From: Persephonella hydrogeniphila
GTDB lineage: Bacteria; Aquificota; Aquificia; Aquificales; Hydrogenothermaceae
Direction: 5' to 3'
Assembly (NCBI RefSeq): GCF_900215515.1
Contig: NZ_OBEI01000010.1
Span: 1 to 64,000, forward strand
DNA length: 64,000 nucleotides
Shown here: one piece after another, positions 1 through 64,000 of the stretch
How positions within the stretch are numbered: the stretch's first letter is position 1
Layout of the letters: each line of letters starts with the position of its first letter
Notes under the pieces: model-generated
The model's database searches: none
Told to the model about the DNA's origin: nothing
The model's input: only the letters and a program-made list of their open reading frames with translations
Program-made: the position numbers and the translations under genes

Positions 1-78
1 ATCCCGAAGGGATACAGCGACCAACGGGAGCAGCCTAAGCCTGTGGAGCTGGCACTGTCGGCGGACAATTGGCTATAA
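1..78 (+). CDS. tnpB: TnpB (IS200/IS605 family RNA-guided nuclease), C-terminal tail only
   Basis: Frame 1 is open from the window edge to a TAA at 76-78 and encodes 25 residues with a proline-rich stretch (REQPKPVEL) followed by a short tail ending in DNWL. Such tails are typical of the extreme C-terminus of TnpB proteins, downstream of the RuvC and zinc-finger domains, which lie outside the window. The call rests mainly on what follows: the stop codon sits inside a hairpin and is followed by an IS605-like right end. TnpB is an RNA-guided DNA nuclease that uses RNA from the 3' end of its own element. Whether the rest of the gene is intact cannot be seen. Confidence 0.72.
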   Translation: MPKGYSDQREQPKPVELALSADNWL

Positions 79-145
79 GCCAATTGACTACGAGATATCC
101 AGCTGTGAAGCAGGAAGCTCGCTGTTAAAACGGCGAGTGGTTCAC
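1..145 (+). mobile_element. Right end of an IS200/IS605-family (IS1341-like) element
   Basis: The segment holds the tnpB tail, then a subterminal hairpin whose arms are CTCGCTG (118-124) and CGGCGAG (131-137) around a TTAAAA loop, followed by TGGTTCAC ending at 145. A hairpin followed by GTTCAC is the usual architecture of IS200/IS605 right ends, which have no terminal inverted repeats. The left end and any tnpA lie upstream of the window, so it is unknown whether this is a complete mobile element or a tnpB-only relic. Confidence 0.7.
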
Positions 146-146
146 C

Positions 147-183
147 AAACACTGTTTGATTTTTGTTTTATATATGTTAAGAT
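147..183 (+). promoter_or_regulatory. Putative nuoH promoter with an 11-bp palindrome over the -35 region
   Basis: TTGATT (156-161) and TAAGAT (178-183), spaced 16 bp, form a plausible sigma-70 promoter for the nuo genes. The palindrome AAACACTGTTT (147-157) overlaps the -35 element. The same arrangement, with only the central base changed, occurs before acnB (21766-21776). The remaining leader, 184-223, shows nothing but the GAGGTTAGG Shine-Dalgarno. Confidence 0.45.
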
Positions 184-223
184 TTTTTAACCAAAAGCCA
201 TAATAACATTACACGAGGTTAGG

Positions 224-1234
224 ATGGAACTACTGGGAACTGTTGTTGTTTTGACGGTAAAATCTTTGATATTCATTATCGGAATGTTTTTGGGGGCTGC
301 TTATCTTACACTTCTTGAAAGAAAATTTGCAGGTCATGTACAACAGAGACCAGGACCCCTTCATGTAGGTCCGCATGGTTTTCTACAGCCTATAGCTGAT
401 GCCCTTAAGGTTCTTACAAAGGAAGATCTTGTTCCTGATAGTGTAGACAAGTTCTTGTTTTACCTTGCCTCTTTGATGGCTTTTGTTCCTGCTATTATGA
501 TTCTTGCAGTTGTTCCTTTTGGAGATCCGTTCACAATTTTTGGTGTTGAGATAAAACCTTATATAACAGACCTTAATATAGGTCTTCTTTTAGCACTTGC
601 TTTTGGAAGTATATCTATTTATGGCGTTATATTTGCAGGATGGGCTTCTAACTCTAAATATCCAATGATTGGTGGTCTTAGAAAAGCTGCTGTCTTAATA
701 GGTTATGAGGTCGCCTTAGGATTTGCTATGGTAGGTCCTATAATGATGGCAGGTTCATTTTCTTTAAGGGAAATTGTAGAGGCCCAGCAGGGAATGTGGT
801 TTATAATACCGAATATACTTGCCTTTGTTGTAATAATTTTCTGTATTCTTGCTGAAACCGGAAGAACTCCATTTGACGTTCAGGAGGCTGAAGCTGAACT
901 TGTAGGTGGGTATGTAACAGAGTATACAGGAATGAAATTTGGACTTTTTCCTCTTGCTGAATGGTATATAGCAACATTTGTTTTATCTGCTATAACAGTA
1001 ATTCTTTTCTTTGGGGGATGGAATCCACTTCCTTTAATGGGATGGCTTCCTATACCGGCAATTGTATGGTTTTTCATAAAAGTATTTCTCCTGTTTATGT
1101 TCTTCCTGTGGGTACACTGGACGCTCCCAAGATACAGGGTAGATCAGATTACAGAGCTTGCCTGGAAAATAATGCTACCTCTTTCACTGGCAAATATATT
1201 CATTGTTGCAGTATGGATAATGATTTTTGGTTAA
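224..1234 (+). CDS. nuoH: NADH-quinone oxidoreductase subunit H
   Basis: NuoH (ND1 family) is the membrane subunit of complex I at the junction with the peripheral arm, beside the quinone channel. At 336 aa it has the family's usual length. Recognisable ND1 motifs are the N-terminal LLERKFAGHVQQRPGP, the acidic loop region with ETGRTPFDVQEAEAELVGGY, and about eight hydrophobic segments. It opens a seven-gene nuoHIJKLMN run. nuoA-G are not downstream, so they lie either beyond the upstream insertion element or elsewhere. The ATG follows a good GAGG ribosome-binding site. Confidence 0.97.
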   Translation: MELLGTVVVLTVKSLIFIIGMFLGAAYLTLLERKFAGHVQQRPGPLHVGPHGFLQPIADALKVLTKEDLVPDSVDKFLFYLASLMAFVPAIMILAVVPFGDPFTIFGVEIKPYITDLNIGLLLALAFGSISIYGVIFAGWASNSKYPMIGGLRKAAVLIGYEVALGFAMVGPIMMAGSFSLREIVEAQQGMWFIIPNILAFVVIIFCILAETGRTPFDVQEAEAELVGGYVTEYTGMKFGLFPLAEWYIATFVLSAITVILFFGGWNPLPLMGWLPIPAIVWFFIKVFLLFMFFLWVHWTLPRYRVDQITELAWKIMLPLSLANIFIVAVWIMIFG

Positions 1235-1235
1235 G

Positions 1236-1838
1236 ATGGTAAAAGTAAAATACGTGGACAGACCTGAGCTTACAAATAAGGAAAGGGTATTTTTCCTTGA
1301 TTTTATAAAAGGGATGAAAATAACAATAAAGAACTTCTTTAGAAAAACCATTACGACATACTATCCCTTTGAAAAAATAACTCCTCCTAAGAGATTCAGA
1401 GGTACTCATGCCCACAGAGTGAAAAATGGTAAAGAACCTCCTTCTTTTAAGGTGTTAGAAAAATTTATGAATATAAAAGAAGGAGAGAGCAGGTGTGTTG
1501 CTTGTTATATGTGTCAGCAGGCCTGCCCTGTTCCAGAACTTTTTAAAATAGAAGCTGTACAGCAGTTAGATGGTAGAAAAAAAGTTGTCAGATTTGATAT
1601 GAATCTCCTGAACTGTATGTACTGTGGTCTTTGCACAGAAGCATGTCCGGTAGACTGTTTAATAATGACTGATATATATGAAACAGCTTCTTACCACAGA
1701 GCCGGTTGTGTTACACATATAGATGACATGTCAAAGAGAGCTATTGATTTTGATAACAGGCGTTATGATGAGCCTGATAGAATCTGGATTGATGATAAAG
1801 AAAGAAGTAAGTTATGGGGGCAAATTAAATGGAGTTAA
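1236..1838 (+). CDS. nuoI: NADH-quinone oxidoreductase subunit I (8Fe-8S ferredoxin-type)
   Basis: NuoI carries two [4Fe-4S] clusters (N6a/N6b) that pass electrons towards quinone. Two classical motifs are visible, CVACYMCQQACP (Cys 87, 90, 93, 97) and CMYCGLCTEACP (Cys 127, 130, 133, 137). The ATG at 1236 begins one base after the nuoH stop. An in-frame TTG at 1227 overlaps the end of nuoH and would add three residues. Neither start has a clear ribosome-binding site, so translation is probably coupled to nuoH. The basic N-terminal helix is typical of membrane-associated NuoI. Confidence 0.96.
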   Translation: MVKVKYVDRPELTNKERVFFLDFIKGMKITIKNFFRKTITTYYPFEKITPPKRFRGTHAHRVKNGKEPPSFKVLEKFMNIKEGESRCVACYMCQQACPVPELFKIEAVQQLDGRKKVVRFDMNLLNCMYCGLCTEACPVDCLIMTDIYETASYHRAGCVTHIDDMSKRAIDFDNRRYDEPDRIWIDDKERSKLWGQIKWS

Positions 1839-2359
1839 CAGTAGCTGGTTTCTGGATTTTTTCAACTCTTGCTGTTCTTTCTGCTATAGGGGTGGTCTTT
1901 TTCAGAAATATTATCTATGCTGTTCTTTCTCTAATATCTACACTTATAATGGTTTCAGGACTTTTCTTCTCTATGGGAGCTGAGCTTATAGGTGCCCTTC
2001 AGATAATTATTTATGCAGTTGCTATTGTTGTATTTTATGTTCTTGTTATATCTACAGTTCCTGAGTTTAAAGGAAAGGCATTTGAACCAAGATATATGCT
2101 TATATCTATACCTGTAGGATTTTTAATATTCCTTGAACTTGCCTTTGTTTCCCTTTATGGAGCGTGGAAATCAAATACGGGAATTTTTACACCTGAAGTT
2201 ATAAACGAAGTGGGAAATGTAAAGGCTGTGGCTACAGTTCTTTTTACAAAGTACCTTTTCCCCTTTGAAGTAGCGTCTCTTATTCTTTTAGTTGCAATGA
2301 TTGGAGCAATTATTCTCGGGAAAAAAGAACATGTAATAGATGAGGAGGCTAAAGGCTGA
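1829..2359 (+). CDS. nuoJ: NADH-quinone oxidoreductase subunit J
   Basis: NuoJ (ND6 family), 176 aa, is a hydrophobic subunit with about five transmembrane helices. The segment GALQIIIYAVAIVVFYVLVI matches the conserved ND6 helix containing the pi-bulge that couples quinone reduction to proton pumping. The gene overlaps the end of nuoI by 10 bp, and its stop overlaps the start of nuoK, so the three are translationally coupled. Confidence 0.95.
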   Translation: MELTVAGFWIFSTLAVLSAIGVVFFRNIIYAVLSLISTLIMVSGLFFSMGAELIGALQIIIYAVAIVVFYVLVISTVPEFKGKAFEPRYMLISIPVGFLIFLELAFVSLYGAWKSNTGIFTPEVINEVGNVKAVATVLFTKYLFPFEVASLILLVAMIGAIILGKKEHVIDEEAKG

Positions 2360-2661
2360 TGGTTCCTTACGAATATTATGTTGCTCTAAGTGGATTGCTT
2401 ATGGTTTTAGGGTTAATAGGTGTTGCTATAAGAAGGAATATTATAGCTCTTCTTCTGTCTACAGAGCTTATGTTAAACGCTGTAAATATAGCCTTTGTGG
2501 CATTTGATATGAAGCTTGCAGATGTAAGCGGTCAGGTTTTTGTGTTCTTTATTCTTACTATAGCTGCAGCAGAGGCAGCTGTTGGACTTGGTCTTATTAT
2601 GGCAATATACAGGTTACGTAAAGATGTTGATACAGAAACACTTACAGAACTAAAAAATTAA
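2359..2661 (+). CDS. nuoK: NADH-quinone oxidoreductase subunit K
   Basis: NuoK (ND4L family), 100 aa with three transmembrane helices, has the usual length. Conserved membrane glutamates lie in LLSTELMLNAVNIAF and in the third helix (AAAEAAVGLGL); in the family these belong to the central proton channel. The ATG shares a base with the nuoJ stop codon. Confidence 0.96.
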   Translation: MVPYEYYVALSGLLMVLGLIGVAIRRNIIALLLSTELMLNAVNIAFVAFDMKLADVSGQVFVFFILTIAAAEAAVGLGLIMAIYRLRKDVDTETLTELKN

Positions 2662-2671
2662 GAGGAGAGAG

Positions 2672-4618
2672 ATGGAGTACTTATGGATTATACCTTTTTC
2701 ACCTCTAATAGCCTTTGTAATTATAGGTTTATTTGGATATAAATTCCTGAGGGAGCCTTTATCTGGAATTGTTGCTGTTATAGCTGTTGCTATCTCTGCT
2801 GTGGTATCTGTAATAGGATTTATTCAGGTGGCAGCCACAGGCGAGTATTACAATCTAAAACTTTTTACATGGATGCCTATAGGGGATTATGAGATATCTG
2901 TAAGTATTCTGTGGGATCCTCTTTCTGCATTAATGACCTGTGTTGTTACTGTGATATCAACTTTTATTTTCATATTTGCAACAGGTTATATGAGAAATGA
3001 GCCTTCTTATCCAAGATTTTTCGCTTATCTGTCCCTTTTTGTATTTATGATGCTGATGCTTACACTTTCAGATAATCTTGTACAGCTGTTCTTTGGATGG
3101 GAAGGTGTTGGACTTGCGTCGTATCTTCTCATCGGATTTTACCACCATAAAAATTCAGCTGCAGATGCTGCATTTGAGTCCTTTATAACAAACAGAGTGG
3201 GGGACTGGCTGTTTTTACTTGGTTTACTGCTTGCGTTTGCTACATTTGGAACATTAGATTACATAGATATATTCAATAAACTTCCTGAAGCAGAGTACTG
3301 GATTATCACAGCGATAGCACTTCTTTTATTCGGAGGTGCTGTAGGTAAGTCTGCACAACTTGGTCTACATATATGGTTGCCAAACGCGATGGAAGGTCCC
3401 ACCCCTGTTTCTGCTTTAATTCATGCTGCTACGATGGTTGCAGCTGGTGTTTATATGGTATCAAGACTTATGCCTGTATTTGCTGCTTCTGATTTAGCCC
3501 TTGATGTGGTTCTTTTTGTTGGGGTTGCTTCAGCATTTATAGCAGCAACTATGGGTCTTGTACAGAACGATATAAAAAGGATTATTGCTTATTCAACTAT
3601 GTCACAGCTTGGTTATATGTTTGCTGCAGAAGGATTAGGTTTATTTGGTGAGGGAATGTTCCACCTTACATCCCACGCTGTATTTAAAGCTTTACTTTTC
3701 CTTGCAGCAGGTTCTGTCCTTATAGGAATTCACCATATTCTGAATGTTCAGAAAATGGGACAGCTTAGAAAATATATGCCTATAACTGCTGTAACATTCC
3801 TTATAGGTGCACTTGCACTGGCAGGGATACCTCCTTTTGCTGGATTTTTCTCTAAAGACCCTATTATTGAAGGTGCTTATGAGATATCAAAGCTTGCCTG
3901 GTTCTTCCTATGGATTGGTGCGCTCCTTACAGCATTTTATATATTTAGACTTTACTTCCTTGCTTTTGAGAATGGAGATAGACTCGATCCCCATGTTAAA
4001 AAACATGTACATGAATCACCTCCTACGATGACAGTACCTCTTATAGTTCTCGCATCAGGAGCTGTAGTTTTAGGGTTTTTCAAAGAGTTTTTTGGCAATT
4101 TCCTGAAACCTTCCCTTGAACCTTCTCAAATGACGTTTTTAAATGAAGAAACTAAAAAGTTAGTTGAAGAAGGTTTGAGCAGGGCACATCACGTTCATAT
4201 AGCAGAAGATGCATGGCATTTTATGGTTCATTCTTTAACATCTCCATTAGGATTACTTGCACTTTTTACAGCACTTTTAGGTATATTTTTCGCCTGGGTA
4301 ATTTACCAGCTCAAAAAGATCGATGCAAGAGAGATCGCAAAAACTTTCAGACCTCTCTATCTCCTTCTTTATAACAGATGGTATTTTGACTTTGTTTACT
4401 ACGCAATATTTGTTTATGGTTACTACAAGTTCTCTAAGATACTCTGGTTTATAGGAGATAAAGTAATTATAGATGGAATTGTTGATGGTTCTGCAAAAAC
4501 ATCCCTTGTTACTGGGGATGGCCTGAGATTATTCCAGTCTGGAAGGATTGGCGGGTATATAACACAAATGGCAATTGGGATACTGATATTCCTTGGAATA
4601 TTCTTACTTTTTGTGTAG
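2672..4618 (+). CDS. nuoL: NADH-quinone oxidoreductase subunit L
   Basis: NuoL (ND5 family), 648 aa, is the distal antiporter-like proton pump of complex I. The sequence shows the ND5 core with LFFGWEGVGLASYLLIGFY, the lysine/histidine helix LGLHIWLPNAMEGPTPVSAL, and NDIKRIIAYSTMSQLGYMF. A C-terminal extension with the horizontal helix and a last anchor segment is present. An AGGAGAGAG ribosome-binding site precedes the ATG. It belongs to the nuoHIJKLMN operon. Confidence 0.97.
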   Translation: MEYLWIIPFSPLIAFVIIGLFGYKFLREPLSGIVAVIAVAISAVVSVIGFIQVAATGEYYNLKLFTWMPIGDYEISVSILWDPLSALMTCVVTVISTFIFIFATGYMRNEPSYPRFFAYLSLFVFMMLMLTLSDNLVQLFFGWEGVGLASYLLIGFYHHKNSAADAAFESFITNRVGDWLFLLGLLLAFATFGTLDYIDIFNKLPEAEYWIITAIALLLFGGAVGKSAQLGLHIWLPNAMEGPTPVSALIHAATMVAAGVYMVSRLMPVFAASDLALDVVLFVGVASAFIAATMGLVQNDIKRIIAYSTMSQLGYMFAAEGLGLFGEGMFHLTSHAVFKALLFLAAGSVLIGIHHILNVQKMGQLRKYMPITAVTFLIGALALAGIPPFAGFFSKDPIIEGAYEISKLAWFFLWIGALLTAFYIFRLYFLAFENGDRLDPHVKKHVHESPPTMTVPLIVLASGAVVLGFFKEFFGNFLKPSLEPSQMTFLNEETKKLVEEGLSRAHHVHIAEDAWHFMVHSLTSPLGLLALFTALLGIFFAWVIYQLKKIDAREIAKTFRPLYLLLYNRWYFDFVYYAIFVYGYYKFSKILWFIGDKVIIDGIVDGSAKTSLVTGDGLRLFQSGRIGGYITQMAIGILIFLGIFLLFV

Positions 4619-4629
4619 GGGGCTGAAGA

Positions 4630-6138
4630 ATGACTGTAGAATTTGTTAATGCTACATTTCCGATAATTACGATTTCAATCGTAATACCGCTACTTGCTGC
4701 CGGATTACTCTTTTTCCTTCCTGAAAGAAATGCAAAACCAGTAAGTATCATCGCATCTATTATTGTGTTTATACTTACAACATATATGCTTTTTGCTTAT
4801 GATTACTCTAGCTACAAAATACAGTTTTATGAAAAATACACATGGATTCCTTATTTGGGTGTTAGCTATGAGGTTGGGGTTGATGCACTTTCTTTGACAC
4901 TTACATGGCTTACAGCTCTCTGTTTTGTAGTCTCTTTTGTTTGGAGTACAAATATACAGAAAAGGATAAAAGAGTACTTTATAGCTTTTCTTGTCCTTGA
5001 AGCTGCATGTATTGGTGTTTTTGTTTCCTGGGATCTTGTCTGGTTCTATATATTCTGGGAAGCAATGCTTATCCCTATGTTCCTTATAATAGGTGTGTGG
5101 GGATATGCTGAAAGAATCTATGCTGCAACAAAGTTCTTTATATACACATTCTTTGGTTCTCTTTTCCTGCTTATCGGTGTTGTAGGAATGTATGTGTACC
5201 AGTATATGGAAAAGGGCATACTTTCAACAAGCTATTTTGATCTTGTAAACCTCGGTCTTCCATTCAAGTTAGAAATTATTTTCTTTCTTCTTCTTGCCCT
5301 TGGGTTTGCTATTAAAGTTCCTATGTGGCCGTTCCATACATGGCTTCCTGCAGCTCACGTTCAGGCTCCTACGGCAGGTTCTGTTATTCTTGCTGCAGTT
5401 CTCCTTAAAATGGGAACTTACGGCTTTGTTAGATTTTCTCTTCCCTGGTTTCCTGAGGCATCAAAATACTTTATTCCGGTAATGTTTGCCCTTGGAGTTA
5501 TAGCGATTATATACACAGCTATGATGGCTCTTGCGCAGACACATATAAAAAGGATAATAGCTTATTCGTCTGTATCCCATATGGGATTTGTAACTATCGG
5601 TACATTTGCACTTAATATGGAAGGACTTAACGGAGCTATCATTATGATGATAGCCCACGGTGTAACGTCTGCAGCTTTATTCCTGTCTGCCGGCTTTATT
5701 TACGAAAGAATTCATTCTTACGAGATAAAAGATCTTGGTGGACTTGCCAAGTATATGCCTGTATTTGCTACTCTTTTTATGATATCTGCTATGGACTCTG
5801 CCGGTCTGCCGGGTTTATCTGGGTTTGTAGGTGAGTTTCTCTCTCTGTACGGGGCTTTCAAAGTAAGTATACTTACTGCTGTTTTGGCAGGATTAAGTCT
5901 TATAGTTGGTGCCGGTTATACCCTCTGGCTATACCACAAATCTATGTTCAAAGAGGGAGAGCTACCACCTGAAAAAATAGAGAAATGGGAAAAACTAAAG
6001 GATATGAATACAGTTGAGTTTTTATCTTTCTTACCTCTAATTATAATGATGTTTGTTATAGGTCTTTATCCTGCATGGTGGATTAGATTACTAGAAACAA
6101 CTTCTGCAGCTATTCTTTCTAAGTTTATAGGAGGCTAA
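4630..6138 (+). CDS. nuoM: NADH-quinone oxidoreductase subunit M
   Basis: NuoM (ND4 family), 502 aa, is the second antiporter-like pump. Diagnostic motifs are FYIFWEAMLIPMFLIIGVWG (with the conserved glutamate), MWPFHTWLPAAHVQAPTAGSV and THIKRIIAYSSVSHMGFV. About 14 hydrophobic segments fit the family. It starts 11 bp after nuoL with GGGGCTGAAG before the ATG and ends 3 bp before nuoN. Confidence 0.97.
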   Translation: MTVEFVNATFPIITISIVIPLLAAGLLFFLPERNAKPVSIIASIIVFILTTYMLFAYDYSSYKIQFYEKYTWIPYLGVSYEVGVDALSLTLTWLTALCFVVSFVWSTNIQKRIKEYFIAFLVLEAACIGVFVSWDLVWFYIFWEAMLIPMFLIIGVWGYAERIYAATKFFIYTFFGSLFLLIGVVGMYVYQYMEKGILSTSYFDLVNLGLPFKLEIIFFLLLALGFAIKVPMWPFHTWLPAAHVQAPTAGSVILAAVLLKMGTYGFVRFSLPWFPEASKYFIPVMFALGVIAIIYTAMMALAQTHIKRIIAYSSVSHMGFVTIGTFALNMEGLNGAIIMMIAHGVTSAALFLSAGFIYERIHSYEIKDLGGLAKYMPVFATLFMISAMDSAGLPGLSGFVGEFLSLYGAFKVSILTAVLAGLSLIVGAGYTLWLYHKSMFKEGELPPEKIEKWEKLKDMNTVEFLSFLPLIIMMFVIGLYPAWWIRLLETTSAAILSKFIGG

Positions 6139-6141
6139 GGG

Positions 6142-7611
6142 ATGTCAGTATTACAGGAACTTGTGGCAGGAATTGGAGTACCAAACTTTAAAGTTTTAAT
6201 ACCTGAGATAATTATACTTCTTACCGCTCTTATCGTTTTTGTCATTGAGCTTTTAACGAAGGCAAGGGTATTAATAACGGCAGTTACTGCAGTTGGTCTA
6301 TTCCTTGCTGCGATACCTACTCTTACCATGGAACAGGGAGATATAACATTCTATGGTTTATATATAGTTGACTCATTTTCCCTTACATTTAAGTTTTTCC
6401 TTATACTTTCTACATTTTTTGTTGTTATTGTGCTGAGACCTTATCTGGAGTCTAAAAACACTTATTACGGAGAGTATTACTATCTGATTCTTTTTGCCCT
6501 CCTCGGTATGATGATGATGGTTTCAGCTCCAAATCTTGTTACATTCTACATGGGAGTTGAACTTGCATCTATCACTATTTATATACTTGCAGGTATGTTT
6601 AAAAAGGATTATCTCTCTAAAGAGGGCGCATTTAAGTATCTTATAATGGGAGGTACAGGTACAGCAATAATAAGCTATGGTATAGCCCTTGTTTATGGAA
6701 GAACAGGATCTTTTGATTTTTCCACAATAGCAGACAGTATAACCCAGAACAGCCTTGATGTAGGGGCTGTAGCAGGTATTGTTCTCATTATAATAGGTCT
6801 TGGTTTAAAAGCATCTTCAGTTCCTTTCCATTTCTGGACACCTGATGCTTATCAGGGAGCTCCTACTCCTATAACAGCTTTTATGGCTGTGGCTGCTAAA
6901 ATTGCCACATTTGCTGTTATTCTGAGGGTTATGGTTGAGGCATTCCCGTTTGCCTATGAGATATGGAATCTTGGATGGGCACTCCTTGCAGCGGCATCTA
7001 TGATATTTGGTAATTTTGTTGCCCTCAGACAGGATAATGTAAAAAGGATGCTTGCCTATTCTTCTGTTGCCCATTCAGGTTATATATTGGCTGCACTTGC
7101 AGCACCTACAGATGCAGCTTTTGCAGCTTTAATATTTTACTCTCTTGTTTATATTTTTATGGGACTTGGTGGATTTATATTCCTTTCTGCACTGGAGAGG
7201 CAGTATAACTGGAGTAACCATATAGATGATTTTAGGGGTCTTGCAAAAAGATCACCTATGCTTGCGTTATTTATGCTTATATTTATGTTCTCCCTTTTAG
7301 GTATACCTCCAACAGTTGGATTTTTTGGAAAACTTGGTATATTTATGGCTTTAATTGGTTCTGATATATGGTGGCTTGCTGTTGTTCTTGTAATAATGAG
7401 TATAGTTTCTGCAGGATACTATCTTAGAGTTGTTATATATATGTATATGCATGAACCAAAAAGCTCTGCAAGATTTAATCTTTCCCTTGGTGAAGCCTTT
7501 ACTCTTGCATTTATGGCTACTTTTGTTCTTATTCTGGGCGTATATCCAACAATATTCTGGGATATATCCAGTATTCTTGGAAACCTTCTTATACAGGGTG
7601 TTGGAAGGTAA
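6142..7611 (+). CDS. nuoN: NADH-quinone oxidoreductase subunit N
   Basis: NuoN (ND2 family), 489 aa, is the third antiporter-like pump and the last nuo gene here. Visible motifs include [36 protein letters not shown] and [19 protein letters not shown]. The stop codon directly abuts the ATG of gmk, so the run continues into housekeeping genes without a terminator. Confidence 0.97.
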
Positions 7612-8229
7612 ATGAAAGGAGAACTTTTCGTACTGTCCTCTCCTGCGGGAGGGGGCAAAACTACTATTGCAAACTCTTTGATTAAAGAAATCCCAAATCT
7701 TAAAAGGGTTGTTACCTGCACGACAAGAAAACCCCGCCCTAACGAAAAAAACGGTGTTGATTACTTTTTTCTGTCAAAAGATGAGTTTGAGGAAAGAATA
7801 AAAAAGGGGGATTTTCTTGAGTATGCCGTTGTTCATGGAAACTACTACGGGACACCCAGAAAAGAAGTAGAAGAAGAACTTTCAAAGGGGTATGATCTTA
7901 TTCTTGTTATTGATGTTCAGGGGATGAGGCAGATAAAAAAAAATAAGCAGGATGTTATAACAGTATTTATTCTTCCTCCATCTATTGAAGAACTTGTCAG
8001 AAGAATGAAAAAAAGAGGTGATTCTGAAGAAGAGATAAAAAAAAGACTGGAGACAGCGAAAAAGGAGATTCCAGCATGGAAAGAGTATGATTTTGTTGTG
8101 ATTAATGATATTTTAGAAGAGGCAAAGGAAAAGATAAAACAGATAATACTGGTTCAGAGACTGAAAAGTTCAAGATTTAATCCTGATGTGATAAAGGACA
8201 GGGAGTTAAGGGAGTTGATGGGATTATGA
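7612..8229 (+). CDS. gmk: Guanylate kinase
   Basis: Guanylate kinase phosphorylates GMP to GDP. The 205-aa protein shows the P-loop SSPAGGGKTT near the N-terminus (variant of the usual SGPSGAGKST), the GMP-binding TTRKPRPNEKNGVDYFF, and IDVQGMRQIKK. The ATG immediately follows the nuoN stop with AAGG upstream. The pairing with rpoZ shortly downstream is common in bacteria; here a VanZ-like gene lies between them. Confidence 0.96.
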   Translation: MKGELFVLSSPAGGGKTTIANSLIKEIPNLKRVVTCTTRKPRPNEKNGVDYFFLSKDEFEERIKKGDFLEYAVVHGNYYGTPRKEVEEELSKGYDLILVIDVQGMRQIKKNKQDVITVFILPPSIEELVRRMKKRGDSEEEIKKRLETAKKEIPAWKEYDFVVINDILEEAKEKIKQIILVQRLKSSRFNPDVIKDRELRELMGL

Positions 8230-8573
8230 AGGAAAGAACCTTAAAGATCATTTTCTGGGTTTACACGCTTTTTATTCTTTATTTTTCTTTTAGTCCACAG
8301 GTAATAGAAACACCAACTTCTGATAAGATCAACCATTTTGTTGCTTTTTTTGTTTTTTCTATACTTGTTAAAGAAGCTTACAGAACAACATACTGGGGTT
8401 CTTTCTTTTATTCTTTGTTTTTCAGTGTATTTATAGAGGTAGTTCAGTACTTTCTTCCTTACAGACAGGCTGAGTACGGTGATTTCTCGGCAGATCTTCT
8501 TGGTATCACATCCGGTCTTTTTATGTATTTTGTTATAAAACTTACCTATCTGGAACTTAAACATAAAGAGTGA
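8226..8573 (+). CDS. VanZ-like membrane protein
   Basis: This is a 115-aa protein with about four hydrophobic helices. The pattern SFSPQV...DKINHFVAFFVFS followed by FIEVVQYFLPYRQAEYGDFSADLLG is typical of the VanZ-like family (a conserved His in helix 2, then E.xQ..P.R...D...N/D). Family function is unclear outside teicoplanin resistance. It overlaps gmk by 4 bp and is probably co-translated. No resistance role should be assumed. Confidence 0.8.
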   Translation: MKERTLKIIFWVYTLFILYFSFSPQVIETPTSDKINHFVAFFVFSILVKEAYRTTYWGSFFYSLFFSVFIEVVQYFLPYRQAEYGDFSADLLGITSGLFMYFVIKLTYLELKHKE

Positions 8574-8613
8574 TATATTATAATTTTGGAAAATTTAAAT
8601 CGGAGGAAAAGTT

Positions 8614-8823
8614 TTGAGCAGAAGACCGCTTATAGAACAGGCTCTTAAAAGGGTAAACAACAGGTATGAGCTCGTACATGCAGCTGCAAAGCTTGCAAAA
8701 GAGCTTTATGAAACAGGGGCAGAAAGTTATGTAACAGAAGAAGGAATTCCTCTGAAAAAAACAGTGATAGCTATAGATGAAATAGCAAAAGGAAGGGCTG
8801 TTATACTGAGAAAATCCGAATAA
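8614..8823 (+). CDS. rpoZ: RNA polymerase omega subunit
   Basis: Omega helps fold and assemble the beta' subunit. The 69-aa protein has the family pattern RRPLIEQALKRVNNRYELVHAAAKLAKEL and a later KKTVIAIDEIAKGRA. The start is TTG with a strong CGGAGG ribosome-binding site; no ATG is available nearby. A TATAAT at 8579-8584 could give it a private promoter besides read-through from gmk. Confidence 0.93.
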   Translation: MSRRPLIEQALKRVNNRYELVHAAAKLAKELYETGAESYVTEEGIPLKKTVIAIDEIAKGRAVILRKSE

Positions 8824-8836
8824 CAGGGTATACTAT

Positions 8837-10012
8837 GTGCAGATAGAACATGCTTTTTCAAACTATAAAACATTAAGGTTTATTTTCTCTTTTACACTTC
8901 TTCTTGCATTCAGTATATTTACCGGCTTTGAAAGTTTTACCAGTAATTCCCAGATATTAGCAGCTACTATACTGTTTATATACACTGTTATCAGTTTTTT
9001 AACAATTTTTATAGAAAAGGTAACCATTTTTGATATTCTTCTTGATATATCGTTTATCTCAGCTTTTATATTCACAGATTTTGATAGATTAAAGTACTTC
9101 TCCATAATCTACTTGTTCCCCCTTTTCTTTTCTGGTTTTAATTTTAAACCACAGCATGCGTACATTATTACGCTGGTTACTTTTTCAGAGTATCTTCTGT
9201 TGTTTTTGTTTTATAGAGAGTACCATCAGACAGGATTTTTAAACTTAGTTTTAAACGGTGTAGCTTTTATTTTTATAACAACAGCAGGTGTAAAACTAAA
9301 ACAGCAGATAGAAAAACAGCAAAGATACATAAAAAAACTTGAGGAAGAAAAAAGAATCTCAGAAGTATACAAAAGATTGTACAGGATAAGTGCAGAGCTG
9401 GCTCACGAGATAAGAAATCCCCTTGCATCCATAAAAGCTGCTTCTGACCTTTTATCTGAAGGAAATCCAAACCCGAAACTTCTAAAGATGATAAAGGAAG
9501 AGTCGGCAAGACTGAACAAACTACTTTCAGATTTTTTATTACTGTCAAGACCTAAAGAGAGCGAAAAGAGATGGGTTGATGTTCGGGATATTTTGATAAG
9601 AATTAAGGAGCTTTACAGTAAAGAAGATAAAGAAATTATTCTAAATATAAATGATAAGCCGAAAATATTTATAAGTGAGAAAAGTTTTGAATCTGCCGTC
9701 TCAAATGTTGTTAAAAATGCTGTAGAATGGAGCAAAACAAAAGTTGTTATTAATGTGTACGTAGTTAACGATAAACTTTTTATAGAAGTAGAGGATGATG
9801 GTACAGGAATAACAGAGGAAAACAAAGATAAAATTTTTGAGCCTTTCTTTACAACAAGCTCTTCAGGTACAGGATTGGGACTGGCTATAGCTAAAAGGGT
9901 TGTAATGGAAAACGGTGGTAATATATTTGTGGAAGACAGCTCCCTTGGAGGAGCTAAATTTGTGCTTACTTTTCCGGTAGGGGAAAAATATGAAGGCTTT
10001 GATAGTAGATGA
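8837..10012 (+). CDS. Membrane sensor histidine kinase (NtrB/ZraS-type)
   Basis: A 391-aa two-component sensor. Residues 1-150 contain about five or six transmembrane helices with almost no periplasmic loop, so the input is probably membrane-borne or intramembrane. A short coiled coil (about 152-185) leads to the dimerisation/phosphoacceptor box AELAHEIRNPLASIKAA (His190), then the ATPase domain with N box NVVKNAVEW, DDGTGI and the G2 box GTGLGLAI. The start is GTG at 8837; the nearby ATG at 8835 is out of frame. It overlaps the downstream regulator by 23 bp. The signal is unknown. Confidence 0.93.
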   Translation: MQIEHAFSNYKTLRFIFSFTLLLAFSIFTGFESFTSNSQILAATILFIYTVISFLTIFIEKVTIFDILLDISFISAFIFTDFDRLKYFSIIYLFPLFFSGFNFKPQHAYIITLVTFSEYLLLFLFYREYHQTGFLNLVLNGVAFIFITTAGVKLKQQIEKQQRYIKKLEEEKRISEVYKRLYRISAELAHEIRNPLASIKAASDLLSEGNPNPKLLKMIKEESARLNKLLSDFLLLSRPKESEKRWVDVRDILIRIKELYSKEDKEIILNINDKPKIFISEKSFESAVSNVVKNAVEWSKTKVVINVYVVNDKLFIEVEDDGTGITEENKDKIFEPFFTTSSSGTGLGLAIAKRVVMENGGNIFVEDSSLGGAKFVLTFPVGEKYEGFDSR

Positions 10013-11360
10013 TGAGTTAAATATACAGGAGATATTAGGTATCCTTCTTGAAGACTTTGGTTTTGAGGTGGATAAAGCCTCTAATAAAAAAGAAGCAGAT
10101 AAACTTATTGAACAGAACTATTATGATCTTGCTCTATTAGATCTCAGACTTCCTGATGGCTCTGGTATAGAGATATTAAAAAAACTCAAAGAAAAAAATC
10201 CGAAAACAGAAGTCGTTATTATAACCGCTTTTGCTTCTTCTGAAACAGCCGTTGAGGCAATAAAATTAGGGGCGTATGACTATATTTCTAAGCCATTTGA
10301 AGTCAATGAGTTAAGACTGTTAATAAGAAATGTCAAAAACAAATTAGAATTGGAAAGAAAATTAGCAGAAAAGAAAGATCAAAAATTTGAAGGTCTTATA
10401 GGAAGATCACCTGCTATTCAGGTTGTTAAGGAGACAATAGAGAAAGTTGCTTCCTACGATATCAACGTTTTGATTGTGGGAGAAAGTGGAACAGGAAAAG
10501 ATATCGTTGCAAGGACAATACACAAGCTTAGCAACAGGTCAGACAAGCCGTTTGTAGCTATAAACTGTGCATCTTTGCCTGCAGAACTTCTGGAATCAGA
10601 GCTGTTTGGCTATAAAAAAGGAGCTTTTACAGGAGCAACTACCGATAAAAAAGGTCTTATTGAAGAAGCTAATGGAGGAACTCTTTTCCTTGACGAGATT
10701 GGAGAGATGCCTATGCCCCTTCAGGCAAAACTGCTTAGATTTTTAGAAACAAAAAAAATAAGACCACTTGGAAGTGTAAAAGAGATTGATGTAGATGTAA
10801 GGATTATATCTGCTACAAATAAAAACCTTGAAGAAGAAATAGAAAAAGGAAATTTCAGAGAAGATCTTTATTACAGGCTTTCAACTATTACTATAAGAAT
10901 GCCCTCTTTAAAAGAAAGGAAAGAAGATATTCCTTTACTTGTGGAAAGTATACTTAAAGAGCTTAAGGAGAAATATAACAAAGAGTTTGATGAGGTATCA
11001 CCAGAATTTTTGAACTATCTTATGCAGTATGATTATAAAGGAAATATAAGGGAACTGAAAAATATACTTGAGAAAGCTGTTATTCTATCGGAAGGAAGAG
11101 AACTTTCTTTACCTAAATACGAGACAAACTCTATAAACTCAATCTATATAGATAATCCAGATGAGAATTTTACAGTAAAAACATTTCCAGAAGAAGGTAT
11201 TGATCTTAAAAAAGTACTATCAAATATAGAAAAATCTCTTTTAGAGAAAGCCATGGAAAAATCTAATGGAAACAAAACAAAAGCTTCACAGATACTTGGC
11301 TTAACTTTTAGGGAATTCAGATACAGATACGATAAATACAAGCAAAAAACAAATTCGTAA
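9990..11360 (+). CDS. NtrC-family sigma-54-dependent response regulator
   Basis: This 456-aa regulator has three domains. The receiver (1-120) has phosphoacceptor Asp51 in LLDLRLPDGSG and Lys101 in ISKPF. The AAA+ domain has Walker A GESGTGK (164-170), the sigma-54 contact motif GAFTGA (211-216) and Walker B GGTLFLDEIGEM. A C-terminal Fis-type helix-turn-helix (about 415-456) contains NKTKASQILGLTFREFRYR. It is the cognate partner of the overlapping kinase. It should activate sigma-54 promoters; targets cannot be named from this window. Confidence 0.95.
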   Translation: MKALIVDDELNIQEILGILLEDFGFEVDKASNKKEADKLIEQNYYDLALLDLRLPDGSGIEILKKLKEKNPKTEVVIITAFASSETAVEAIKLGAYDYISKPFEVNELRLLIRNVKNKLELERKLAEKKDQKFEGLIGRSPAIQVVKETIEKVASYDINVLIVGESGTGKDIVARTIHKLSNRSDKPFVAINCASLPAELLESELFGYKKGAFTGATTDKKGLIEEANGGTLFLDEIGEMPMPLQAKLLRFLETKKIRPLGSVKEIDVDVRIISATNKNLEEEIEKGNFREDLYYRLSTITIRMPSLKERKEDIPLLVESILKELKEKYNKEFDEVSPEFLNYLMQYDYKGNIRELKNILEKAVILSEGRELSLPKYETNSINSIYIDNPDENFTVKTFPEEGIDLKKVLSNIEKSLLEKAMEKSNGNKTKASQILGLTFREFRYRYDKYKQKTNS

Positions 11361-11415
11361 CATTCTATAATCTGTATTATAATTTAAGTTTGTTAAAAAT
11401 TTGTGGAGGTAATCT

Positions 11416-13146
11416 ATGCCTGAAGAGATTATAGAGAGCAGAAAAAAAATTGTAGAAATAATGAAAGAAAAAGGAGAGAATCCTTATCCGCATAAGTTTG
11501 AGGTAAGTTCATCTTTAGATAAAATTAGACAAAAGTATGAAAAACCTGTCTCTGATAAAGAGTTCAGTATAAAAGGTAAGATAAAAAGAGTATCAAAAAA
11601 AGAAGATAAGTATGTGATAAGACTTGCAGATCTGAATCAGCCTGTTGAGATTCAGGTGATTATATCCCAGTCTGCAGGAAAATTTGCTCCGAATCAGTTG
11701 ATTTCTTTCAAAGGGAAACTTCAAAGAATAGAAGGAAAGCTGACACTTGTTGCTGAATCTGTTGTGGAAGATGGAGAAGATGTTTACACAGTTAAGAAAG
11801 AGTTTGACCTCGATCCAGGCAGAGAGTTTGTTTCTGTAGCAGGAAGGCTTGTAGCCCTGAGAGATCAAGGAAAAGCAGCATTCGGCCATATTCAGGATGC
11901 TGATGGCAAACTTCAGATTTACCTCAGAAAGGATACACTTGGAGAGGACAACTACAGGAAAGCAATGGATATATTGGATGTAGGGGATATAATCGGTGTA
12001 AAGGGTGAGCTTTTTAGAACCATGACCGGAGAGCTGACAGTTGAAGTCAAGGAATTCCAGCTTCTTTCAAAATCCCTCCGAGCCTTACCAGAAAAATGGC
12101 ACGGCCTTAAAGATGTAGAGCTTAGATACAGACATAGATACATAGATCTTATAGCAAACCCAAAAGCAAGGGAGATTTTTAAGATAAGGTCTAAAGCTAT
12201 AAAAAGTTTAAGGGAATTTTTAGAATCAAAAGGTTTTATGGAAGTAGAAACTCCGATACTCCAGACTGTAGCTTCAGGTGCAATGGCAAAACCTTTTATA
12301 ACCCACCATAACGCACTTGATATGGATATGTACCTGAGAATTGCACCTGAGCTTTACCTTAAGATGCTTGTTGTTGGCGGATTTAACAGGGTGTATGAGA
12401 TTGGTAGAAATTTCAGGAACGAAGGGATTGATACAACACATAACCCTGAGTTTACAATGGTAGAGTTTTATGCAGCTTACATGGATTATAACGATCTTAT
12501 GGAGCTTACAGAAGAGTTGTTCAGAAAAATACTTCTTGATACAGTTGGAAGCTTGAAAATAACATGGGAAGGGCAGGAACTTGATTTCTCCAAACCTTTC
12601 AGAAGACTTCCATTTTTTGATGCATTAAAGGAAAAAACAGGAAAAGATAAAGATTTCTTCCTTGATGAACAAAAAGCGAGGAGTTTTGCAAAAGAGGTAG
12701 GAATCCCAAAAGCTGAAGAACTGACACATCTAAAGCTTCTTGATAAACTTTTTGAGCATTTTATAGAAGAGGATCTGGTACAGCCAACATTTGTTATAGA
12801 TTTCCCGAAAATCCTTTCTCCTCTGGCAAAAACCCATAGAAACGATCCTGATCTTGTAGAAAGGTTTGAACTAATTGTAAACAGACAAGAACTGGCAAAT
12901 GCCTATACAGAGCTAAATGACCCTGAAGATCAGAGGGAAAGATTTTTACAGCAGTTAAAAGAAAAAGCAGCAGGAGATGAGGAAGCGATGGATATAGATG
13001 AAAACTTCCTGATGGCTCTTGAATACGGGCTTCCTCCAACAGGAGGAGAGGGAATAGGCATAGATAGACTTGTTATGATGCTTACAGATAGCTCTTCAAT
13101 AAGGGAAGTAATTTTATTCCCTACATTGAGACCGGAACAGGATTAA
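11416..13146 (+). CDS. lysS: Lysyl-tRNA synthetase (class II)
   Basis: LysRS charges tRNA-Lys. The 576-aa protein has an N-terminal OB-fold anticodon-binding domain and a class II catalytic core: motif 1 around [15 protein letters not shown], motif 2 [20 protein letters not shown], and motif 3 [19 protein letters not shown]. It is somewhat longer than the typical ~500 aa because of inserts such as [20 protein letters not shown] ribosome-binding site precedes the ATG, and TATAAT-like sequences occur upstream at 11366-11383. Confidence 0.96.
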
Positions 13147-13174
13147 TTAACTTTATGGATAAGGGGTAAAAGGT

Positions 13175-14122
13175 TTGAAAAATAGATTTAGAGGAACACT
13201 TGTTGGGGCGGCTGTTGGTGATTCGATGGGAATGTGTGTTGAGGAGATACCTTTTGATGAAGTTATACTTCATTATGGAGATAAGATAACCGATATATGT
13301 GAGCCCCACCCTGCATCTCCAGCCTACTTTTTAAAAGCAGGGGAGAACTCCAGTGAGTTTGAGATTGTAAAAATAGTTGCAGAATCTATAGCAGAGAGAA
13401 AAAGGCTTGATATCAGAGATATAATTGAGAGATATATTGAGTGGTACGAGGCAGAAGAACTTCACAGTTATGTAGATCCTTCCTTTCTTGTTGCCATAGA
13501 AGCTCTAAAAGAAGGTAAAGATATAGGTAGAGGAGGGAGTTCTGCTGAAGGAATACTTCCTGCCATACCTATAGGTATGTATCATTACACAAATCCTATC
13601 CTTGCAGTAGAGGGAACTAAGGCTGTCGTTATGCTTACGCACAGAAATGAGACTGCCCTTGATGCAGCTTCTATTCTTGCTGTATCCATAGGGGAACTTC
13701 TACAGGGAAGATTTTATCTACAGGATGAGTACGGTTATTTTATCGAACTTTTAAAAACATTTGTCAAAAAAGATGAGACTAAGTTTTATCTTGATAGAGT
13801 AAAAGCATTACTTGATAAAGATGCTTCTTATGAAGAGGCTATAGATGAGATAGGAAATGGTTCTTATGCCCTTGAAGCTGTGTCTCAGGCACTTTTCATA
13901 TTTTTGAAAACTCCTGAGAACACAGAAAATGTTATTATTCATGCTGTAAACTCCTACGGGAATTACGGAGGAGATACAGATTCTATAGGTCTTATGGCTG
14001 GTGCTTTTGCAGGTGCTTACAACGGAGAAGAAAGTATTCCTGCAATATGGAAAACAAAACTTGTAAAATATAAAGATATAGTAAAACTATCAGATAAGCT
14101 GTACAAAGTAGCACAACATTAA
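13175..14122 (+). CDS. ADP-ribosylglycohydrolase (DraG) family protein
   Basis: The 315-aa protein starts [16 protein letters not shown], the first DraG-family signature, and carries [22 protein letters not shown], the second di-metal signature. Family members remove ADP-ribose from proteins or hydrolyse related compounds. The usual TDDT metal-ligand segment between them is replaced by ENSSEFEI, so metal binding may be altered or lost. The start is TTG after an AAGGGG ribosome-binding site; it lies 28 bp behind lysS and 11 bp before hfq, probably one operon. No nitrogenase genes are nearby to suggest a true DraG role. Confidence 0.82.
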
Positions 14123-14133
14123 GAGGTGAGGAT

Positions 14134-14373
14134 ATGGGTAAGAAAAAAGGAAGGCTCCAGGAACAATTCCTGAATGCGATCAGAAAAGAAAAAGTCAGAG
14201 TTAATATCTATCTTGTAAACGGGGTAAAGTTAGAGGGAAAAATCAGGTATTTTGACCCGTTTACCATACTCTTAAAGGAAGGACCCAGGGAGGTTCTGGT
14301 TTATAAACACGCGATTACAACAGTTATACCTAAAAAAGAGATAGAGTTCGAGTACGAGCAACCTGAAGATTAA
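14134..14373 (+). CDS. hfq: RNA chaperone Hfq
   Basis: Hfq is a hexameric Sm-like protein that pairs small RNAs with mRNAs. The 79-aa sequence has Sm1 ([29 protein letters not shown], quoted in part) and Sm2 with the [10 protein letters not shown] signature (YKHA is diagnostic). An AAGAGGTGAGG ribosome-binding site precedes the ATG. Confidence 0.97.
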
Positions 14374-14380
14374 TTTAATG

Positions 14381-14435
14381 ATGATAATCATGTTGACAGG
14401 GGGATTTTACATTTATATAATTATTAGTAATAATT
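14381..14435 (+). promoter_or_regulatory. Strong sigma-70 promoter of the peroxidase gene with two Fur/PerR-like palindromes
   Basis: TTGACA (14393-14398) and TATAAT (14416-14421), spaced exactly 17 bp, form a near-consensus promoter. Two AT-rich palindromes flank it: ATGAT-A-ATCAT (14381-14391), ending one base before the -35, and AATTATTAGTAATAATT (14419-14435), overlapping the -10 and start site. Both resemble Fur-superfamily 7-1-7 boxes. Placement over the promoter suggests repression by a Fur/PerR-type regulator, consistent with a peroxide-defence gene. The regulator is not in the window. Confidence 0.6.
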
Positions 14436-14455
14436 ACTATTAAAGGAGGAAAGAG

Positions 14456-15493
14456 ATGAAAAAGATAAAGGTAGCTTTGCTATCTGTAGCGGTGGCGGCA
14501 ACTTCAGCTGTTGCATCTGATGCTGATTTACTTAACAAGGCAAAGAATTACTTTAAACCACTTCCAAAAGAAATTCCTGCTCCCAAGGATAATCCTACAA
14601 CTCCTGAAAAAGTTGAGCTCGGTAAAAAGCTTTACTACGACCCAAGACTTTCCCTCAGCGGTGTAATCAGTTGTAACACATGTCATAATCTCGCAACTTT
14701 TGGTGTTGATGGTGTGGAGACAGCACTGGGACATGAGTTTAAAACAGGTGGAAGAAACTCTCCAACAGTTCTTAATGCCGGTTTCCATATTGCCCAGTTC
14801 TGGGATGGAAGAGCAAAAACATTAGAAGATCAGGCAAAGGGTCCAATACTTGCCCACGTTGAAATGGCAATGCCAAATCCTGAATTTGTTGTTTTAAAAC
14901 TCCAGACAATTCCGGGATATGTGGAAGAGTTTAAGAAGGTTTTTGGAGGAGATAACCCTCTTACATACGACAATATTGCCAAGGCTATAGCAGCTTTTGA
15001 AAGAACGCTTGTAACTCCTTCAAGGTTTGATAAATTCCTCAATGGAGATACTAATGCTCTTACAAAGAAAGAGAAAGAAGGTCTAAAACTCTTTATAGAT
15101 AAAGGATGTGCAAGCTGCCACAACGGAGTAGCAGTTGGAGGTCAGATGTTTGCTAAATTCGGAATAGTAAAACCTTATCCAACTCCTGATTTTGGAAGAT
15201 ACAAAGTTACTAAGAAAGAAGAAGACAGATATGTATTTAAAGTACCTTCGCTCAGAAATATAGAGATGACATATCCTTATTTCCACGATGGTTCTGTTTG
15301 GGATCTTAAAGAAGCTGTAAGAATAATGGGAGAAACCCAGCTTGGAATAAAACTTACACATGATGAGATAGACAAAATAGTTGCATTCCTAAAATCCCTT
15401 ACAGGAGAAATACCTGAATCAGCAAGAACAATGCCAGTGCTTCCGGCTTCTTCTAAAGATACTCCAAAACCAAGATTGAAAATACATGACTAA
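14456..15493 (+). CDS. ccpA: Di-haem cytochrome c peroxidase (periplasmic, CCP/MauG family)
   Basis: Bacterial CCP reduces H2O2 to water in the periplasm using electrons from a c-type cytochrome. A Sec signal peptide (about residues 1-20, ending AVASDA) precedes two CXXCH haem sites, CNTCH (Cys73/76, His77) and CASCH (Cys218/221, His222). The regions ALGHEFKTGGRNSPTVLNAG and RNIEMTYPYFHDGSVWDL match the CCP family. At 345 aa it is the usual length. The gene has its own promoter and a strong terminator, so it is monocistronic. Confidence 0.94.
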   Translation: MKKIKVALLSVAVAATSAVASDADLLNKAKNYFKPLPKEIPAPKDNPTTPEKVELGKKLYYDPRLSLSGVISCNTCHNLATFGVDGVETALGHEFKTGGRNSPTVLNAGFHIAQFWDGRAKTLEDQAKGPILAHVEMAMPNPEFVVLKLQTIPGYVEEFKKVFGGDNPLTYDNIAKAIAAFERTLVTPSRFDKFLNGDTNALTKKEKEGLKLFIDKGCASCHNGVAVGGQMFAKFGIVKPYPTPDFGRYKVTKKEEDRYVFKVPSLRNIEMTYPYFHDGSVWDLKEAVRIMGETQLGIKLTHDEIDKIVAFLKSLTGEIPESARTMPVLPASSKDTPKPRLKIHD

Positions 15494-15498
15494 TCTGT

Positions 15499-15518
15499 AA
15501 AGCCCCTTCGGGGGCTTT
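15499..15518 (+). terminator. Rho-independent terminator after the peroxidase gene
   Basis: Perfect stem AAAGCCCC/GGGGCTTT around a TTCG tetraloop, followed by TTATAAAA. The tsaE start codon follows only 6 bp later, so tsaE translation begins within or just beyond the terminator region. Confidence 0.88.
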
Positions 15519-15524
15519 TATAAA

Positions 15525-15965
15525 ATGAAAACAGTAAAAAAAATAAATTCTCTTCAGGAGCTTAAAAAGTTTGTAGAAAAATTATCCCGCTGTTTAAAAG
15601 GAGATGAGATAATTCTCCTTAAGGGAAATTTGGCCGCAGGAAAAACTACATTTACAAAATTTCTTGTGTCATCTATAGATCCTGAAGCAGAAGATCAGGT
15701 AAACTCTCCGACTTTTTCGGTGATGAATGAGTATGAAACATCAAAATTTCCTGTTTACCATATAGATCTTTACAGAGTTAAGGAGTTTGATTTTTCTGAT
15801 ATTTTAGGTCATGGCCTGGTAATTATAGAATGGGCTGAAGATAATATGATAGACATAGACAGTTTGCCTGTTATCTTTATTGATTTTGAGATAACAGGAG
15901 AAAATGAGAGGATTCTGAGAATAACTTTAAGAAATGGAGATTATTTAAAGAGATGCTTAAAATAA
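15525..15965 (+). CDS. tsaE: tRNA threonylcarbamoyladenosine biosynthesis protein TsaE
   Basis: TsaE (YjeE family) is the ATPase of the TsaBDE complex that makes t6A37 on tRNA. The 146-aa protein has the P-loop GNLAAGKTTF, the switch region SPTFSVMNEYE, and YHIDLYRV...GHGLVIIEWAED, all typical. It has no clear ribosome-binding site because the preceding terminator hairpin occupies that position. Its promoter is therefore uncertain; low read-through could feed it. Confidence 0.93.
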   Translation: MKTVKKINSLQELKKFVEKLSRCLKGDEIILLKGNLAAGKTTFTKFLVSSIDPEAEDQVNSPTFSVMNEYETSKFPVYHIDLYRVKEFDFSDILGHGLVIIEWAEDNMIDIDSLPVIFIDFEITGENERILRITLRNGDYLKRCLK

Positions 15966-15979
15966 GGGGCAAAAGCCCC
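15966..15979. terminator. Hairpin between convergent tsaE and khpA
   Basis: GGGGC/GCCCC stem with an AAAA loop directly after the tsaE stop. On the minus strand it is followed by TTATTTTAA, so it is likely bidirectional, ending both tsaE and the ffh-rpsP-khpA operon. Confidence 0.65.
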
Positions 15980-15986
15980 ATCTATA

Positions 15987-16226
15987 TTATTCAAGAATTT
16001 CAAGCACTGCTCTTTTATTTTGTTTTCTCGCTACAGCAGCTAACAGTGTTCTTATAGCTCTTGCTGTTCTTCCCTGTCTACCTATTACCTTTCCTAAATC
16101 TTCAGGAGCAACCTTAAGTTCGATAACTGTTGTTTTTTCTCCTTCTATCTCTCTAACCTCTACCTTGTCTGGATGGTCAACCAGAGATTTTGCTACAAAT
16201 TCTACCAGCTCCTGTAATTTGCTCAT
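15987..16226 (-). CDS. khpA: KH-domain RNA-binding protein KhpA
   Basis: A 79-aa single KH-domain protein (YlqC/KhpA family). The KH signature is [16 protein letters not shown], with the GxxG loop (GRQG). It is last in the ffh-rpsP-khpA operon, the standard neighbourhood of the family. The usual rimM-trmD-rplS continuation is absent here because the operon ends in the convergent hairpin. Confidence 0.93.
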
Positions 16227-16261
16227 CTGACTTCCCTCCGTTTTTGATTTTCAGAATCTCC

Positions 16262-16516
16262 TTATTCTGCTTTGGCAGTTTGTTCTTCTAAGCCAAACTG
16301 TTTCAGTATTTTTAATGCTCTCTCTGTCGGCTGTGCACCTTTTGCAAGCCATTCTTTTGCTTTTTCAACATTTATATTTCCTGTTTTAAGTATAGGGTCG
16401 TACGTTCCTATATAGTCAATATACTTTGACTCTCTCGGTGCTCTGCTGTCCATTACAACCATTCTGTACACCGGATGTTTTTTTCTTCCTGCTCTGGAAA
16501 GTCTTATCCTTACCAA
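16262..16516 (-). CDS. rpsP: 30S ribosomal protein S16
   Basis: S16 is a small-subunit assembly protein. The 84-aa sequence begins MVRIRLSRAGRKKHPVYRMVV and contains YIDYIGTYDP, both diagnostic. It lies between ffh and khpA with a GGAGG ribosome-binding site. Confidence 0.97.
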   Translation of the reverse strand: MVRIRLSRAGRKKHPVYRMVVMDSRAPRESKYIDYIGTYDPILKTGNINVEKAKEWLAKGAQPTERALKILKQFGLEEQTAKAE

Positions 16517-16536
16517 GTTTTCGCTACCTCCTGTTT

Positions 16537-17865
16537 TTAAAATGGTAAATTAGGCATATTGAACGGAAGTTTCATTTTACCAGATTTTTTTAATTTTTTC
16601 ATCATTTTTTTCATCTCTTTGTACTGTTTTAAAAGTCTATTAACGTCCATGATAGTTGTTCCACTTCCCCTTGCTATTCTTCTTTTTCTACTTCCGTTTA
16701 TTATATGAGGGTTTGCCCTTTCTTCCGGTGTCATTGAGTTTATAATCGCCTCAATTTTTATAAACTGTTTTTCATCAACTTTTAAATCTTTTATTTTTGA
16801 CCCAATTCCCGGAATCATTTTCAGCACATTTTCCAGAGGACCTAAGTTTCTTATCATCTGGAGCTGTTCTTTCAGGTCATCAAGTGTAAACTCTGCATTC
16901 ATAACCCTTTTTGCCATCTGCTCTGCTTTTTCTTCATCTATGGCAGCCTGCATTTTTTCCATTAACGTCTGAATATCACCGAGACCTAATATCCTTTGGG
17001 CTATTCTGTCAGGGTGGAATGGTTCAAAATCTTCTATTTTCTCTCCTACCCCTATAAACTTTATGGGAACGCCAAGAACTTTTCTTACAGAAAGGGCTAT
17101 ACCTCCTTTTGCATCACCATCTAATTTTGTAAGAATAACACCTGTCAGACCAAGTCTGTTGTGGAACTCTTCTGCTGTGTTTATTGCATCCTGTCCCTGC
17201 ATGGCATCGGCTACATAAAGTATCTCTGCAGGGTTTACCTTTTCTTTTATCTGGACAAGTTCATCCATTAATTCCTGATCTATATGAAGACGGCCTGCTG
17301 TATCTAATATAATGTGGGATAGTCCTGCATCTTTTGCTTTCTGTATAACTTTTTCTGTAAGTTTCACAGCATCTTTTTCATTTTCCTCAAAGAAGCAGGG
17401 AACACCTATACTTTCAGCCAGTGTACATAACTGTTTTCCAGCAGCAGGTCTTCTGACATCTGTAGATACAACTCCAACTGCATATCCTTTGGATTTAAGC
17501 CATCTAGCAAGTTTTCCAGCAGTTGTTGTTTTACCTGTTCCCTGAAGACCGACTAACATTATCACAGTTGGAGGTTTTTCTGATCTGTTTAGTGGAGCTT
17601 CTTCTCCAAGAATATTTAGAAGTTCATCGTATATCAGTTTTATAACAGTTTCACCGGCATTTAGCCCTTTTATTACTTCCTGTCCGACAAGCTTCTCTTT
17701 AACGTCTGATAAAAACTGTTTAACTACATCAATATTAACGTCTGCTTCAAGAAGAGCCCTTCTTATATCCTTGAGGGCTTCGTCGATGGTTTTTTCGTCA
17801 AGCCTTTTTGCTTTTTTCAGTTTTTCTACAATATTGCTAAATTTTTCTGTTAGCAGTTCAAACAA
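16537..17865 (-). CDS. ffh: Signal recognition particle protein Ffh
   Basis: Ffh is the SRP54 GTPase that targets membrane proteins with 4.5S RNA. The 442-aa protein has an N domain, a G domain with GLQGTGKTTTAGKLA, DTAGR and TKLDGDAKGG, and a methionine-rich M domain containing SGTTIMDVNRLLKQY. The tail is basic and methionine-rich (MKKMMKKLKKSGKM), as usual. It is first in an operon with rpsP and khpA. The SRP RNA gene was not seen in the window. Confidence 0.97.
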   Translation of the reverse strand: MFELLTEKFSNIVEKLKKAKRLDEKTIDEALKDIRRALLEADVNIDVVKQFLSDVKEKLVGQEVIKGLNAGETVIKLIYDELLNILGEEAPLNRSEKPPTVIMLVGLQGTGKTTTAGKLARWLKSKGYAVGVVSTDVRRPAAGKQLCTLAESIGVPCFFEENEKDAVKLTEKVIQKAKDAGLSHIILDTAGRLHIDQELMDELVQIKEKVNPAEILYVADAMQGQDAINTAEEFHNRLGLTGVILTKLDGDAKGGIALSVRKVLGVPIKFIGVGEKIEDFEPFHPDRIAQRILGLGDIQTLMEKMQAAIDEEKAEQMAKRVMNAEFTLDDLKEQLQMIRNLGPLENVLKMIPGIGSKIKDLKVDEKQFIKIEAIINSMTPEERANPHIINGSRKRRIARGSGTTIMDVNRLLKQYKEMKKMMKKLKKSGKMKLPFNMPNLPF

Positions 17866-17933
17866 CTTCTACACCTCTTTTTTGTTTAATTTGGTTTAAA
17901 ATAAATATTATCATAAATATTTCAGGAGCTGGC

Positions 17934-19244
17934 GTGAATAAATATTATTTTAAAATCTATACTTTTCAAGGAATTTTAGGAATTTTTTTTGTTTTTTCCA
18001 TTTTTATACTTCCATCTTTCGGGGGAGATGCCGTGATTAAAAATGTTTTGCCTAATAAAGTTACTATTCTTTTTAAACAGACTGAAGGTGAAGGAATCAT
18101 AGCCGGTTCAATTTTTATAAAAGGTGGTTCTGTGGAAGACCCTGCAGGGAAAAAAGGTTTAACAAACCTTACTCTTTCCCTTCTTCTTAAAGGAAGTAAG
18201 AATTTTTCTGCCTTTGAAATAAATAAAGTTTTTGAAGATAGTGGCGGGTATATATCTACCTCTGTAGGAGAAGAGTACTCAACAATAGAGTTTGCACTGA
18301 GAACAGAGGATTTTGAAAAAGGAATGGAAGTGATCAAAGATATGATCTTTAATCCTCTTTTTCCTGAAGAAAAGCTCCAGATGGAAAAGAAGAACGTTAT
18401 AGCTCAAATAAGAGCCAAAAAAGAAGAAGGGTTTTCTTACGCATTTGATGAGCTGAGAAAAGAGATTTACAAAGGGACTCCTTATGAGTATTCTCCACTT
18501 GGTGTAGAAAAGGATGTCAGTTCTATAACCGTTAAAGATCTGAAAAAAAGATGGAGTGAGCTGCTTATCGGAGGAAGATTTGTTGTTTCATTTGTTGGAG
18601 ATATGCAGTACAGTGAGGTAGAAAGCAAAATAAAGGATGTTTTTTCAAGGATAAAGGATGCTCCTTACACTTTTCCTGTGTACTCTTACGATATTTTTAG
18701 AAGAAAATGTAAAACAGTAAAAAGAGAGGGTGCTCAGTCTACTATTCTTGTTGCATATGATGCTCCAAATGCAACAGATAAAGGTTATTTTAGTATGAAA
18801 GTTCTAAATGGAATATTAGGAAGTGGATTCACATCAAGACTTTTTCAGGAACTGAGGGAAAAAAGAGGCCTTGCTTATGCTGTTGGTTCATTTTTCCCAA
18901 CAAGGATAAATATGGGAAGGCTAATAGCCTATATAGGAACAGCACCTGAGAAGACAGAAGATTCATTAAAAGGAATAGTGCAGGTTGTTAAAAGTATAGA
19001 AAAAGGTGTAAAGGAAGAAGAGATAAAAATCGCAAAGGAAAAGATAATAGGACATTTTCTTTTGGAACACCAGACAAGAGCAAAGCAGGCATGGTATCTT
19101 GGGTGGTTTGAAACTATAGGATTGGGTTATCAGATGGATAAAGAATATCCGGAAAAAATAAACAAAGTAAATAAAAGAGATATATTGGATGTATGGAAAG
19201 ATTACATACCTAAAGGCTACAGATGTGTAGTGGTAAAACCTTAG
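17934..19244 (+). CDS. M16-family peptidase homologue lacking the zinc-binding motif (secreted or anchored)
   Basis: A 436-aa protein with the two-lobe M16 (insulinase/PqqL-like) fold pattern: GGSVEDPAGKKGLTNL, GGYISTSVGEEYSTIEF, GGRFVVSFVGDM and ELREKRGLAYAVGSF. The catalytic HXXEH expected after the first glycine segment is replaced by NLTLS (residues 78-82), so the protein is probably non-catalytic, like a mitochondrial MPP-alpha-type partner. An N-terminal hydrophobic segment (about 12-28) predicts export. The start is GTG with AGGAGC upstream. It lies 11 bp before speE, probably in one operon. Confidence 0.85.
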   Translation: MNKYYFKIYTFQGILGIFFVFSIFILPSFGGDAVIKNVLPNKVTILFKQTEGEGIIAGSIFIKGGSVEDPAGKKGLTNLTLSLLLKGSKNFSAFEINKVFEDSGGYISTSVGEEYSTIEFALRTEDFEKGMEVIKDMIFNPLFPEEKLQMEKKNVIAQIRAKKEEGFSYAFDELRKEIYKGTPYEYSPLGVEKDVSSITVKDLKKRWSELLIGGRFVVSFVGDMQYSEVESKIKDVFSRIKDAPYTFPVYSYDIFRRKCKTVKREGAQSTILVAYDAPNATDKGYFSMKVLNGILGSGFTSRLFQELREKRGLAYAVGSFFPTRINMGRLIAYIGTAPEKTEDSLKGIVQVVKSIEKGVKEEEIKIAKEKIIGHFLLEHQTRAKQAWYLGWFETIGLGYQMDKEYPEKINKVNKRDILDVWKDYIPKGYRCVVVKP

Positions 19245-19255
19245 GAGGATTGTAG

Positions 19256-20089
19256 ATGATATGGTTTACGGAACACTGGACTGAGAATGTAGGTCTTACA
19301 GTAAAGGCGAATGAAGTCAAAAGGATAAAATCAAAATATCAGGAAATACTTGTTCTGGATACACCTGAGTTCGGTAAGATGCTTGTTCTTGATGGTCTTG
19401 TTCAGACTACAGAGAGAGATGAGTTTATATACCATGAAATGCTTGCCCATCCTGCTATGGTAATGCATTCTAATCCTGAGAGGGTTCTCGTTATAGGTGG
19501 TGGTGATGGCGGAACAGTAAGGGAGATCTTAAAACATAAATCTGTGAAAGAAGTTCACCTATGTGAGATAGACGAGGAAGTGATAATTGTTTCTGAAAAG
19601 TACTTTCCTTCTATATCCGAAAAATTGAGAGACCCGAAAGTGAAAATATTTATAGAGGATGGAAACTCTTTCCTTGAAGAGAGGAAAGATTATTATGATG
19701 TAATAATAATGGATTCTTCTGATCCTGTAGGTGCTTCAGAAGTTCTGTTTAAAAAAGAGTTTTATGAGAAGGTAAAATCTTCCTTAAGAAAAAATGGAAT
19801 AATGGTAGCCCAGACAGAATCTCCTATTCTGCAGGAAAAATATTTTTCCAGAGCTTTTGGTGAAATAAGAAAAGTTTTTAGAAATGTAGGAGTGTATCTT
19901 GCCTATGTCCCTACATACCCCTCTGGGATGTGGAGTTTTACAATAGCTTCTGATTTTGTAGATGTGAAAGATACTTCTGTAAATAGAGAGAAAGTTAAAG
20001 AATTGAAAACTAAATACTTTTGTGATAGCATATATGCTTGTCTTTTTGCACTGCCTCAGTTTGTTCAAGAAATTTTAAAAAAATCTTAA
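19256..20089 (+). CDS. speE: Polyamine aminopropyltransferase (spermidine synthase)
   Basis: SpeE transfers the aminopropyl group of decarboxylated SAM to putrescine or a longer polyamine. The 277-aa protein shows the family's VIGGGDGGTVREILKH decarboxylated-SAM motif, YHEMLAHP in the substrate pocket, and the catalytic MDSSDPVG region. Its co-transcription with bpsA suggests it supplies linear polyamine substrates for branching. Confidence 0.94.
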   Translation: MIWFTEHWTENVGLTVKANEVKRIKSKYQEILVLDTPEFGKMLVLDGLVQTTERDEFIYHEMLAHPAMVMHSNPERVLVIGGGDGGTVREILKHKSVKEVHLCEIDEEVIIVSEKYFPSISEKLRDPKVKIFIEDGNSFLEERKDYYDVIIMDSSDPVGASEVLFKKEFYEKVKSSLRKNGIMVAQTESPILQEKYFSRAFGEIRKVFRNVGVYLAYVPTYPSGMWSFTIASDFVDVKDTSVNREKVKELKTKYFCDSIYACLFALPQFVQEILKKS

Positions 20090-20104
20090 TAAGGAGGTAA
20101 ACAG

Positions 20105-21181
20105 TTGGCAGAGATCTTAAAAAAAATAGCTGAAAGGGCAACAGAAAAAACAAATATCAGACTTATTCCAAGAAATGTAGAAAGAGTTTTGGCAGCACTT
20201 CAAGTAACATCTGATTTCTGGAAGGTTGTTGATTACTCAGATTTACCTGTTCCTGCAGCCTCAGAGATTGTAAAAGGACTTATAGAAGAAAGTTTTGTCA
20301 AAGTAGATAATGAAGAGCTGTTCTTAACAGAAAAAGGTATTAATCTTGTAAAAGAGTTAAATATCCCTCCTTATATTGATTATACATGTCAGGCATGTGA
20401 AGGAAGAGGAATTCCTTTTTATGCAAATAAAGAGTGGTACAGAACATTTGTTGAGATCGCAAAGGATAGACCAAAAGCTATTCAGGAGTATGATCAGGGC
20501 TCTGTTACTCCAGAAACAACAGTATCAAGGGTTTTATTCCTTGATTCAAGGGAAGATCTTAGAAACAGAGATATACTTGTTATGGGAGCAGAAGATGATC
20601 TTACAGGTCTTGCAGTTGCACTAACAGGTCTTCCAAGAAGAGTTTTAATACTTGATATAGATGAAAGGGCTATAGATTTTGATAACAGGGTGTTTAAAGA
20701 ACTTGGAATTGATAATGCAGAGGCGATCAGATTTGATCTGAGAAATCCATTTCCAGAGGAATGGATCGGAGCATTTGATGTGTTTATAACTGATCCTCCA
20801 GAAACTGTGAAAGCGTTTAAAGCGTTTATCGCAAGAGGAATTGCAGCACTTAAAGGGGAAGGCTCTGCTGGATACTTTGGTCTTACGCTGAGAGATTCTT
20901 CTCTGAACAGATGGCAGAAATTCCAGAAAGCTCTTATAAATGATTATGGAATGGTAGTAACAGATATAGTTCAGGATTTTAACGCCTATATGAACTGGGA
21001 GTATCATGAAGAAACAAGGGCTGCTCAGATAGCGCCTGTCAAAAAATCTCCTACAGATATATGGTATAGATCTGCATGGTACAGAATAGAAGCAATGCCG
21101 GGATTCAAAGGGGAAAATGAACAGATAAAAGATGAGGTTTTCAGAGAACTTTACCTTGATGAAGAAGGTTCTACTACATAA
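20105..21181 (+). CDS. bpsA: N4-bis(aminopropyl)spermidine synthase (branched-chain polyamine synthase)
   Basis: BpsA adds two aminopropyl groups to the same nitrogen of spermidine, making the quaternary branched polyamine of hyperthermophiles. The 358-aa sequence has an N-terminal winged-helix-like part, a zinc-type pair YTCQACEGRG (Cys95, Cys98), the acidic motif GAEDD (161-165, GDDD-like) and DPPET (230-234), as in archaeal and Thermus BpsA. The start is TTG after TAAGGAGG, 15 bp behind speE. A strong terminator follows. The operon pairing with speE supports the assignment. Confidence 0.9.
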   Translation: MAEILKKIAERATEKTNIRLIPRNVERVLAALQVTSDFWKVVDYSDLPVPAASEIVKGLIEESFVKVDNEELFLTEKGINLVKELNIPPYIDYTCQACEGRGIPFYANKEWYRTFVEIAKDRPKAIQEYDQGSVTPETTVSRVLFLDSREDLRNRDILVMGAEDDLTGLAVALTGLPRRVLILDIDERAIDFDNRVFKELGIDNAEAIRFDLRNPFPEEWIGAFDVFITDPPETVKAFKAFIARGIAALKGEGSAGYFGLTLRDSSLNRWQKFQKALINDYGMVVTDIVQDFNAYMNWEYHEETRAAQIAPVKKSPTDIWYRSAWYRIEAMPGFKGENEQIKDEVFRELYLDEEGSTT

Positions 21182-21186
21182 ATTCA

Positions 21187-21209
21187 GGGGCAGTGAATGC
21201 CCCTTTTTT
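21187..21209 (+). terminator. Rho-independent terminator after bpsA
   Basis: Stem GGGGCA/TGCCCC with loop GTGAA and a run of six T. It separates the polyamine operon from the convergent sodN. Confidence 0.88.
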
Positions 21210-21210
21210 A

Positions 21211-21687
21211 TTAATGATAACTTTCTTTTTTCCCAAAGTACAATTTCTCAAATTCTGATAACAACTTTCTAAGCTTATCTGTGTACTTAGTATCAACGTT
21301 TTGTTTTACTTTCATTGCGAAGAATGAGAGTTTATGCAGAAGCTCAACTTTTTTAATGTATTTTCTGTATTTTTCTTTTTCTTCAGGATTTATCGGTTTT
21401 ATCCTCTGTGTAAGAAAATACTGCCACACTATATACTGAAACTCTTTTGCGTGTTTCTCTTTGTTCATAATCCATCTTATAAGCTGATTTTTAGAATGGG
21501 GATCGTTTTTCTCAGAGAGTTCTTTGATCTTCTTAATAGATTTCTCCATTGTAGTGATATGTTCTTCTAAGAGATGTATCCTCAGATGGTCATCGTAAAT
21601 TCCACAAGGGATCTCACAGTGGGCTAATGCTTTCCCGGAATAAATGAGAATAGTTATAACTCCCCATAAAGCTAAAATATTTCTCAT
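21211..21687 (-). CDS. sodN: Nickel superoxide dismutase with a Sec signal peptide
   Basis: NiSOD dismutates superoxide using a nickel bound by an N-terminal hook. The protein (158 aa) begins with a 22-residue hydrophobic signal ending KALA, then HCEIPCGIYDD, the diagnostic nickel hook (His23, Cys24, Cys28; His1, Cys2, Cys6 after cleavage). Downstream helices also match the family, e.g. NDPHSKNQLIRW, EFQYIVWQYF and EFEKLYFGKK. Cleavage after ALA would leave His1 free, as nickel binding needs. I chose ATG at 21687 because AGGAGG lies 9 nt upstream; a longer reading to 21909 has no ribosome-binding site and an implausible N-terminus. No sodX protease gene is adjacent. Confidence 0.9.
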   Translation of the reverse strand: MRNILALWGVITILIYSGKALAHCEIPCGIYDDHLRIHLLEEHITTMEKSIKKIKELSEKNDPHSKNQLIRWIMNKEKHAKEFQYIVWQYFLTQRIKPINPEEKEKYRKYIKKVELLHKLSFFAMKVKQNVDTKYTDKLRKLLSEFEKLYFGKKESYH

Positions 21688-21731
21688 AATTTTGAACCTC
21701 CTTTTTATTTTTCGAGATTGTATTTGTATTT

Positions 21732-21804
21732 TTGACATCTGTTTATAATATTTCTCATATTTATAAAACAGTGTTTGATTTTTTAATAGGGTATCAATTA
21801 TAAT
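21732..21804 (+). promoter_or_regulatory. Tandem acnB promoters with an 11-bp palindrome between them
   Basis: Upstream promoter: TTGACA (21732-21737), 17 bp, TCATAT (21755-21760). Downstream promoter: TTGATT (21775-21780), 18 bp, TATAAT (21799-21804). The palindrome AAACAGTGTTT (21766-21776) lies between them and overlaps the second -35. It matches the nuoH promoter element except for the central base. It could be an operator shared by respiratory and carbon-cycle genes. Confidence 0.55.
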
Positions 21805-21839
21805 ATTCAGTCTAAAAAATTTAACAGGAGAGGTGTGAA

Positions 21840-24431
21840 ATGAGCTTTTTGGAAGAATACAGAAAACATGTAGAAGAAAGAGAAAAACTTGGTATTCCTC
21901 CTCTTCCATTAAATGCCAAGCAGGTGGAAGAGCTTGTAGAGCTTCTTCAGCAGGTTCCTATCGTTGAAGAAGAATACCTTATGGATTTATTTCTTAACAG
22001 AATTCCACCAGGTGTAGATGATGCGGCTTTTGTAAAGGCTAAATTCCTTGCAGATATAATCGAAGGAAACAAAAGATCACCTGCTATAACACCTGTACAT
22101 GCAGTTCAGATACTCGGAACGATGCTTGGAGGATACAATGTAGAACCTCTAGTAAAAGCCCTTTCCCATAAAGATGAAGAGATAGCCAGAGAAGCAGCTA
22201 AAGCCCTGAAAAACATTCTCCTTGTTTACGATTATTTCAATGATGTTGTTGAGCTTGCAAAATCGGGGAATAAATATGCACAGGAGGTTCTTGAAAGCTG
22301 GGCAAATGCAGAATGGTTTACATCTAAAGAACCTCTTCCAGAAAAAATTACAGTAACTGTGTTCAAAGTTCCGGGAGAAACAAATACAGATGATCTTTCT
22401 CCTGCAAGAGAAGCCTCCACAAGAAGTGATATTCCTCTTCATGCACTCTCTATGCTTCAGGCAAAAATGCCAGATGCTATCCAGACAATACAGAAACTGA
22501 AAGAAAAAGGTCATCCTGTTGCTTTTGTTGGTGATGTTGTAGGAACCGGTTCTTCAAGAAAATCAGCAACAAACTCCCTTATGTGGTGGATAGGTGAAGA
22601 TATCCCTTATGTTCCAAATAAAAGAAGAGGTGGAGTCGTAATAGGTGGAGTTATAGCTCCTATATTCTTCAACACATGGGAAGATTCAGGAGGTCTTCCT
22701 ATAATAGCTGATGTTTCAAAGTTGGAAACAGGTGATGTTATTGATATCTATCCGTATGAAGGAAAAATTGTTAAAAATGGGGAAGTTGTAGCTACATTTG
22801 AACTGAAACCAAACACTCTTCCAGATGAAGTAAGAGCAGGAGGAAGAATTCCTCTGATAATAGGTAGAAATCTGACAAGAAAAGCAAGGGAAGCTCTTGG
22901 AATGCCTGAAGAACAAATATTTATCAGGCCTGAACAGCCACCTGAGAAGGAAGGTGTAGGATACACTCTTGCTCAAAAAATGGTAGGTAGAGCCTGTGGA
23001 ATGGAAGGTGTCAGGCCGGGAATGTATGTTGAACCTCAGGTTTTAACAGTAGGTTCTCAGGATACAACAGGTGCTATGACAAGGGATGAGATAAAAGAGC
23101 TAGCAGCCCTTTCCTTTGGTGCAGACCTTGTTATGCAGTCGTTCTGTCATACAGCAGCTTATCCAAAACCTGCTGATGTTAAACTCCAGCTTACTCTACC
23201 TCAGTTTATTATCAAGAGAGGTGGTGTATCTCTCAGGCCGGGAGATGGAGTCATCCACTCATGGCTAAACAGAATGGTTCTTCCAGATACTGTAGGAACA
23301 GGTGCTGACTCCCATACAAGATTTCCTATTGGTATATCTTTCCCTGCCGGTTCAGGACTTGTTGCATTTGCAGCAGTCACAGGAACAATGCCTCTAAATA
23401 TGCCTGAATCTGTTCTTGTTAGATTTAAAGGAGAAATACAACCGGGAATAACGGTAAGGGATCTTGTTAATGCAATACCCTACTATGCTATAAAACAGGG
23501 TCTGTTAACAGTTGAAAAACAGGGTAAGAAAAATATATTTGCAGGAAGAATTCTTGAGATAGAAGGACTGGAAAATCTTAAAGTTGAGCAGGCTTTTGAG
23601 CTTTCTGACGCTTCAGCAGAAAGAAGTGCAGCTGCGTGTACAGTAAAACTCAATAAAGAACCTGTTATTGAGTATATCCAGTCAAATATAGCACTTCTTG
23701 AAAAAATGATAGAGGCAGGTTATCAGGATGCAAGAACACTACAGAGAAGAATAGATAAGATGAAAGCATGGCTTGAAAATCCGGAACTCCTTGAAGCAGA
23801 TGAAAACGCAGAGTATGCAGCGGTAATAGAGATAGATCTAAATGAGATCAAAGAACCTATCCTTGCATGTCCTAATGATCCTGACGATGTTGCAACCCTT
23901 TCTGAAGTTTTAGCTGACGAAAGAAGACCTAAGAATATTGATGAGGTTTTTGTAGGATCATGTATGACGAATATAGGACATTTCAGAGCAGTAGGAGAGA
24001 TACTTAGAGGAGAAGGTCAGTTACCAACAAGACTGTGGATTGTTCCACCAACAAAGATGGATGAAAGACAGCTTATAGAAGAAGGATATTACAATATTTA
24101 TGGAGTTGCTGGTGCGAGAACGGAAGTTCCCGGATGCTCTCTGTGTATGGGTAATCAGGCAAGAGTCAGAGATGGTGCTATAGTTATGTCTACATCTACA
24201 AGAAATTTTGATAACAGAATGGGTAAAGATGCAAAGGTATACCTTGGATCAGCTGAGATATCTGCAATATGTGCGGTTCTTGGAAGACTTCCGACGGTGG
24301 AAGAGTACCACAAATTCATGGAAGAAAAGATTGCCGGAAAAGAGGACAAAGTTTATAGATTCCTCAACTTCCATGAGCTTTCAGATGAAGAGCTTGATAT
24401 TTTAGTGGCAGATGCACTTTATACATTTTAG
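21840..24431 (+). CDS. acnB: Aconitate hydratase B
   Basis: AcnB interconverts citrate and isocitrate; in Aquificota this serves the reductive TCA cycle. The 863-aa protein has the AcnB order: N-terminal HEAT-like domain, swivel domain ([25 protein letters not shown]) and then the catalytic core with [13 protein letters not shown] and the cluster cysteines in [13 protein letters not shown] and [19 protein letters not shown] precedes the ATG. It is divergent from sodN and ends in a terminator shared with the next gene. Confidence 0.96.
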
Positions 24432-24436
24432 TTAAA

Positions 24437-24451
24437 GGGGGCTTTGCCCCC
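24437..24451. terminator. Bidirectional terminator between acnB and the SQR-like gene
   Basis: Perfect stem GGGGGC/GCCCCC with a TTT loop, followed by AATTTTA on the plus strand and TTTAAC on the minus strand. It lies between convergent stop codons. Confidence 0.8.
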
Positions 24452-24455
24452 AATT

Positions 24456-25622
24456 TTATATCAATCTTGGTATTTTACCTAATTTGTACAGTCTGTAGTA
24501 AATTCCCCATCCTTTTTTCATCCAGTGTCCGACGACAGGTAAAGGAATAAGCATTGCTTTACTGTCGCTTCTGTAAGCAAGAGCCCCTCCATTACCTGTA
24601 TCCATTAAACACATAATATTTATATGTTCTTTGTATCCTTTTAAAGCTTCTATTTTTTTACCTTCTTTCACAGCTATATTATGGGCTGTTACTCTACCCA
24701 TAACTTCTGCAAGATGTCCCTGTTTTGCTCTCCATTCTGGACCTTCTATAGACGCGCTATCCCCAACAGCATAGATATTATCAAAACCTATAACCTGACA
24801 GGTATCTTCTATTTTTAGAAAGCCAGCTTCTGTTTTTGTAAGGTCTGAATTTTTAATGACAGGGTGACCGTCTCCTGCAGGTGTAAAAATAATTAAATCA
24901 GCTTCTATAGATGAATCATCTTCAAAAATCACACTATTTTGAGTAAACTCTTTAATTTTTTTACCTGTTATTTTGTTAATTCCCATATTTTTAAACATCA
25001 TATCCATCATTTTCAGGGCTTTTTCTCCGAGCCTTGCTCCCGGTTTTGGCATAGGTGCGAAAAATGTTATCTCAAAATTTTCTCTGATACCTATTTTTTT
25101 CAGGTAGTTGTGGACATTAAACATCACCTCAAAAACAGGACCTCCCCTCACAGCTTCAGGAGCTTCAGGATTTCCTCCAAAGCCAAAAGCTATTTTTCCC
25201 TTTTTGTTTTTTACTAGTTCATCAATCTTTTCTTTTATCTGGAGTATCTCTTCAGGAGAACCACATACAGAGAGTGTATTTTCTATCCCTTTATGTTTTA
25301 GTTTTGATTGACCTAAAGCTACCACAAGATAATCAAAGTCTGTTCTTTTTCCCTCTTTTTCCAGTGTAAAACTGCTTTCTTTTCCATTTATCTCAATAAC
25401 CCTATCTATTGTCAGATCAAAACCTCTTGCTTTTGCTATTTCTTCAAGTGGGATCTGGACTTCATTTATATCTTTTTCACCTGTAGGGATCCATATAGAA
25501 ATAGGATAAACAAACAAACTCTCTCTGTCAGATATAAGCTCCACATTAAAGCCTTCTTTTTTGAGTGCTATAGCTGTTTCAACACCTCCGATACCTCCAC
25601 CAAGAACAACAACTTTATTCAT
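24456..25622 (-). CDS. FAD-dependent pyridine nucleotide-disulfide family oxidoreductase, probably sulfide:quinone oxidoreductase-like
   Basis: The 388-aa protein starts with the FAD-binding VVVLGGGIGGVETA and has the second flavin motif NIYAVGDSASI. Two cysteines sit where SQRs place the active-site pair: Cys120 in TLSVCGSPEEI and Cys338 in NIMCLMDTGNG; Cys275 is a third. The tail GKIPRLI and hydrophobic C-terminal helices suit a membrane-associated SQR-type enzyme that would oxidise sulfide and reduce quinone. NDH-2-like or flavocytochrome c-like activity is not excluded. There is no signal peptide. A GGAGG ribosome-binding site precedes the ATG. Confidence 0.75.
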   Translation of the reverse strand: MNKVVVLGGGIGGVETAIALKKEGFNVELISDRESLFVYPISIWIPTGEKDINEVQIPLEEIAKARGFDLTIDRVIEINGKESSFTLEKEGKRTDFDYLVVALGQSKLKHKGIENTLSVCGSPEEILQIKEKIDELVKNKKGKIAFGFGGNPEAPEAVRGGPVFEVMFNVHNYLKKIGIRENFEITFFAPMPKPGARLGEKALKMMDMMFKNMGINKITGKKIKEFTQNSVIFEDDSSIEADLIIFTPAGDGHPVIKNSDLTKTEAGFLKIEDTCQVIGFDNIYAVGDSASIEGPEWRAKQGHLAEVMGRVTAHNIAVKEGKKIEALKGYKEHINIMCLMDTGNGGALAYRSDSKAMLIPLPVVGHWMKKGWGIYYRLYKLGKIPRLI

Positions 25623-25742
25623 GGTATTCCTCCTTATAGAGATCGATATATATTAATATAAATATGAAAATAAGATAACAAAAAATGTTGAATATCATAA
25701 ATTCAGATAGTATTTTTTAAAAAAACATTAGGAGATGCCAAG

Positions 25743-28481
25743 ATGAAAGAATTTTTAGGGGAGATATCATATAACGGGAAAAAATTCAAAACATACAGTC
25801 TAAAAAAACTACATAATGTCTATACAGGAATAGATAAACAGCCTTTTTCTATCAGGGTTCTTATTGAAAATATCCTTAGAAAATTAGATGGAAAAGTGGT
25901 AACCGACAAGCATCTAAAAGAGATTTCCAACTGGAAAAGGAGGTATGAAACACCTGTTGAAATCCCGTTTCATCCTGCAAGGGTAATAATGCAAGATTTT
26001 ACCGGGGTTCCAGGAGTCGTAGATCTCGCTGCTATGAGAGATGCAGCAAAAGAGTTAGGTATAGATCCTGAGAAAGTAAATCCTCTTGTTCCTGTAGATC
26101 TTATTATTGATCACTCTATACAGATAGATTTTTACGGAACGGAGGATGCATTTAAGAAAAATCTTGAACTTGAGTATAAAAGGAACAAAGAGAGATACCA
26201 GCTTCTAAAATGGGCACAGAAAGCATTTGATAATATGAGAGTTTTTCCTCCCGGAGCAGGGATAATACACCAGGTGAACCTCGAGTATATAGCTCAAGTA
26301 GTAATGAAATCTGAAGAAAACGGAGAAAGTATAGCTTTTCCTGATACTGTAGTTGGAACAGATTCCCACACAACAATGATAAATGGTCTTGGTGTGCTTG
26401 GATGGGGGGTTGGGGGTATTGAGGCAGAAGCTGTTATGCTTGGACAGCCTTACTACATGAAGATTCCGGAAGTTGTCGGTGTTAAACTTTCAGGTGAACT
26501 GCCTGAAGGAGTTACAACAACAGATCTTGTCCTGACCATTACTCAGAAACTCAGAGAGTACGGTGTTGTTGAAAAATTTGTTGAATTTTTTGGAGAAGGA
26601 GTTAAAAAATTGTCTCTTCCAGATAGGGCTACAATAGCAAATATGGCACCTGAATACGGAGCAACAGCTGGATTTTTCCCTGTTGATGAAGAAACAGTAA
26701 ACTTTCTGAAACTGACAGGAAGAGAAGATACGGCTGAATTGGTAGAGATTTATACAAAAGAAAATCTACTTTACTACTATGGTAATGAAAGAATAAATTA
26801 TACAGATGTAATTGAAATAGATTTGACACAGATAGAACCTTCTCTTGCAGGACCTTCAAGACCTCAAGATAGAGTTTCCCTCAGAAACATGAAAAAAAGC
26901 TTTATAGATATGCTCAACTGTAATTACGGAAGAGAGATAGATATAAAAGAAATTACAGCTTTTGAAGATGAAGCAGGTAAGGATATGGAAGCTGGAGAAT
27001 GCAGAATCCATAAAGGTAAAAAAATAGTAAAAATAGAGATAGATGGAGAAGAGATAATAATTGGAGATGGTTCTGTAGTAATCGCATCTATAACATCGTG
27101 TACAAACACATCGAATCCTTCTGTTCTTATAGCAGCAGGTCTACTTGCAAAGAAAGCTGTTGAGAATGGATTAAGTGTTAAACCATATGTAAAAACATCT
27201 TTGGCTCCCGGTTCGAGGGTTGTTGAAGAGTATCTGAAAAAGGCAGGGCTTCTTCCTTATCTTGAAGCTTTGAGATTTCATATTGTAGGTTTTGGATGTA
27301 CAACATGTATTGGAAATAGTGGTCCTCTGCATCCTGATATAGAAAAAGCTATTAAAGAAAATGATCTGATAGTTTCTGCTGTTTTATCAGGAAACAGGAA
27401 TTTTGAAGCAAGGATACATCCTGATGTAAAAGCAAATTATCTTGCTTCTCCTCCTCTTGTAGTTGCATATGCTATAGCAGGTAGAACAGATATAGATCTT
27501 ACTTCTGAACCTGTTGGATTTGATCCTAATGGGGAGCCAGTGTACCTTAAAGATATATGGCCTTCTCAGGAAGAAATTAATCGGATAATGAGTAGTGTTC
27601 TTTCTCCACAGATATTCAAAGAAAAATACAAAGATATATTAAAGGGGGATGATCTCTGGCAAAAATTGGAGGCACCTGAAGGGGAAACTTTTAATTGGGA
27701 TCCTAATTCTACATACATAAGAAAACCACCATATTTTGAAGGATTTTCTGTAGATATTCTCCCTCCGGAAGACATAAAAGGAGCCAGAGTTCTTGAACTT
27801 CTGGGGGATTCTGTAACAACAGATCACATTTCTCCTGCAGGTAAAATACCTCCTGATTATCCTGCCGGAAAGTATCTTATAGAACATGGTGTAAAACCTG
27901 AAGATTTTAACTCGTATGGTGCAAGAAGGGGAAATCATGAGGTAATGGTAAGGGGAACTTTTGCAAATGTCAGAATAAAAAATAAGTTAGTAGCTCCAAA
28001 AGAAGGAGGCTATACCCTTAAATTCCCTGAGAAAGAAGAGATGTTTGTATACGATGCAGCGGTAAAATATGCAGAAGAGGGAACTCCTCTGATAGTTCTT
28101 GCAGGAAAGGAGTATGGAACAGGTTCTTCAAGAGATTGGGCAGCTAAAGGAACTAAACTGCTTGGTGTTAAAGCTGTAATTGTAAAATCTTTTGAGAGAA
28201 TACATAGATCAAATCTTGTAGGAATGGGTGTTCTGCCTCTTGTATTTAAAGAGGGAGAAGGGTGGGAAGAATTAGGACTTGACGGTTCGGAAATTTACGA
28301 AATAACAGGGATAAAGGATATCCAGCCTGGAAAAGAGCTGTCTGTAAAGGCAATCAAAGAAAATGGAGAGATTATTCAGTTTAAAGTAATATCAAGATTA
28401 GATACAGTTGTTGATATAGAGTATTTTAAAAACGGTGGGATTCTCCCTATGGTACTCAGAAAAATTGTGAAGGAAGGCTAA
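25743..28481 (+). CDS. acnA: Aconitate hydratase A-type
   Basis: A 912-aa AcnA/IRP-family aconitase. Motifs: DSHTTMINGLGVLGWGVGGIEAEAV, the cluster cysteines in SCTNTSNPSVL and GFGCTTCIGNSGPL, GDSVTTDHISPAG, and GSSRDWAAKGT in the swivel domain. It is separate in family from acnB next door, so the genome encodes both types within 7 kb. It could serve the TCA cycle under other conditions or act on another tricarboxylate such as 2-methylcitrate-derived compounds. It is divergent from the SQR-like gene across a 120-bp AT-rich gap in which I see no clear operator. Confidence 0.93.
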   Translation: MKEFLGEISYNGKKFKTYSLKKLHNVYTGIDKQPFSIRVLIENILRKLDGKVVTDKHLKEISNWKRRYETPVEIPFHPARVIMQDFTGVPGVVDLAAMRDAAKELGIDPEKVNPLVPVDLIIDHSIQIDFYGTEDAFKKNLELEYKRNKERYQLLKWAQKAFDNMRVFPPGAGIIHQVNLEYIAQVVMKSEENGESIAFPDTVVGTDSHTTMINGLGVLGWGVGGIEAEAVMLGQPYYMKIPEVVGVKLSGELPEGVTTTDLVLTITQKLREYGVVEKFVEFFGEGVKKLSLPDRATIANMAPEYGATAGFFPVDEETVNFLKLTGREDTAELVEIYTKENLLYYYGNERINYTDVIEIDLTQIEPSLAGPSRPQDRVSLRNMKKSFIDMLNCNYGREIDIKEITAFEDEAGKDMEAGECRIHKGKKIVKIEIDGEEIIIGDGSVVIASITSCTNTSNPSVLIAAGLLAKKAVENGLSVKPYVKTSLAPGSRVVEEYLKKAGLLPYLEALRFHIVGFGCTTCIGNSGPLHPDIEKAIKENDLIVSAVLSGNRNFEARIHPDVKANYLASPPLVVAYAIAGRTDIDLTSEPVGFDPNGEPVYLKDIWPSQEEINRIMSSVLSPQIFKEKYKDILKGDDLWQKLEAPEGETFNWDPNSTYIRKPPYFEGFSVDILPPEDIKGARVLELLGDSVTTDHISPAGKIPPDYPAGKYLIEHGVKPEDFNSYGARRGNHEVMVRGTFANVRIKNKLVAPKEGGYTLKFPEKEEMFVYDAAVKYAEEGTPLIVLAGKEYGTGSSRDWAAKGTKLLGVKAVIVKSFERIHRSNLVGMGVLPLVFKEGEGWEELGLDGSEIYEITGIKDIQPGKELSVKAIKENGEIIQFKVISRLDTVVDIEYFKNGGILPMVLRKIVKEG

Positions 28482-28744
28482 TCTTTGTATTCTGAGCAAA
28501 GAATATCTGCAGTTGTGTTTGCTTCATAAAGGGATTCGGAAAGGCAGCCCATCTCACAGGCTTTTTTCAGGATAGGGCTATCTCCTTTATAACCATTTTC
28601 GCAGTTTTTTATTTTTCCACTTTCTCTGTCCTTAAAGCATTTTACTGTTATTTCTTGAATTTCTTTACAGATACTTTCCGGATAGAGGGGAGGGGTTATC
28701 GTGTATATAGTAGCTACCACTATAGATACTATCATCTTTCTCAT
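28478..28744 (-). CDS. Small secreted six-cysteine protein, unknown function
   Basis: An 88-aa protein not recognised. Residues 1-22 form a signal peptide (MRKM then a hydrophobic stretch). The mature part has six cysteines (26, 36, 48, 63, 67, 83), enough for three disulfides, and alternates charged and polar residues; CKEIQEITVKCF and CEMGC stand out. No CXXCH haem motif is present. A GAGGG ribosome-binding site precedes the ATG. Its stop overlaps the acnA stop by 4 bp on the opposite strand. Confidence 0.7.
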   Translation of the reverse strand: MRKMIVSIVVATIYTITPPLYPESICKEIQEITVKCFKDRESGKIKNCENGYKGDSPILKKACEMGCLSESLYEANTTADILCSEYKD

Positions 28745-28811
28745 ATTATTCCCTCTTTTTTCACAGTATTAATTTTTAATTAAAATTTAAATTTAACATA
28801 AGGAGGGAAAT

Positions 28812-29660
28812 TTGGCTTCTGGTTTACTTGCTTTACTTGATGATGTGGCTCTTATAATGGATGATCTGGCATCTGCTACAAAAGCAGCAACTAAAAAAAC
28901 ATCAGCTTTACTCGCTGATGATCTTGCAGTAGGAGCCAAAAAGGCATCGGGATATGCAAGTGAGAGGGAACTTCCTGTTATATGGGCTATAGCAAAAGGC
29001 TCATTTGTTAATAAACTTGTTATTCTTCCTGCTGTTTTTCTATTGAGCTATTTTGTTCCTTTTCTTATTACTCCTATTATTCTAATAGGTGGAATTTATC
29101 TTTCTTATGAAGGAGCAGAAAAAATAATAGATTTTGTTTTTCACAGAGGAAAAGCTAAAAAGGCTCTAAAAGAGATGACAGAAAAGGAAAAAATAAGATC
29201 TGCAATAATAACAGATTTTATACTATCTTTAGAGATAGTTATAATAGCCTTGTCTACTGTCCAGGATAAGCCCTTTTCAGTTCAGGTTGTAACAGTATCT
29301 ATAATTGCTTTCCTCGCTACAGTTGGAGTTTATGGACTTGTTGCCCTTATTGTCAGAATGGATGATTTTGGGCTTTCTCTTATGGAAAGATATGATGGAT
29401 TTTTAAATAAAACAGGTTACTTTTTGATAATTTCTCTTCCTTATGTGATTAAAGCCCTTTCTGTTATCGGAACAGTTGCGATGCTTGCTGTAGGTGGAGG
29501 TATATTTGTCCACAATACAGAGTTTTTCCACAGTATAGCGGAGAGATTTATTCCCTATATATCGGATATTTTTATAGGTTTTTTTATAGGAGTCATAGCT
29601 GTTCTTATAGTTAAGAGTTTAAAATTTCTAAAAAGATTAGTTTATTCTGAACCTTCTTAA
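28812..29660 (+). CDS. DUF808 (YedI-like) inner-membrane protein
   Basis: The 282-aa protein begins ASGLLALLDDVALIMDDLASATKAATKKTSALLADDLAV (quoted in part), the hallmark N-terminus of the DUF808 family, then has about five or six transmembrane helices. Function of the family is unknown. The start is TTG behind AAGGAGGG. It overlaps the tail of the convergent copB by 24 bp. Confidence 0.9.
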   Translation: MASGLLALLDDVALIMDDLASATKAATKKTSALLADDLAVGAKKASGYASERELPVIWAIAKGSFVNKLVILPAVFLLSYFVPFLITPIILIGGIYLSYEGAEKIIDFVFHRGKAKKALKEMTEKEKIRSAIITDFILSLEIVIIALSTVQDKPFSVQVVTVSIIAFLATVGVYGLVALIVRMDDFGLSLMERYDGFLNKTGYFLIISLPYVIKALSVIGTVAMLAVGGGIFVHNTEFFHSIAERFIPYISDIFIGFFIGVIAVLIVKSLKFLKRLVYSEPS

Positions 29661-31625
29661 TGTCTGTGAGTTAACTGCAACTATAACAGTACTTATCGAC
29701 ATAAGCAGAGCTCCCACAGCAGGCTGTATAACTATGCCATAACTGTAAAGCAATCCTGCAGCAAGAGGGATAGCTACTATATTGTATCCAGCAGCCCACC
29801 AAAGATTTTGAACCATTTTAGAGTATGTAGCTCTGGATATCTTTATTATTTTTGGGACGTCGGCTGGATTACTTCTTACAAGTATAATGTCTGCACTTTC
29901 AATAGCTACATCTGTTCCTGCACCTATTGCGATTCCTACATCTGCAGTCACAAGGGCAGGGGCGTCATTTATACCATCTCCTACCATTGCAACTTTATAG
30001 CCTTGCTTTTTTAGAAGTTCTACCTTTTCTGCCTTTTGATGGGGTAATACCTGGGCAAAATAATCATCAATCCCCAATATTTTACTTACACTTTTTGCAA
30101 CATCCTCAGCATCGCCTGTAAGCATATAAACTTTTATTCCCATTTCTTTTAACTGTTTAACAGCTTCATAACTTTCTTTCTTAATTTTGTCTGAAAGAGC
30201 AAAAATTCCTGCCAGTTTTCTATCAACAATAACAAAAATCACTGTTTTTCCTTCTTTCTGGAGATCTGTAATTTTAATATCTTTAACAGGAATATCTAAT
30301 TCCTTTAAAAGATTTGGACCTCCAATGTATATCTCCTTTCCATTAATAATCCCATAAGCACCCTTTCCGGGAATAGTCCTGTATTCTTCTACTTTTTCAG
30401 GTTTTATTCCTTTCTCTTTTGCATACTTAACAACTGCTTTGGCTATTATGTGTTCTGAATTCTGTTCTATTGATGATGCTATTTTTATAAGTTCGTTTTT
30501 ATCGATAAATGAAATCAGATCTGTAACACCAAACTTTCCTTCTGTTAAAGTACCTGTTTTATCAAAAATAACAGCGGTAAGATCTTTTGCCTGTTCAAAT
30601 GCTTTTCTATCCCTTATAAGAATACCGTTTTTGGCTGTTATTGATGTTGATATCGCAACAACAAGAGGAACTGCCAGTCCAAGGGCATGGGGGCAGGCTA
30701 TAACCAGAACTGTTACAGCCCTTTCAAGGGCAAAATCAGGAGATCCTTTCAAAAACCAGATGATATATGTGATACTTCCTGTTATTATGGCAACATAAAA
30801 TAAAAATGCTGCAGCTCTATTGGCCAAATCTTGAGTTTTAGATCTACTTTCCTGTGCCTGTTTTACAAGTTTTATCACCTGTGATAGATATGTTTCTTCT
30901 CCCGTTTTTTGTATTTTTACTTTTAAAACTCCTTCCTCATTTATAGAACCACCTATAACTTTGCTTCCTACCTTTTTCAGAACAGGTTTAGACTCTCCAG
31001 TTAAAAGGGACTCATTAACATAGCTTTCTCCTTCTACAACGATTCCATCAGAAGGTATTTTTTCCCCAGCCTTGACAAGAACAACATCTCCTTTTTTTAA
31101 TTGTGATACAGGAACATCTATAATCTCTCCATTTTTTATAAGATGTGCTGTTTTAGGCATTATCTTTACAAGCTCTTCAAGAGCCCGTGATGCACCTAAT
31201 ATACTTTTTGCTTCTATATAGTGACCTATTAGCATAACATCTATCAGTGTTGCAAGTTCCCAGAAAAACTCCTTCCCAGACCCGGTTAAAACAGTTAGTG
31301 CAGAGTAAAAGAAAGCAACAGATATAGCTGTTCCTATAAGAGTCATCATTCCAGGTTTTTTATTTTTTAGCTCTGATAATAGACCTTTTAAAAAGGGATA
31401 GCCTCCATAAAAATAGATAACAGATGATAGAATTAACAGAACTTCTTTCTGGAAAGGGATTGTTATACTGAAACTAAACCATTTTTGTATCATTTCAGAC
31501 AGAAGAAGAACAGGAATTGTTAGGATTGCAGAGATAACAAATCGCTTTTTAAAGTCCTGTATATGAGACGTATGATCATGTTTTTTGTTTGAGTTGTGTT
31601 TATGGGAATGATTCTGGGTATTCAT
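29637..31625 (-). CDS. copB: P1B-type heavy-metal ATPase, CopB-like (P1B-3, CPH)
   Basis: An ATP-driven metal exporter. The 662-aa protein lacks a ferredoxin-like CXXC domain and instead has a His-rich cytoplasmic N-terminus (NHSHKHNSNKKHDHTSH). The membrane metal site is CPH (VIACPHALGLAVPL), as in CopB-type ATPases linked to Cu(II)/Cu(I) or Ag. Also visible are LLTGESKPV, DKTGTLTEG and MVGDGINDAPALVTADVG. The nucleotide-binding dipeptide HP is HI here (NSEHIIAKA). I prefer ATG at 31625, which has GGAGA upstream; an ATG at 31637 lacks a ribosome-binding site. Confidence 0.92.
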   Translation of the reverse strand: MNTQNHSHKHNSNKKHDHTSHIQDFKKRFVISAILTIPVLLLSEMIQKWFSFSITIPFQKEVLLILSSVIYFYGGYPFLKGLLSELKNKKPGMMTLIGTAISVAFFYSALTVLTGSGKEFFWELATLIDVMLIGHYIEAKSILGASRALEELVKIMPKTAHLIKNGEIIDVPVSQLKKGDVVLVKAGEKIPSDGIVVEGESYVNESLLTGESKPVLKKVGSKVIGGSINEEGVLKVKIQKTGEETYLSQVIKLVKQAQESRSKTQDLANRAAAFLFYVAIITGSITYIIWFLKGSPDFALERAVTVLVIACPHALGLAVPLVVAISTSITAKNGILIRDRKAFEQAKDLTAVIFDKTGTLTEGKFGVTDLISFIDKNELIKIASSIEQNSEHIIAKAVVKYAKEKGIKPEKVEEYRTIPGKGAYGIINGKEIYIGGPNLLKELDIPVKDIKITDLQKEGKTVIFVIVDRKLAGIFALSDKIKKESYEAVKQLKEMGIKVYMLTGDAEDVAKSVSKILGIDDYFAQVLPHQKAEKVELLKKQGYKVAMVGDGINDAPALVTADVGIAIGAGTDVAIESADIILVRSNPADVPKIIKISRATYSKMVQNLWWAAGYNIVAIPLAAGLLYSYGIVIQPAVGALLMSISTVIVAVNSQTLRRFRIN

Positions 31626-31649
31626 AATTTTCTCCATTTACTACTATAC

Positions 31650-31677
31650 TTTGTAGTATTAACTTAAAAACTACAAA
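31650..31677 (-). promoter_or_regulatory. Inverted repeat in the copB promoter region, candidate metal-regulator operator
   Basis: Arms TTTGTAGT (31650-31657) and ACTACAAA (31670-31677) are perfect inverted repeats separated by 12 bp, 25-52 bp upstream of the copB start. The position suits an operator. The half-site ACTACAAA does not match the CopY or CsoR sites I know. Confidence 0.4.
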
Positions 31678-31702
31678 ACATAAAGTCAACACTTTAATTA
31701 AA

Positions 31703-32335
31703 TCAGATGTATTTTTTTAGTTTTTCTTTGTTTATTATGAGTTCCTTGCCTTTTTTTTCGATAATTCCCTGTTCTTTGAACTTTTTCAAAATTCTTGAAA
31801 AGGTTTCTGGAGTTATATTTAACAAGGAGGCTATTTTGTTATGTTTCAGCTCTTTGAATAGATCTTCATGTTCATCAATAAATTTTGCAACTCTTGAGAC
31901 AGCATCCATCATCATATTCTGAATGATAATATCGTTTAGTATTTTTATCTTATAGGTAAGGGATCTTATTATATTAAAGGCTATGGCTGGATCTTTAATA
32001 AATTCATTTCTAAATCTATCAAAATCTATTGCAAGAACTTTTCCATCTGTTTCAAATTCAGCTGTTGCAGGATAAGGGAATTCTTCAAAGTTTGCAACTT
32101 CTGCAATCATGTTTACAGGGTGAAAGTAATGTAAAGTTATCTCGTTACCTTTAAGATCTGTTTTGTATACTCTTATAGCGCCTTCAAGTAAGATATAAAG
32201 ATATTTTGGTTCTTCACCCTCATAAAATAAGAGTTCTCCTCTACTGTACTCTCTTACATGAGATATAGCTTGGAGTTTTTTTAGTTGTTCATTATTTAGA
32301 TGTTTGAACAGGTATATCTCTCTTGCATCAATCAT
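31703..32335 (-). CDS. Crp/Fnr-family transcriptional regulator, DNR/NnrR-like
   Basis: A 210-aa regulator with an N-terminal cyclic-nucleotide-type sensor domain (SRGELLFYEGEEPKYLYILLEG), a long dimer helix, and a C-terminal winged HTH whose recognition helix ITPETFSRILKKF keeps the E..SR contacts of FNR. It lacks the N-terminal cysteine cluster of FNR, so it is more like the haem/NO-sensing DNR/NnrR group. I chose ATG at 32335, behind GAGGGG. Its promoter has an extended -10 TGCTATAAT on the minus strand (32365-32373). It is divergent from a denitrification-linked operon and probably controls the FNR-type boxes in this window. Confidence 0.88.
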   Translation of the reverse strand: MIDAREIYLFKHLNNEQLKKLQAISHVREYSRGELLFYEGEEPKYLYILLEGAIRVYKTDLKGNEITLHYFHPVNMIAEVANFEEFPYPATAEFETDGKVLAIDFDRFRNEFIKDPAIAFNIIRSLTYKIKILNDIIIQNMMMDAVSRVAKFIDEHEDLFKELKHNKIASLLNITPETFSRILKKFKEQGIIEKKGKELIINKEKLKKYI

Positions 32336-32402
32336 TTGAATCCCCTCTTCCAATCCTTGCAAGAATTATAGCATATTGTAGGTAATTTAGGTATTTAAGC
32401 AA

Positions 32403-32420
32403 GGTTAGTTAAAACTAACC
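32403..32420. promoter_or_regulatory. Perfect 18-bp palindrome beside an FNR box
   Basis: GGTTAGTTAAAACTAACC is self-complementary over all 18 bases. It lies 3 bp from the FNR-type box, in the divergent region between the Crp/Fnr regulator and the DUF2249 gene. It does not resemble FNR, NsrR or Fur boxes and implies a second regulator. Confidence 0.5.
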
Positions 32421-32423
32421 TAA

Positions 32424-32437
32424 TTGATACTAATCAA
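32424..32437. promoter_or_regulatory. FNR/DNR-type box, perfect
   Basis: TTGAT-ACTA-ATCAA, extended by A/T on both sides to a 16-bp perfect match. It lies 53 bp upstream of the DUF2249 start and about 72 bp above the likely start site of the divergent regulator gene, so it could act on either. Confidence 0.75.
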
Positions 32438-32490
32438 TGAAAAATTTTTAAATGCAGATGAAAATTAATCTCAAAAAGGAGGTAGCCAAA

Positions 32491-32778
32491 ATGTCAAAAA
32501 AAGAAGAGATAAAAGTAGAAGGAGCTACTGTGCCTGTTTACAGATTTGTCGAAGACGGTATAACTTATTTTGAGTTTGACACTTCCATGCTGGGACCTCC
32601 AGAGCCTATGATTAATGCGCTTGCAGTTTTAAAACTCCTTGATTCTTCAGATAAAAGAGTGATTATGATTAATCACAAGAAACCTATGGGATTGTTTGAC
32701 AAAATATCAGATAAATATGATTATGAGATAGAAGAGATTGATGGAAAGTACAAAATTATATTTAAGCTTAAGGAATAA
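32491..32778 (+). CDS. DUF2249 domain protein
   Basis: A 95-aa soluble protein. The segment FDTSMLGPPEPMINALAVLKLLDSSDKRVIMINHKKP and the closing YEIEEIDGKYKIIFKL (quoted in part) fit the DUF2249/TusA-like alpha-beta fold, which often sits beside hemerythrin, NnrS and nitric-oxide genes. There is no conserved cysteine, unlike TusA. The ATG at 32491 has AAAGGAGG upstream; an upstream in-frame ATG at 32452 lacks one. First of three genes with close spacing. Confidence 0.75.
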   Translation: MSKKEEIKVEGATVPVYRFVEDGITYFEFDTSMLGPPEPMINALAVLKLLDSSDKRVIMINHKKPMGLFDKISDKYDYEIEEIDGKYKIIFKLKE

Positions 32779-32781
32779 ATA

Positions 32782-34044
32782 ATGAGAGTTGTTGGCAGTC
32801 TTGCCACAAAATTAGCACCTCCATTCAGTCTTGTTTTGCATTATTTTATAGCTGGAGTTGTCTTTAATTTTTTAAGTATAATTGCTCTGTTTTTATTCTG
32901 GAAAGGATTTTCTTCTCTGTTTTATTCTTTTGAGTATGCTGCTCTGGCACATCTCTTTCTTCTTGGATTTGTTATGATGATAATTTTTGGAGCTTTATAC
33001 CAGCTGATACCTGTTGCCCTTGAGATACCTGTTTTCTCATTTAAAATAGGCTATCTTCAATTTTATCTGTATATATCTGGATTACTGATTTTCGTCTTTT
33101 CCTTTTATTTTAGTAATCTTTTTCGTATTTTACCTTTAGGAGCATCTTTAGTTTATCTGTCTGTATTACTATTTATTGTTAATTTTTATATGAGCTTGAG
33201 AAAGTTGGAAAAGTTCAGTATTACGGCAAAGTTCCTAACTGTAGCTGTCACTTCCCTTTTAATCGGCATAACCTTAGGTCTGTTTCTTGCTTTTAACTTT
33301 GTTTACAGTTTTTATGGAGGAGATATTATCAGATTTATTATTGCCCATGTTCTGTTTACTTTATTTGGATTTGTGCTTATGGTTGTTATGGGTGTTTCTA
33401 TGGTTCTTCTTCCGATGTTTAGTTTGGCTCATAAGTTTAATGATATCTTTATCAATATAGCTTTTTATGTAATGGTGATATCAGTTTTTGGTGGAGGTAT
33501 TCTTATACTATTTTTTAACAGCCCTGCTGTTTTTTATTCGGTTTTTGTACTTGCTTTTGCTGGTATGTTCCTTTATATCATTCAGGTTTTTGAGATTTAT
33601 AGAAAAAGACCGAGAAAAACAAAAGATACAGGTATGAATACGATGTTTTTCAGTCATATCTTTCTCGGATTTTCCATTATTTCCGGACTTTTAACTCCCT
33701 TTACAGATAAAGGTTTTCTGCTGTTTGGGCTGATAATTACATTTGGATTTCTAAATTTTATTATTTATGGAAGCCTGTACAAAATTGTTCCATTTCTAAC
33801 GTGGTTTCATAGATTTTCTTCTCTTGTAGGCAAGAAAAGAGTTCCAATGCTTGCAGATATGCTACCTCCTAAACTACCGGATATCCAGATAACAATATCT
33901 GTAATAGGTTTTGTATTGCTGTTTATTTCAGTAATCTTTGGAATGAAATATCTTTATATTCTTTCTGTTGTAACAATGCTTACAGGAGCAGCTTTGTTTT
34001 TATACCTCTTTTTCTATGTTCTTAATTTTAAAGGGGAGGAATAA
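32782..34044 (+). CDS. Polytopic haem-copper oxidase subunit I-like / NnrS-like membrane protein
   Basis: A 420-aa protein with about 12 transmembrane helices. Histidines lie at helix positions reminiscent of haem-copper oxidase subunit I and NnrS: EYAALAHLFLLGFVMMI, FIIAHVLFTLFGFVLMVV, SLAHKF and FFSHIFLGFSI. I do not see the complete H-x3-E/Y..HH active site of a true oxidase or NO reductase, so a catalytic assignment is not justified. It starts 3 bp after the DUF2249 gene and ends one base before the MIP18-like ATG. The location behind an FNR box suggests a role in NO or nitrite metabolism. Confidence 0.68.
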   Translation: MRVVGSLATKLAPPFSLVLHYFIAGVVFNFLSIIALFLFWKGFSSLFYSFEYAALAHLFLLGFVMMIIFGALYQLIPVALEIPVFSFKIGYLQFYLYISGLLIFVFSFYFSNLFRILPLGASLVYLSVLLFIVNFYMSLRKLEKFSITAKFLTVAVTSLLIGITLGLFLAFNFVYSFYGGDIIRFIIAHVLFTLFGFVLMVVMGVSMVLLPMFSLAHKFNDIFINIAFYVMVISVFGGGILILFFNSPAVFYSVFVLAFAGMFLYIIQVFEIYRKRPRKTKDTGMNTMFFSHIFLGFSIISGLLTPFTDKGFLLFGLIITFGFLNFIIYGSLYKIVPFLTWFHRFSSLVGKKRVPMLADMLPPKLPDIQITISVIGFVLLFISVIFGMKYLYILSVVTMLTGAALFLYLFFYVLNFKGEE

Positions 34045-34045
34045 G

Positions 34046-34348
34046 ATGGCAGTAACAAAAGAAAAGGTTTATGAAGCACTCAGAAATGTGATAGACCCTG
34101 AAATAGGATTTAATATTGTTGATTTAGGACTTGTTTATGATGTTCAGATTGATAATGGGAATGTTAAAGTGAAAATGACCCTTTCTTCTCCTTCCTGTCC
34201 TCTTTCAGGAACTATTCTCAGCTGGGTAGAAAGTGCTATAAGACATATTGAAGGTGTAGAAAACGTAGATATAGAGCTTGTGTGGGATCCACCCTGGAAT
34301 ATAGAAATGGCAAGTGAAGAAGTTAAAAAAGCCCTGGGAATGATTTAA
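34046..34348 (+). CDS. MIP18/DUF59 family metal-sulfur cluster assembly protein (SufT/PaaD-like)
   Basis: A 100-aa protein with the DUF59 signature VIDPEIGFNIVDLGLVYDVQID and the conserved cysteine in LSSPSCPLSG. Family members help insert or maturate Fe-S clusters. The ATG at 34046 follows GGGGAGGAATAAG, two bases after the upstream stop. It closes the three-gene cassette that precedes the nap operon. Confidence 0.88.
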   Translation: MAVTKEKVYEALRNVIDPEIGFNIVDLGLVYDVQIDNGNVKVKMTLSSPSCPLSGTILSWVESAIRHIEGVENVDIELVWDPPWNIEMASEEVKKALGMI

Positions 34349-34385
34349 CCATTAATTTTTTAAATACATCTATTTAATAAACTTA

Positions 34386-34430
34386 TTGACCAAAATCAAT
34401 GACTGATCCTGTTCAAATCACTAGTTTAAT
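34386..34430 (+). promoter_or_regulatory. FNR/DNR-type box and -10 element of the nap operon
   Basis: TTGAC-CAAA-ATCAA (34386-34399) differs from the perfect box at one base. A TTTAAT (34425-34430) downstream would put the start site near 34437, about 44 bp from the box centre, close to the spacing of class II FNR-activated promoters. The gap 34349-34652 otherwise holds only the structured leader listed separately. Confidence 0.65.
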
Positions 34431-34537
34431 TACTGAGAAAATAAATATGAGATAGATCATGTTTAGAAAAAAAACAAAGGCACCAAAAAAAATAAGCTCA
34501 AGGAACTCATCAAGAAACAATCTTTTCTTTATATCCC

Positions 34538-34635
34538 GGGATAGACAAAATTACCGCCAGCTGGGTCTGTCTATCCCTGTAAATGGCGGAATAGAAGTAG
34601 CCCAGCCCTGAGAGGTTCTGAAAAAATAGAACCTC
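34538..34635 (+). ncRNA. Structured 5' leader of napA with interlocking stems; candidate riboswitch or cis-regulatory RNA
   Basis: Four perfect pairings lie just before napA: GGGATAGACA/TGTCTATCCC (34538-34547 with 34568-34577), CCGCCA/TGGCGG (34554-34559 with 34584-34589), GCTGGG/CCCAGC (34560-34565 with 34601-34606), and a hairpin GAGGTTCT/AGAACCTC (34612-34619 with 34628-34635). The first three cross each other, which implies a pseudoknot or alternative folds. The last hairpin ends 2 bp before the Shine-Dalgarno AGGAGAGGAG, so translational control is plausible; there is no U-run for termination. Molybdenum cofactor riboswitches precede some molybdoenzyme genes, but I cannot match the motif from memory. 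Confidence 0.6.
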
Positions 34636-34652
34636 CAGGAGAGGAGTAGAAC

Positions 34653-37538
34653 ATGGAGGTAAAGGAAGAGAAAAAGCAAAGTACGGGATTTGAAATGTCC
34701 CGTAGGGACTTCCTGAAAACTACTGCTGCCGTTGCAGCTGCAGCAGCAGTCGGGATGGAAGTTCCAGAAGAAGCTCTTGCTGCAGCCTCAAATGCAGAGG
34801 CGGGATGGAGATGGGATAAAGCAGTTTGCCGTTTCTGTGGTACAGGTTGCGGTATTATGATCGCTGTTAAAGATGACCGTATTGTTGCGGTAAAAGGAGA
34901 CCCTAAAGCTCCAGTTAACAAAGGTCTTAACTGTATCAAAGGTTACTTCACAGCAAAAATTATGTACGGTGCTGACCGTCTGACAAAACCTCTCCTCAGA
35001 ATGAATGATAAAGGGGAGTTTGACAAAAACGGTAAATTCAGACCTGTAAGCTGGAAAAAAGCTTACGAAGTAATGGTTCAGAAGTTCAAAGAAGCTTACA
35101 ATGAGCTGGGACCTGAAGGTGTAGCCATTTTCGGTTCTGGACAGTACACAATAATGGAAGGTTATGCTGCTGCAAAACTTATGAAAGCCGGTTTTAGATC
35201 AAACAATATTGACCCTAACGCAAGACACTGTATGGCATCTGCTGTTGTTGGATTTATACAGACTTATGGAATTGACGAGCCTCCGGGATGTTACGATGAT
35301 ATCGAGCTAACAGACACATTTATGGTCTGGGGCTCAAATATGGCAGAAATGCACCCTATTCTCTGGGCAAGGGTTACAGACAGAAAACTTTCTGACCCAG
35401 ACAGAGTTAAAGTTGTAGTTCTTTCTACATTCAGGCACAGAACAATGGATCTTGCCGATATTGATATAGTTTTTAGACCAAATACTGACCTTGCTATGAT
35501 GAACTACATCGCAAGAGAAATTGTGTATAACCATCCTGAAGCTATCGACTGGGATTTTGTGAACAAATACTGTGTATTTACTACAGGATATATTGATACC
35601 GGATATGGAATGAGAAATCCAAAACATGCAAGGGAACTGGGATACAGTGATAAAGAAATGCAGACTATAATGAAACAGGCAGTCAAAAAAGTATCTGCAC
35701 TTGAAGCTCCTGCCCTCAGCATATATGGCTATAAAGAAGGCGATGTTATTAAAATGAAACATGCTAAACAGGCAGGTAAACACTGGATTATCTCATTTGA
35801 AGATTTCAAAAAGGCACTTGCTCCTTACACACTTGATTATGTAGCAAGAATAGCAAAAGGAGATCCTGATGAGCCATTAGAACAGTTTAAAGAGAAGCTG
35901 AAAAAAATGGCAGAACTTTACATAGAAAAAGGTAGAAAGGTTGTTACATTCTGGACAATGGGATTCAACCAGCACACAAGAGGTTCCTGGGTAAATGAAC
36001 AGGCATATATGATTCATCACCTCCTTGGAAAACAGGCACAACCTGGAAATGGTGCGTTCTCAATAACAGGACAACCATCAGCATGTGGAACAGCAAGAGA
36101 AGTTGGTACATTCGCCCACAGACTGCCTGCTGATATGGTTGTATTTAATCCAAAACACAGAAAAGTTTCAGAAAAGATATGGGCTGTACCTCACGGAACT
36201 ATAAATCCAAAAGTGGGCTCCCATATAGTCAAAATTATGAGAGATCTTGAAGACGGTAAGATCAAGTTTGCCTGGGTACAGGTATGTAACCCATGGCAGG
36301 ATACTGCCAACGCAAACCACTGGATCAAAGCCGCAAGAAAAATGGACAACTTTATAGTTGTTTCTGATTCTTATCCAGGAATATCTGCTAAAGTTGCAGA
36401 TCTCATTCTCCCAGCTGCCATGATTTATGAGAAGTGGGGAGCTTACGGAAACGCAGAAAGAAGATCACAGCACTGGAGACAGCAGGTAACACCTCCAGGA
36501 GAAGCTATGCCTGATATCTATCACATAGTTGAGTTCTCCAAGTTCTTCAAACTAAAAGAAGTATGGAAAGAATGGAAACTTTCTGACGGAACAGTACTTC
36601 CAAATGTTCTCGACAAAGCAAGAGAGATGGGATACAGCCCAGAAGATACACTTTATGATGTTCTATTCTCAGAAAAAGCATTCAAGAGAACAATACCTGA
36701 TGTAGATCTAAGCTATCCACAACCTGTTGCCAAGAACCCTAACACAGGAGAGATACATCCAAACACATGTGCTGTTGGAGATAAGAGAAATGTTATCGGT
36801 GTAGATGGAAAACCATGGAAAGGATATGGTTTCTTTATAGAAAAAGCTCTCTGGGAAGAGTACAGACTGTTTGGAATGGGACACGGACATGATCTTGCTC
36901 CATTTGACTTGTATCACAAAGTAAGAGGTCTTAGATGGCCTGTTGTTGATGGTAAGGAAACACCATGGAGATTCAACGCAGATTACGACCCATACGCAAG
37001 AAAAGAGATAGAAGCTGGAAGAGCACCAAGGGATGGTAAGTTTGCATTCTATGGACCAGCTCTCAAAAAACTTCCAAGAGGAAATCTATTTGATGTAACA
37101 GATCCTAAAAAAGTCGATCTCACAAACAAAACAAAGATCTTCTTCAGACCATATATGGATCCACCAGAACCACCTGATAATGAGTATCCATTCTGGCTTG
37201 CTACAGGTAGGGTTCTTGAACACTGGCACTCAGGTACAATGACAATGAGAGTTCCAGAGCTCTACAGAGCTGTTCCTGAGGCTTACTGTTACATGAATCC
37301 TAAAGATGCAGAAAAATTAGGAGTAAAAGACAACGATCTTGTATGGGTAGAATCAAGACGTGGTAAAGTTAAAGCAAGGGTCAAAACCAGAGGAAGAAAC
37401 AGACCTCCAAGAGGACTGGTGTTTATCCCATGGTTCGACGAAAGGGTTTATATCAATAAGGTTACTCTTGACGCTACATGTCCAATATCTAAACAAACAG
37501 ATTACAAAAAATGTGCTGTTAAGATATACAAAGCATAA
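34653..37538 (+). CDS. napA: Periplasmic nitrate reductase catalytic subunit
   Basis: NapA reduces nitrate to nitrite in the periplasm with a bis-MGD molybdenum centre. The 961-aa protein has a Tat signal (SRRDFLK, residues 16-22, then an Ala-rich stretch). The [4Fe-4S] site is Cys59-x2-Cys62-x3-Cys66-x27-Cys94. The likely Mo ligand is Cys193 in [11 protein letters not shown]. The length fits the long NapA form of Campylobacterota and Aquificota. It is first in a napAGHBFLD operon behind an FNR-type box and a structured leader. Confidence 0.96.
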
Positions 37539-37548
37539 AGGTTAAGCG

Positions 37549-38433
37549 ATGGAAAAGAAAAAGCCTGTGGACAAGGAAAGGCGGAAATTCTTTATCAAAA
37601 TCCTCCAGGGGCTGGGAATGGCAGCCCTTGGAGGTTCTATATGGGGTGGATATGTTTCTGAAGCAAAGACAGATGAGGTAGTCCTAAGACCACCGGGAGC
37701 AGTTCCTGAGGATGAATTTATCAGGAAATGTATAAAATGTGGTATGTGTGTTGAGGCTTGCAAAAACAGAGAGAACAATCCAGACAGAACGAAACAGACG
37801 TCTACTTTGAGGCTTGCTGCACCGGGAGACCATAGACCTAAAGAAGAGGGGAAATACATATACCCTAAAAAAGTTGCCATTGGTACTCCTTACTTTGTTC
37901 CAAGGGAGATTCCATGTTATATGTGTGAAGACATCCCCTGTGTACCTCCTTGTCCTACAGGTGCTCTTGATCCAGAACTTGTATCCTCAGTTAAGAACGG
38001 TAAAAAAGTTCTTGATATTAATAAAGCAAGGATGGGAGTTGCTGTAGTTGATATAGAGCACTGTATCGCATACTGGGGACTTCAGTGTGATGCATGCTAC
38101 AGAGCCTGTCCTCTTATTGATGAAGCAATTAAGCTTGAGCTGAGGAGAAATCCGAGAACAGGAAGACATGCTTTCTTACTGCCAGTTGTTTATCCAGATG
38201 TGTGTACTGGATGTGGTTTATGTGAGCGTGCATGTGTAACAGAAAAACCTGCTATTTTCGTTCTACCAAGAGAGCTTGCTCTTGGTAGAGTAGGTAAACA
38301 TTACATAAAAGGATGGGAAAAGAAAGAAGAAGAAAGACTTAAAGGCTCCAAGGGTATCCAGAAAACGATAACTCCGAAAAGCGAGAAATCTCCGGAAGAA
38401 TATCTGAATACAGAGGACTTGTTCAATGAGTAA
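37549..38433 (+). CDS. napG: Ferredoxin-type protein NapG
   Basis: NapG (MauM/NapG family) takes electrons from the NapH membrane protein towards NapA/B. The 294-aa protein has a Tat-like start (ERRKFFIKILQGLGMAALGG) and four [4Fe-4S] motifs, e.g. CIKCGMCVEACKN, CYMCEDIPCVPPCP, the segment with CDACYRACP, and CTGCGLCERAC. It starts 10 bp behind napA and overlaps napH by 8 bp. Confidence 0.94.
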   Translation: MEKKKPVDKERRKFFIKILQGLGMAALGGSIWGGYVSEAKTDEVVLRPPGAVPEDEFIRKCIKCGMCVEACKNRENNPDRTKQTSTLRLAAPGDHRPKEEGKYIYPKKVAIGTPYFVPREIPCYMCEDIPCVPPCPTGALDPELVSSVKNGKKVLDINKARMGVAVVDIEHCIAYWGLQCDACYRACPLIDEAIKLELRRNPRTGRHAFLLPVVYPDVCTGCGLCERACVTEKPAIFVLPRELALGRVGKHYIKGWEKKEEERLKGSKGIQKTITPKSEKSPEEYLNTEDLFNE

Positions 38434-39259
38434 TAATGTGCTGTATAAGAATAGGTATCTGATTGCAAGGAGGATTGTACAGGTGTCAATTCTCCTCCTT
38501 TACATAGCAGGAAATGTATATGGATGGAAAATACTACAGGGAAACCTCAGTTCCTCAAGACTATTTGATCTGATACCTCTGGCTGACCCGTATGCTGTAC
38601 TGCAGTTGTTTGTAGCTGGAACTATACTTGCAACAGATGTTATTGTTGGAGCCTTGATAGTTCTTGCCTTTTATTCTCTGATTGGAGGAAGGGCTTTTTG
38701 TAGCTGGGTATGTCCTATAAATATGGTTACAGATTTTGCAAACTGGCTGAGAGTGAAAACAGGACTTCACAGAGAAGAATGGCAGTTGAGGCTGTCAAGG
38801 AAAGCAAGGTACTGGATACTTGGACTGAGTTTAGTTGTTTCTTTTATTATTGCGGCACCGGCTTTTGAGTTTATCAGCCCAATCTCAATGCTCCACAGGG
38901 GACTGATATTCGGAATGGGATTTGGATGGGCTGCTGTTGCTGGTGTATTTCTGTTTGACCTTTTTGTAACAAAAAATGGCTGGTGCGGGCATATATGTCC
39001 ATTAGGTGGCTTTTATTCCCTTGTTACAAAACCATCTGTCATAAGAGTAAAACATGATGCTGACAAATGTACCTTGTGTATGAACTGTAAGAATGTATGT
39101 CCAGAGAAACAGGTTCTCTGGATGATTGGTAAAGAGAGCGTCTTCGTTACTTCGGGGGAATGCATTAACTGTGCAAGATGTATAGAAGTTTGCAACGATG
39201 ACGCTCTGAATTTTGGTCTTAGATACAAACCACAAAAGGAGGAGAAGGAAAATGCTTAA
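38426..39259 (+). CDS. napH: Quinol dehydrogenase membrane component NapH
   Basis: NapH is an inner-membrane Fe-S protein that oxidises quinol. The 277-aa sequence has four transmembrane helices, the CxxxCP pairs CSWVCPIN and CGHICPLGG, and two [4Fe-4S] motifs in the tail (CTLCMNCKNVCP, CINCARCIEVC). With NapG it replaces NapC, which is absent here. Confidence 0.94.
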   Translation: MSNNVLYKNRYLIARRIVQVSILLLYIAGNVYGWKILQGNLSSSRLFDLIPLADPYAVLQLFVAGTILATDVIVGALIVLAFYSLIGGRAFCSWVCPINMVTDFANWLRVKTGLHREEWQLRLSRKARYWILGLSLVVSFIIAAPAFEFISPISMLHRGLIFGMGFGWAAVAGVFLFDLFVTKNGWCGHICPLGGFYSLVTKPSVIRVKHDADKCTLCMNCKNVCPEKQVLWMIGKESVFVTSGECINCARCIEVCNDDALNFGLRYKPQKEEKENA

Positions 39260-39812
39260 GAAAAAATGGAAATTACTGATGGCTATCCCAGCAATGGGAA
39301 TATCTATATCTTTGATAGGCTGTCAGCCAGGAGGAACTGCTGCTAAAGGAAAAGCGATTTCTTCAGAGGAACTCTCTTACAGAAAAGCGCCCCTTACTGT
39401 AAATACAGCTCCACCACCTGTTGAGTTTCCTAAAGCACCACCGGGACAGTCTAAGAGATTTCAGAGGGCTTATGAAAATGCTCCACCAATGATTCCCCAC
39501 AGCGTAGAAGGACTACTTCCGATTACACAGAAAAACAATGCATGTCTTGGATGCCACGATCCAAAAGTTGCTAAATCCGTTGGAGCAACTCCTGTGTCTC
39601 CAACTCACTTTATCGATTTCTTCCAGCTCATTAAAGGTAAGGTTGTTAAACTGAACAAACTTGATCCTGCAAGATGGAACTGTGTACAGTGTCATGCTCC
39701 GCAGGCAAATGCTAAGCCGCTAGTTCAAAACACATTCAGACCTGATTACAGAAATCCGGAAACCAAAAAGAAAACTATTCTTAACAAAAATGTATTTGAA
39801 GGGGTGTATTAA
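39252..39812 (+). CDS. napB: Di-haem cytochrome NapB, apparently a lipoprotein
   Basis: NapB is the small electron-transfer subunit of Nap. Two haem sites, CLGCH (Cys98/101, His102) and CVQCH (Cys144/147, His148), and the distal-ligand regions IPHSVEG (His83) and PTHFIDFF (His119) identify it. The N-terminus ends in LIGC (Cys24), a lipobox, so the mature protein is probably lipid-anchored, unlike soluble NapB of Proteobacteria. The ATG at 39252 follows AGGAGAAGG; an upstream in-frame start at 39213 lies inside napH and would disrupt the signal sequence. Confidence 0.92.
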   Translation: MLKKKWKLLMAIPAMGISISLIGCQPGGTAAKGKAISSEELSYRKAPLTVNTAPPPVEFPKAPPGQSKRFQRAYENAPPMIPHSVEGLLPITQKNNACLGCHDPKVAKSVGATPVSPTHFIDFFQLIKGKVVKLNKLDPARWNCVQCHAPQANAKPLVQNTFRPDYRNPETKKKTILNKNVFEGVY

Positions 39813-40366
39813 TGTCCAAAAAGATGGACAGGAGGGGCTTTTTAAAAGCCCTTCCTTTTATTCCTTCAGCAACGATAGAGGAGATAAAAGAGCCGACAGA
39901 GATAGAAGAAAATAATATTATCAGACCTCCCTATACTTCTGAAAACTCTGATTTTTCAAAGTGTATAGAGTGCGAAGGAAGTTGTGTACTTTCCTGTGAA
40001 GAAAAAATACTGTTCAGATTAAAAGACGGTTCTCCAAAACTTGTATTTGGAGAAAAAGGATGTACCTTCTGCAAAAGATGTGCAGAAAACTGTGAGTTTG
40101 GAGTCCTATCAATAGAAAATCCGGAAAGAATATATGTAGAAGTAAAAATCAATTTCTCTAAATGTATGGCATGGAACGGGGTTATGTGTTTTTCCTGCAA
40201 AGAACCTTGTATTGATAATGCTATAAAATTTGAGGGGCTTTTCAAACCCCAGATACTGCCTGATTTGTGTACAGGTTGTGGATTTTGTGTAAATGTATGT
40301 CCTTCAGGTGCAATAGAAGTCTTTCCTCTCAAAAGGGAGAGTGGGATAAATGAAGAAACTGCTTAG
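39812..40366 (+). CDS. napF: Ferredoxin-type protein NapF
   Basis: A 184-aa polyferredoxin. Cysteine groups: CIECEGSCVLSC, CTFCKRCAENC, CMAWNGVMCFSCKEPC and CTGCGFCVNVCPSG. The N-terminus (DRRGFLKALPFIP) resembles a weak Tat motif, although NapF of Proteobacteria is cytoplasmic, where it helps NapA maturation; location is therefore unclear. Its start overlaps the napB stop. Confidence 0.87.
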   Translation: MSKKMDRRGFLKALPFIPSATIEEIKEPTEIEENNIIRPPYTSENSDFSKCIECEGSCVLSCEEKILFRLKDGSPKLVFGEKGCTFCKRCAENCEFGVLSIENPERIYVEVKINFSKCMAWNGVMCFSCKEPCIDNAIKFEGLFKPQILPDLCTGCGFCVNVCPSGAIEVFPLKRESGINEETA

Positions 40367-41318
40367 TTTTTTTGTCCTGATTTTTGTTTTGGGAAATGCA
40401 TACGGTTTCAGTTCTAAACTGATTGCTACGACAAAAGTAGATGGTGCTGTAAGTGAAATAAGATATAAAGATGGAAAGATTTTTGTTGCAACTGAAAGGG
40501 GAAAGGTAGAGATAATAGATTTTAAAACCTTAAAAAAGATAAAAGTTTTAAAGTTTCCAAAATTTGAAGATTTTATGGGAAATCCACAACTTCCCAAAGT
40601 TTTTTCTGTAGATATATCTCCAGACAACACTAAAATTATCGCAGTTGTTCAGACAGAAAGAGGTGGCAGAGATGTTTATCTGTATACAGAGAACAATCTG
40701 AAAAAGATCTTAACAAGAAAATCCCACCTGCAAATAGGAAGAGTGAGATTCATAACAGATAATACTGTTCTCTTTGGACTTGGAGGAGATGAAATTGTTT
40801 TATTTGATCTTAAAGATAGAAAAATCATTTACAGGAATCCTGTAGGGATGTCGTTTTTTTCAGATATGGAGATTAATGAGAGCAGAACAAAAGTAGCTGT
40901 TGTAGATGAAAGTGGAGATACAAGAATAGCAGATATAAAGACGGGAAAAGTGATAAAAGTTATAGAAGAGTTAAATAAAGATAAAGCATTTGATGTTGAT
41001 TTTAGAAATGACAGGATAATGAGTGGAGGCAGAGATAAAAAAGCTGTTTATTACAATCTTAAAACAGATCAGTATCAGATATTCCATGCAGACGATTTTA
41101 TGGTCTTTTCTGTTGCCTTGAGTCCTTCTGGTAATAGAGGTGCTTATCTGTACAATGACAGATTTGATGTGAAAATTGTAAACACAGAAGAAGGAGAGGT
41201 AATAACAACACTTTCTGGACACAAAGCAACACCTTCAAACATAAGATTTGTTGATGAGAATCAATTAATTATAGGTTGTGATGACGGAAAATTATATATA
41301 TGGAGGATAGAACCATGA
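40350..41318 (+). CDS. napL: NapL, periplasmic beta-propeller protein
   Basis: A 322-aa protein with a signal peptide (about 1-19, ending NAYG) and WD40/YVTN-like repeats, e.g. VFSVDISPDNTKIIAVVQ, VFSVALSPSGNRGAYLY and IIGCDDGKLYIWRIE. NapL occurs at this position in the nap operon of Campylobacterota such as Wolinella. Its biochemical role is not settled. It overlaps napF by 17 bp and napD by 4 bp. Confidence 0.88.
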   Translation: MKKLLSFFVLIFVLGNAYGFSSKLIATTKVDGAVSEIRYKDGKIFVATERGKVEIIDFKTLKKIKVLKFPKFEDFMGNPQLPKVFSVDISPDNTKIIAVVQTERGGRDVYLYTENNLKKILTRKSHLQIGRVRFITDNTVLFGLGGDEIVLFDLKDRKIIYRNPVGMSFFSDMEINESRTKVAVVDESGDTRIADIKTGKVIKVIEELNKDKAFDVDFRNDRIMSGGRDKKAVYYNLKTDQYQIFHADDFMVFSVALSPSGNRGAYLYNDRFDVKIVNTEEGEVITTLSGHKATPSNIRFVDENQLIIGCDDGKLYIWRIEP

Positions 41319-41671
41319 ATATATCAAGTGCTGTTGTAGTTACAGAACCAAAACATTTCAAGGAAGTTCTACAGTCTCTTGAAGAGAGCGGGCTGTGTGA
41401 TGTTTATTTCCATGATGAAAAATCAGGAAAGATCATCATAATTATCGAAGGAGAAGATATCAACGAGGAAACATTTAAACTAAAGCAGATACAGATGCTT
41501 CCACATGTTCTATCTGCAAATATGGTTTATTCATACTCTGAAGAGGAGTGGGAATCTGCTGCAGAGTATCTGCAAAAGCTGAGCAACGATGTTCCAGAGA
41601 TACTTAATGATGAAAATGTCAGGGCAGAGGATATTGTCTACAAAGGACATATTAAAGGGTACATAAGTTAG
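41315..41671 (+). CDS. napD: NapD, NapA signal-peptide chaperone
   Basis: NapD binds the Tat signal of NapA and controls its export. The 118-aa protein begins MNISSAVVVTEPKHFKEVLQSL and ends with an acidic extension; the core matches the small ferredoxin-like NapD fold. The ATG at 41315 follows TGGAGG and overlaps the napL stop. It is the last nap gene. Confidence 0.88.
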   Translation: MNISSAVVVTEPKHFKEVLQSLEESGLCDVYFHDEKSGKIIIIIEGEDINEETFKLKQIQMLPHVLSANMVYSYSEEEWESAAEYLQKLSNDVPEILNDENVRAEDIVYKGHIKGYIS

Positions 41672-41677
41672 TAAAAA

Positions 41678-41724
41678 TTGACCTTGGACAATGATATTGA
41701 ATGAATGTAGCTACAAATTAAGAT
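41678..41724 (+). promoter_or_regulatory. Imperfect FNR-type box and -10 of the nir operon
   Basis: TTGAC-CTTG-GACAA (41678-41691) has one mismatch in the second half-site. TAAGAT (41719-41724) downstream would place a start site about 46 bp from the box centre. It is the only promoter-like region before the PAS-porin-nirS run. Confidence 0.4.
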
Positions 41725-41751
41725 CAGGATACATACTGGAGCGGGAGGATT

Positions 41752-42288
41752 ATGGACAAAACATTTGATATGTTCTGGGAAACTGAAGTTCCAGAAAATG
41801 AGCTAATTATATCAAGAACAGATCTGAAGGGAATTATTACCTATGTTAATGAAACATTTGCACATATATCCGGTTATAAGCCGGAAGAACTTATAGGAAA
41901 ACCTCATAACATCATAAGACATCCTGATATGCCAAAATCTGTTTTTAAAGAGTTGTGGGAAACAATAAGGCAGGGAAAAACATGGAAAGGCTACGTAAAA
42001 AATCTAAGAAAAGACAGAGGGTACTACTGGGTTTATGCTGAAATATCCGGAGTTTATAAAGATGGACAGCTGATTGAATACAAATCAATGAGATCTCCTG
42101 TTTCAAGGGAAAAAAAGAAAGAGATGCAGGACCTATATGACAGGATGAGAGAAGAGGAAGGGGGAGATGTAAGAGTAGTTATGTATCTCCCTAAAAAGGT
42201 TTACGACAAACTGGAAGAGCTTTCTCAGGAACTTGGCATATCAGGAGAAGAACTCATAGAAAAGCTTTTAAATCAGTTTAAGACATAA
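41752..42288 (+). CDS. PAS (Aer-type) sensor fused to a ribbon-helix-helix-like DNA-binding module
   Basis: A 178-aa two-part protein. Residues 13-125 are a PAS domain close to the FAD-binding PAS of Aer: PHNIIRHPDMPKSVFKELWETI, GKTWKGYVKN and GYYWVYA. Residues 125-138 form a charged linker. Residues 139-178 (VRVVMYLPKKVYDKLEELSQELGI and then GEELIEKLL, quoted in part) have the strand-helix-helix pattern of MetJ/Arc/CopG repressors. There is no transmembrane or methyl-accepting domain. I infer a cytoplasmic redox- or oxygen-sensing regulator of the downstream nir genes. Confidence 0.8.
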   Translation: MDKTFDMFWETEVPENELIISRTDLKGIITYVNETFAHISGYKPEELIGKPHNIIRHPDMPKSVFKELWETIRQGKTWKGYVKNLRKDRGYYWVYAEISGVYKDGQLIEYKSMRSPVSREKKKEMQDLYDRMREEEGGDVRVVMYLPKKVYDKLEELSQELGISGEELIEKLLNQFKT

Positions 42289-42305
42289 TCTTAAGGAGGT
42301 TTTGG

Positions 42306-43622
42306 ATGATGAAAGGGAAAGTACTAAGCTTAGGAGCAGCAGCCCTGCTGGCAGGTGGAGCGTTCCTGCTATCAGGACAGACAAACACAGCAAACGCTCA
42401 GGATTTGCTGGGAGTCTCATTTATTGAGAACGTGAAACCTTATTTAGAGTTCAGACCAAGATATGAGTATGTGGATGTCGACCAAAGCGGAAACAAAGAG
42501 GCAAATGCTCTAACAATCAGAACAAAAGTTGGTGTGAATATTGGAACAGTATTGGGAGTTAACGGTCTTTCTGCGACCCTTGAGGCTATTGATGTTTCTG
42601 CTCTTGTAGACGATTACGCACCACAAAAATCAGGATATGAAACAGTCCTTGATCCAGATAACACAAGGATTACACAGGCATACCTTGCTTACAAATTTGG
42701 AAATTATGTGTTCGTAGCAGGTAGAAAATATGTAATTGTTGACGACCACAGATTTATAGGAACCGTAGGATGGAGACAGATGCCCCAGTCCCTTGGAGTG
42801 CTTGCTGTAGCAGGAAAACCTGTACAGGGACTTGATTTCTTACTGGCTGGGGTTTATGAGAGAAAATTTGTTGTGGATAGAGAAAATTTAGACTGGCATC
42901 TTGACAAAATGCCTATCGTTTTAGATGTAAATTATCAGGTTGTTCCACAATTGAGAATTAAAGGTTTTGCTTATCTACTAACTGATATTCATAACACTTA
43001 TGGTGTAAAGGCTTCAGGGAAGGTTAGTTTAGGTAATGGTATTAATATTTCCTATCTTGGAGAATATGCAAAACAAGAAGATCCGTATGAGAATGATAAT
43101 TTTGATAAAAAACCAAGTAGAGATACTGACTATTACAGATTGAAAGTTGGTGCTTCGGCAATGGGATTTTTTGGAAATGTAATGTATACATATTTTGGGG
43201 ATGCAGGTGGAGCTAATAAAGGTGGATTTTCTGTTCCTTTAGCAACAAACCATAAATTTGATGGATGGGCTGACGTACTTTTAAAAGGTGCAGCTAATGG
43301 TTTTAAATATGGGATGAAGGAACTTTGCTTATCCGTTGGTTATAAAAATAAAACTATTGGTAAATTTATGGTTGCTTACTTAACTTTCGATGCGGATAAA
43401 AGTCAAACTGAACTTGGTGGAAGTAAAGATATAGGATCAGAAATTGACGTTCTATATACAAAAAAATTAACAAAAAGACTTTCATTCCTTGCAAAAGCAG
43501 CATGGTATGATGCAGATAAAGGATATGTATTTACAAAGTATAATGGAACTAACTTTACAAGTGTACAGTATGGGAGAAACGACGTAACAAAATACTGGTT
43601 ACAGCTTGACTACAAGTATTAA
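42306..43622 (+). CDS. Outer-membrane beta-barrel porin
   Basis: The 438-aa protein has a signal peptide (about 1-31, ending ANAQ) and alternating hydrophobic/polar strands, e.g. VKPYLEFRPRYEYVDVDQSG, ITQAYLAYKFGNYVFVAGRK, and a C-terminal aromatic residue (LQLDYKY), as in outer-membrane barrels. The start resembles the alginate-export/short-chain porin group. Placement between the sensor and nirS suggests nitrate/nitrite entry. The 3' half is visibly more AT-rich than the 5' half. TAAGGAGG precedes the ATG. Confidence 0.8.
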   Translation: MMKGKVLSLGAAALLAGGAFLLSGQTNTANAQDLLGVSFIENVKPYLEFRPRYEYVDVDQSGNKEANALTIRTKVGVNIGTVLGVNGLSATLEAIDVSALVDDYAPQKSGYETVLDPDNTRITQAYLAYKFGNYVFVAGRKYVIVDDHRFIGTVGWRQMPQSLGVLAVAGKPVQGLDFLLAGVYERKFVVDRENLDWHLDKMPIVLDVNYQVVPQLRIKGFAYLLTDIHNTYGVKASGKVSLGNGINISYLGEYAKQEDPYENDNFDKKPSRDTDYYRLKVGASAMGFFGNVMYTYFGDAGGANKGGFSVPLATNHKFDGWADVLLKGAANGFKYGMKELCLSVGYKNKTIGKFMVAYLTFDADKSQTELGGSKDIGSEIDVLYTKKLTKRLSFLAKAAWYDADKGYVFTKYNGTNFTSVQYGRNDVTKYWLQLDYKY

Positions 43623-43649
43623 TCTATAAAATCTTGAAGGAGGGTAATT

Positions 43650-45293
43650 ATGAGGGTAATGAAGATGACCGGTGGACTGGTCAGTGCAGCCCTTTTTACA
43701 GGAGTGATAGCCGCTTCTGTCGGAACAGCAAAAGCTGAATCTTCTCCTCCTCCGATTACAAAAGAGGAGATGAAAAAAGCTGCAAAGATCTATTTTGACA
43801 GATGTGCAGGATGTCACGGAATGTTGAGAAAAGGAGCTACAGGACCTGCTCTTACACCGGACAGAACAAGAAAGTTAGGAACAGAGGCTCTTGAAGCTTT
43901 TATTTACAACGGTACTCTTGGAGGAATGCCGGACTGGGGTAAACAGGGAATCCTTTCAAAAGAAGAGATCAACCTTCTTGCCAGATACCTCCAGCATGAG
44001 CCACCACCACCACCGGAACTTTCTATGCAGCAGATGAAGGCAACATGGAAAGTTTATATGCCTGTTGAGGATAGACCTACAAGACCCCAGCACAACCTTA
44101 ACTGGAAGAACTTTTTCGGTGTAATTCTCAGAGATGTAGGTAAAGTTGCTATAGTAGATGGTGATACTAAAAAACTTATAAATATTGTAGATACAGGTTT
44201 TGCTGTTCATATTCTCAGGTCTTCAGCGTCCGGTAGATATATGTACTCAATTGGTAGGGATGGTAAGGCAACAGTTATTGATCTGTGGCTTTCGAAACCT
44301 GATAAGGTTGCAGAAGTTAAAGTTTGTTACGATGCAAGATCGATAGACACAAGTAAGTACCACGGATATGAGGATAAATACGCAGTTGTTGGTTGTTACT
44401 GGCCTCCTTCATTTGTTGTACTTGATGGAATGACACTGGAACCTAAGAAAATAGTCTCAACAAGCTCTTACTACTATGACACTCAAGAGTTTGTTAGAGA
44501 AGCAAGGGTGGCATCTATAGTTTCTTCCCATTATGATCCTATATGGGTTCTGAATATCAAAGAAGCAGGGCAGGTATGGCTTGTAGATTACTCAAAAGTA
44601 GATAAAGGAACAATCAAGATTGATATGATCGATGCTGAGAGATATCTTCATGATGGTGGATGGGATCTTTCTAAGAGATACTTCCTTGTTGCAGCTAATA
44701 TGAGAAATAAAATTGTTGTAATTGACACAAAAGATAAAGAGCTTGAGGCTATTGTTAAAGTAGGAACAAAACCACACCCAGGTAGAGGTGCAAATATAGA
44801 TCATCCAAAATACGGGCCAATCTGGTGTACAGGTCATATTGGAGAGAAAAGAATCGCATGTATCGGAACAGATCCAAAAGGACACCCACAGTACGCATGG
44901 AAGGTTGTTAAATGGATAAAAATGCCCGGAGAAGGTGGTGGAAACCTGTTTATCAAAACACATCCGAATTCAAAATATCTTATAGCAGACAGACCTCTTA
45001 ACCCTGATCCTGAACTGAAAAGAAGTATATTTGTATTTGATAAGAACACATTTGAGCTTGTGAAAACACTGAAAGTTCCCAAAAAGTACAAAAACATAAG
45101 GGCAGTTCATGAAGAGTTTAACAAGGATGGTTCTGAGTTCTGGATCTCTGTATGGGGTAAAAAAGACCAGCCAACAGCTATACTGGTTTATGATGCTAAA
45201 ACTCTGAAGCTGAAGAAAGAGATTACCGGAGACTGGGTAAGAACACCTACCGGTAAGTTTAATGTTTACAACACAATGAAGGATATCTATTGA
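43650..45293 (+). CDS. nirS: Cytochrome cd1 nitrite reductase
   Basis: NirS reduces nitrite to NO in the periplasm. The 547-aa protein has a signal peptide (about 1-29), an N-terminal cytochrome c domain with CAGCH (Cys52/55, His56), and an eight-bladed d1-haem propeller. Proximal ligand His187 lies in GFAVHILRS. His334 (LHDGGWD) and His376 (KPHPGRGAN) are 42 residues apart, as are the two catalytic histidines His327/His369 of Pseudomonas NirS. It opens the haem-d1 gene run, overlapping the next gene by 4 bp. Confidence 0.96.
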   Translation: MRVMKMTGGLVSAALFTGVIAASVGTAKAESSPPPITKEEMKKAAKIYFDRCAGCHGMLRKGATGPALTPDRTRKLGTEALEAFIYNGTLGGMPDWGKQGILSKEEINLLARYLQHEPPPPPELSMQQMKATWKVYMPVEDRPTRPQHNLNWKNFFGVILRDVGKVAIVDGDTKKLINIVDTGFAVHILRSSASGRYMYSIGRDGKATVIDLWLSKPDKVAEVKVCYDARSIDTSKYHGYEDKYAVVGCYWPPSFVVLDGMTLEPKKIVSTSSYYYDTQEFVREARVASIVSSHYDPIWVLNIKEAGQVWLVDYSKVDKGTIKIDMIDAERYLHDGGWDLSKRYFLVAANMRNKIVVIDTKDKELEAIVKVGTKPHPGRGANIDHPKYGPIWCTGHIGEKRIACIGTDPKGHPQYAWKVVKWIKMPGEGGGNLFIKTHPNSKYLIADRPLNPDPELKRSIFVFDKNTFELVKTLKVPKKYKNIRAVHEEFNKDGSEFWISVWGKKDQPTAILVYDAKTLKLKKEITGDWVRTPTGKFNVYNTMKDIY

Positions 45294-46957
45294 TGAATAA
45301 GATAATCCTGCTGCCGCTAACCCTCCTGATTTTCTTTGGTGCCTTTGCAGGGGAGTTGGCAAAGGGGAGCAAACTGTACCAAAAACACTGTGCCTCATGC
45401 CACGGGGTGGACAGAGCCGGTACAGTGGCTCCCCCTCTTTTACCTTTATTTTTAAAAAAAATTCCAGAAAAAAAACTGATTTATATCATCAAAAACGGTC
45501 TTCCTGCTACACAGATGCCCGCTTTCCCCCAACTATCTGAAGATGAGATAAAGTCGATTATAGCATATATAAAAACTCCAGCAAAAATTAACTGGTCTGA
45601 AGAGAAGATAACTAATTCGATCAGTATAGAAAATTTACCTACTAAAAAATTACCGATCAAAAATATCAAAAATATAGTGGCTGTTGTTGAAAGGGGACAT
45701 CAAAAAGTCTGGATAATGGAAGAGACAAAAATCTTAGATAAATTTGATTTTAGAAATGTTCACGGAGGTCTGAAATTTTCGCCATCAGGGTGGAAGCTTT
45801 ATGTTCCATCAAGGGACGGATGGATCGGAAGGTACGATATAGATAAGGGTAAGTTTTTCGGTAAAGTCAGAGCCTGTGTATATTTGAGAAATATATCTTT
45901 AGACAGAACAGGAAAATATATTCTTGTTTCATGCTGGCTTCCAAGATCTATAGTTATCCTTGATGCTGAAAGTTTCAGACCTGTTAGATTTATAAAACAA
46001 GACGGATTAATTTCTGCTATTTATGAACTATACTCTAAAGATAAAGCTATTTTTACATATAGAGACAAAGCGGTCATCGGCTTTTTAGACACAAAAGATT
46101 TTTCTATTGTTTACAAAAAGATAAAAGAGCCCTATGAAGATTTCTTTATAGACCCATTTGAAAAATACATTGTAGGAACTTCAAGAAAAGGTACACAGCT
46201 TATTGTTTATGATATAAACGCTGACAAAGAGATATTCTCTTATCCGATTGAAGGGATGCCCCATCTTGCTTCTGCTACATTCTGGTATAAAAATGGAAAG
46301 TTTTATTTTGCAACGCCTCATATAGGAAAGCCGTATATAACAATATGGCAGATGTACAAATGGAAATTTGTTAACAAAGTCAATATCAGGGGAAATGGTT
46401 TTTTTGTCAGAACACATCCAACTACACCTTATCTGTGGACAGATAATGGAAAGGATAAAATCGTACTGGTAGATAAAAATGATTATATGGTAAAAACCGT
46501 TGAGACAATAAAAGGAAAAAGAGTAATTCATACAGAGTTCTCGGGAGACGGAAATCTTGCTTATGTCAGTCTTTACAATAAAGATGGAGCTCTTCTTATA
46601 TACGACAGTATAACCCTTAAACTGATCAAGAAAATTCCTGCGAGCATACCTATCGGCAAGTATAACATCATAAACAAATCAAGAAAATATGCCCCTTATT
46701 TGCTGGGAAAAGATGTTTTCCTTGCAAAATGCTGGGGATGTCATCACCAGACACAGTCTGCTTTTGGCCCTTCGTTCAAATGGATTGTAAATCACAGAAG
46801 TAAGGATATTATTATTTCCCATATAATGAATCCTGAAGCTACTTACAAACAGTTAGGATATAAAAGAAATGCAATGCCGAGGTTAGATTTATCTGAGGAA
46901 GAACTGAAAGCTATTGTCTCCTATATGATGGAGTTTAAAGATGCTGAGAATAACTGA
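45290..46957 (+). CDS. nirN: NirN-like d1-haem protein with an extra C-terminal cytochrome c domain
   Basis: A 555-aa periplasmic protein (signal about 1-20) of three parts: N-terminal cytochrome c (CASCH, Cys34/37, His38), a d1-type propeller, and a second cytochrome c (CWGCH, Cys481/484, His485; likely Met529). Aligned with its neighbour NirS, the proximal His is kept (His158), the second catalytic His is kept (His325), but the first is Glu283, again exactly 42 residues away. That fits NirN, which finishes haem d1 by dehydrogenating dihydro-d1, rather than a nitrite reductase. Pseudomonas NirN ends after the propeller; here an extra domain may stand in for NirC. Confidence 0.85.
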   Translation: MMNKIILLPLTLLIFFGAFAGELAKGSKLYQKHCASCHGVDRAGTVAPPLLPLFLKKIPEKKLIYIIKNGLPATQMPAFPQLSEDEIKSIIAYIKTPAKINWSEEKITNSISIENLPTKKLPIKNIKNIVAVVERGHQKVWIMEETKILDKFDFRNVHGGLKFSPSGWKLYVPSRDGWIGRYDIDKGKFFGKVRACVYLRNISLDRTGKYILVSCWLPRSIVILDAESFRPVRFIKQDGLISAIYELYSKDKAIFTYRDKAVIGFLDTKDFSIVYKKIKEPYEDFFIDPFEKYIVGTSRKGTQLIVYDINADKEIFSYPIEGMPHLASATFWYKNGKFYFATPHIGKPYITIWQMYKWKFVNKVNIRGNGFFVRTHPTTPYLWTDNGKDKIVLVDKNDYMVKTVETIKGKRVIHTEFSGDGNLAYVSLYNKDGALLIYDSITLKLIKKIPASIPIGKYNIINKSRKYAPYLLGKDVFLAKCWGCHHQTQSAFGPSFKWIVNHRSKDIIISHIMNPEATYKQLGYKRNAMPRLDLSEEELKAIVSYMMEFKDAENN

Positions 46958-48029
46958 GTACATAAAGAAAACATTAAATGGAGAAAAGATTAGACCTTTT
47001 CCCGGAGTGATTCTTATATGGAATCTCACAAATGTGTGTAATCTATTTTGCCAACACTGTTATTCTGCTGCAAATACTGTAAGAACAGGAGAGATATCTA
47101 TTGATGAGATAAAAAAACAGATACCTTTTCTAAAAAAAGCAAATGTCAGATATCTTATTCTTTCTGGAGGAGAGCCTCTTTTAAGGGAAGATATTTTTGA
47201 TATTGCAGAACTATTTAATGAAAATGGCTTTATAACAACCCTTTCAACAAACGGACTTCTTATAAATAGAGAAAACATAGAAAAAATAAAGAAACACTTC
47301 TCATATGTAGGCATCAGTATAGATGGAGATGAACAGACCCATGACAGTTTCAGAGGAATGAAAGGGGCGTTTAAAAAATCATTAGAAGCAATAAGGCTTG
47401 TCAGAGATTATGGAATAAAAGTTGGTATGAGATTTACAATAACATCCCAGACTTACAGATCGATTCCTTTTATCTTTGAGCTTGCAGAAAAAGAAAAAAT
47501 ACCAAAGCTTTATTTTTCCCATCTTGTTTACTCAGGAAGAGGTAGAAATCTGACTCAGGCAGAAAAAGAGGAGTACAGAAAAATAGTCGAGCAGATAATA
47601 GATAAAGCTTTTGATTATGTAGAAAAGAGAATGCCGGTAGATATTGTAACAGGTAATAACGAGGCAGATGCTGTCGTTTTTTACCACAAGTTTAAAGAAA
47701 GATACCCAGAAAAAGCAGACCTGCTTTATGAGAATCTAAAAATATGGGGAGGAAATCAGGCAGGAGTAAGGATAGCAGACATAGATTATAGAGGATATGT
47801 AAAGCCTGACACATATTTCCCTCTAAAGCTTGGAAATATCAGGGAGAAAAATTTTTATGATATATGGAACTCAAACGGAATTTTATCTAAGCTAAGGGAA
47901 CATCCGAGGGAGATTAACGGTAAATGTAAAGAGTGCAGATTTATTGATATATGTAATGGAAATTCCCGTTCAAGGGCTTATGCTGTATATGGTGATTATT
48001 TTGCGGAGGATCCAGAATGTTATATCTGA
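46941..48029 (+). CDS. nirJ: Haem d1 biosynthesis radical SAM protein NirJ
   Basis: NirJ removes the propionate side chains during haem d1 synthesis. The 362-aa protein has the radical-SAM CNLFCQHC (Cys33, 37, 40), SGGEPLLRED, and a C-terminal SPASM-like cluster (CKECRFIDICNGN...PECY). It overlaps nirN by 17 bp and nirF by 13 bp. Confidence 0.93.
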   Translation: MLRITEYIKKTLNGEKIRPFPGVILIWNLTNVCNLFCQHCYSAANTVRTGEISIDEIKKQIPFLKKANVRYLILSGGEPLLREDIFDIAELFNENGFITTLSTNGLLINRENIEKIKKHFSYVGISIDGDEQTHDSFRGMKGAFKKSLEAIRLVRDYGIKVGMRFTITSQTYRSIPFIFELAEKEKIPKLYFSHLVYSGRGRNLTQAEKEEYRKIVEQIIDKAFDYVEKRMPVDIVTGNNEADAVVFYHKFKERYPEKADLLYENLKIWGGNQAGVRIADIDYRGYVKPDTYFPLKLGNIREKNFYDIWNSNGILSKLREHPREINGKCKECRFIDICNGNSRSRAYAVYGDYFAEDPECYI

Positions 48030-49075
48030 TACTACCTGTTTTGATATTTTTTCAGATAGTTTTTGCAGAAAAACTGTATGTGGTGGAAAGAGAGAGGGGT
48101 TCTCTGGCAGTCATTGAAGATGACAAATTTGTGGGGGAAATAAATGATCTTGGAAATCTTAATCATGCCATTGTAAAAACAGACGGAGATTTTAGCTACT
48201 GTATATCAAGAAATGGTTATTTCTCAAAGATCGATAACAGAAATGATAGATTGATCAAGAAAATAAAACCGGGAAACAGCGGAATAGGTTTTACCTTTAT
48301 AAAAAACTACATAGCAATAGCCCATTACGATCCCAAAAAAGTGACTATCTTGACAAAAGATCTCGAGATAAAAAAAGTGATAGATACAGGTTCAAGAAAT
48401 GTAGGAATTAAACCTTACAAGAATCTCCTTACTTTTTCTCTTATGGATAGAGATGAGATATGGGTTCTTGATGCTAATAAAGATTTCAAAATCGTCCACA
48501 AGGTAAAAAATGCAGGAAAAATGCCCTTTGATGCTCTGATAGATAAAAACAGATATATAGTTGGTTTTTTTAAAGAAAAGGGGGTGGGAATTCTTGATTT
48601 AGATAGTTTTGTTTATAAAAAAGCCATTTTTCATACAAAAAATAAAGAAGAGATAGTTTTTAAAATCCCCCATTTTGGTATGTGGGGAGTTATCAATGAT
48701 ACTGCTTTGATTCCTGCTATTGGGGAAAAAAGATCCTATGTTGTTGATATAAAAAATATGAAAGTGATAAAACATATAGATCTTCCTGGTCTTCCTGTTT
48801 TTATATCCGTATCTCCCTTAAAAAATATTGCTGTGGTAAATTTCAGTGGAGATAAGGATCATCTTCTTGCTGTTATAGATATAAAAAATTTGAAAGTAAT
48901 AAAAACATTTACAGCCGGAAAAAGAGTTATGCATATGAGATTTTCTAAGGACGGAGAAAAATTATACGTATCTTCTTATTTTGATAATAGCCTGAAAATA
49001 TTTGATACAAACAGCTGGAAATTACTGAAAGAGATTACAGTACCTACACCTTCAGGTGTTTTTATAGTCAGATAA
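48017..49075 (+). CDS. nirF: Haem d1 biosynthesis protein NirF
   Basis: NirF is a d1-propeller protein that makes the dihydro-d1 precursor in the periplasm. The 352-aa protein has a signal peptide (about 1-17, ending VFAEK) and repeats such as LYVVERERGSLAVIED and GKRVMHMRFSKDGEKLYVSSY. It lacks a cytochrome c domain, which separates it from NirS and NirN. Confidence 0.9.
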   Translation: MLYLILPVLIFFQIVFAEKLYVVERERGSLAVIEDDKFVGEINDLGNLNHAIVKTDGDFSYCISRNGYFSKIDNRNDRLIKKIKPGNSGIGFTFIKNYIAIAHYDPKKVTILTKDLEIKKVIDTGSRNVGIKPYKNLLTFSLMDRDEIWVLDANKDFKIVHKVKNAGKMPFDALIDKNRYIVGFFKEKGVGILDLDSFVYKKAIFHTKNKEEIVFKIPHFGMWGVINDTALIPAIGEKRSYVVDIKNMKVIKHIDLPGLPVFISVSPLKNIAVVNFSGDKDHLLAVIDIKNLKVIKTFTAGKRVMHMRFSKDGEKLYVSSYFDNSLKIFDTNSWKLLKEITVPTPSGVFIVR

Positions 49076-49089
49076 AGGGGGATTTTGTT

Positions 49090-49842
49090 ATGGGTAAAGT
49101 GTATATTGTAGGTGCAGGACCGGGAGACCCAGAACTTTTGACATTAAAAGCTCTAAAAGCTATTAAAAAGGCTGATGTTATTCTGTACGATAGGCTTATA
49201 AATCCTGAAATTCTCCTACATGCAAAACCAGGATGTGAACTTGTTTATGTAGGAAAGGAGGACGGTAAACATATACTGGAGCAGGACAAGATAAATTTTC
49301 TTCTGTACGAGTTTGCAAAAAGCAACGAGATTGTAGTTAGACTGAAGGGTGGAGATCCTTTTGTTTTTGGTAGAGGAGGAGAAGAGGCTATATTTCTGAA
49401 AGAAAAAGGAATTCCCTTTGAGATAGTCCCAGGTATTACCTCAGCCATCTCTGTTCCCCTTTATGCAGGAGTACCGGTAACACACAGGGGAGTTGCATCT
49501 TCTTTTGTTGTTGTTACAGGACACGGTTCTAAAGGACAGTTTCCAGACATAAACTGGAAATCTCTTGTTGGTATAGATACAGTCATTTTCCTGATGGGCA
49601 TAGCAAACAGACAGAAAATAGCTGAGAATCTAATAAAGGCAGGAAAATCACCAGAAACCCCTGTGATTTTTATTGAAAAGGGAACAACGAAAGAACAGAA
49701 AGAGATAGAATCTACCCTTGAAGAAGTAGCTCAGGGTAAAGTCAAAGTACATCCTCCTGCTATATTTTTGGTTGGTGAAGTGGTAAGACTGAGGGGAAAA
49801 ATAAACTGGTTTGAAGAAGCTTTAGGAGAAGTTCGGGTATGA
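49090..49842 (+). CDS. nirE: Uroporphyrinogen-III C-methyltransferase
   Basis: This SAM-dependent enzyme methylates uroporphyrinogen III to precorrin-2, the first step to sirohaem and haem d1. The 250-aa protein has VGAGPGDPELLTLKALKAI, DVILYDRLI, VRLKGGDPFVFGRGGEE and VPGITSAISVPLYAGVPVTHRG. It could equally be called CobA; its place between nirF and nirDL supports the nirE name. It overlaps nirDL by 4 bp. Confidence 0.93.
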   Translation: MGKVYIVGAGPGDPELLTLKALKAIKKADVILYDRLINPEILLHAKPGCELVYVGKEDGKHILEQDKINFLLYEFAKSNEIVVRLKGGDPFVFGRGGEEAIFLKEKGIPFEIVPGITSAISVPLYAGVPVTHRGVASSFVVVTGHGSKGQFPDINWKSLVGIDTVIFLMGIANRQKIAENLIKAGKSPETPVIFIEKGTTKEQKEIESTLEEVAQGKVKVHPPAIFLVGEVVRLRGKINWFEEALGEVRV

Positions 49843-50891
49843 TAGAGCTGTCTGAAAAAGAAAAATCATTAATAAAAGTGTTGCAGGAAGGTATCCCTTT
49901 AGAAAGAAGACCTTTTAAGAGATTAGGAGAAAAGTTAGATCTTACAGAAAATCAGATCATATCAATGATACAAAAGCTAAAAGAAAATAAAATAATAAGA
50001 CAGATATCCCCTATATACGATACCAAATCTTTAGGCTATGACAGTTCTCTTGTTGCATTTAAAATAACAGGAGATGTACAAAAAGCTGCACAGATAGTAA
50101 ATACGCATCCGGGGGTTAGCCATAACTATGAAAGGAATGATGTTTTTAATATGTGGTTTACAATTGCTGTACCACCAGATAGTAAGTTAGGACTTGAACA
50201 GACAGTAAATCTTTTGGCTGAAATGACAGATACTGAAGATTTTGTTATTCTTAGAACCGTTAAGCTTTACAAAATAGGAGTAAAGCTCGATTTTGATAAT
50301 CTCAAGGAAAAAGAACAGCTCACTAAAAAAGAACCTCTGAAGAAAGTAATCCTTTCTGAAGAAGATAAAAAAATAATAAAGATAACACAGGAAGATATTC
50401 CTCTTGTGGAAGATCCATTTGGTGTATATGCTGAGAGAATAGGAATAGAAGAGGGAAAGCTCTTAGACAGGTTGTCGTACTATCAGGAAACAGGAGTTAT
50501 GAGAAGGTTTGCAGCCATACTTTACCACAGGAAAGCTGGATTTAAAGCAAACGGTATGACAGTCTGGAATGTCCCAGATAGTATTGTTGATGAAATCGGG
50601 TATAGAGTTGCAGCTTACCGTTCTGTAACCCATTGTTATAAAAGAACGGTTAATGAAAAATGGAAATACAACCTGTTTTCTATGATTCATGGAAGAACAA
50701 AGGAGGAGTTAGAAGATTTTGTTAAGGAACTGTCTCAGGAAATAGGTATTAAAGATTACAAAATACTCTACTCAACCCAAGAATTTAAGAAAAGAAGGAT
50801 AAAGTACTTTTCAGAAGATTTCTATACATGGGAGGAGGATGCAGAAAATGGAAGATATACTCAATCAAATATCAAAGGTAAAGAGGGATAA
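49839..50891 (+). CDS. nirDL: Fused sirohaem decarboxylase NirDL
   Basis: NirDL removes two acetate carboxyls of sirohaem on the haem d1 route. The 350-aa protein consists of two Lrp/AsnC-like halves: residues about 5-150 (LIKVLQEGIPLERRPF...; PGVSHNYERNDVFNMWFT) and about 170-330 (IIKITQEDIPLVEDPF...; VTHCYKRTVNEKWKYNLFSMIHG). The repeat of QEGIPL/QEDIPL shows the internal duplication. Such fusions occur in Hydrogenobacter, also Aquificota, while Pseudomonas uses separate subunits. It ends 44 bp inside the next gene. Confidence 0.92.
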   Translation: MIELSEKEKSLIKVLQEGIPLERRPFKRLGEKLDLTENQIISMIQKLKENKIIRQISPIYDTKSLGYDSSLVAFKITGDVQKAAQIVNTHPGVSHNYERNDVFNMWFTIAVPPDSKLGLEQTVNLLAEMTDTEDFVILRTVKLYKIGVKLDFDNLKEKEQLTKKEPLKKVILSEEDKKIIKITQEDIPLVEDPFGVYAERIGIEEGKLLDRLSYYQETGVMRRFAAILYHRKAGFKANGMTVWNVPDSIVDEIGYRVAAYRSVTHCYKRTVNEKWKYNLFSMIHGRTKEELEDFVKELSQEIGIKDYKILYSTQEFKKRRIKYFSEDFYTWEEDAENGRYTQSNIKGKEG

Positions 50892-51327
50892 GTTAGGTAC
50901 AGATATTCCTATACTTATTTTCAGGGTTCTAAGACATTACACCCATGTGTATGCTTCAGACCTATTAGGAGAAAGAGCATCAAATATTCTTTTTATTAAT
51001 GCAGGAAAGGCTCTTGGTGATCAACTTGGGGAAAGATTATATGACGAAGATCTAAAAAGATATCTTGAAAAAATATCTGAGTTTGTTGAGAGAGAAAAGA
51101 TAGGAATTCTAAAGGTAACTGAGCTTAACGATAACAAACTTGTAGTACAGTTAGATGAATGTATCACATGTGCAGGAATGGATAATATTGGGAAAAGAAT
51201 ATGTTTTTTTGAAGTAGGTCTTGTTGCAGGTCTTGTTGAAAAGTATTTAGGTAAGAAGGTAATAGCCTATGAAACCAAATGCAATGCAAATGGAGAAGAA
51301 ACCTGTGAGGTTACTGTAAATTTTTAA
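50848..51327 (+). CDS. V4R (4-vinyl reductase) domain protein
   Basis: A 159-aa soluble protein. The segment with CITCAGMDNIGKRICFFEVGLVAG and the closing TKCNANGEETCEVTV is characteristic of V4R domains, small ligand-binding modules related to bacteriochlorophyll reductase BchJ and Trs33. The cysteines (CITC, C in ICFF, and KC/TC) may bind metal. I chose ATG at 50848, 9 nt behind GGAGGAGG; the earlier ATG at 50839 abuts it. It overlaps nirDL by 44 bp and closes the nir operon, suggesting a tetrapyrrole-handling or NO-sensing role. Confidence 0.75.
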   Translation: MEDILNQISKVKRDKLGTDIPILIFRVLRHYTHVYASDLLGERASNILFINAGKALGDQLGERLYDEDLKRYLEKISEFVEREKIGILKVTELNDNKLVVQLDECITCAGMDNIGKRICFFEVGLVAGLVEKYLGKKVIAYETKCNANGEETCEVTVNF

Positions 51328-51345
51328 AAATTTTGATTTTTACTA

Positions 51346-51375
51346 AAAAAAGCCCCCGTTAACGGGGGCTTTTTT
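51346..51375. terminator. Bidirectional terminator between nir and nor operons
   Basis: A perfect 30-bp palindrome: AAAAAAGCCCCCGTT followed by AACGGGGGCTTTTTT. With A-tracts and T-tracts on both sides it can end transcription in both directions between the convergent V4R and norB genes. Confidence 0.92.
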
Positions 51376-51379
51376 ATTT

Positions 51380-53683
51380 TTAAGTGGTTGCTGTAACAGG
51401 AGCTTCTTTCTTGGACAGATACAGTTTGTAAACAAGGTCAACAAGGAGTAAAACAGCACCTGCCACAATCATCAGGTCAGGGATAAGTCTTATCCACAGC
51501 CAGAATCCCATTCCTTCTAATACTTCCCTTGTTCTTGCAACCCAGTATCCATAGTTGAATGCCCATTCCATCTGTTTTTCTCCGATAACAAGGACAGGGA
51601 ATGCAAACAGGAATATACCTCCTGTTGTGAGCCAGAACGCAAGGTTGGAAACTTTTTCGTCCCAGTGCAGACCTTTTGCAAGTGCATTAGCTCTCGCTAT
51701 CAGATAGAGGAATCCGATAGAGATATATCCAAATGCTCCAAGAAGGGCAACGTGTCCGTGAGCCATTCCAAAATATGTTCCGTGTTCGTAGTAGTTTATG
51801 ATAGGCAGATTAATGAGCATTCCGTAGAATCCTGCACCGAGCCAGTTCAGGAATGCAGAACCTGCAAGCCACAGGAATGCCATTCTGAATGGGAAGGATT
51901 CTCCTTTTCCTTTTATGTGGAGGTACTCTTTAGTAGCCTCAATCATAAGAATAACAAGAGGTAGTGGTTCGAGGGACGACAACACTCCTCCCCAGGCAAT
52001 CCAGAACTCATTTTCTCCCATCCAGAAGTAGTGGTGTCCTGTTCCTATTGTTCCTGCCGCAACGATAAGGAATGCTTCAAAGAACATCATGATTGTTGCA
52101 AATCTTGCACTTACAAGACCCAGAGCAACTGTCAGGAATGCAAGTGTACCTGCAGCAAACAGCTCAAATGTATTTTCAACCCAGAGGTGAACGACCCACC
52201 ATCTGAAGTAGTCGTCAATTGTAAAGTTAGGCATGATTTTATGTAGAGGAGCCATACCTGCCATATAAAGAACAGCAATAGCAAATGCAGACCATATCAT
52301 CATTGCAAGAGGTGGTGTAACTTTCTCAGCCTGTCTTACAGTAAAGAATACTATTGTGAACCACAGAACAAGACCTACTACAAGACCTATATCCCATAGT
52401 CTTCCAAGCTCTATATACTCTCTTCCTTCTGATCCAAGCCAGAACCAGAGTGGATCGGGAAGTTTTCCAAGAGCTCCAAGCCACAGGCCAATTAGACCTC
52501 CGCCTCCTACCACAAGTAAAGCTATCCATAAGATGTCAACTGCGATGGGGAATTTGAAATCCTTTCCACCTGAGGCAAGAGGAGCTACAAATAAACCACC
52601 TGCAAGCCATCCTATCGCTATCCACAGAACTGCAAGGTTAAGGTGGAATTCTCTTGCCACATTAAATGGCAGTAATGTTTGTGGAACAATCCAGCTATGA
52701 GTTGGATCTGCATAAAGGTGAGCCATATAACCTCCAAGAAGTGTCTGAAGAACAAAGAATAATGGAACAAGAGGTACATACTTTATAACTTTCTCTTGAA
52801 GAGGTGTAAGTTTTGTTATTTTGAGAGCTTCTGAGTACTCTTTTTCAGAGTCAAATTTCAGGAAGTAGTCGTAGAAAGCCCACATAACAACAATTGTTAA
52901 TGCCCAGCATGCCATAAATGCAACGAGAGACCAGAAAAGTGTTGGATAGTGCGCATCCAATCCTATTGCTGGTTCTGGTGGCCAGTTATTTGTATAAGTA
53001 GGATGCAGATTCAGACTTTTATAAACGCTCATAGGTTCGCCAAGAGATTTTATTACAGAAACTTCTTCAGCAGGTTTGGCTGATGGTCTTGGTGTTACAG
53101 CTACAAGAGTAGTCCAGTCGATAAAGTCTGCAATTTTATCTGCTTCTTCAGGCTTGATAAGTCCGCCGACCATAGCGTACTGTGGATTTCCTTTTACAAG
53201 GTACTCAACAAGTTTTTCCTTTACTTGAAGCCATGCCTTTTCGTGCTGTGGTGTTAACTGTGTTACACCTTCTTTCAGAATAGATTTTTTCCTTACATCC
53301 TCTGTGACAAGGTAATCGATCTGAGTTTTTTCCTCAGGTGAGAGCTCTTCATAGTTTTTTCCGTACTTTTCCTGTGCATAGATATCCTGTAGTTTTACTA
53401 TCTTTTCGTGGAGTATCCATGCTGTGTAATCGGGACCTATATAGGCACCGTTTCCAAGAAGTGTTCCCTGATCCATAAGAACATATTTCTGGAAGTAAGC
53501 TTTACCCTGTACGATATCATCATATGTGTAGAGCGTTTGGGTACCTCTGACTTCCTGAGGAATAGGTGGAACATCTTTGATCTGTTTGACAGTAAGGAGC
53601 GTAAACAGACCTACTGCTGCAATTGTGGATAGAACGAAGATCAGAAACCACTTTTTAGTGGTTTGATCCATCAATTTACTCAT
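51380..53683 (-). CDS. norB: Quinol-dependent nitric oxide reductase
   Basis: qNOR (NorZ type) reduces two NO to N2O with quinol. The 767-aa protein has the fused N-terminal extension replacing NorC (QGKAYFQKYVLMDQGTLLGNG and GPDYTAW) and 14 predicted helices. The haem/non-haem iron site is complete: HLWVENTFE (His and the catalytic Glu, HxxVExxxE), GTGHHYFW (His pair) and AHGHVALLG (haem ligands), with low-spin haem His in AREFHLNLAVLW. It is last in an operon with two small membrane proteins behind an FNR-type box. Confidence 0.95.
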   Translation of the reverse strand: MSKLMDQTTKKWFLIFVLSTIAAVGLFTLLTVKQIKDVPPIPQEVRGTQTLYTYDDIVQGKAYFQKYVLMDQGTLLGNGAYIGPDYTAWILHEKIVKLQDIYAQEKYGKNYEELSPEEKTQIDYLVTEDVRKKSILKEGVTQLTPQHEKAWLQVKEKLVEYLVKGNPQYAMVGGLIKPEEADKIADFIDWTTLVAVTPRPSAKPAEEVSVIKSLGEPMSVYKSLNLHPTYTNNWPPEPAIGLDAHYPTLFWSLVAFMACWALTIVVMWAFYDYFLKFDSEKEYSEALKITKLTPLQEKVIKYVPLVPLFFVLQTLLGGYMAHLYADPTHSWIVPQTLLPFNVAREFHLNLAVLWIAIGWLAGGLFVAPLASGGKDFKFPIAVDILWIALLVVGGGGLIGLWLGALGKLPDPLWFWLGSEGREYIELGRLWDIGLVVGLVLWFTIVFFTVRQAEKVTPPLAMMIWSAFAIAVLYMAGMAPLHKIMPNFTIDDYFRWWVVHLWVENTFELFAAGTLAFLTVALGLVSARFATIMMFFEAFLIVAAGTIGTGHHYFWMGENEFWIAWGGVLSSLEPLPLVILMIEATKEYLHIKGKGESFPFRMAFLWLAGSAFLNWLGAGFYGMLINLPIINYYEHGTYFGMAHGHVALLGAFGYISIGFLYLIARANALAKGLHWDEKVSNLAFWLTTGGIFLFAFPVLVIGEKQMEWAFNYGYWVARTREVLEGMGFWLWIRLIPDLMIVAGAVLLLVDLVYKLYLSKKEAPVTATT

Positions 53684-53696
53684 CTCCTAAACCCTC

Positions 53697-54107
53697 CTAT
53701 GTAGTTAAGTAGACTCTTATTACATAAACAAACAGATAACTGAAAAACATAATTCCAAAAAGCTTTTTGTATGTTCCTGCTTCACCTCCTTTGTAAATAA
53801 GAGCTAAAGAGATAATAAACAGAACAATTAGATACCCTAAAATCATCACAAGGGCGCTCTGTCCTACAGGATTTGCTGTAAGATCGTCCATACCTGACAT
53901 CGTTAAGATAGACAATAGCAGTATTCCTGTAGCCCCTGTTATTAGTACAAAAGTAAAAGCTAATTTTAGATATCTTTTTACTATTTTTTCTTTCAAGATC
54001 TCTTCATCTCCAAATGTAAAAACGAAAGAAATTCCGAAAAAAGCAGCATTGGATATAACATGAAACATGAAAGACAGCTTCCAAAGCCATGAACCAACTT
54101 CCATCAT
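53697..54107 (-). CDS. Four-helix membrane protein of the nor operon (CopD-like)
   Basis: A 136-aa protein with four transmembrane helices. The first helix, KLSFMFHVISNAAFFGISFVF, carries one histidine and resembles the first helix of two CopD-like proteins encoded further upstream on the same strand. Function is not recognised; co-transcription with norB suggests a role in NO reductase assembly or haem/metal supply. GGAGGA precedes the ATG pair (54107 or 54104). Confidence 0.7.
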   Translation of the reverse strand: MMEVGSWLWKLSFMFHVISNAAFFGISFVFTFGDEEILKEKIVKRYLKLAFTFVLITGATGILLLSILTMSGMDDLTANPVGQSALVMILGYLIVLFIISLALIYKGGEAGTYKKLFGIMFFSYLFVYVIRVYLTT

Positions 54108-54115
54108 CTTTTATA

Positions 54116-54238
54116 CTATCCTCCTAACATCCTTACAATTGCAATAACACACGGCCCTGCCAGTAACAAGAACGAAGCTGTAAGAAATATTACAAGGGCT
54201 ATTACTATTGACCACTGTTTTGAGTTCCATTCTGGCAT
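54116..54238 (-). CDS. 40-residue single-span membrane protein at the head of the norB operon
   Basis: Short reading frame: MPEWNSKQWS, then one transmembrane helix (about residues 11-36, with a cysteine in LAGPCVIA), then RMLGG and TAG. A good TAAGGAG ribosome-binding site lies 5 nt upstream, and the stop overlaps the ribosome-binding site of the next gene. The tryptophan-containing soluble N-terminus plus one helix recalls small subunits of terminal oxidases. It is the first gene downstream of the FNR-type box. Confidence 0.72.
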   Translation of the reverse strand: MPEWNSKQWSIVIALVIFLTASFLLLAGPCVIAIVRMLGG

Positions 54239-54307
54239 TAAATCTCCTTATCTTTATTTATTTAATACTTTTTTGTCTTAAATTAATTTATTAATAACCT
54301 GCCTGCA

Positions 54308-54321
54308 TTGATTCAAATCAA
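54308..54321. promoter_or_regulatory. FNR/DNR-type box of the norB operon, perfect
   Basis: TTGAT-TCAA-ATCAA lies 70 bp upstream of the 40-aa gene on the minus strand, in the gap after the cupin gene. A minus-strand TATTAA (54262-54267) is a possible -10, though its spacing is longer than class II. Confidence 0.7.
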
Positions 54322-54327
54322 TGCTTT

Positions 54328-54660
54328 TTACAGCTCAATTTTTTTCTGTGGATTTGGTGCTATCACAGCCTGTACAATCATGTCCTCTTCAGCTTCAAAT
54401 CCATGGGGTTCTTCTGGGTAGTAGTAAAGGGAGTCTTCTATTTCGAGTAATTCGTACTGTTCTTCAGAACCGTAGAAAAATTTCCCTTTTCCCCTTAGAA
54501 CTGTAACAAATACATCTGATTTTGAGGCATGAAGTGGAATTTTCTGTCCTTTTTTCAGGTAAAAATGAACAACGACCATATTATCTGTAGCTATCAGTTT
54601 CTCAGAAATAGGTTTTTCTGAGCTAAACTTTTCCGAAACTGGATAAATTTTTAAAGCCAT
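54328..54660 (-). CDS. Cupin-domain protein
   Basis: A 110-aa single-domain cupin: VVHFYLKKGQKIPLHASKSDVFVTVLRGKGKFFYG (motif 1, quoted in part) and YYYPEEPHGFEAEEDMIVQAVIAP (motif 2). One metal ligand of motif 1 (G..PxHxH) is reduced to PLHASKSD, so metal binding is uncertain. Last gene of the five-gene NO-stress operon. Confidence 0.82.
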   Translation of the reverse strand: MALKIYPVSEKFSSEKPISEKLIATDNMVVVHFYLKKGQKIPLHASKSDVFVTVLRGKGKFFYGSEEQYELLEIEDSLYYYPEEPHGFEAEEDMIVQAVIAPNPQKKIEL

Positions 54661-54669
54661 ATTACCCTC

Positions 54670-55098
54670 CTATAAAATAAACATTAGTTTTGCAAGTATT
54701 ATTACTGAAAAAACCAGTACAAACACACCGTAATGGGCGTAATCGAAAAATTTGCTTTCAGATTTCCCTTTTATAAAAAGTGAGATAGCAGTTATAACAA
54801 GGAGTAATACTGTTAAAGCAAGAGAAATCTTTAATATAAGAAGTTTTGCAAAATTTGTAGACAAATCAATCTCTTTCATGTATATATGGAACATATAAAA
54901 TCCTGAAGCATATAAAAATAGCACAAAGATAGGAACAATTTTTATCCCCCGTTTTCTTATCATAACTTTTTCAATCTCTTTAAATTTTTCTTCACCATAT
55001 TCTTTTTTTATGGCAGGAAGCAACACTACCTCTGTAAAGACAACTCCACCAAAAATAACAGCACTAACAAGATGAATAATTTTTGCTATTTCATACAT
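54670..55098 (-). CDS. CopD-like four-helix membrane protein
   Basis: A 142-aa protein with four helices, starting IAKIIHLVSAVIFGGVVFTEVVLLP and with a second histidine in FDYAHYGVFVLV. The helix-embedded histidines suit haem b or copper binding, as in the CopD/DUF2214-type families. It lies 2 bp behind the Rrf2 gene and 9 bp before the cupin gene. Confidence 0.72.
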   Translation of the reverse strand: MYEIAKIIHLVSAVIFGGVVFTEVVLLPAIKKEYGEEKFKEIEKVMIRKRGIKIVPIFVLFLYASGFYMFHIYMKEIDLSTNFAKLLILKISLALTVLLLVITAISLFIKGKSESKFFDYAHYGVFVLVFSVIILAKLMFIL

Positions 55099-55100
55099 CT

Positions 55101-55538
55101 TTACACCTTGACGTTTTCAAATTTCTCGATATTTTTTATCGCGTCCTCAAGGGTTGTTGAGGAAAACATCCTGTATATCTCTTCCCTTTTATCTGCCCAT
55201 AGATGATGAATCGTGCACGGATTCTGGTCTGAGCATTCTTCAAAACCAAGTATACATCTGTTGAAAAAATCCATACCATCAATCACTGCAACAATATCAA
55301 TAAGTTTTATCTCCGAGGGCTTTTTTATAAGTTTTATTCCTCCCTGTGGACCTCTATGGGACTCTAAAAGACCTGCCTTTACAAGTTTCTGGAAATTTTT
55401 TGATAAAAAATAAAATGACATTCCCAGATCTTTCGCTATTTTGTGTATTGATATAAATTTATCTTTCCATCCTTCCTTGTAAAGTTTTGCTACATAAATC
55501 ATTGCCCTTATAGAGTCTTTACATGCCGCGGAAAGCAT
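55101..55538 (-). CDS. Rrf2-family Fe-S transcriptional regulator, NsrR-like
   Basis: A 145-aa winged-HTH regulator: SIHKIAKDLGMSFYFLSKNFQKLVKAGLLESHRGPQGGIKL (HTH and wing, quoted in part), then the cluster loop CILGFEECSDQNPC (Cys-x6-Cys-x5-Cys). NsrR and IscR have similar three-cysteine loops. The setting, with hemerythrin and NO reductase genes and an NsrR-like palindrome upstream, supports an NO sensor. It overlaps the hemerythrin gene by one base. Confidence 0.87.
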   Translation of the reverse strand: MLSAACKDSIRAMIYVAKLYKEGWKDKFISIHKIAKDLGMSFYFLSKNFQKLVKAGLLESHRGPQGGIKLIKKPSEIKLIDIVAVIDGMDFFNRCILGFEECSDQNPCTIHHLWADKREEIYRMFSSTTLEDAIKNIEKFENVKV

Positions 55539-55993
55539 TACTCGAACCTCTCTATGTCGTATTTCAGGATATCTGGAAAGAAAAAGTCCTCTTCTTCTGT
55601 AAAGTGGTCTTTAAGTGTTGAGAAAAACTCCTTTGCAGTTTTTATTATCTCTTTTTTTAAGTCTCTACCTCTGTACTCCTTTTCTCCCTTTTTGTACAGA
55701 CTTATCAGATACTCTAAATGTTCAACAATTTCATCAAGGGTTCTATGCCCAAAATTAAGAGCTTCTATATCAAAATCAGTTATTCCAGCTTCCTGCAGAG
55801 CCTGATCCAGATCTTCCTCTTCAACCCTTGCATGTTCAGCAACATCTTTTTTAATAAAATCCATAACTTCGTCTAACACTTCGTCAGAAAACTGATTCTC
55901 TAATTTTTCCTCAAGCTCTTCACTCTTTTTGAGAAGTACAACATGCTCTTCTGTTAATTTGTTTAGTATCTGTTTGACTTTTTCAAAACTCAT
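55538..55993 (-). CDS. Hemerythrin HHE-domain protein
   Basis: A 151-aa helical bundle with di-iron ligand pattern: EHVVLLKKSEEL, DVAEHARVEEEDL, NFGHRTLDEIVEH and LKDHFTEEEDFFFP. Such proteins bind O2 or NO and resemble the repair/NO-handling YtfE group, though the N-terminal ScdA domain is absent. It is second in the operon, 2 bp after the CopD-like gene. Confidence 0.88.
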   Translation of the reverse strand: MSFEKVKQILNKLTEEHVVLLKKSEELEEKLENQFSDEVLDEVMDFIKKDVAEHARVEEEDLDQALQEAGITDFDIEALNFGHRTLDEIVEHLEYLISLYKKGEKEYRGRDLKKEIIKTAKEFFSTLKDHFTEEEDFFFPDILKYDIERFE

Positions 55994-55995
55994 TT

Positions 55996-56451
55996 TTATC
56001 CTCCCATTCTCAATTTTGCAGCAAGAAATATTATTGATATACCAAGTAAAAGGTTCACAACTCCTATTATTCTTGCTGCTACTTTAAACTTTTTATTAAT
56101 ATGAGACCGGGGTCCCACATAAAAATCATGTACAACAGCTAAAAAGACAGTAAGAGCAAACAGATGTAGCTTATGATGAAGTGTAGAAGCATAAGGGTTG
56201 CTCCAGCCTGTAAGATCTGAAAAAGAAACCCCCATTGTCTTCATATTATAAAGTCCTGTTAAAAATAGAACAGGGAGACCTATAACTGTTCCCCAGAAAC
56301 TGTATCTTTTACCCACTTCCTGATATGCTTTAACACTTATATCCTGAGGAAGCTTCCTTACATACGGAGATAAGGCAAGAACCATAAATAACATTCCTCC
56401 TATCCAGAAAGAAGCTGCTATAAGATGGATAAACATTACAAATGTACTCAT
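55996..56451 (-). CDS. CopD-like membrane protein heading the NO-stress operon
   Basis: A 151-aa protein with four helices. Histidines: MFIHLIAASFWIGGMLF, STLHHKLHLFALTVF and AVVHDFYVGPRS, consistent with haem b binding. It is first in an operon with hemerythrin, Rrf2, CopD-like and cupin genes. The ribosome-binding site is poor (TAGGCGGAAATG on the minus strand), within reach of the NsrR-like operator. Confidence 0.75.
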   Translation of the reverse strand: MSTFVMFIHLIAASFWIGGMLFMVLALSPYVRKLPQDISVKAYQEVGKRYSFWGTVIGLPVLFLTGLYNMKTMGVSFSDLTGWSNPYASTLHHKLHLFALTVFLAVVHDFYVGPRSHINKKFKVAARIIGVVNLLLGISIIFLAAKLRMGG

Positions 56452-56459
56452 TTCCGCCT

Positions 56460-56490
56460 ATTTAAGATTTAAGAGTATTTTATCTTAAAT
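56460..56490 (-). promoter_or_regulatory. NsrR-like operator of the NO-stress operon
   Basis: Perfect arms ATTTAAGAT (56460-56468) and ATCTTAAAT (56482-56490) separated by 13 bp. The inner span AAGAT...ATCTT is exactly 23 bp, like the 11-1-11 NsrR box (AAGATGCATTT and its complement). It lies 9 bp before the ATG of an operon that encodes an NsrR-like Rrf2 regulator, suggesting autoregulation. The rest of the 122-bp divergent gap is AT-rich without other clear sites. Confidence 0.6.
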
Positions 56491-56573
56491 ATAAATTATT
56501 AATACATAAAAAATCAACCCTTTGCAAACTTTTATGATTTGTTTTAATCTGAATATCAAAAAGGAGGGTTACG

Positions 56574-57260
56574 ATGGAAAAATATCCCCTTGTTGTACTA
56601 CCTGCTGATGATAATGAATTAGAAAAGACCCTTGCTATGGCAGTTGATAAAAGTATAGACATGATTGAACTGAGGATTGATCAGTTCTCAAATTTTGATA
56701 TTAAGTATATTGTTGAAAAGGCACAACTGGTTAAGAAATATGACTTTGGAATGATTGCTACTGTAAGATCAAAAGAGGAAGGGGGAACTGATATACAGGA
56801 TGAAGACAGAGTGAAGATTTTTGAGGCTGTAGTTGAGTATGCAGACATATTAGATATAGAACTAACATCTAAGAGGATAAATCATAAAGTAATAGAGATA
56901 GCAAAAGATGAAGGGAAGCTTTCTCTTGTATCCTATCATGACTTTGAGAAGACGCCAGAAGAAGATGAAATTCAGAAAATAATTGATGATGCATCGGCTT
57001 TAGGGGCTGACATAATAAAGTATGCCTTTACTGTGAACTCAGTTGAAGATGTTTCAAGACTGATGTGTGTGACAGCGAAAAATAGAGATAAAAAACTCGT
57101 CGCCATAGGAATGGGAGAACTTGGAAGAATAACCAGAGTTGCTGGATTTTTCTTTGGTTCTGTACTAACTTATACCTATATCGGTAAATCTTTTGCTCCC
57201 GGCCAGATAGAAGCCGGTAGACTGATTGAAGAACTTAAATTTTATGGTTTAAGGGGTTGA
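56574..57260 (+). CDS. aroD: 3-dehydroquinate dehydratase, type I
   Basis: Type I DHQase of the shikimate pathway, using a Schiff-base lysine. The 228-aa protein has MIELRIDQFSNFD, MIATVRSKEEGG, VSYHDFEKTPE (catalytic His) and IIKYAFTVNS (Schiff-base Lys). GGAGGG precedes the ATG. It starts a small plus-strand run with dksA-like, nicotinamidase and polA. Confidence 0.94.
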   Translation: MEKYPLVVLPADDNELEKTLAMAVDKSIDMIELRIDQFSNFDIKYIVEKAQLVKKYDFGMIATVRSKEEGGTDIQDEDRVKIFEAVVEYADILDIELTSKRINHKVIEIAKDEGKLSLVSYHDFEKTPEEDEIQKIIDDASALGADIIKYAFTVNSVEDVSRLMCVTAKNRDKKLVAIGMGELGRITRVAGFFFGSVLTYTYIGKSFAPGQIEAGRLIEELKFYGLRG

Positions 57261-57262
57261 AG

Positions 57263-57613
57263 ATGGAACATCTTACAAAGGAGCAGATAGAAGAGTTAAA
57301 AGGTATACTTTTAGAATGGAGAGAACAGTTAATAAAAGAGTCTCAGGAATCAATGGGAGAACCGTTATCTTATGAAGGTGGAGATGAGATAGACAGGGCA
57401 GATACAGAAGCAGGAAGACTTGTTATGCTCAGGAATTTAGATAGGGATAGGAAACTGCTAAAAAGAATAGAGTATACCTTAAGAAAAATAGAGGCAGGAA
57501 CTTACGGTATATGCGAAATGTGTGGAGCTGAAATACCATACCCCAGACTAAAAGCACGACCTGTAGCAAAACTGTGTATTCAGTGTAAAGAGCTTGAAGA
57601 AGAAAATGAGTGA
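57263..57613 (+). CDS. DksA/TraR-family zinc-finger protein
   Basis: A 116-aa protein with an N-terminal coiled coil (MEHLTKEQIEELKGILLEWR, quoted in part) including DEIDRADTE, and a C4 zinc finger CEMCGAEIPYPRLKARPVAKLCIQC (shown as key residues Cys-x2-Cys ... Cys-x2-Cys). DksA-type proteins modulate RNA polymerase with ppGpp; the acidic tip DxxDxA is partly present. ATG at 57263 behind AAGGGG; an upstream TTG at 57257 overlaps aroD. Confidence 0.87.
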   Translation: MEHLTKEQIEELKGILLEWREQLIKESQESMGEPLSYEGGDEIDRADTEAGRLVMLRNLDRDRKLLKRIEYTLRKIEAGTYGICEMCGAEIPYPRLKARPVAKLCIQCKELEEENE

Positions 57614-57625
57614 GAGGAAAGTAAG

Positions 57626-58213
57626 ATGAGAGTAAAAATAACAGATACTGATGCTCTCATAATAGTAGATATGCAAAATGATTTTATGCCTGGAGGAGCT
57701 TTACCTGTTCCAGAAGGGGATAGGATTGTTCCCGTCTTGAACAGATATATAGAAAAATTTTCTTCCAATGGGAATCCTGTATTTTTTACAAGAGACTGGC
57801 ATCCTGAAGATCATATATCATTCAAAGGGTATGGAGGAATATGGCCTCCACACTGTGTACAGGGGACAAAGGGTGCAGAATTCCACCCTGAACTAAAAAT
57901 CCCCTATGACAACAAATTCATTATATCAAAAGGATATTCCAGAGATTTTGATGCTTACTCAGGATTTCAAGGTACGATTCTTGACAATCTACTAAAAGAA
58001 AGAGGGGTGAAAAGGATTTTTGTAGGAGGAGTTGCCACAGATTACTGTGTAAAAAACACAGCACTTGGAGGTTTGAATTTAGGTTATCAGGTTTTCATCC
58101 TTGAAGATGGTATAAAAGGGGTTAATGTTAATCCAGAAGATTCAAAAAAAGCTTTAAACTTACTTCTTGAAAGAGGTGCAGTTCTTATAAATTTAGAAGA
58201 TATAGAACAGTGA
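57626..58213 (+). CDS. pncA: Nicotinamidase/isochorismatase-family hydrolase
   Basis: Nicotinamidase deamidates nicotinamide for NAD salvage. The 195-aa protein has catalytic Asp15 in IIVDMQNDFMPGGALPV, metal ligands in RDWHPEDHISF, the lysine in HCVQGTKGAEFHP, and the nucleophilic cysteine in ATDYCVKNTALGG. All active-site parts are present. It lies 12 bp after the DksA-like gene. Confidence 0.92.
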   Translation: MRVKITDTDALIIVDMQNDFMPGGALPVPEGDRIVPVLNRYIEKFSSNGNPVFFTRDWHPEDHISFKGYGGIWPPHCVQGTKGAEFHPELKIPYDNKFIISKGYSRDFDAYSGFQGTILDNLLKERGVKRIFVGGVATDYCVKNTALGGLNLGYQVFILEDGIKGVNVNPEDSKKALNLLLERGAVLINLEDIEQ

Positions 58214-58242
58214 AAATACACCTCAGGAGACAGTTGTAATAA

Positions 58243-60006
58243 TTGGGTAAGTTTAGTTATACATATATCTTTAATATAAAAGAGGCGTTAGAAAGTCTGA
58301 AATTTTTTGAAAAAGATAAGTATCTGTTTTTAGACACAGAAGTTGCTGTAAAGTCGTTTAAAGAGATAGACTTTTTTTCAGACAGGATTCGCCTAGTACA
58401 GTTAGGAAATTATGAAAATATATTCGTGTACGATATGTTCTTAATCCCTGAGTTTTCCCGACATTTGAAAAAACTATTAGAAGGAAAGGGTGTTATAGGA
58501 CATAACCTGAAGTTTGATATAAAGTTTTTAAAAACAAACTTTAATATTTTCCCCCAGATAGTATTCGATACAATGATCGCTTCACAACTTCTATCAGAAA
58601 ACAGTAAAGAAAGGCATTCCTTACAGGCTGTTACATACAGACTTACAGAAAATGATATAGATAAAACACAACAGAGTTCTGCGTGGGGGCTTAGAAATCT
58701 TTCACAGGAACAGTTAGATTATGCTGCAAGAGATGTTCAGGTATTAAGGGAGATTTTTCCTATCCTCAGGGACAGGTTAAACAGTATAAAAACACCGCAT
58801 AAGGCAACAGGAATAATACATGAGACATTCTCCCTCGATAACGCTGTTGCTGTTGTTGAGATGGCGTTTGTTCCCCAGCTTGCTGCGATAGAGCTTTCGG
58901 GAATTCCTGTTGATGAAAAAGCTCTAAAAGATATGTTAAATAGAGTTTCAACTGAATATCAGAAAAAATATATTGATTTTGTCAGGAGATACGGAGTTGA
59001 TCCTTTTTCTCCCCATAAAGTGACATACTGGCTTACAGCAAAACTTGGACTTAAATTACCAAAAACCCAAAAAGGTTCTCTATCTTCTCAGGATAGTGCT
59101 TTAAGAAAGTATATAGATAGAAAAGAGGTTCAGGAACTTATTGATATTAGATCAACAAAGAAAATATTGGACAAATTAAAGGAACTTTCTTCCCATACAA
59201 AAAATGGAAGAATATACAGTGAATTTAAACAGATTGGAGCTCCAACTGGAAGAATGGCATCATCAAAACCAAATCTTCAGAATGTAACAAAGGAACTCAG
59301 GAAGTTATTTAAAGCCCCTGAGGGAAGATCTTTAATTGTCGCAGATTACTCACAGATAGAGCTGAGAATAGCTGCAGAGTATGTAAACGACGAAACAATG
59401 ATAAAAGCTTTTAAAGAGGGAAAAGATCTCCACAGATTTACAGCCTCTTTAATTATAGGAAAACCTTATGATGAGATAAACAAGGAAGAAAGACAGATGG
59501 CAAAAGCAATAAATTTTGGACTCATATATGGAATATCACCAAAATCGCTTATGGAATATGCCAGAAATAATTATGGTATAGATATATCCCTTAAAGATGC
59601 TCAAAAGTTTCACAGCAGATTTTTTGAGGTATATTCAGGTTTCAAAAAATGGCATGATAGCGTAAAGGATGAACTTTCAAAAAAACATTCTCTTACTGTG
59701 TACTCCCTTTTAGGTAGAAGAATGGTAGTCCACAGATTTACCGAAGCTGTTAATTTTCCAGTTCAAGCAACAGGAAGTGATCTTTTGAAGATGGCTGTTG
59801 TTTTCTTTGGAAAGCTGAGAAAAGATATAGATGCTCAGATTGTAAACCTTGTCCATGATGAAATAATCGTAGAATCTTCAGAAAAAGATTCAGAGAAAGC
59901 AAAAGAGATACTTTCCCAGAGCATGTTAAAGGCTGGTGAGATCTTGCTAAAAAAAGTTCCTGTTGAGTTTGAGGTTGAGATAGTAGAAACATGGGCTGAT
60001 AAATAA
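58243..60006 (+). CDS. polA: DNA polymerase I without 5' nuclease domain
   Basis: Family A polymerase, 587 aa. The 3'-5' exonuclease domain is intact (FLDTEVAV, HNLKFDIKFL, YAARDVQVL), and the polymerase has motif A VADYSQIELRIAAEY, motif B RQMAKAINFGLIYG and motif C VHDEII. The 5'-3' exonuclease domain is missing, as in the Aquifex enzyme of similar length. The start is TTG at 58243. It is the last gene before a hairpin terminator. Confidence 0.94.
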   Translation: MGKFSYTYIFNIKEALESLKFFEKDKYLFLDTEVAVKSFKEIDFFSDRIRLVQLGNYENIFVYDMFLIPEFSRHLKKLLEGKGVIGHNLKFDIKFLKTNFNIFPQIVFDTMIASQLLSENSKERHSLQAVTYRLTENDIDKTQQSSAWGLRNLSQEQLDYAARDVQVLREIFPILRDRLNSIKTPHKATGIIHETFSLDNAVAVVEMAFVPQLAAIELSGIPVDEKALKDMLNRVSTEYQKKYIDFVRRYGVDPFSPHKVTYWLTAKLGLKLPKTQKGSLSSQDSALRKYIDRKEVQELIDIRSTKKILDKLKELSSHTKNGRIYSEFKQIGAPTGRMASSKPNLQNVTKELRKLFKAPEGRSLIVADYSQIELRIAAEYVNDETMIKAFKEGKDLHRFTASLIIGKPYDEINKEERQMAKAINFGLIYGISPKSLMEYARNNYGIDISLKDAQKFHSRFFEVYSGFKKWHDSVKDELSKKHSLTVYSLLGRRMVVHRFTEAVNFPVQATGSDLLKMAVVFFGKLRKDIDAQIVNLVHDEIIVESSEKDSEKAKEILSQSMLKAGEILLKKVPVEFEVEIVETWADK

Positions 60007-60007
60007 G

Positions 60008-60021
60008 GGGGCTAAAGCCCC
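60008..60021. terminator. Hairpin between convergent polA and the 661-aa gene
   Basis: GGGGC/GCCCC stem with a TAAA loop, followed by TCTTTATTATTTT on the plus strand and TTATTTATC on the minus strand. Confidence 0.7.
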
Positions 60022-60027
60022 TCTTTA

Positions 60028-62013
60028 TTATTTTCCAGTAACAGCAAAAGAAGATACATCATGATCTTCATATGCTCTTATCGTTGTATACCCGTTTCTT
60101 GTTTTTGGGAATGTATGAAGATGTATAGAAAATGAACATTTATCCTCGCTTCCCAGTAGTTCGCCTATGGAGATATTCAAGTTTTCATTTTCTACAGAAA
60201 AATTTGCAGAAACAGTCTTTACTTCAGATCCGTTTATGCCTTTTCTTATTATGAGATGATAACTTCTTAAAAAATCTAATGATAAGTAATCAGGATGTTT
60301 TGCAGTGTAAACTACAGTTAACTGTTCTGATTTCGTTCCATACTCAATAAACTGGCAGTTCCCAAGGGGAGTATTGTTAAATCTTATATCTTTTATATCT
60401 GCAACGGTTTTTTTGTTGTTTATATGAATGTTCAGTATTAGATCTCCATTTGAAATATTAAGGTTTGTATAAACAGGTATTACACCGTTAATCTCGCTCC
60501 CTGTTGGAAGAATAAATCTGAAATTTTTTGAGGCAGGATCGGTTATTTTGTTACCGTTAATATCAAACATCTCCAATTTTAGCTGATAAATACCGTCAGG
60601 GATGGTATCTGTCTGCCAGTATGCAAATCTCCTATCTCCCCTATGTATGATAACCCAGTCGAGGGATGGATCAGGTATCTCAAAGAGGTCTGGTGTTCCG
60701 TTGACAGTTAAAGGTCCAAGATTTTTTGTGTTTATAAACAGTTCTGTCCCTATCATCTCAAGATACCTGTGGGTCACTTTTGTATCGATAGGTTTCCAAT
60801 CTGTATCTCCTTCTTTCCTGTAAGACCATCTGTAGTATCTCACTCCATGATTCTTGAGTTCCTTGTGAAACTGCATCTGTATATCAAGACCTGTTCCGTA
60901 AGGGGCTTCTCCTTTGTATAATCCTCTTTCTGGAACAGGTATAACGTCAGGTTTTAGATGCGACTGTGTAATTTCATGCCATCCATCCCATCCTATTCCA
61001 ATGGGCATAACGTATATATCCTCAGTATCAGGTTCAGGCTCAGGTCTACATATCACAGCTTCAGGGTCAGTAATCTCTATGTAAACATCTTTTCCTGAAG
61101 GATGGTTCCAGTACGTGTAGCATGGTATCGGAGTAGGACGGTATATTATCCTTTCGTTCCCGTTTACTCTCTGTCTTACCTTAAAGTAAAGATCAGGTTT
61201 GTCTTTATCACATACAGATATCCAGACAATAGCTTGAAACGAACCATCCTGATTAAGCTGTGCTGTTGCTATCTTATCCATTTTGTAGCAGTAGGGAAGC
61301 CATATTGGATAAATCCAAGGGAGGCACAGTATATGTTTAAATACATATATCTTTTCTATGAGAAGTTTTCTAAAGCTCTCAGGAGATGAATAAACAATGT
61401 CAATAAGTCTAATATTGTCTCCTATATTTATATTCAGGTAATTTGGATGTATCTCAACAGGAGGTTTAGGAGGGATAAAAAATTCCGGCTCAGGACATGG
61501 AATTTTACCGCAGGGAAATTCTGGGATTTTTGGTCTGATTATCTGGCTAATAATATCCTGTTTAAGTCTTTTTAAAATATCTTCAGGAATTCTGAGAAAA
61601 CACGATGTGTAATCGACCTCATACACATCAACCTCTCCTATACAGACGGGAAAACCATCTTTAAAAACTTTTCCTTTTATCAGGTATGGAAATTTTATCC
61701 AGCACCCCCATACCAGTTTTGGTATATCAAGGTGTATATGAACAGGTTCCTCTTTATAAAAAAAGGTTTCTGTCAGTGGTCTATATCTGTCTAACTGGGA
61801 TAAATCTTCAACATCAGGTGCTATCTTAAGTAAGTATCTGTCTGGTTTTTTTACTGTTAATTCAATTTTTCCTTTTCTGTCTTTTAAATGTATTTTCTTT
61901 TTTGATATAAGCTTACCTTCTTTATCAAAAAGGTAACTGTAAAGCTCTGCTTCTTTCTCTTCTATATCAAAAAGATTTAAAGAGACAGTTATATTTCCTT
62001 TCGATTTTTCCAT
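60028..62013 (-). CDS. Large beta-rich protein of the papain cassette, unknown function
   Basis: A 661-aa protein not recognised. It has no signal peptide and no transmembrane segment. The N-terminal 150 residues look like two transthyretin/carboxypeptidase-regulatory-like beta domains (GKLISKKKIHLKDRKGKIEL; GKVFKDGFPVCIGEVDVYEVD). A Pro/Cys-rich linker (PEFPCGKIPCPEPEFFIPP) leads to further beta-rich parts with many Trp and Tyr (IGIGWDGWHEITQ, VRYYRWSYRKEGDTDWKPI, RRFAYWQTDTIPDGIYQLKLEMFD). It ends in another sandwich-like region. It follows the peptidase gene by 12 bp and shares its operon. Binding of protein or carbohydrate is a guess. Confidence 0.7.
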   Translation of the reverse strand: MEKSKGNITVSLNLFDIEEKEAELYSYLFDKEGKLISKKKIHLKDRKGKIELTVKKPDRYLLKIAPDVEDLSQLDRYRPLTETFFYKEEPVHIHLDIPKLVWGCWIKFPYLIKGKVFKDGFPVCIGEVDVYEVDYTSCFLRIPEDILKRLKQDIISQIIRPKIPEFPCGKIPCPEPEFFIPPKPPVEIHPNYLNINIGDNIRLIDIVYSSPESFRKLLIEKIYVFKHILCLPWIYPIWLPYCYKMDKIATAQLNQDGSFQAIVWISVCDKDKPDLYFKVRQRVNGNERIIYRPTPIPCYTYWNHPSGKDVYIEITDPEAVICRPEPEPDTEDIYVMPIGIGWDGWHEITQSHLKPDVIPVPERGLYKGEAPYGTGLDIQMQFHKELKNHGVRYYRWSYRKEGDTDWKPIDTKVTHRYLEMIGTELFINTKNLGPLTVNGTPDLFEIPDPSLDWVIIHRGDRRFAYWQTDTIPDGIYQLKLEMFDINGNKITDPASKNFRFILPTGSEINGVIPVYTNLNISNGDLILNIHINNKKTVADIKDIRFNNTPLGNCQFIEYGTKSEQLTVVYTAKHPDYLSLDFLRSYHLIIRKGINGSEVKTVSANFSVENENLNISIGELLGSEDKCSFSIHLHTFPKTRNGYTTIRAYEDHDVSSFAVTGK

Positions 62014-62025
62014 GGTTTCCTCCCT

Positions 62026-62919
62026 TTATAATCCAAATTTTCCTGTATCGATCCATTCGTTTTTTATTAACGTCCACCAGTCCCGTGCAATCCTTCTCAT
62101 AACAAAATCATAAGGTAGCCATCCGTATCCGTTATCTCCCCAACCTGTTCCCCATGAATTTCTGATAAGGAATGCTCCTTTTGTTTCTACACCACAGTTG
62201 GTGTTTTTTATTTTTTTGTTATCATCATATCCAACTGCCATAACAGCATGACCACCAAGTATTCTCTCTCTTGGACAGGGAAAAGGGATCTCACCTGAAT
62301 ACCTTGCCTGTGATATAGAGCTGTAAACCGTAAAACCAAACATAGAAGGCCATCCAAAGGATAGGAGTATCTTTATTTTTCTAAGGAGTAGATTCAGATC
62401 TGTTCCGGGAGGATCAAGCCTGAAATATTTTATCGCCTGATAATTCTGTGCAAAGGAGTAGCAGAATGCAGGAGGTTCTCTATCAAAATCAGGTTTTGCA
62501 GTAGTATAAGGCCAGTACTCTTCAGGAGGGACTCCGAAGAGAACCATAGCTCCCATTGTTGTTCTTAAAAATGCTCCAGTATCTCCTGTCCAGTGGAGGA
62601 GATTTCTAGTTGTTTTATAAAGGAATAGTCTTGATGCATCTATATGTTTTCCGTAGGCTCTTCTCTCAAAATACTCTATAAGTCCAACCCCTGCATGGGC
62701 TGTACATGAGCCAAGGGAACCTTGATTTTCAACAGGGGAACACCAGCCTCTTAAATCAATCTTTGATGGTATTGTAAATTTAGGAAACTTTTTTGGTTCT
62801 ATTCCTAATTTTTTTAGCGCTGGTTTTACATTTTCATTTTCCTCAGTGTAATCTCTAAAATCTGGTAAATCGGGAAGCCACCCCAATCCAATATCTATCC
62901 CTACTTTTAGATTTTCCAT
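62026..62919 (-). CDS. Papain-family (C1A-like) cysteine peptidase without signal peptide
   Basis: A 297-aa protein with an intact papain active site: oxyanion Gln66 and nucleophile Cys72 (ENQGSLGSCTAHAG), His224 (LGGHAVMAVGYDD) and Asn254 (IRNSWGTGWGDNGYG). A short propeptide-like N-terminus has the LPDLPDFRDYT motif common in bacterial C1 peptidases. No Sec or Tat signal is seen, so it acts in the cytoplasm or leaves by another route. It lies between the 102-aa gene (1 bp away) and the 661-aa gene. Confidence 0.92.
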   Translation of the reverse strand: MENLKVGIDIGLGWLPDLPDFRDYTEENENVKPALKKLGIEPKKFPKFTIPSKIDLRGWCSPVENQGSLGSCTAHAGVGLIEYFERRAYGKHIDASRLFLYKTTRNLLHWTGDTGAFLRTTMGAMVLFGVPPEEYWPYTTAKPDFDREPPAFCYSFAQNYQAIKYFRLDPPGTDLNLLLRKIKILLSFGWPSMFGFTVYSSISQARYSGEIPFPCPRERILGGHAVMAVGYDDNKKIKNTNCGVETKGAFLIRNSWGTGWGDNGYGWLPYDFVMRRIARDWWTLIKNEWIDTGKFGL

Positions 62920-62920
62920 T

Positions 62921-63229
62921 TTACTCTCCCTCCCCTACAGGCTCTGTAGATGTTCCTAAAAATGCCCTTCCTGAAGCAAAGTATATATAAACGGGCTTTT
63001 CATTTCTTAAAACATCAAGAACATTTTCAAACATATGGGAAGGAAGGTGCATTCTGATAATCCCGTTCTGGACATAATCATTTTCAAAGAACATCCCCGG
63101 GTCATTAAATCTGACATAGGCAGTAGGTTTTCCGTTTTTGTCGTACAGAGTTATCTGTGCCCTATTCGTCTGGTAACCTGAAGGACTTCCATAAAATAAA
63201 ATGTGATACTTCTTGATCTCTGTGGCCAT
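62921..63229 (-). CDS. Small conserved-looking protein of the papain cassette
   Basis: A 102-aa soluble protein not recognised. The predicted fold is beta-rich at the N-terminus (KKYHILFYGSPSGYQTNRAQITLYDKNGK, quoted in part) with a helix (MFENVLDVLRNEKPVYIYF) and a glycine/acidic tail. It may be an inhibitor, substrate-targeting factor or chaperone of the peptidase one base downstream, by analogy with small genes paired with proteases. TAGGAAAATG follows a strong AAAGGAGG. Gap 63230-63427 upstream holds no gene; only the AT-rich promoter region of this operon. Confidence 0.7.
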   Translation of the reverse strand: MATEIKKYHILFYGSPSGYQTNRAQITLYDKNGKPTAYVRFNDPGMFFENDYVQNGIIRMHLPSHMFENVLDVLRNEKPVYIYFASGRAFLGTSTEPVGEGE

Positions 63230-63427
63230 TTTCCTAACCTCCTTTGTTTAGGAATTAATCTGAGAGATCTGCGAGTAAACACAACACAAAAAATTAAAAG
63301 GTTAATCTATGGATGTACTGGCTGATACAATAGGTGTTCAAAAAAATTTTCTGAAAAATTGGTTTTGGTAGTCTTAACAGGAAACTGATAGAGTATAAGA
63401 GGTTTAATTTTTAAATTTTTTTTTCGG

Positions 63428-63778
63428 TTATCTTTTAAAACTTTTCAAGATTTTCAGTATCTCTTTTTTCTGATTTATCCTTGCTACATCTACAGGAGTG
63501 ATGCCGTTTTTATCTTTTATATACGGGTCTGCTCCCTGCATCAATAGAAGCTTTACTATATCTTTATGTCCGTAAAAAACAGCCCAGTGTAAGGCTGTAC
63601 CTCCTTTTTCATCCTGATAGTTGACATTTGCTCCTTTTGCGATAGCGAGTCTTACTCTGTCAATATCTCCAAGCTGTGCAGCTACAATAAGCATATTGTT
63701 AGGGTCAGATGTGTCAATTCTCTGGCAGCTCCAAAAAATCAGAACCAGTATTATTACAGGATATATTTTTCTGAACAT
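63428..63778 (-). CDS. Ankyrin-repeat lipoprotein
   Basis: A 116-aa protein with an N-terminal signal ending in a lipobox-like WSC (Cys18), then about three ankyrin repeats: NNMLIVAAQLGDIDRVRLAIAKGANVN, GTALHWAVFYGHKDIVKLLLMQGADP and GITPVDVARINQKKEILKIL (quoted in part). It is probably a periplasm-facing lipid-anchored protein with a protein-binding role. The partner is unknown; it is 199 bp upstream of, and not clearly co-transcribed with, the papain cassette. Confidence 0.83.
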   Translation of the reverse strand: MFRKIYPVIILVLIFWSCQRIDTSDPNNMLIVAAQLGDIDRVRLAIAKGANVNYQDEKGGTALHWAVFYGHKDIVKLLLMQGADPYIKDKNGITPVDVARINQKKEILKILKSFKR

Positions 63779-63878
63779 CTTACTCCCGAGCTTCTGTATT
63801 TTTAATATTGTACAAAATTCTAAGCTAAATATATTGTAGTATTTATTTACCTAATTAATTAAAAATTTATGGAGTTCC

Positions 63879-64000
63879 ATGGATTTTATAAAAGATGAAG
63901 CTATAGTTTTAAGAAAATCTCCTGCAGGAGATTACGATCTGTCAATAACTGTGTATCTAAGAAAGTACGGTAAAGAGAATATATACATACCAAAGGGGCA
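63879..64000 (+). CDS. recO: DNA repair protein RecO, N-terminal part (runs off the window)
   Basis: ATG at 63879 with GGAG four bases before it. The 40 visible residues (MDFIKDEAIVLRKSPAGDYD, then VYLRKYGKENIYIPKG) match the OB-fold start of RecO (EAIVL..R..GE.D), which loads RecA with RecR. An ATG at 63869 is in another frame and stops after nine codons. Confidence 0.75.
   Translation, partial: MDFIKDEAIVLRKSPAGDYDLSITVYLRKYGKENIYIPKG

Follow-up and report, generated by a model that had tools for sequence, protein, structure and literature searches.

The NiSOD Locus

The window analyzed here, a stretch of 64,000 nucleotides from contig NZ_OBEI01000010.1 of the heat-loving bacterium Persephonella hydrogeniphila, carries at 21211..21687 a gene for a nickel superoxide dismutase (NiSOD) precursor of 158 amino acids, recognized from the translated open reading frame and its match to the Pfam family Sod_Ni. 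A preliminary description had placed the gene correctly but had left out its strand, which is the minus strand. The ATG start at 21687 is secure because a perfect Shine–Dalgarno sequence, AAGGAGGT (21696..21703, minus strand), stands 8 nt upstream. Read from this start, the precursor is MRNILALWGVITILIYSGKALA-HCEIPCGIYDDHLRIH... and comprises a predicted Sec/signal peptidase I signal peptide of 22 codons (21622..21687), in a register common to 85 relatives, and a mature four-helix NiSOD domain of 136 amino acids (21214..21621), which begins with the nickel hook H1-C2-E3-I4-P5-C6-G7-I8-Y9 (21595..21621), all on the minus strand. A terminator-like hairpin on the plus strand (21186..21204) separates the gene from a convergent BpsA-like gene.

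No conserved partner gene was found: synteny with an aconitase gene and the BpsA-like gene is confined to the genus, no nickel gene is among the neighbors, and no nickel chaperone was seen linked to NiSOD genes in their gene neighborhoods. Large clusters of neighboring genes around NiSODs were rejected as alternative-frame artefacts. Beside the NiSOD gene, the genes for aconitase B and a second aconitase-type protein (21840-24431 and 25743-28481 of the window) lie close together, and at 28478-28744 we noted a putative exported, cysteine-rich protein of 88 amino acids that matched neither Pfam nor NCBIfam. A 661-amino-acid protein at 60028-62013, with no Pfam match at E 1e-5, adjoins a papain-family protease gene.

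The mature protein belongs to Sod_Ni (PF09055), matching profile positions 2-127 of 127 with 106.3 bits against a cut-off of 25 (E 2e-30). It also matched TIGR02753, the NCBI equivalog model for SodN, at 43.7 bits, which is below the cut-off of 90 and leaves it outside that class. AlphaFold2 modeled it as a four-helix bundle (mean pLDDT 93.8) with helices at 11-35, 41-73, 82-107, and 112-129; the 16 best Foldseek matches of the model were all NiSOD entries, the TM scores against the NiSOD structures 1t6u and 3g4x were 0.65-0.77, and a profile of the protein's relatives searched against the PDB matched only solved NiSOD structures. All the residues of the nickel hook, His1, Cys2, and Cys6, are present together with Pro5, Gly7, and Tyr9. 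H1, C2, P5, C6, and G7 are invariant in an alignment of 82 NiSODs; at position 9, 84 of 90 sequences have Tyr and 6 have Phe. Residues other than the ligands differ from the Streptomyces enzyme, Asp3 being replaced by Glu or Gln and the position of Arg47 being taken by His.

The Leader and Its Junction with His1

Textbook NiSODs carry a short propeptide that SodX removes so that His1 can bind nickel, and they are usually described as cytoplasmic and SodX-dependent. The protein studied here was proposed in the preliminary description to carry instead a classical signal peptide ending in ALA right before HCEIPCGIYD, and the translation bears this out: the leader has a basic start and a hydrophobic core, ALA immediately precedes His1, and 85 relatives share the junction. 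By sequence criteria, a leader that ends directly before His1 places the protein in the signal-peptide NiSOD clade. In a crude cleavage matrix, cleavage before His1 scored +6.5 and the next-best site −5.9; the matrix was built from only 17 Escherichia coli signal peptides and, with this small training set, ranked His1 first in just 32 of the 85 relatives. Tat export was rejected, the twin-arginine motif being absent from this leader and RR occurring in only 4 of 90 leaders. A lipoprotein was likewise rejected, as the leader has no lipobox and the residue before Cys is His, which is not a lipobox residue.

We sampled NiSODs from 136 Aquificota genomes, 395 genomes of the phylum of a deltaproteobacterial genome, and 392 of the phylum of a Pirellulales genome, together with close relatives from public genomes and plasmids. 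The 107 distinct mature sequences from these three phyla and the scattered relatives split cleanly into 91 with a signal-peptide leader, counting one planctomycete protein (L141) so classified after its start was re-read, and 16 with a short, mostly hydrophilic propeptide. The signal-peptide leaders are charged at the start and hydrophobic in the core, with 10-residue hydropathy means of 1.9-3.8; those of the propeptides are mostly below 1.4 and at most 1.58. The leader adjoins His1 exactly in 85 of the 91, and essentially all keep the −3/−1 rule. Among the 85, position −1 is Ala in 64, Ser in 19, and Thr in 2, and position −3 is Ala in 52, Val in 14, Ser in 11, Leu in 4, Thr in 3, and Gly in 1, while −2 and −4 vary freely. 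Within Aquificota, the median identity is 21% for leaders and 64% for the mature part, and yet a leader length of 21-24 amino acids and the junction with His1 are kept. A junction preserved by 85 relatives while the leaders diverge excludes chance, and a conserved junction and length in a divergent leader are what would be expected if a signal peptidase I site at His1 were under selection. The same observations bear on whether the leader might instead be a signal anchor that is never cleaved, so that His1 would stay blocked and the protein would be inactive or otherwise used. An anchor would require neither a register locked to His1 nor Ala, Ser, or Thr at −1 in 85 of 85 sequences and small residues at −3 with −2 and −4 free, and we find this reading scarcely credible.

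In six planctomycete proteins (L137, L140, L141, L145, L147, and L148), additional residues separate the signal peptide from His1, and no sodX lies nearby; either a further trimming step is required there or activation does not follow the same route. No relatives were found in phages. The megaplasmid pILYOP01 of Ilyobacter polytropus (Fusobacteriota; L152 3947-4402) encodes a NiSOD whose signal peptide is of this type. The design is found again in many bacteria. The earlier view that a periplasmic NiSOD would be notable in this lineage has to be moderated, since 20 of 21 NiSOD genes in the 136 Aquificota genomes are of the signal-peptide type and planctomycete cases are already present in PMC12537917.

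Exclusion of sodX and Phylogeny

To be counted as sodX-like, a gene had to match a clean profile of S26-type ORFs within about 1.5 kb of a NiSOD gene. Such an ORF was found near 16 of 17 propeptide NiSODs, the single exception lying at a contig end, and near none of 92 signal-peptide NiSODs. The exclusion is strong (Fisher P value 2.8e-18), although the P value overstates independence because the sequences share ancestry. A natural control is provided by one Aquificota genome (G077) that encodes both kinds of NiSOD on separate contigs: a sodX-like ORF lies directly behind the propeptide NiSOD (L038 4158-5000), and none adjoins the signal-peptide NiSOD (L022).

These data also bear on the idea that the leader is a hydrophobic propeptide and that the protein stays in the cytoplasm, where a protease other than SodX exposes His1 in the same manner. 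The propeptides of sodX-linked NiSODs likewise end in AxA before His1, and the cleavage rule is thus by itself no proof of export. The charged start, the hydrophobic core well above the highest propeptide value, and the constant absence of sodX nearby nevertheless argue against a cytoplasmic protein, as does a superoxide reductase that already serves that compartment, and we consider this explanation very improbable.

In a tree of the mature sequences, from which the leaders had been left out, the signal-peptide NiSODs form one side of a single branch with support 100, pointing to a single origin of the leader type and to a deep clade. The branch to this exported clade is very long (2.37 changes per column), and the P. 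hydrogeniphila protein belongs to the clade by its mature sequence alone. It shares 19-29% identity with the propeptide-type NiSODs of the alignment. Both classes seem, from their sequences, to be cut at the same bond by related proteases.

Superoxide Defense in the Host Genome

The host genome (Aquificota, 100% complete) was searched for the families concerned. It has a single NiSOD, and family searches found neither an Fe/Mn-SOD nor a Cu/Zn-SOD; NiSOD is the only recognizable superoxide dismutase of the host. As the preliminary description had stated, no sodX adjoins the gene, and the profile search gave no SodX above the cut-off anywhere in the genome; in SodX-matured SodN systems sodX is in the genome and usually adjacent. 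The weak matches to the SodX model were signal peptidase I (LepB, L002) and a LexA-like repressor (L003), and a hidden sodX elsewhere was rejected as these were the only ones. The presence of LepB among them is consistent with kinship between SodX and signal peptidase. The genome also encodes one superoxide reductase (SOR), which is leaderless and hence assigned to the cytoplasm. It has NiFe hydrogenases as well, which show nickel to be in use in this organism; a search for a nickel transporter of the NicO type found none.

The two genomes of the genus with an Fe/Mn-SOD both lack NiSOD. This distribution is relevant to the possibility that the protein is exported and processed at His1 but is no SOD, the fold and hook of NiSOD having been retained for metal carriage, sensing, or copper binding in the periplasm, in the manner of DUF4198 or CopC. 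The differences in outer-sphere residues from Streptomyces NiSOD and the long branch of the exported clade would suit such a change of role, and metal carriers are frequent among exported His1 proteins (PMC12537917). Against it, all catalytic ligands as well as Pro5 and Gly7 are invariant and position 9 is almost always Tyr, the genome has no other SOD, and the relatives with an Fe/Mn-SOD do without NiSOD; we regard the possibility as unlikely.

In the same family, each of three genomes (G065, G069, and G088) encodes an additional SOR whose leader is of the twin-arginine type, and NiSOD is absent from all of them. The association between exported SOR and NiSOD absence is not significant (P value 0.24), and exported SOR as a NiSOD substitute was set aside as suggestive only, although the pattern fits an envelope niche for superoxide. 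The leaders of these second SORs (L159, L158, and L069, respectively) are of the MDRRKFLQ type, and the proteins are possible periplasmic SORs.

Discussion

We consider it highly likely that Sec export and signal peptidase I replace SodX in the maturation of this NiSOD, that the apo-enzyme takes up nickel in the periplasm, and that SOR handles cytoplasmic superoxide. The protein would leave the cytoplasm through Sec as an unfolded apo-protein and be cut by signal peptidase I between ALA and HCEIPCG. One cut would then both release it into the periplasm and free the amino group and imidazole of His1, which with Cys2 and Cys6 would form the nickel hook, making SodX dispensable. Since Sec translocates unfolded proteins, nickel would have to enter after export; periplasmic loading would thus follow from the use of Sec and not Tat, and the metal would be acquired outside the cytoplasm. 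A NiSOD hexamer would remove superoxide in the periplasm, for example that of respiratory origin, and the leaderless SOR would guard the cytoplasm.

The signal peptide, hook, and fold, the missing sodX and other SODs, the presence of LepB and SOR, and the clade-wide junction can be read from the sequences, and they strongly suggest that NiSOD is exported and cleaved. The exact cleavage site, the location, nickel as the metal, SOD activity, the hexamer, and the source of nickel are predicted on the same basis. That Sec export with signal peptidase I exposes His1, as first proposed from the locus, gains support from the fixed junction, the −3/−1 rule, the strict exclusion of sodX, the single deep clade, and a genome with LepB and no sodX. 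Counted against it were the modest ranking of His1 by the crude matrix among the relatives, the TIGR02753 score below the cut-off, the non-ligand differences from the Streptomyces enzyme, the lack of a NicO-type transporter and of a linked nickel chaperone, and the six planctomycete exceptions, and the Cys2 and Cys6 thiols of an exported NiSOD would face an oxidizing compartment.

With the canonical SodN/SodX system of Streptomyces and cyanobacteria, the protein shares the fold, the H1-C2-x-x-P-C6-G-x-Y hook, the need for a free His1, and the cut between AxA and His. It differs in having a signal peptide in place of the short propeptide, no sodX, a predicted periplasmic location, Glu or Gln at position 3, and a score below the TIGR02753 cut-off. 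LPMO, CopC, and DUF4198 proteins are exported, and removal of their signal peptide creates a His1 metal site. An N-terminal His chelate made in this way is what they have in common with the exported NiSODs, but their folds are unrelated and they bind copper or nickel and are not SODs. Algal ubiquitin–NiSOD fusions (PMC6332867) form a further NiSOD group whose N-terminus is extended in a different way and for which SodX is not mentioned; they differ in being eukaryotic and in that the extension is ubiquitin rather than an export signal.

Exported NiSODs are implicitly on record already: in 2025, a planctomycete NiSOD signal peptide plus His was used as bait and retrieved many NiSODs (PMC12537917). 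The leader of Roseiconus lacunae WP_230780104.1 given there, MTRLLTATLALMFTASIASA followed by H, likewise lies directly before the His1 of Sod_Ni. In the passages concerned, the leader serves purely as search bait, and the absence of SodX, the phylogeny, the compartment, and the loading of nickel fall outside them. The literature searched, with most subscription papers beyond reach, held no description of the SodX-exclusion pattern, the deep SodX-free exported clade, or the Aquificota case. A survey of cyanobacteria (PMC8346466) suggested that strains may be incapable of using NiSOD when they lack sodX; a widespread exported clade shows that the enzyme need not be inactive where sodX is missing.

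The findings imply that assembly of this nickel enzyme takes place outside the cytoplasm and calls for no protease of its own, and they would make secretion a simple route to the production of active NiSOD. The exported clade also accounts naturally for the AxA with which SodX propeptides end. More broadly, we see an even chance that there are two ancient NiSOD lines in which the bond between AxA and His1 is cut by related proteases, SodX inside and signal peptidase I outside the cytoplasm. Export would thereby take over maturation and shift the insertion of nickel to the periplasm, and the pair of SodX and propeptide would be the internalized descendant or the forerunner of the signal peptide/signal peptidase pair. 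Elsewhere in the window (14456-15493), 6 kb from the NiSOD gene, lies a gene for a di-haem cytochrome c peroxidase with a signal peptide, an enzyme that could clear the H2O2 arising from a periplasmic SOD.
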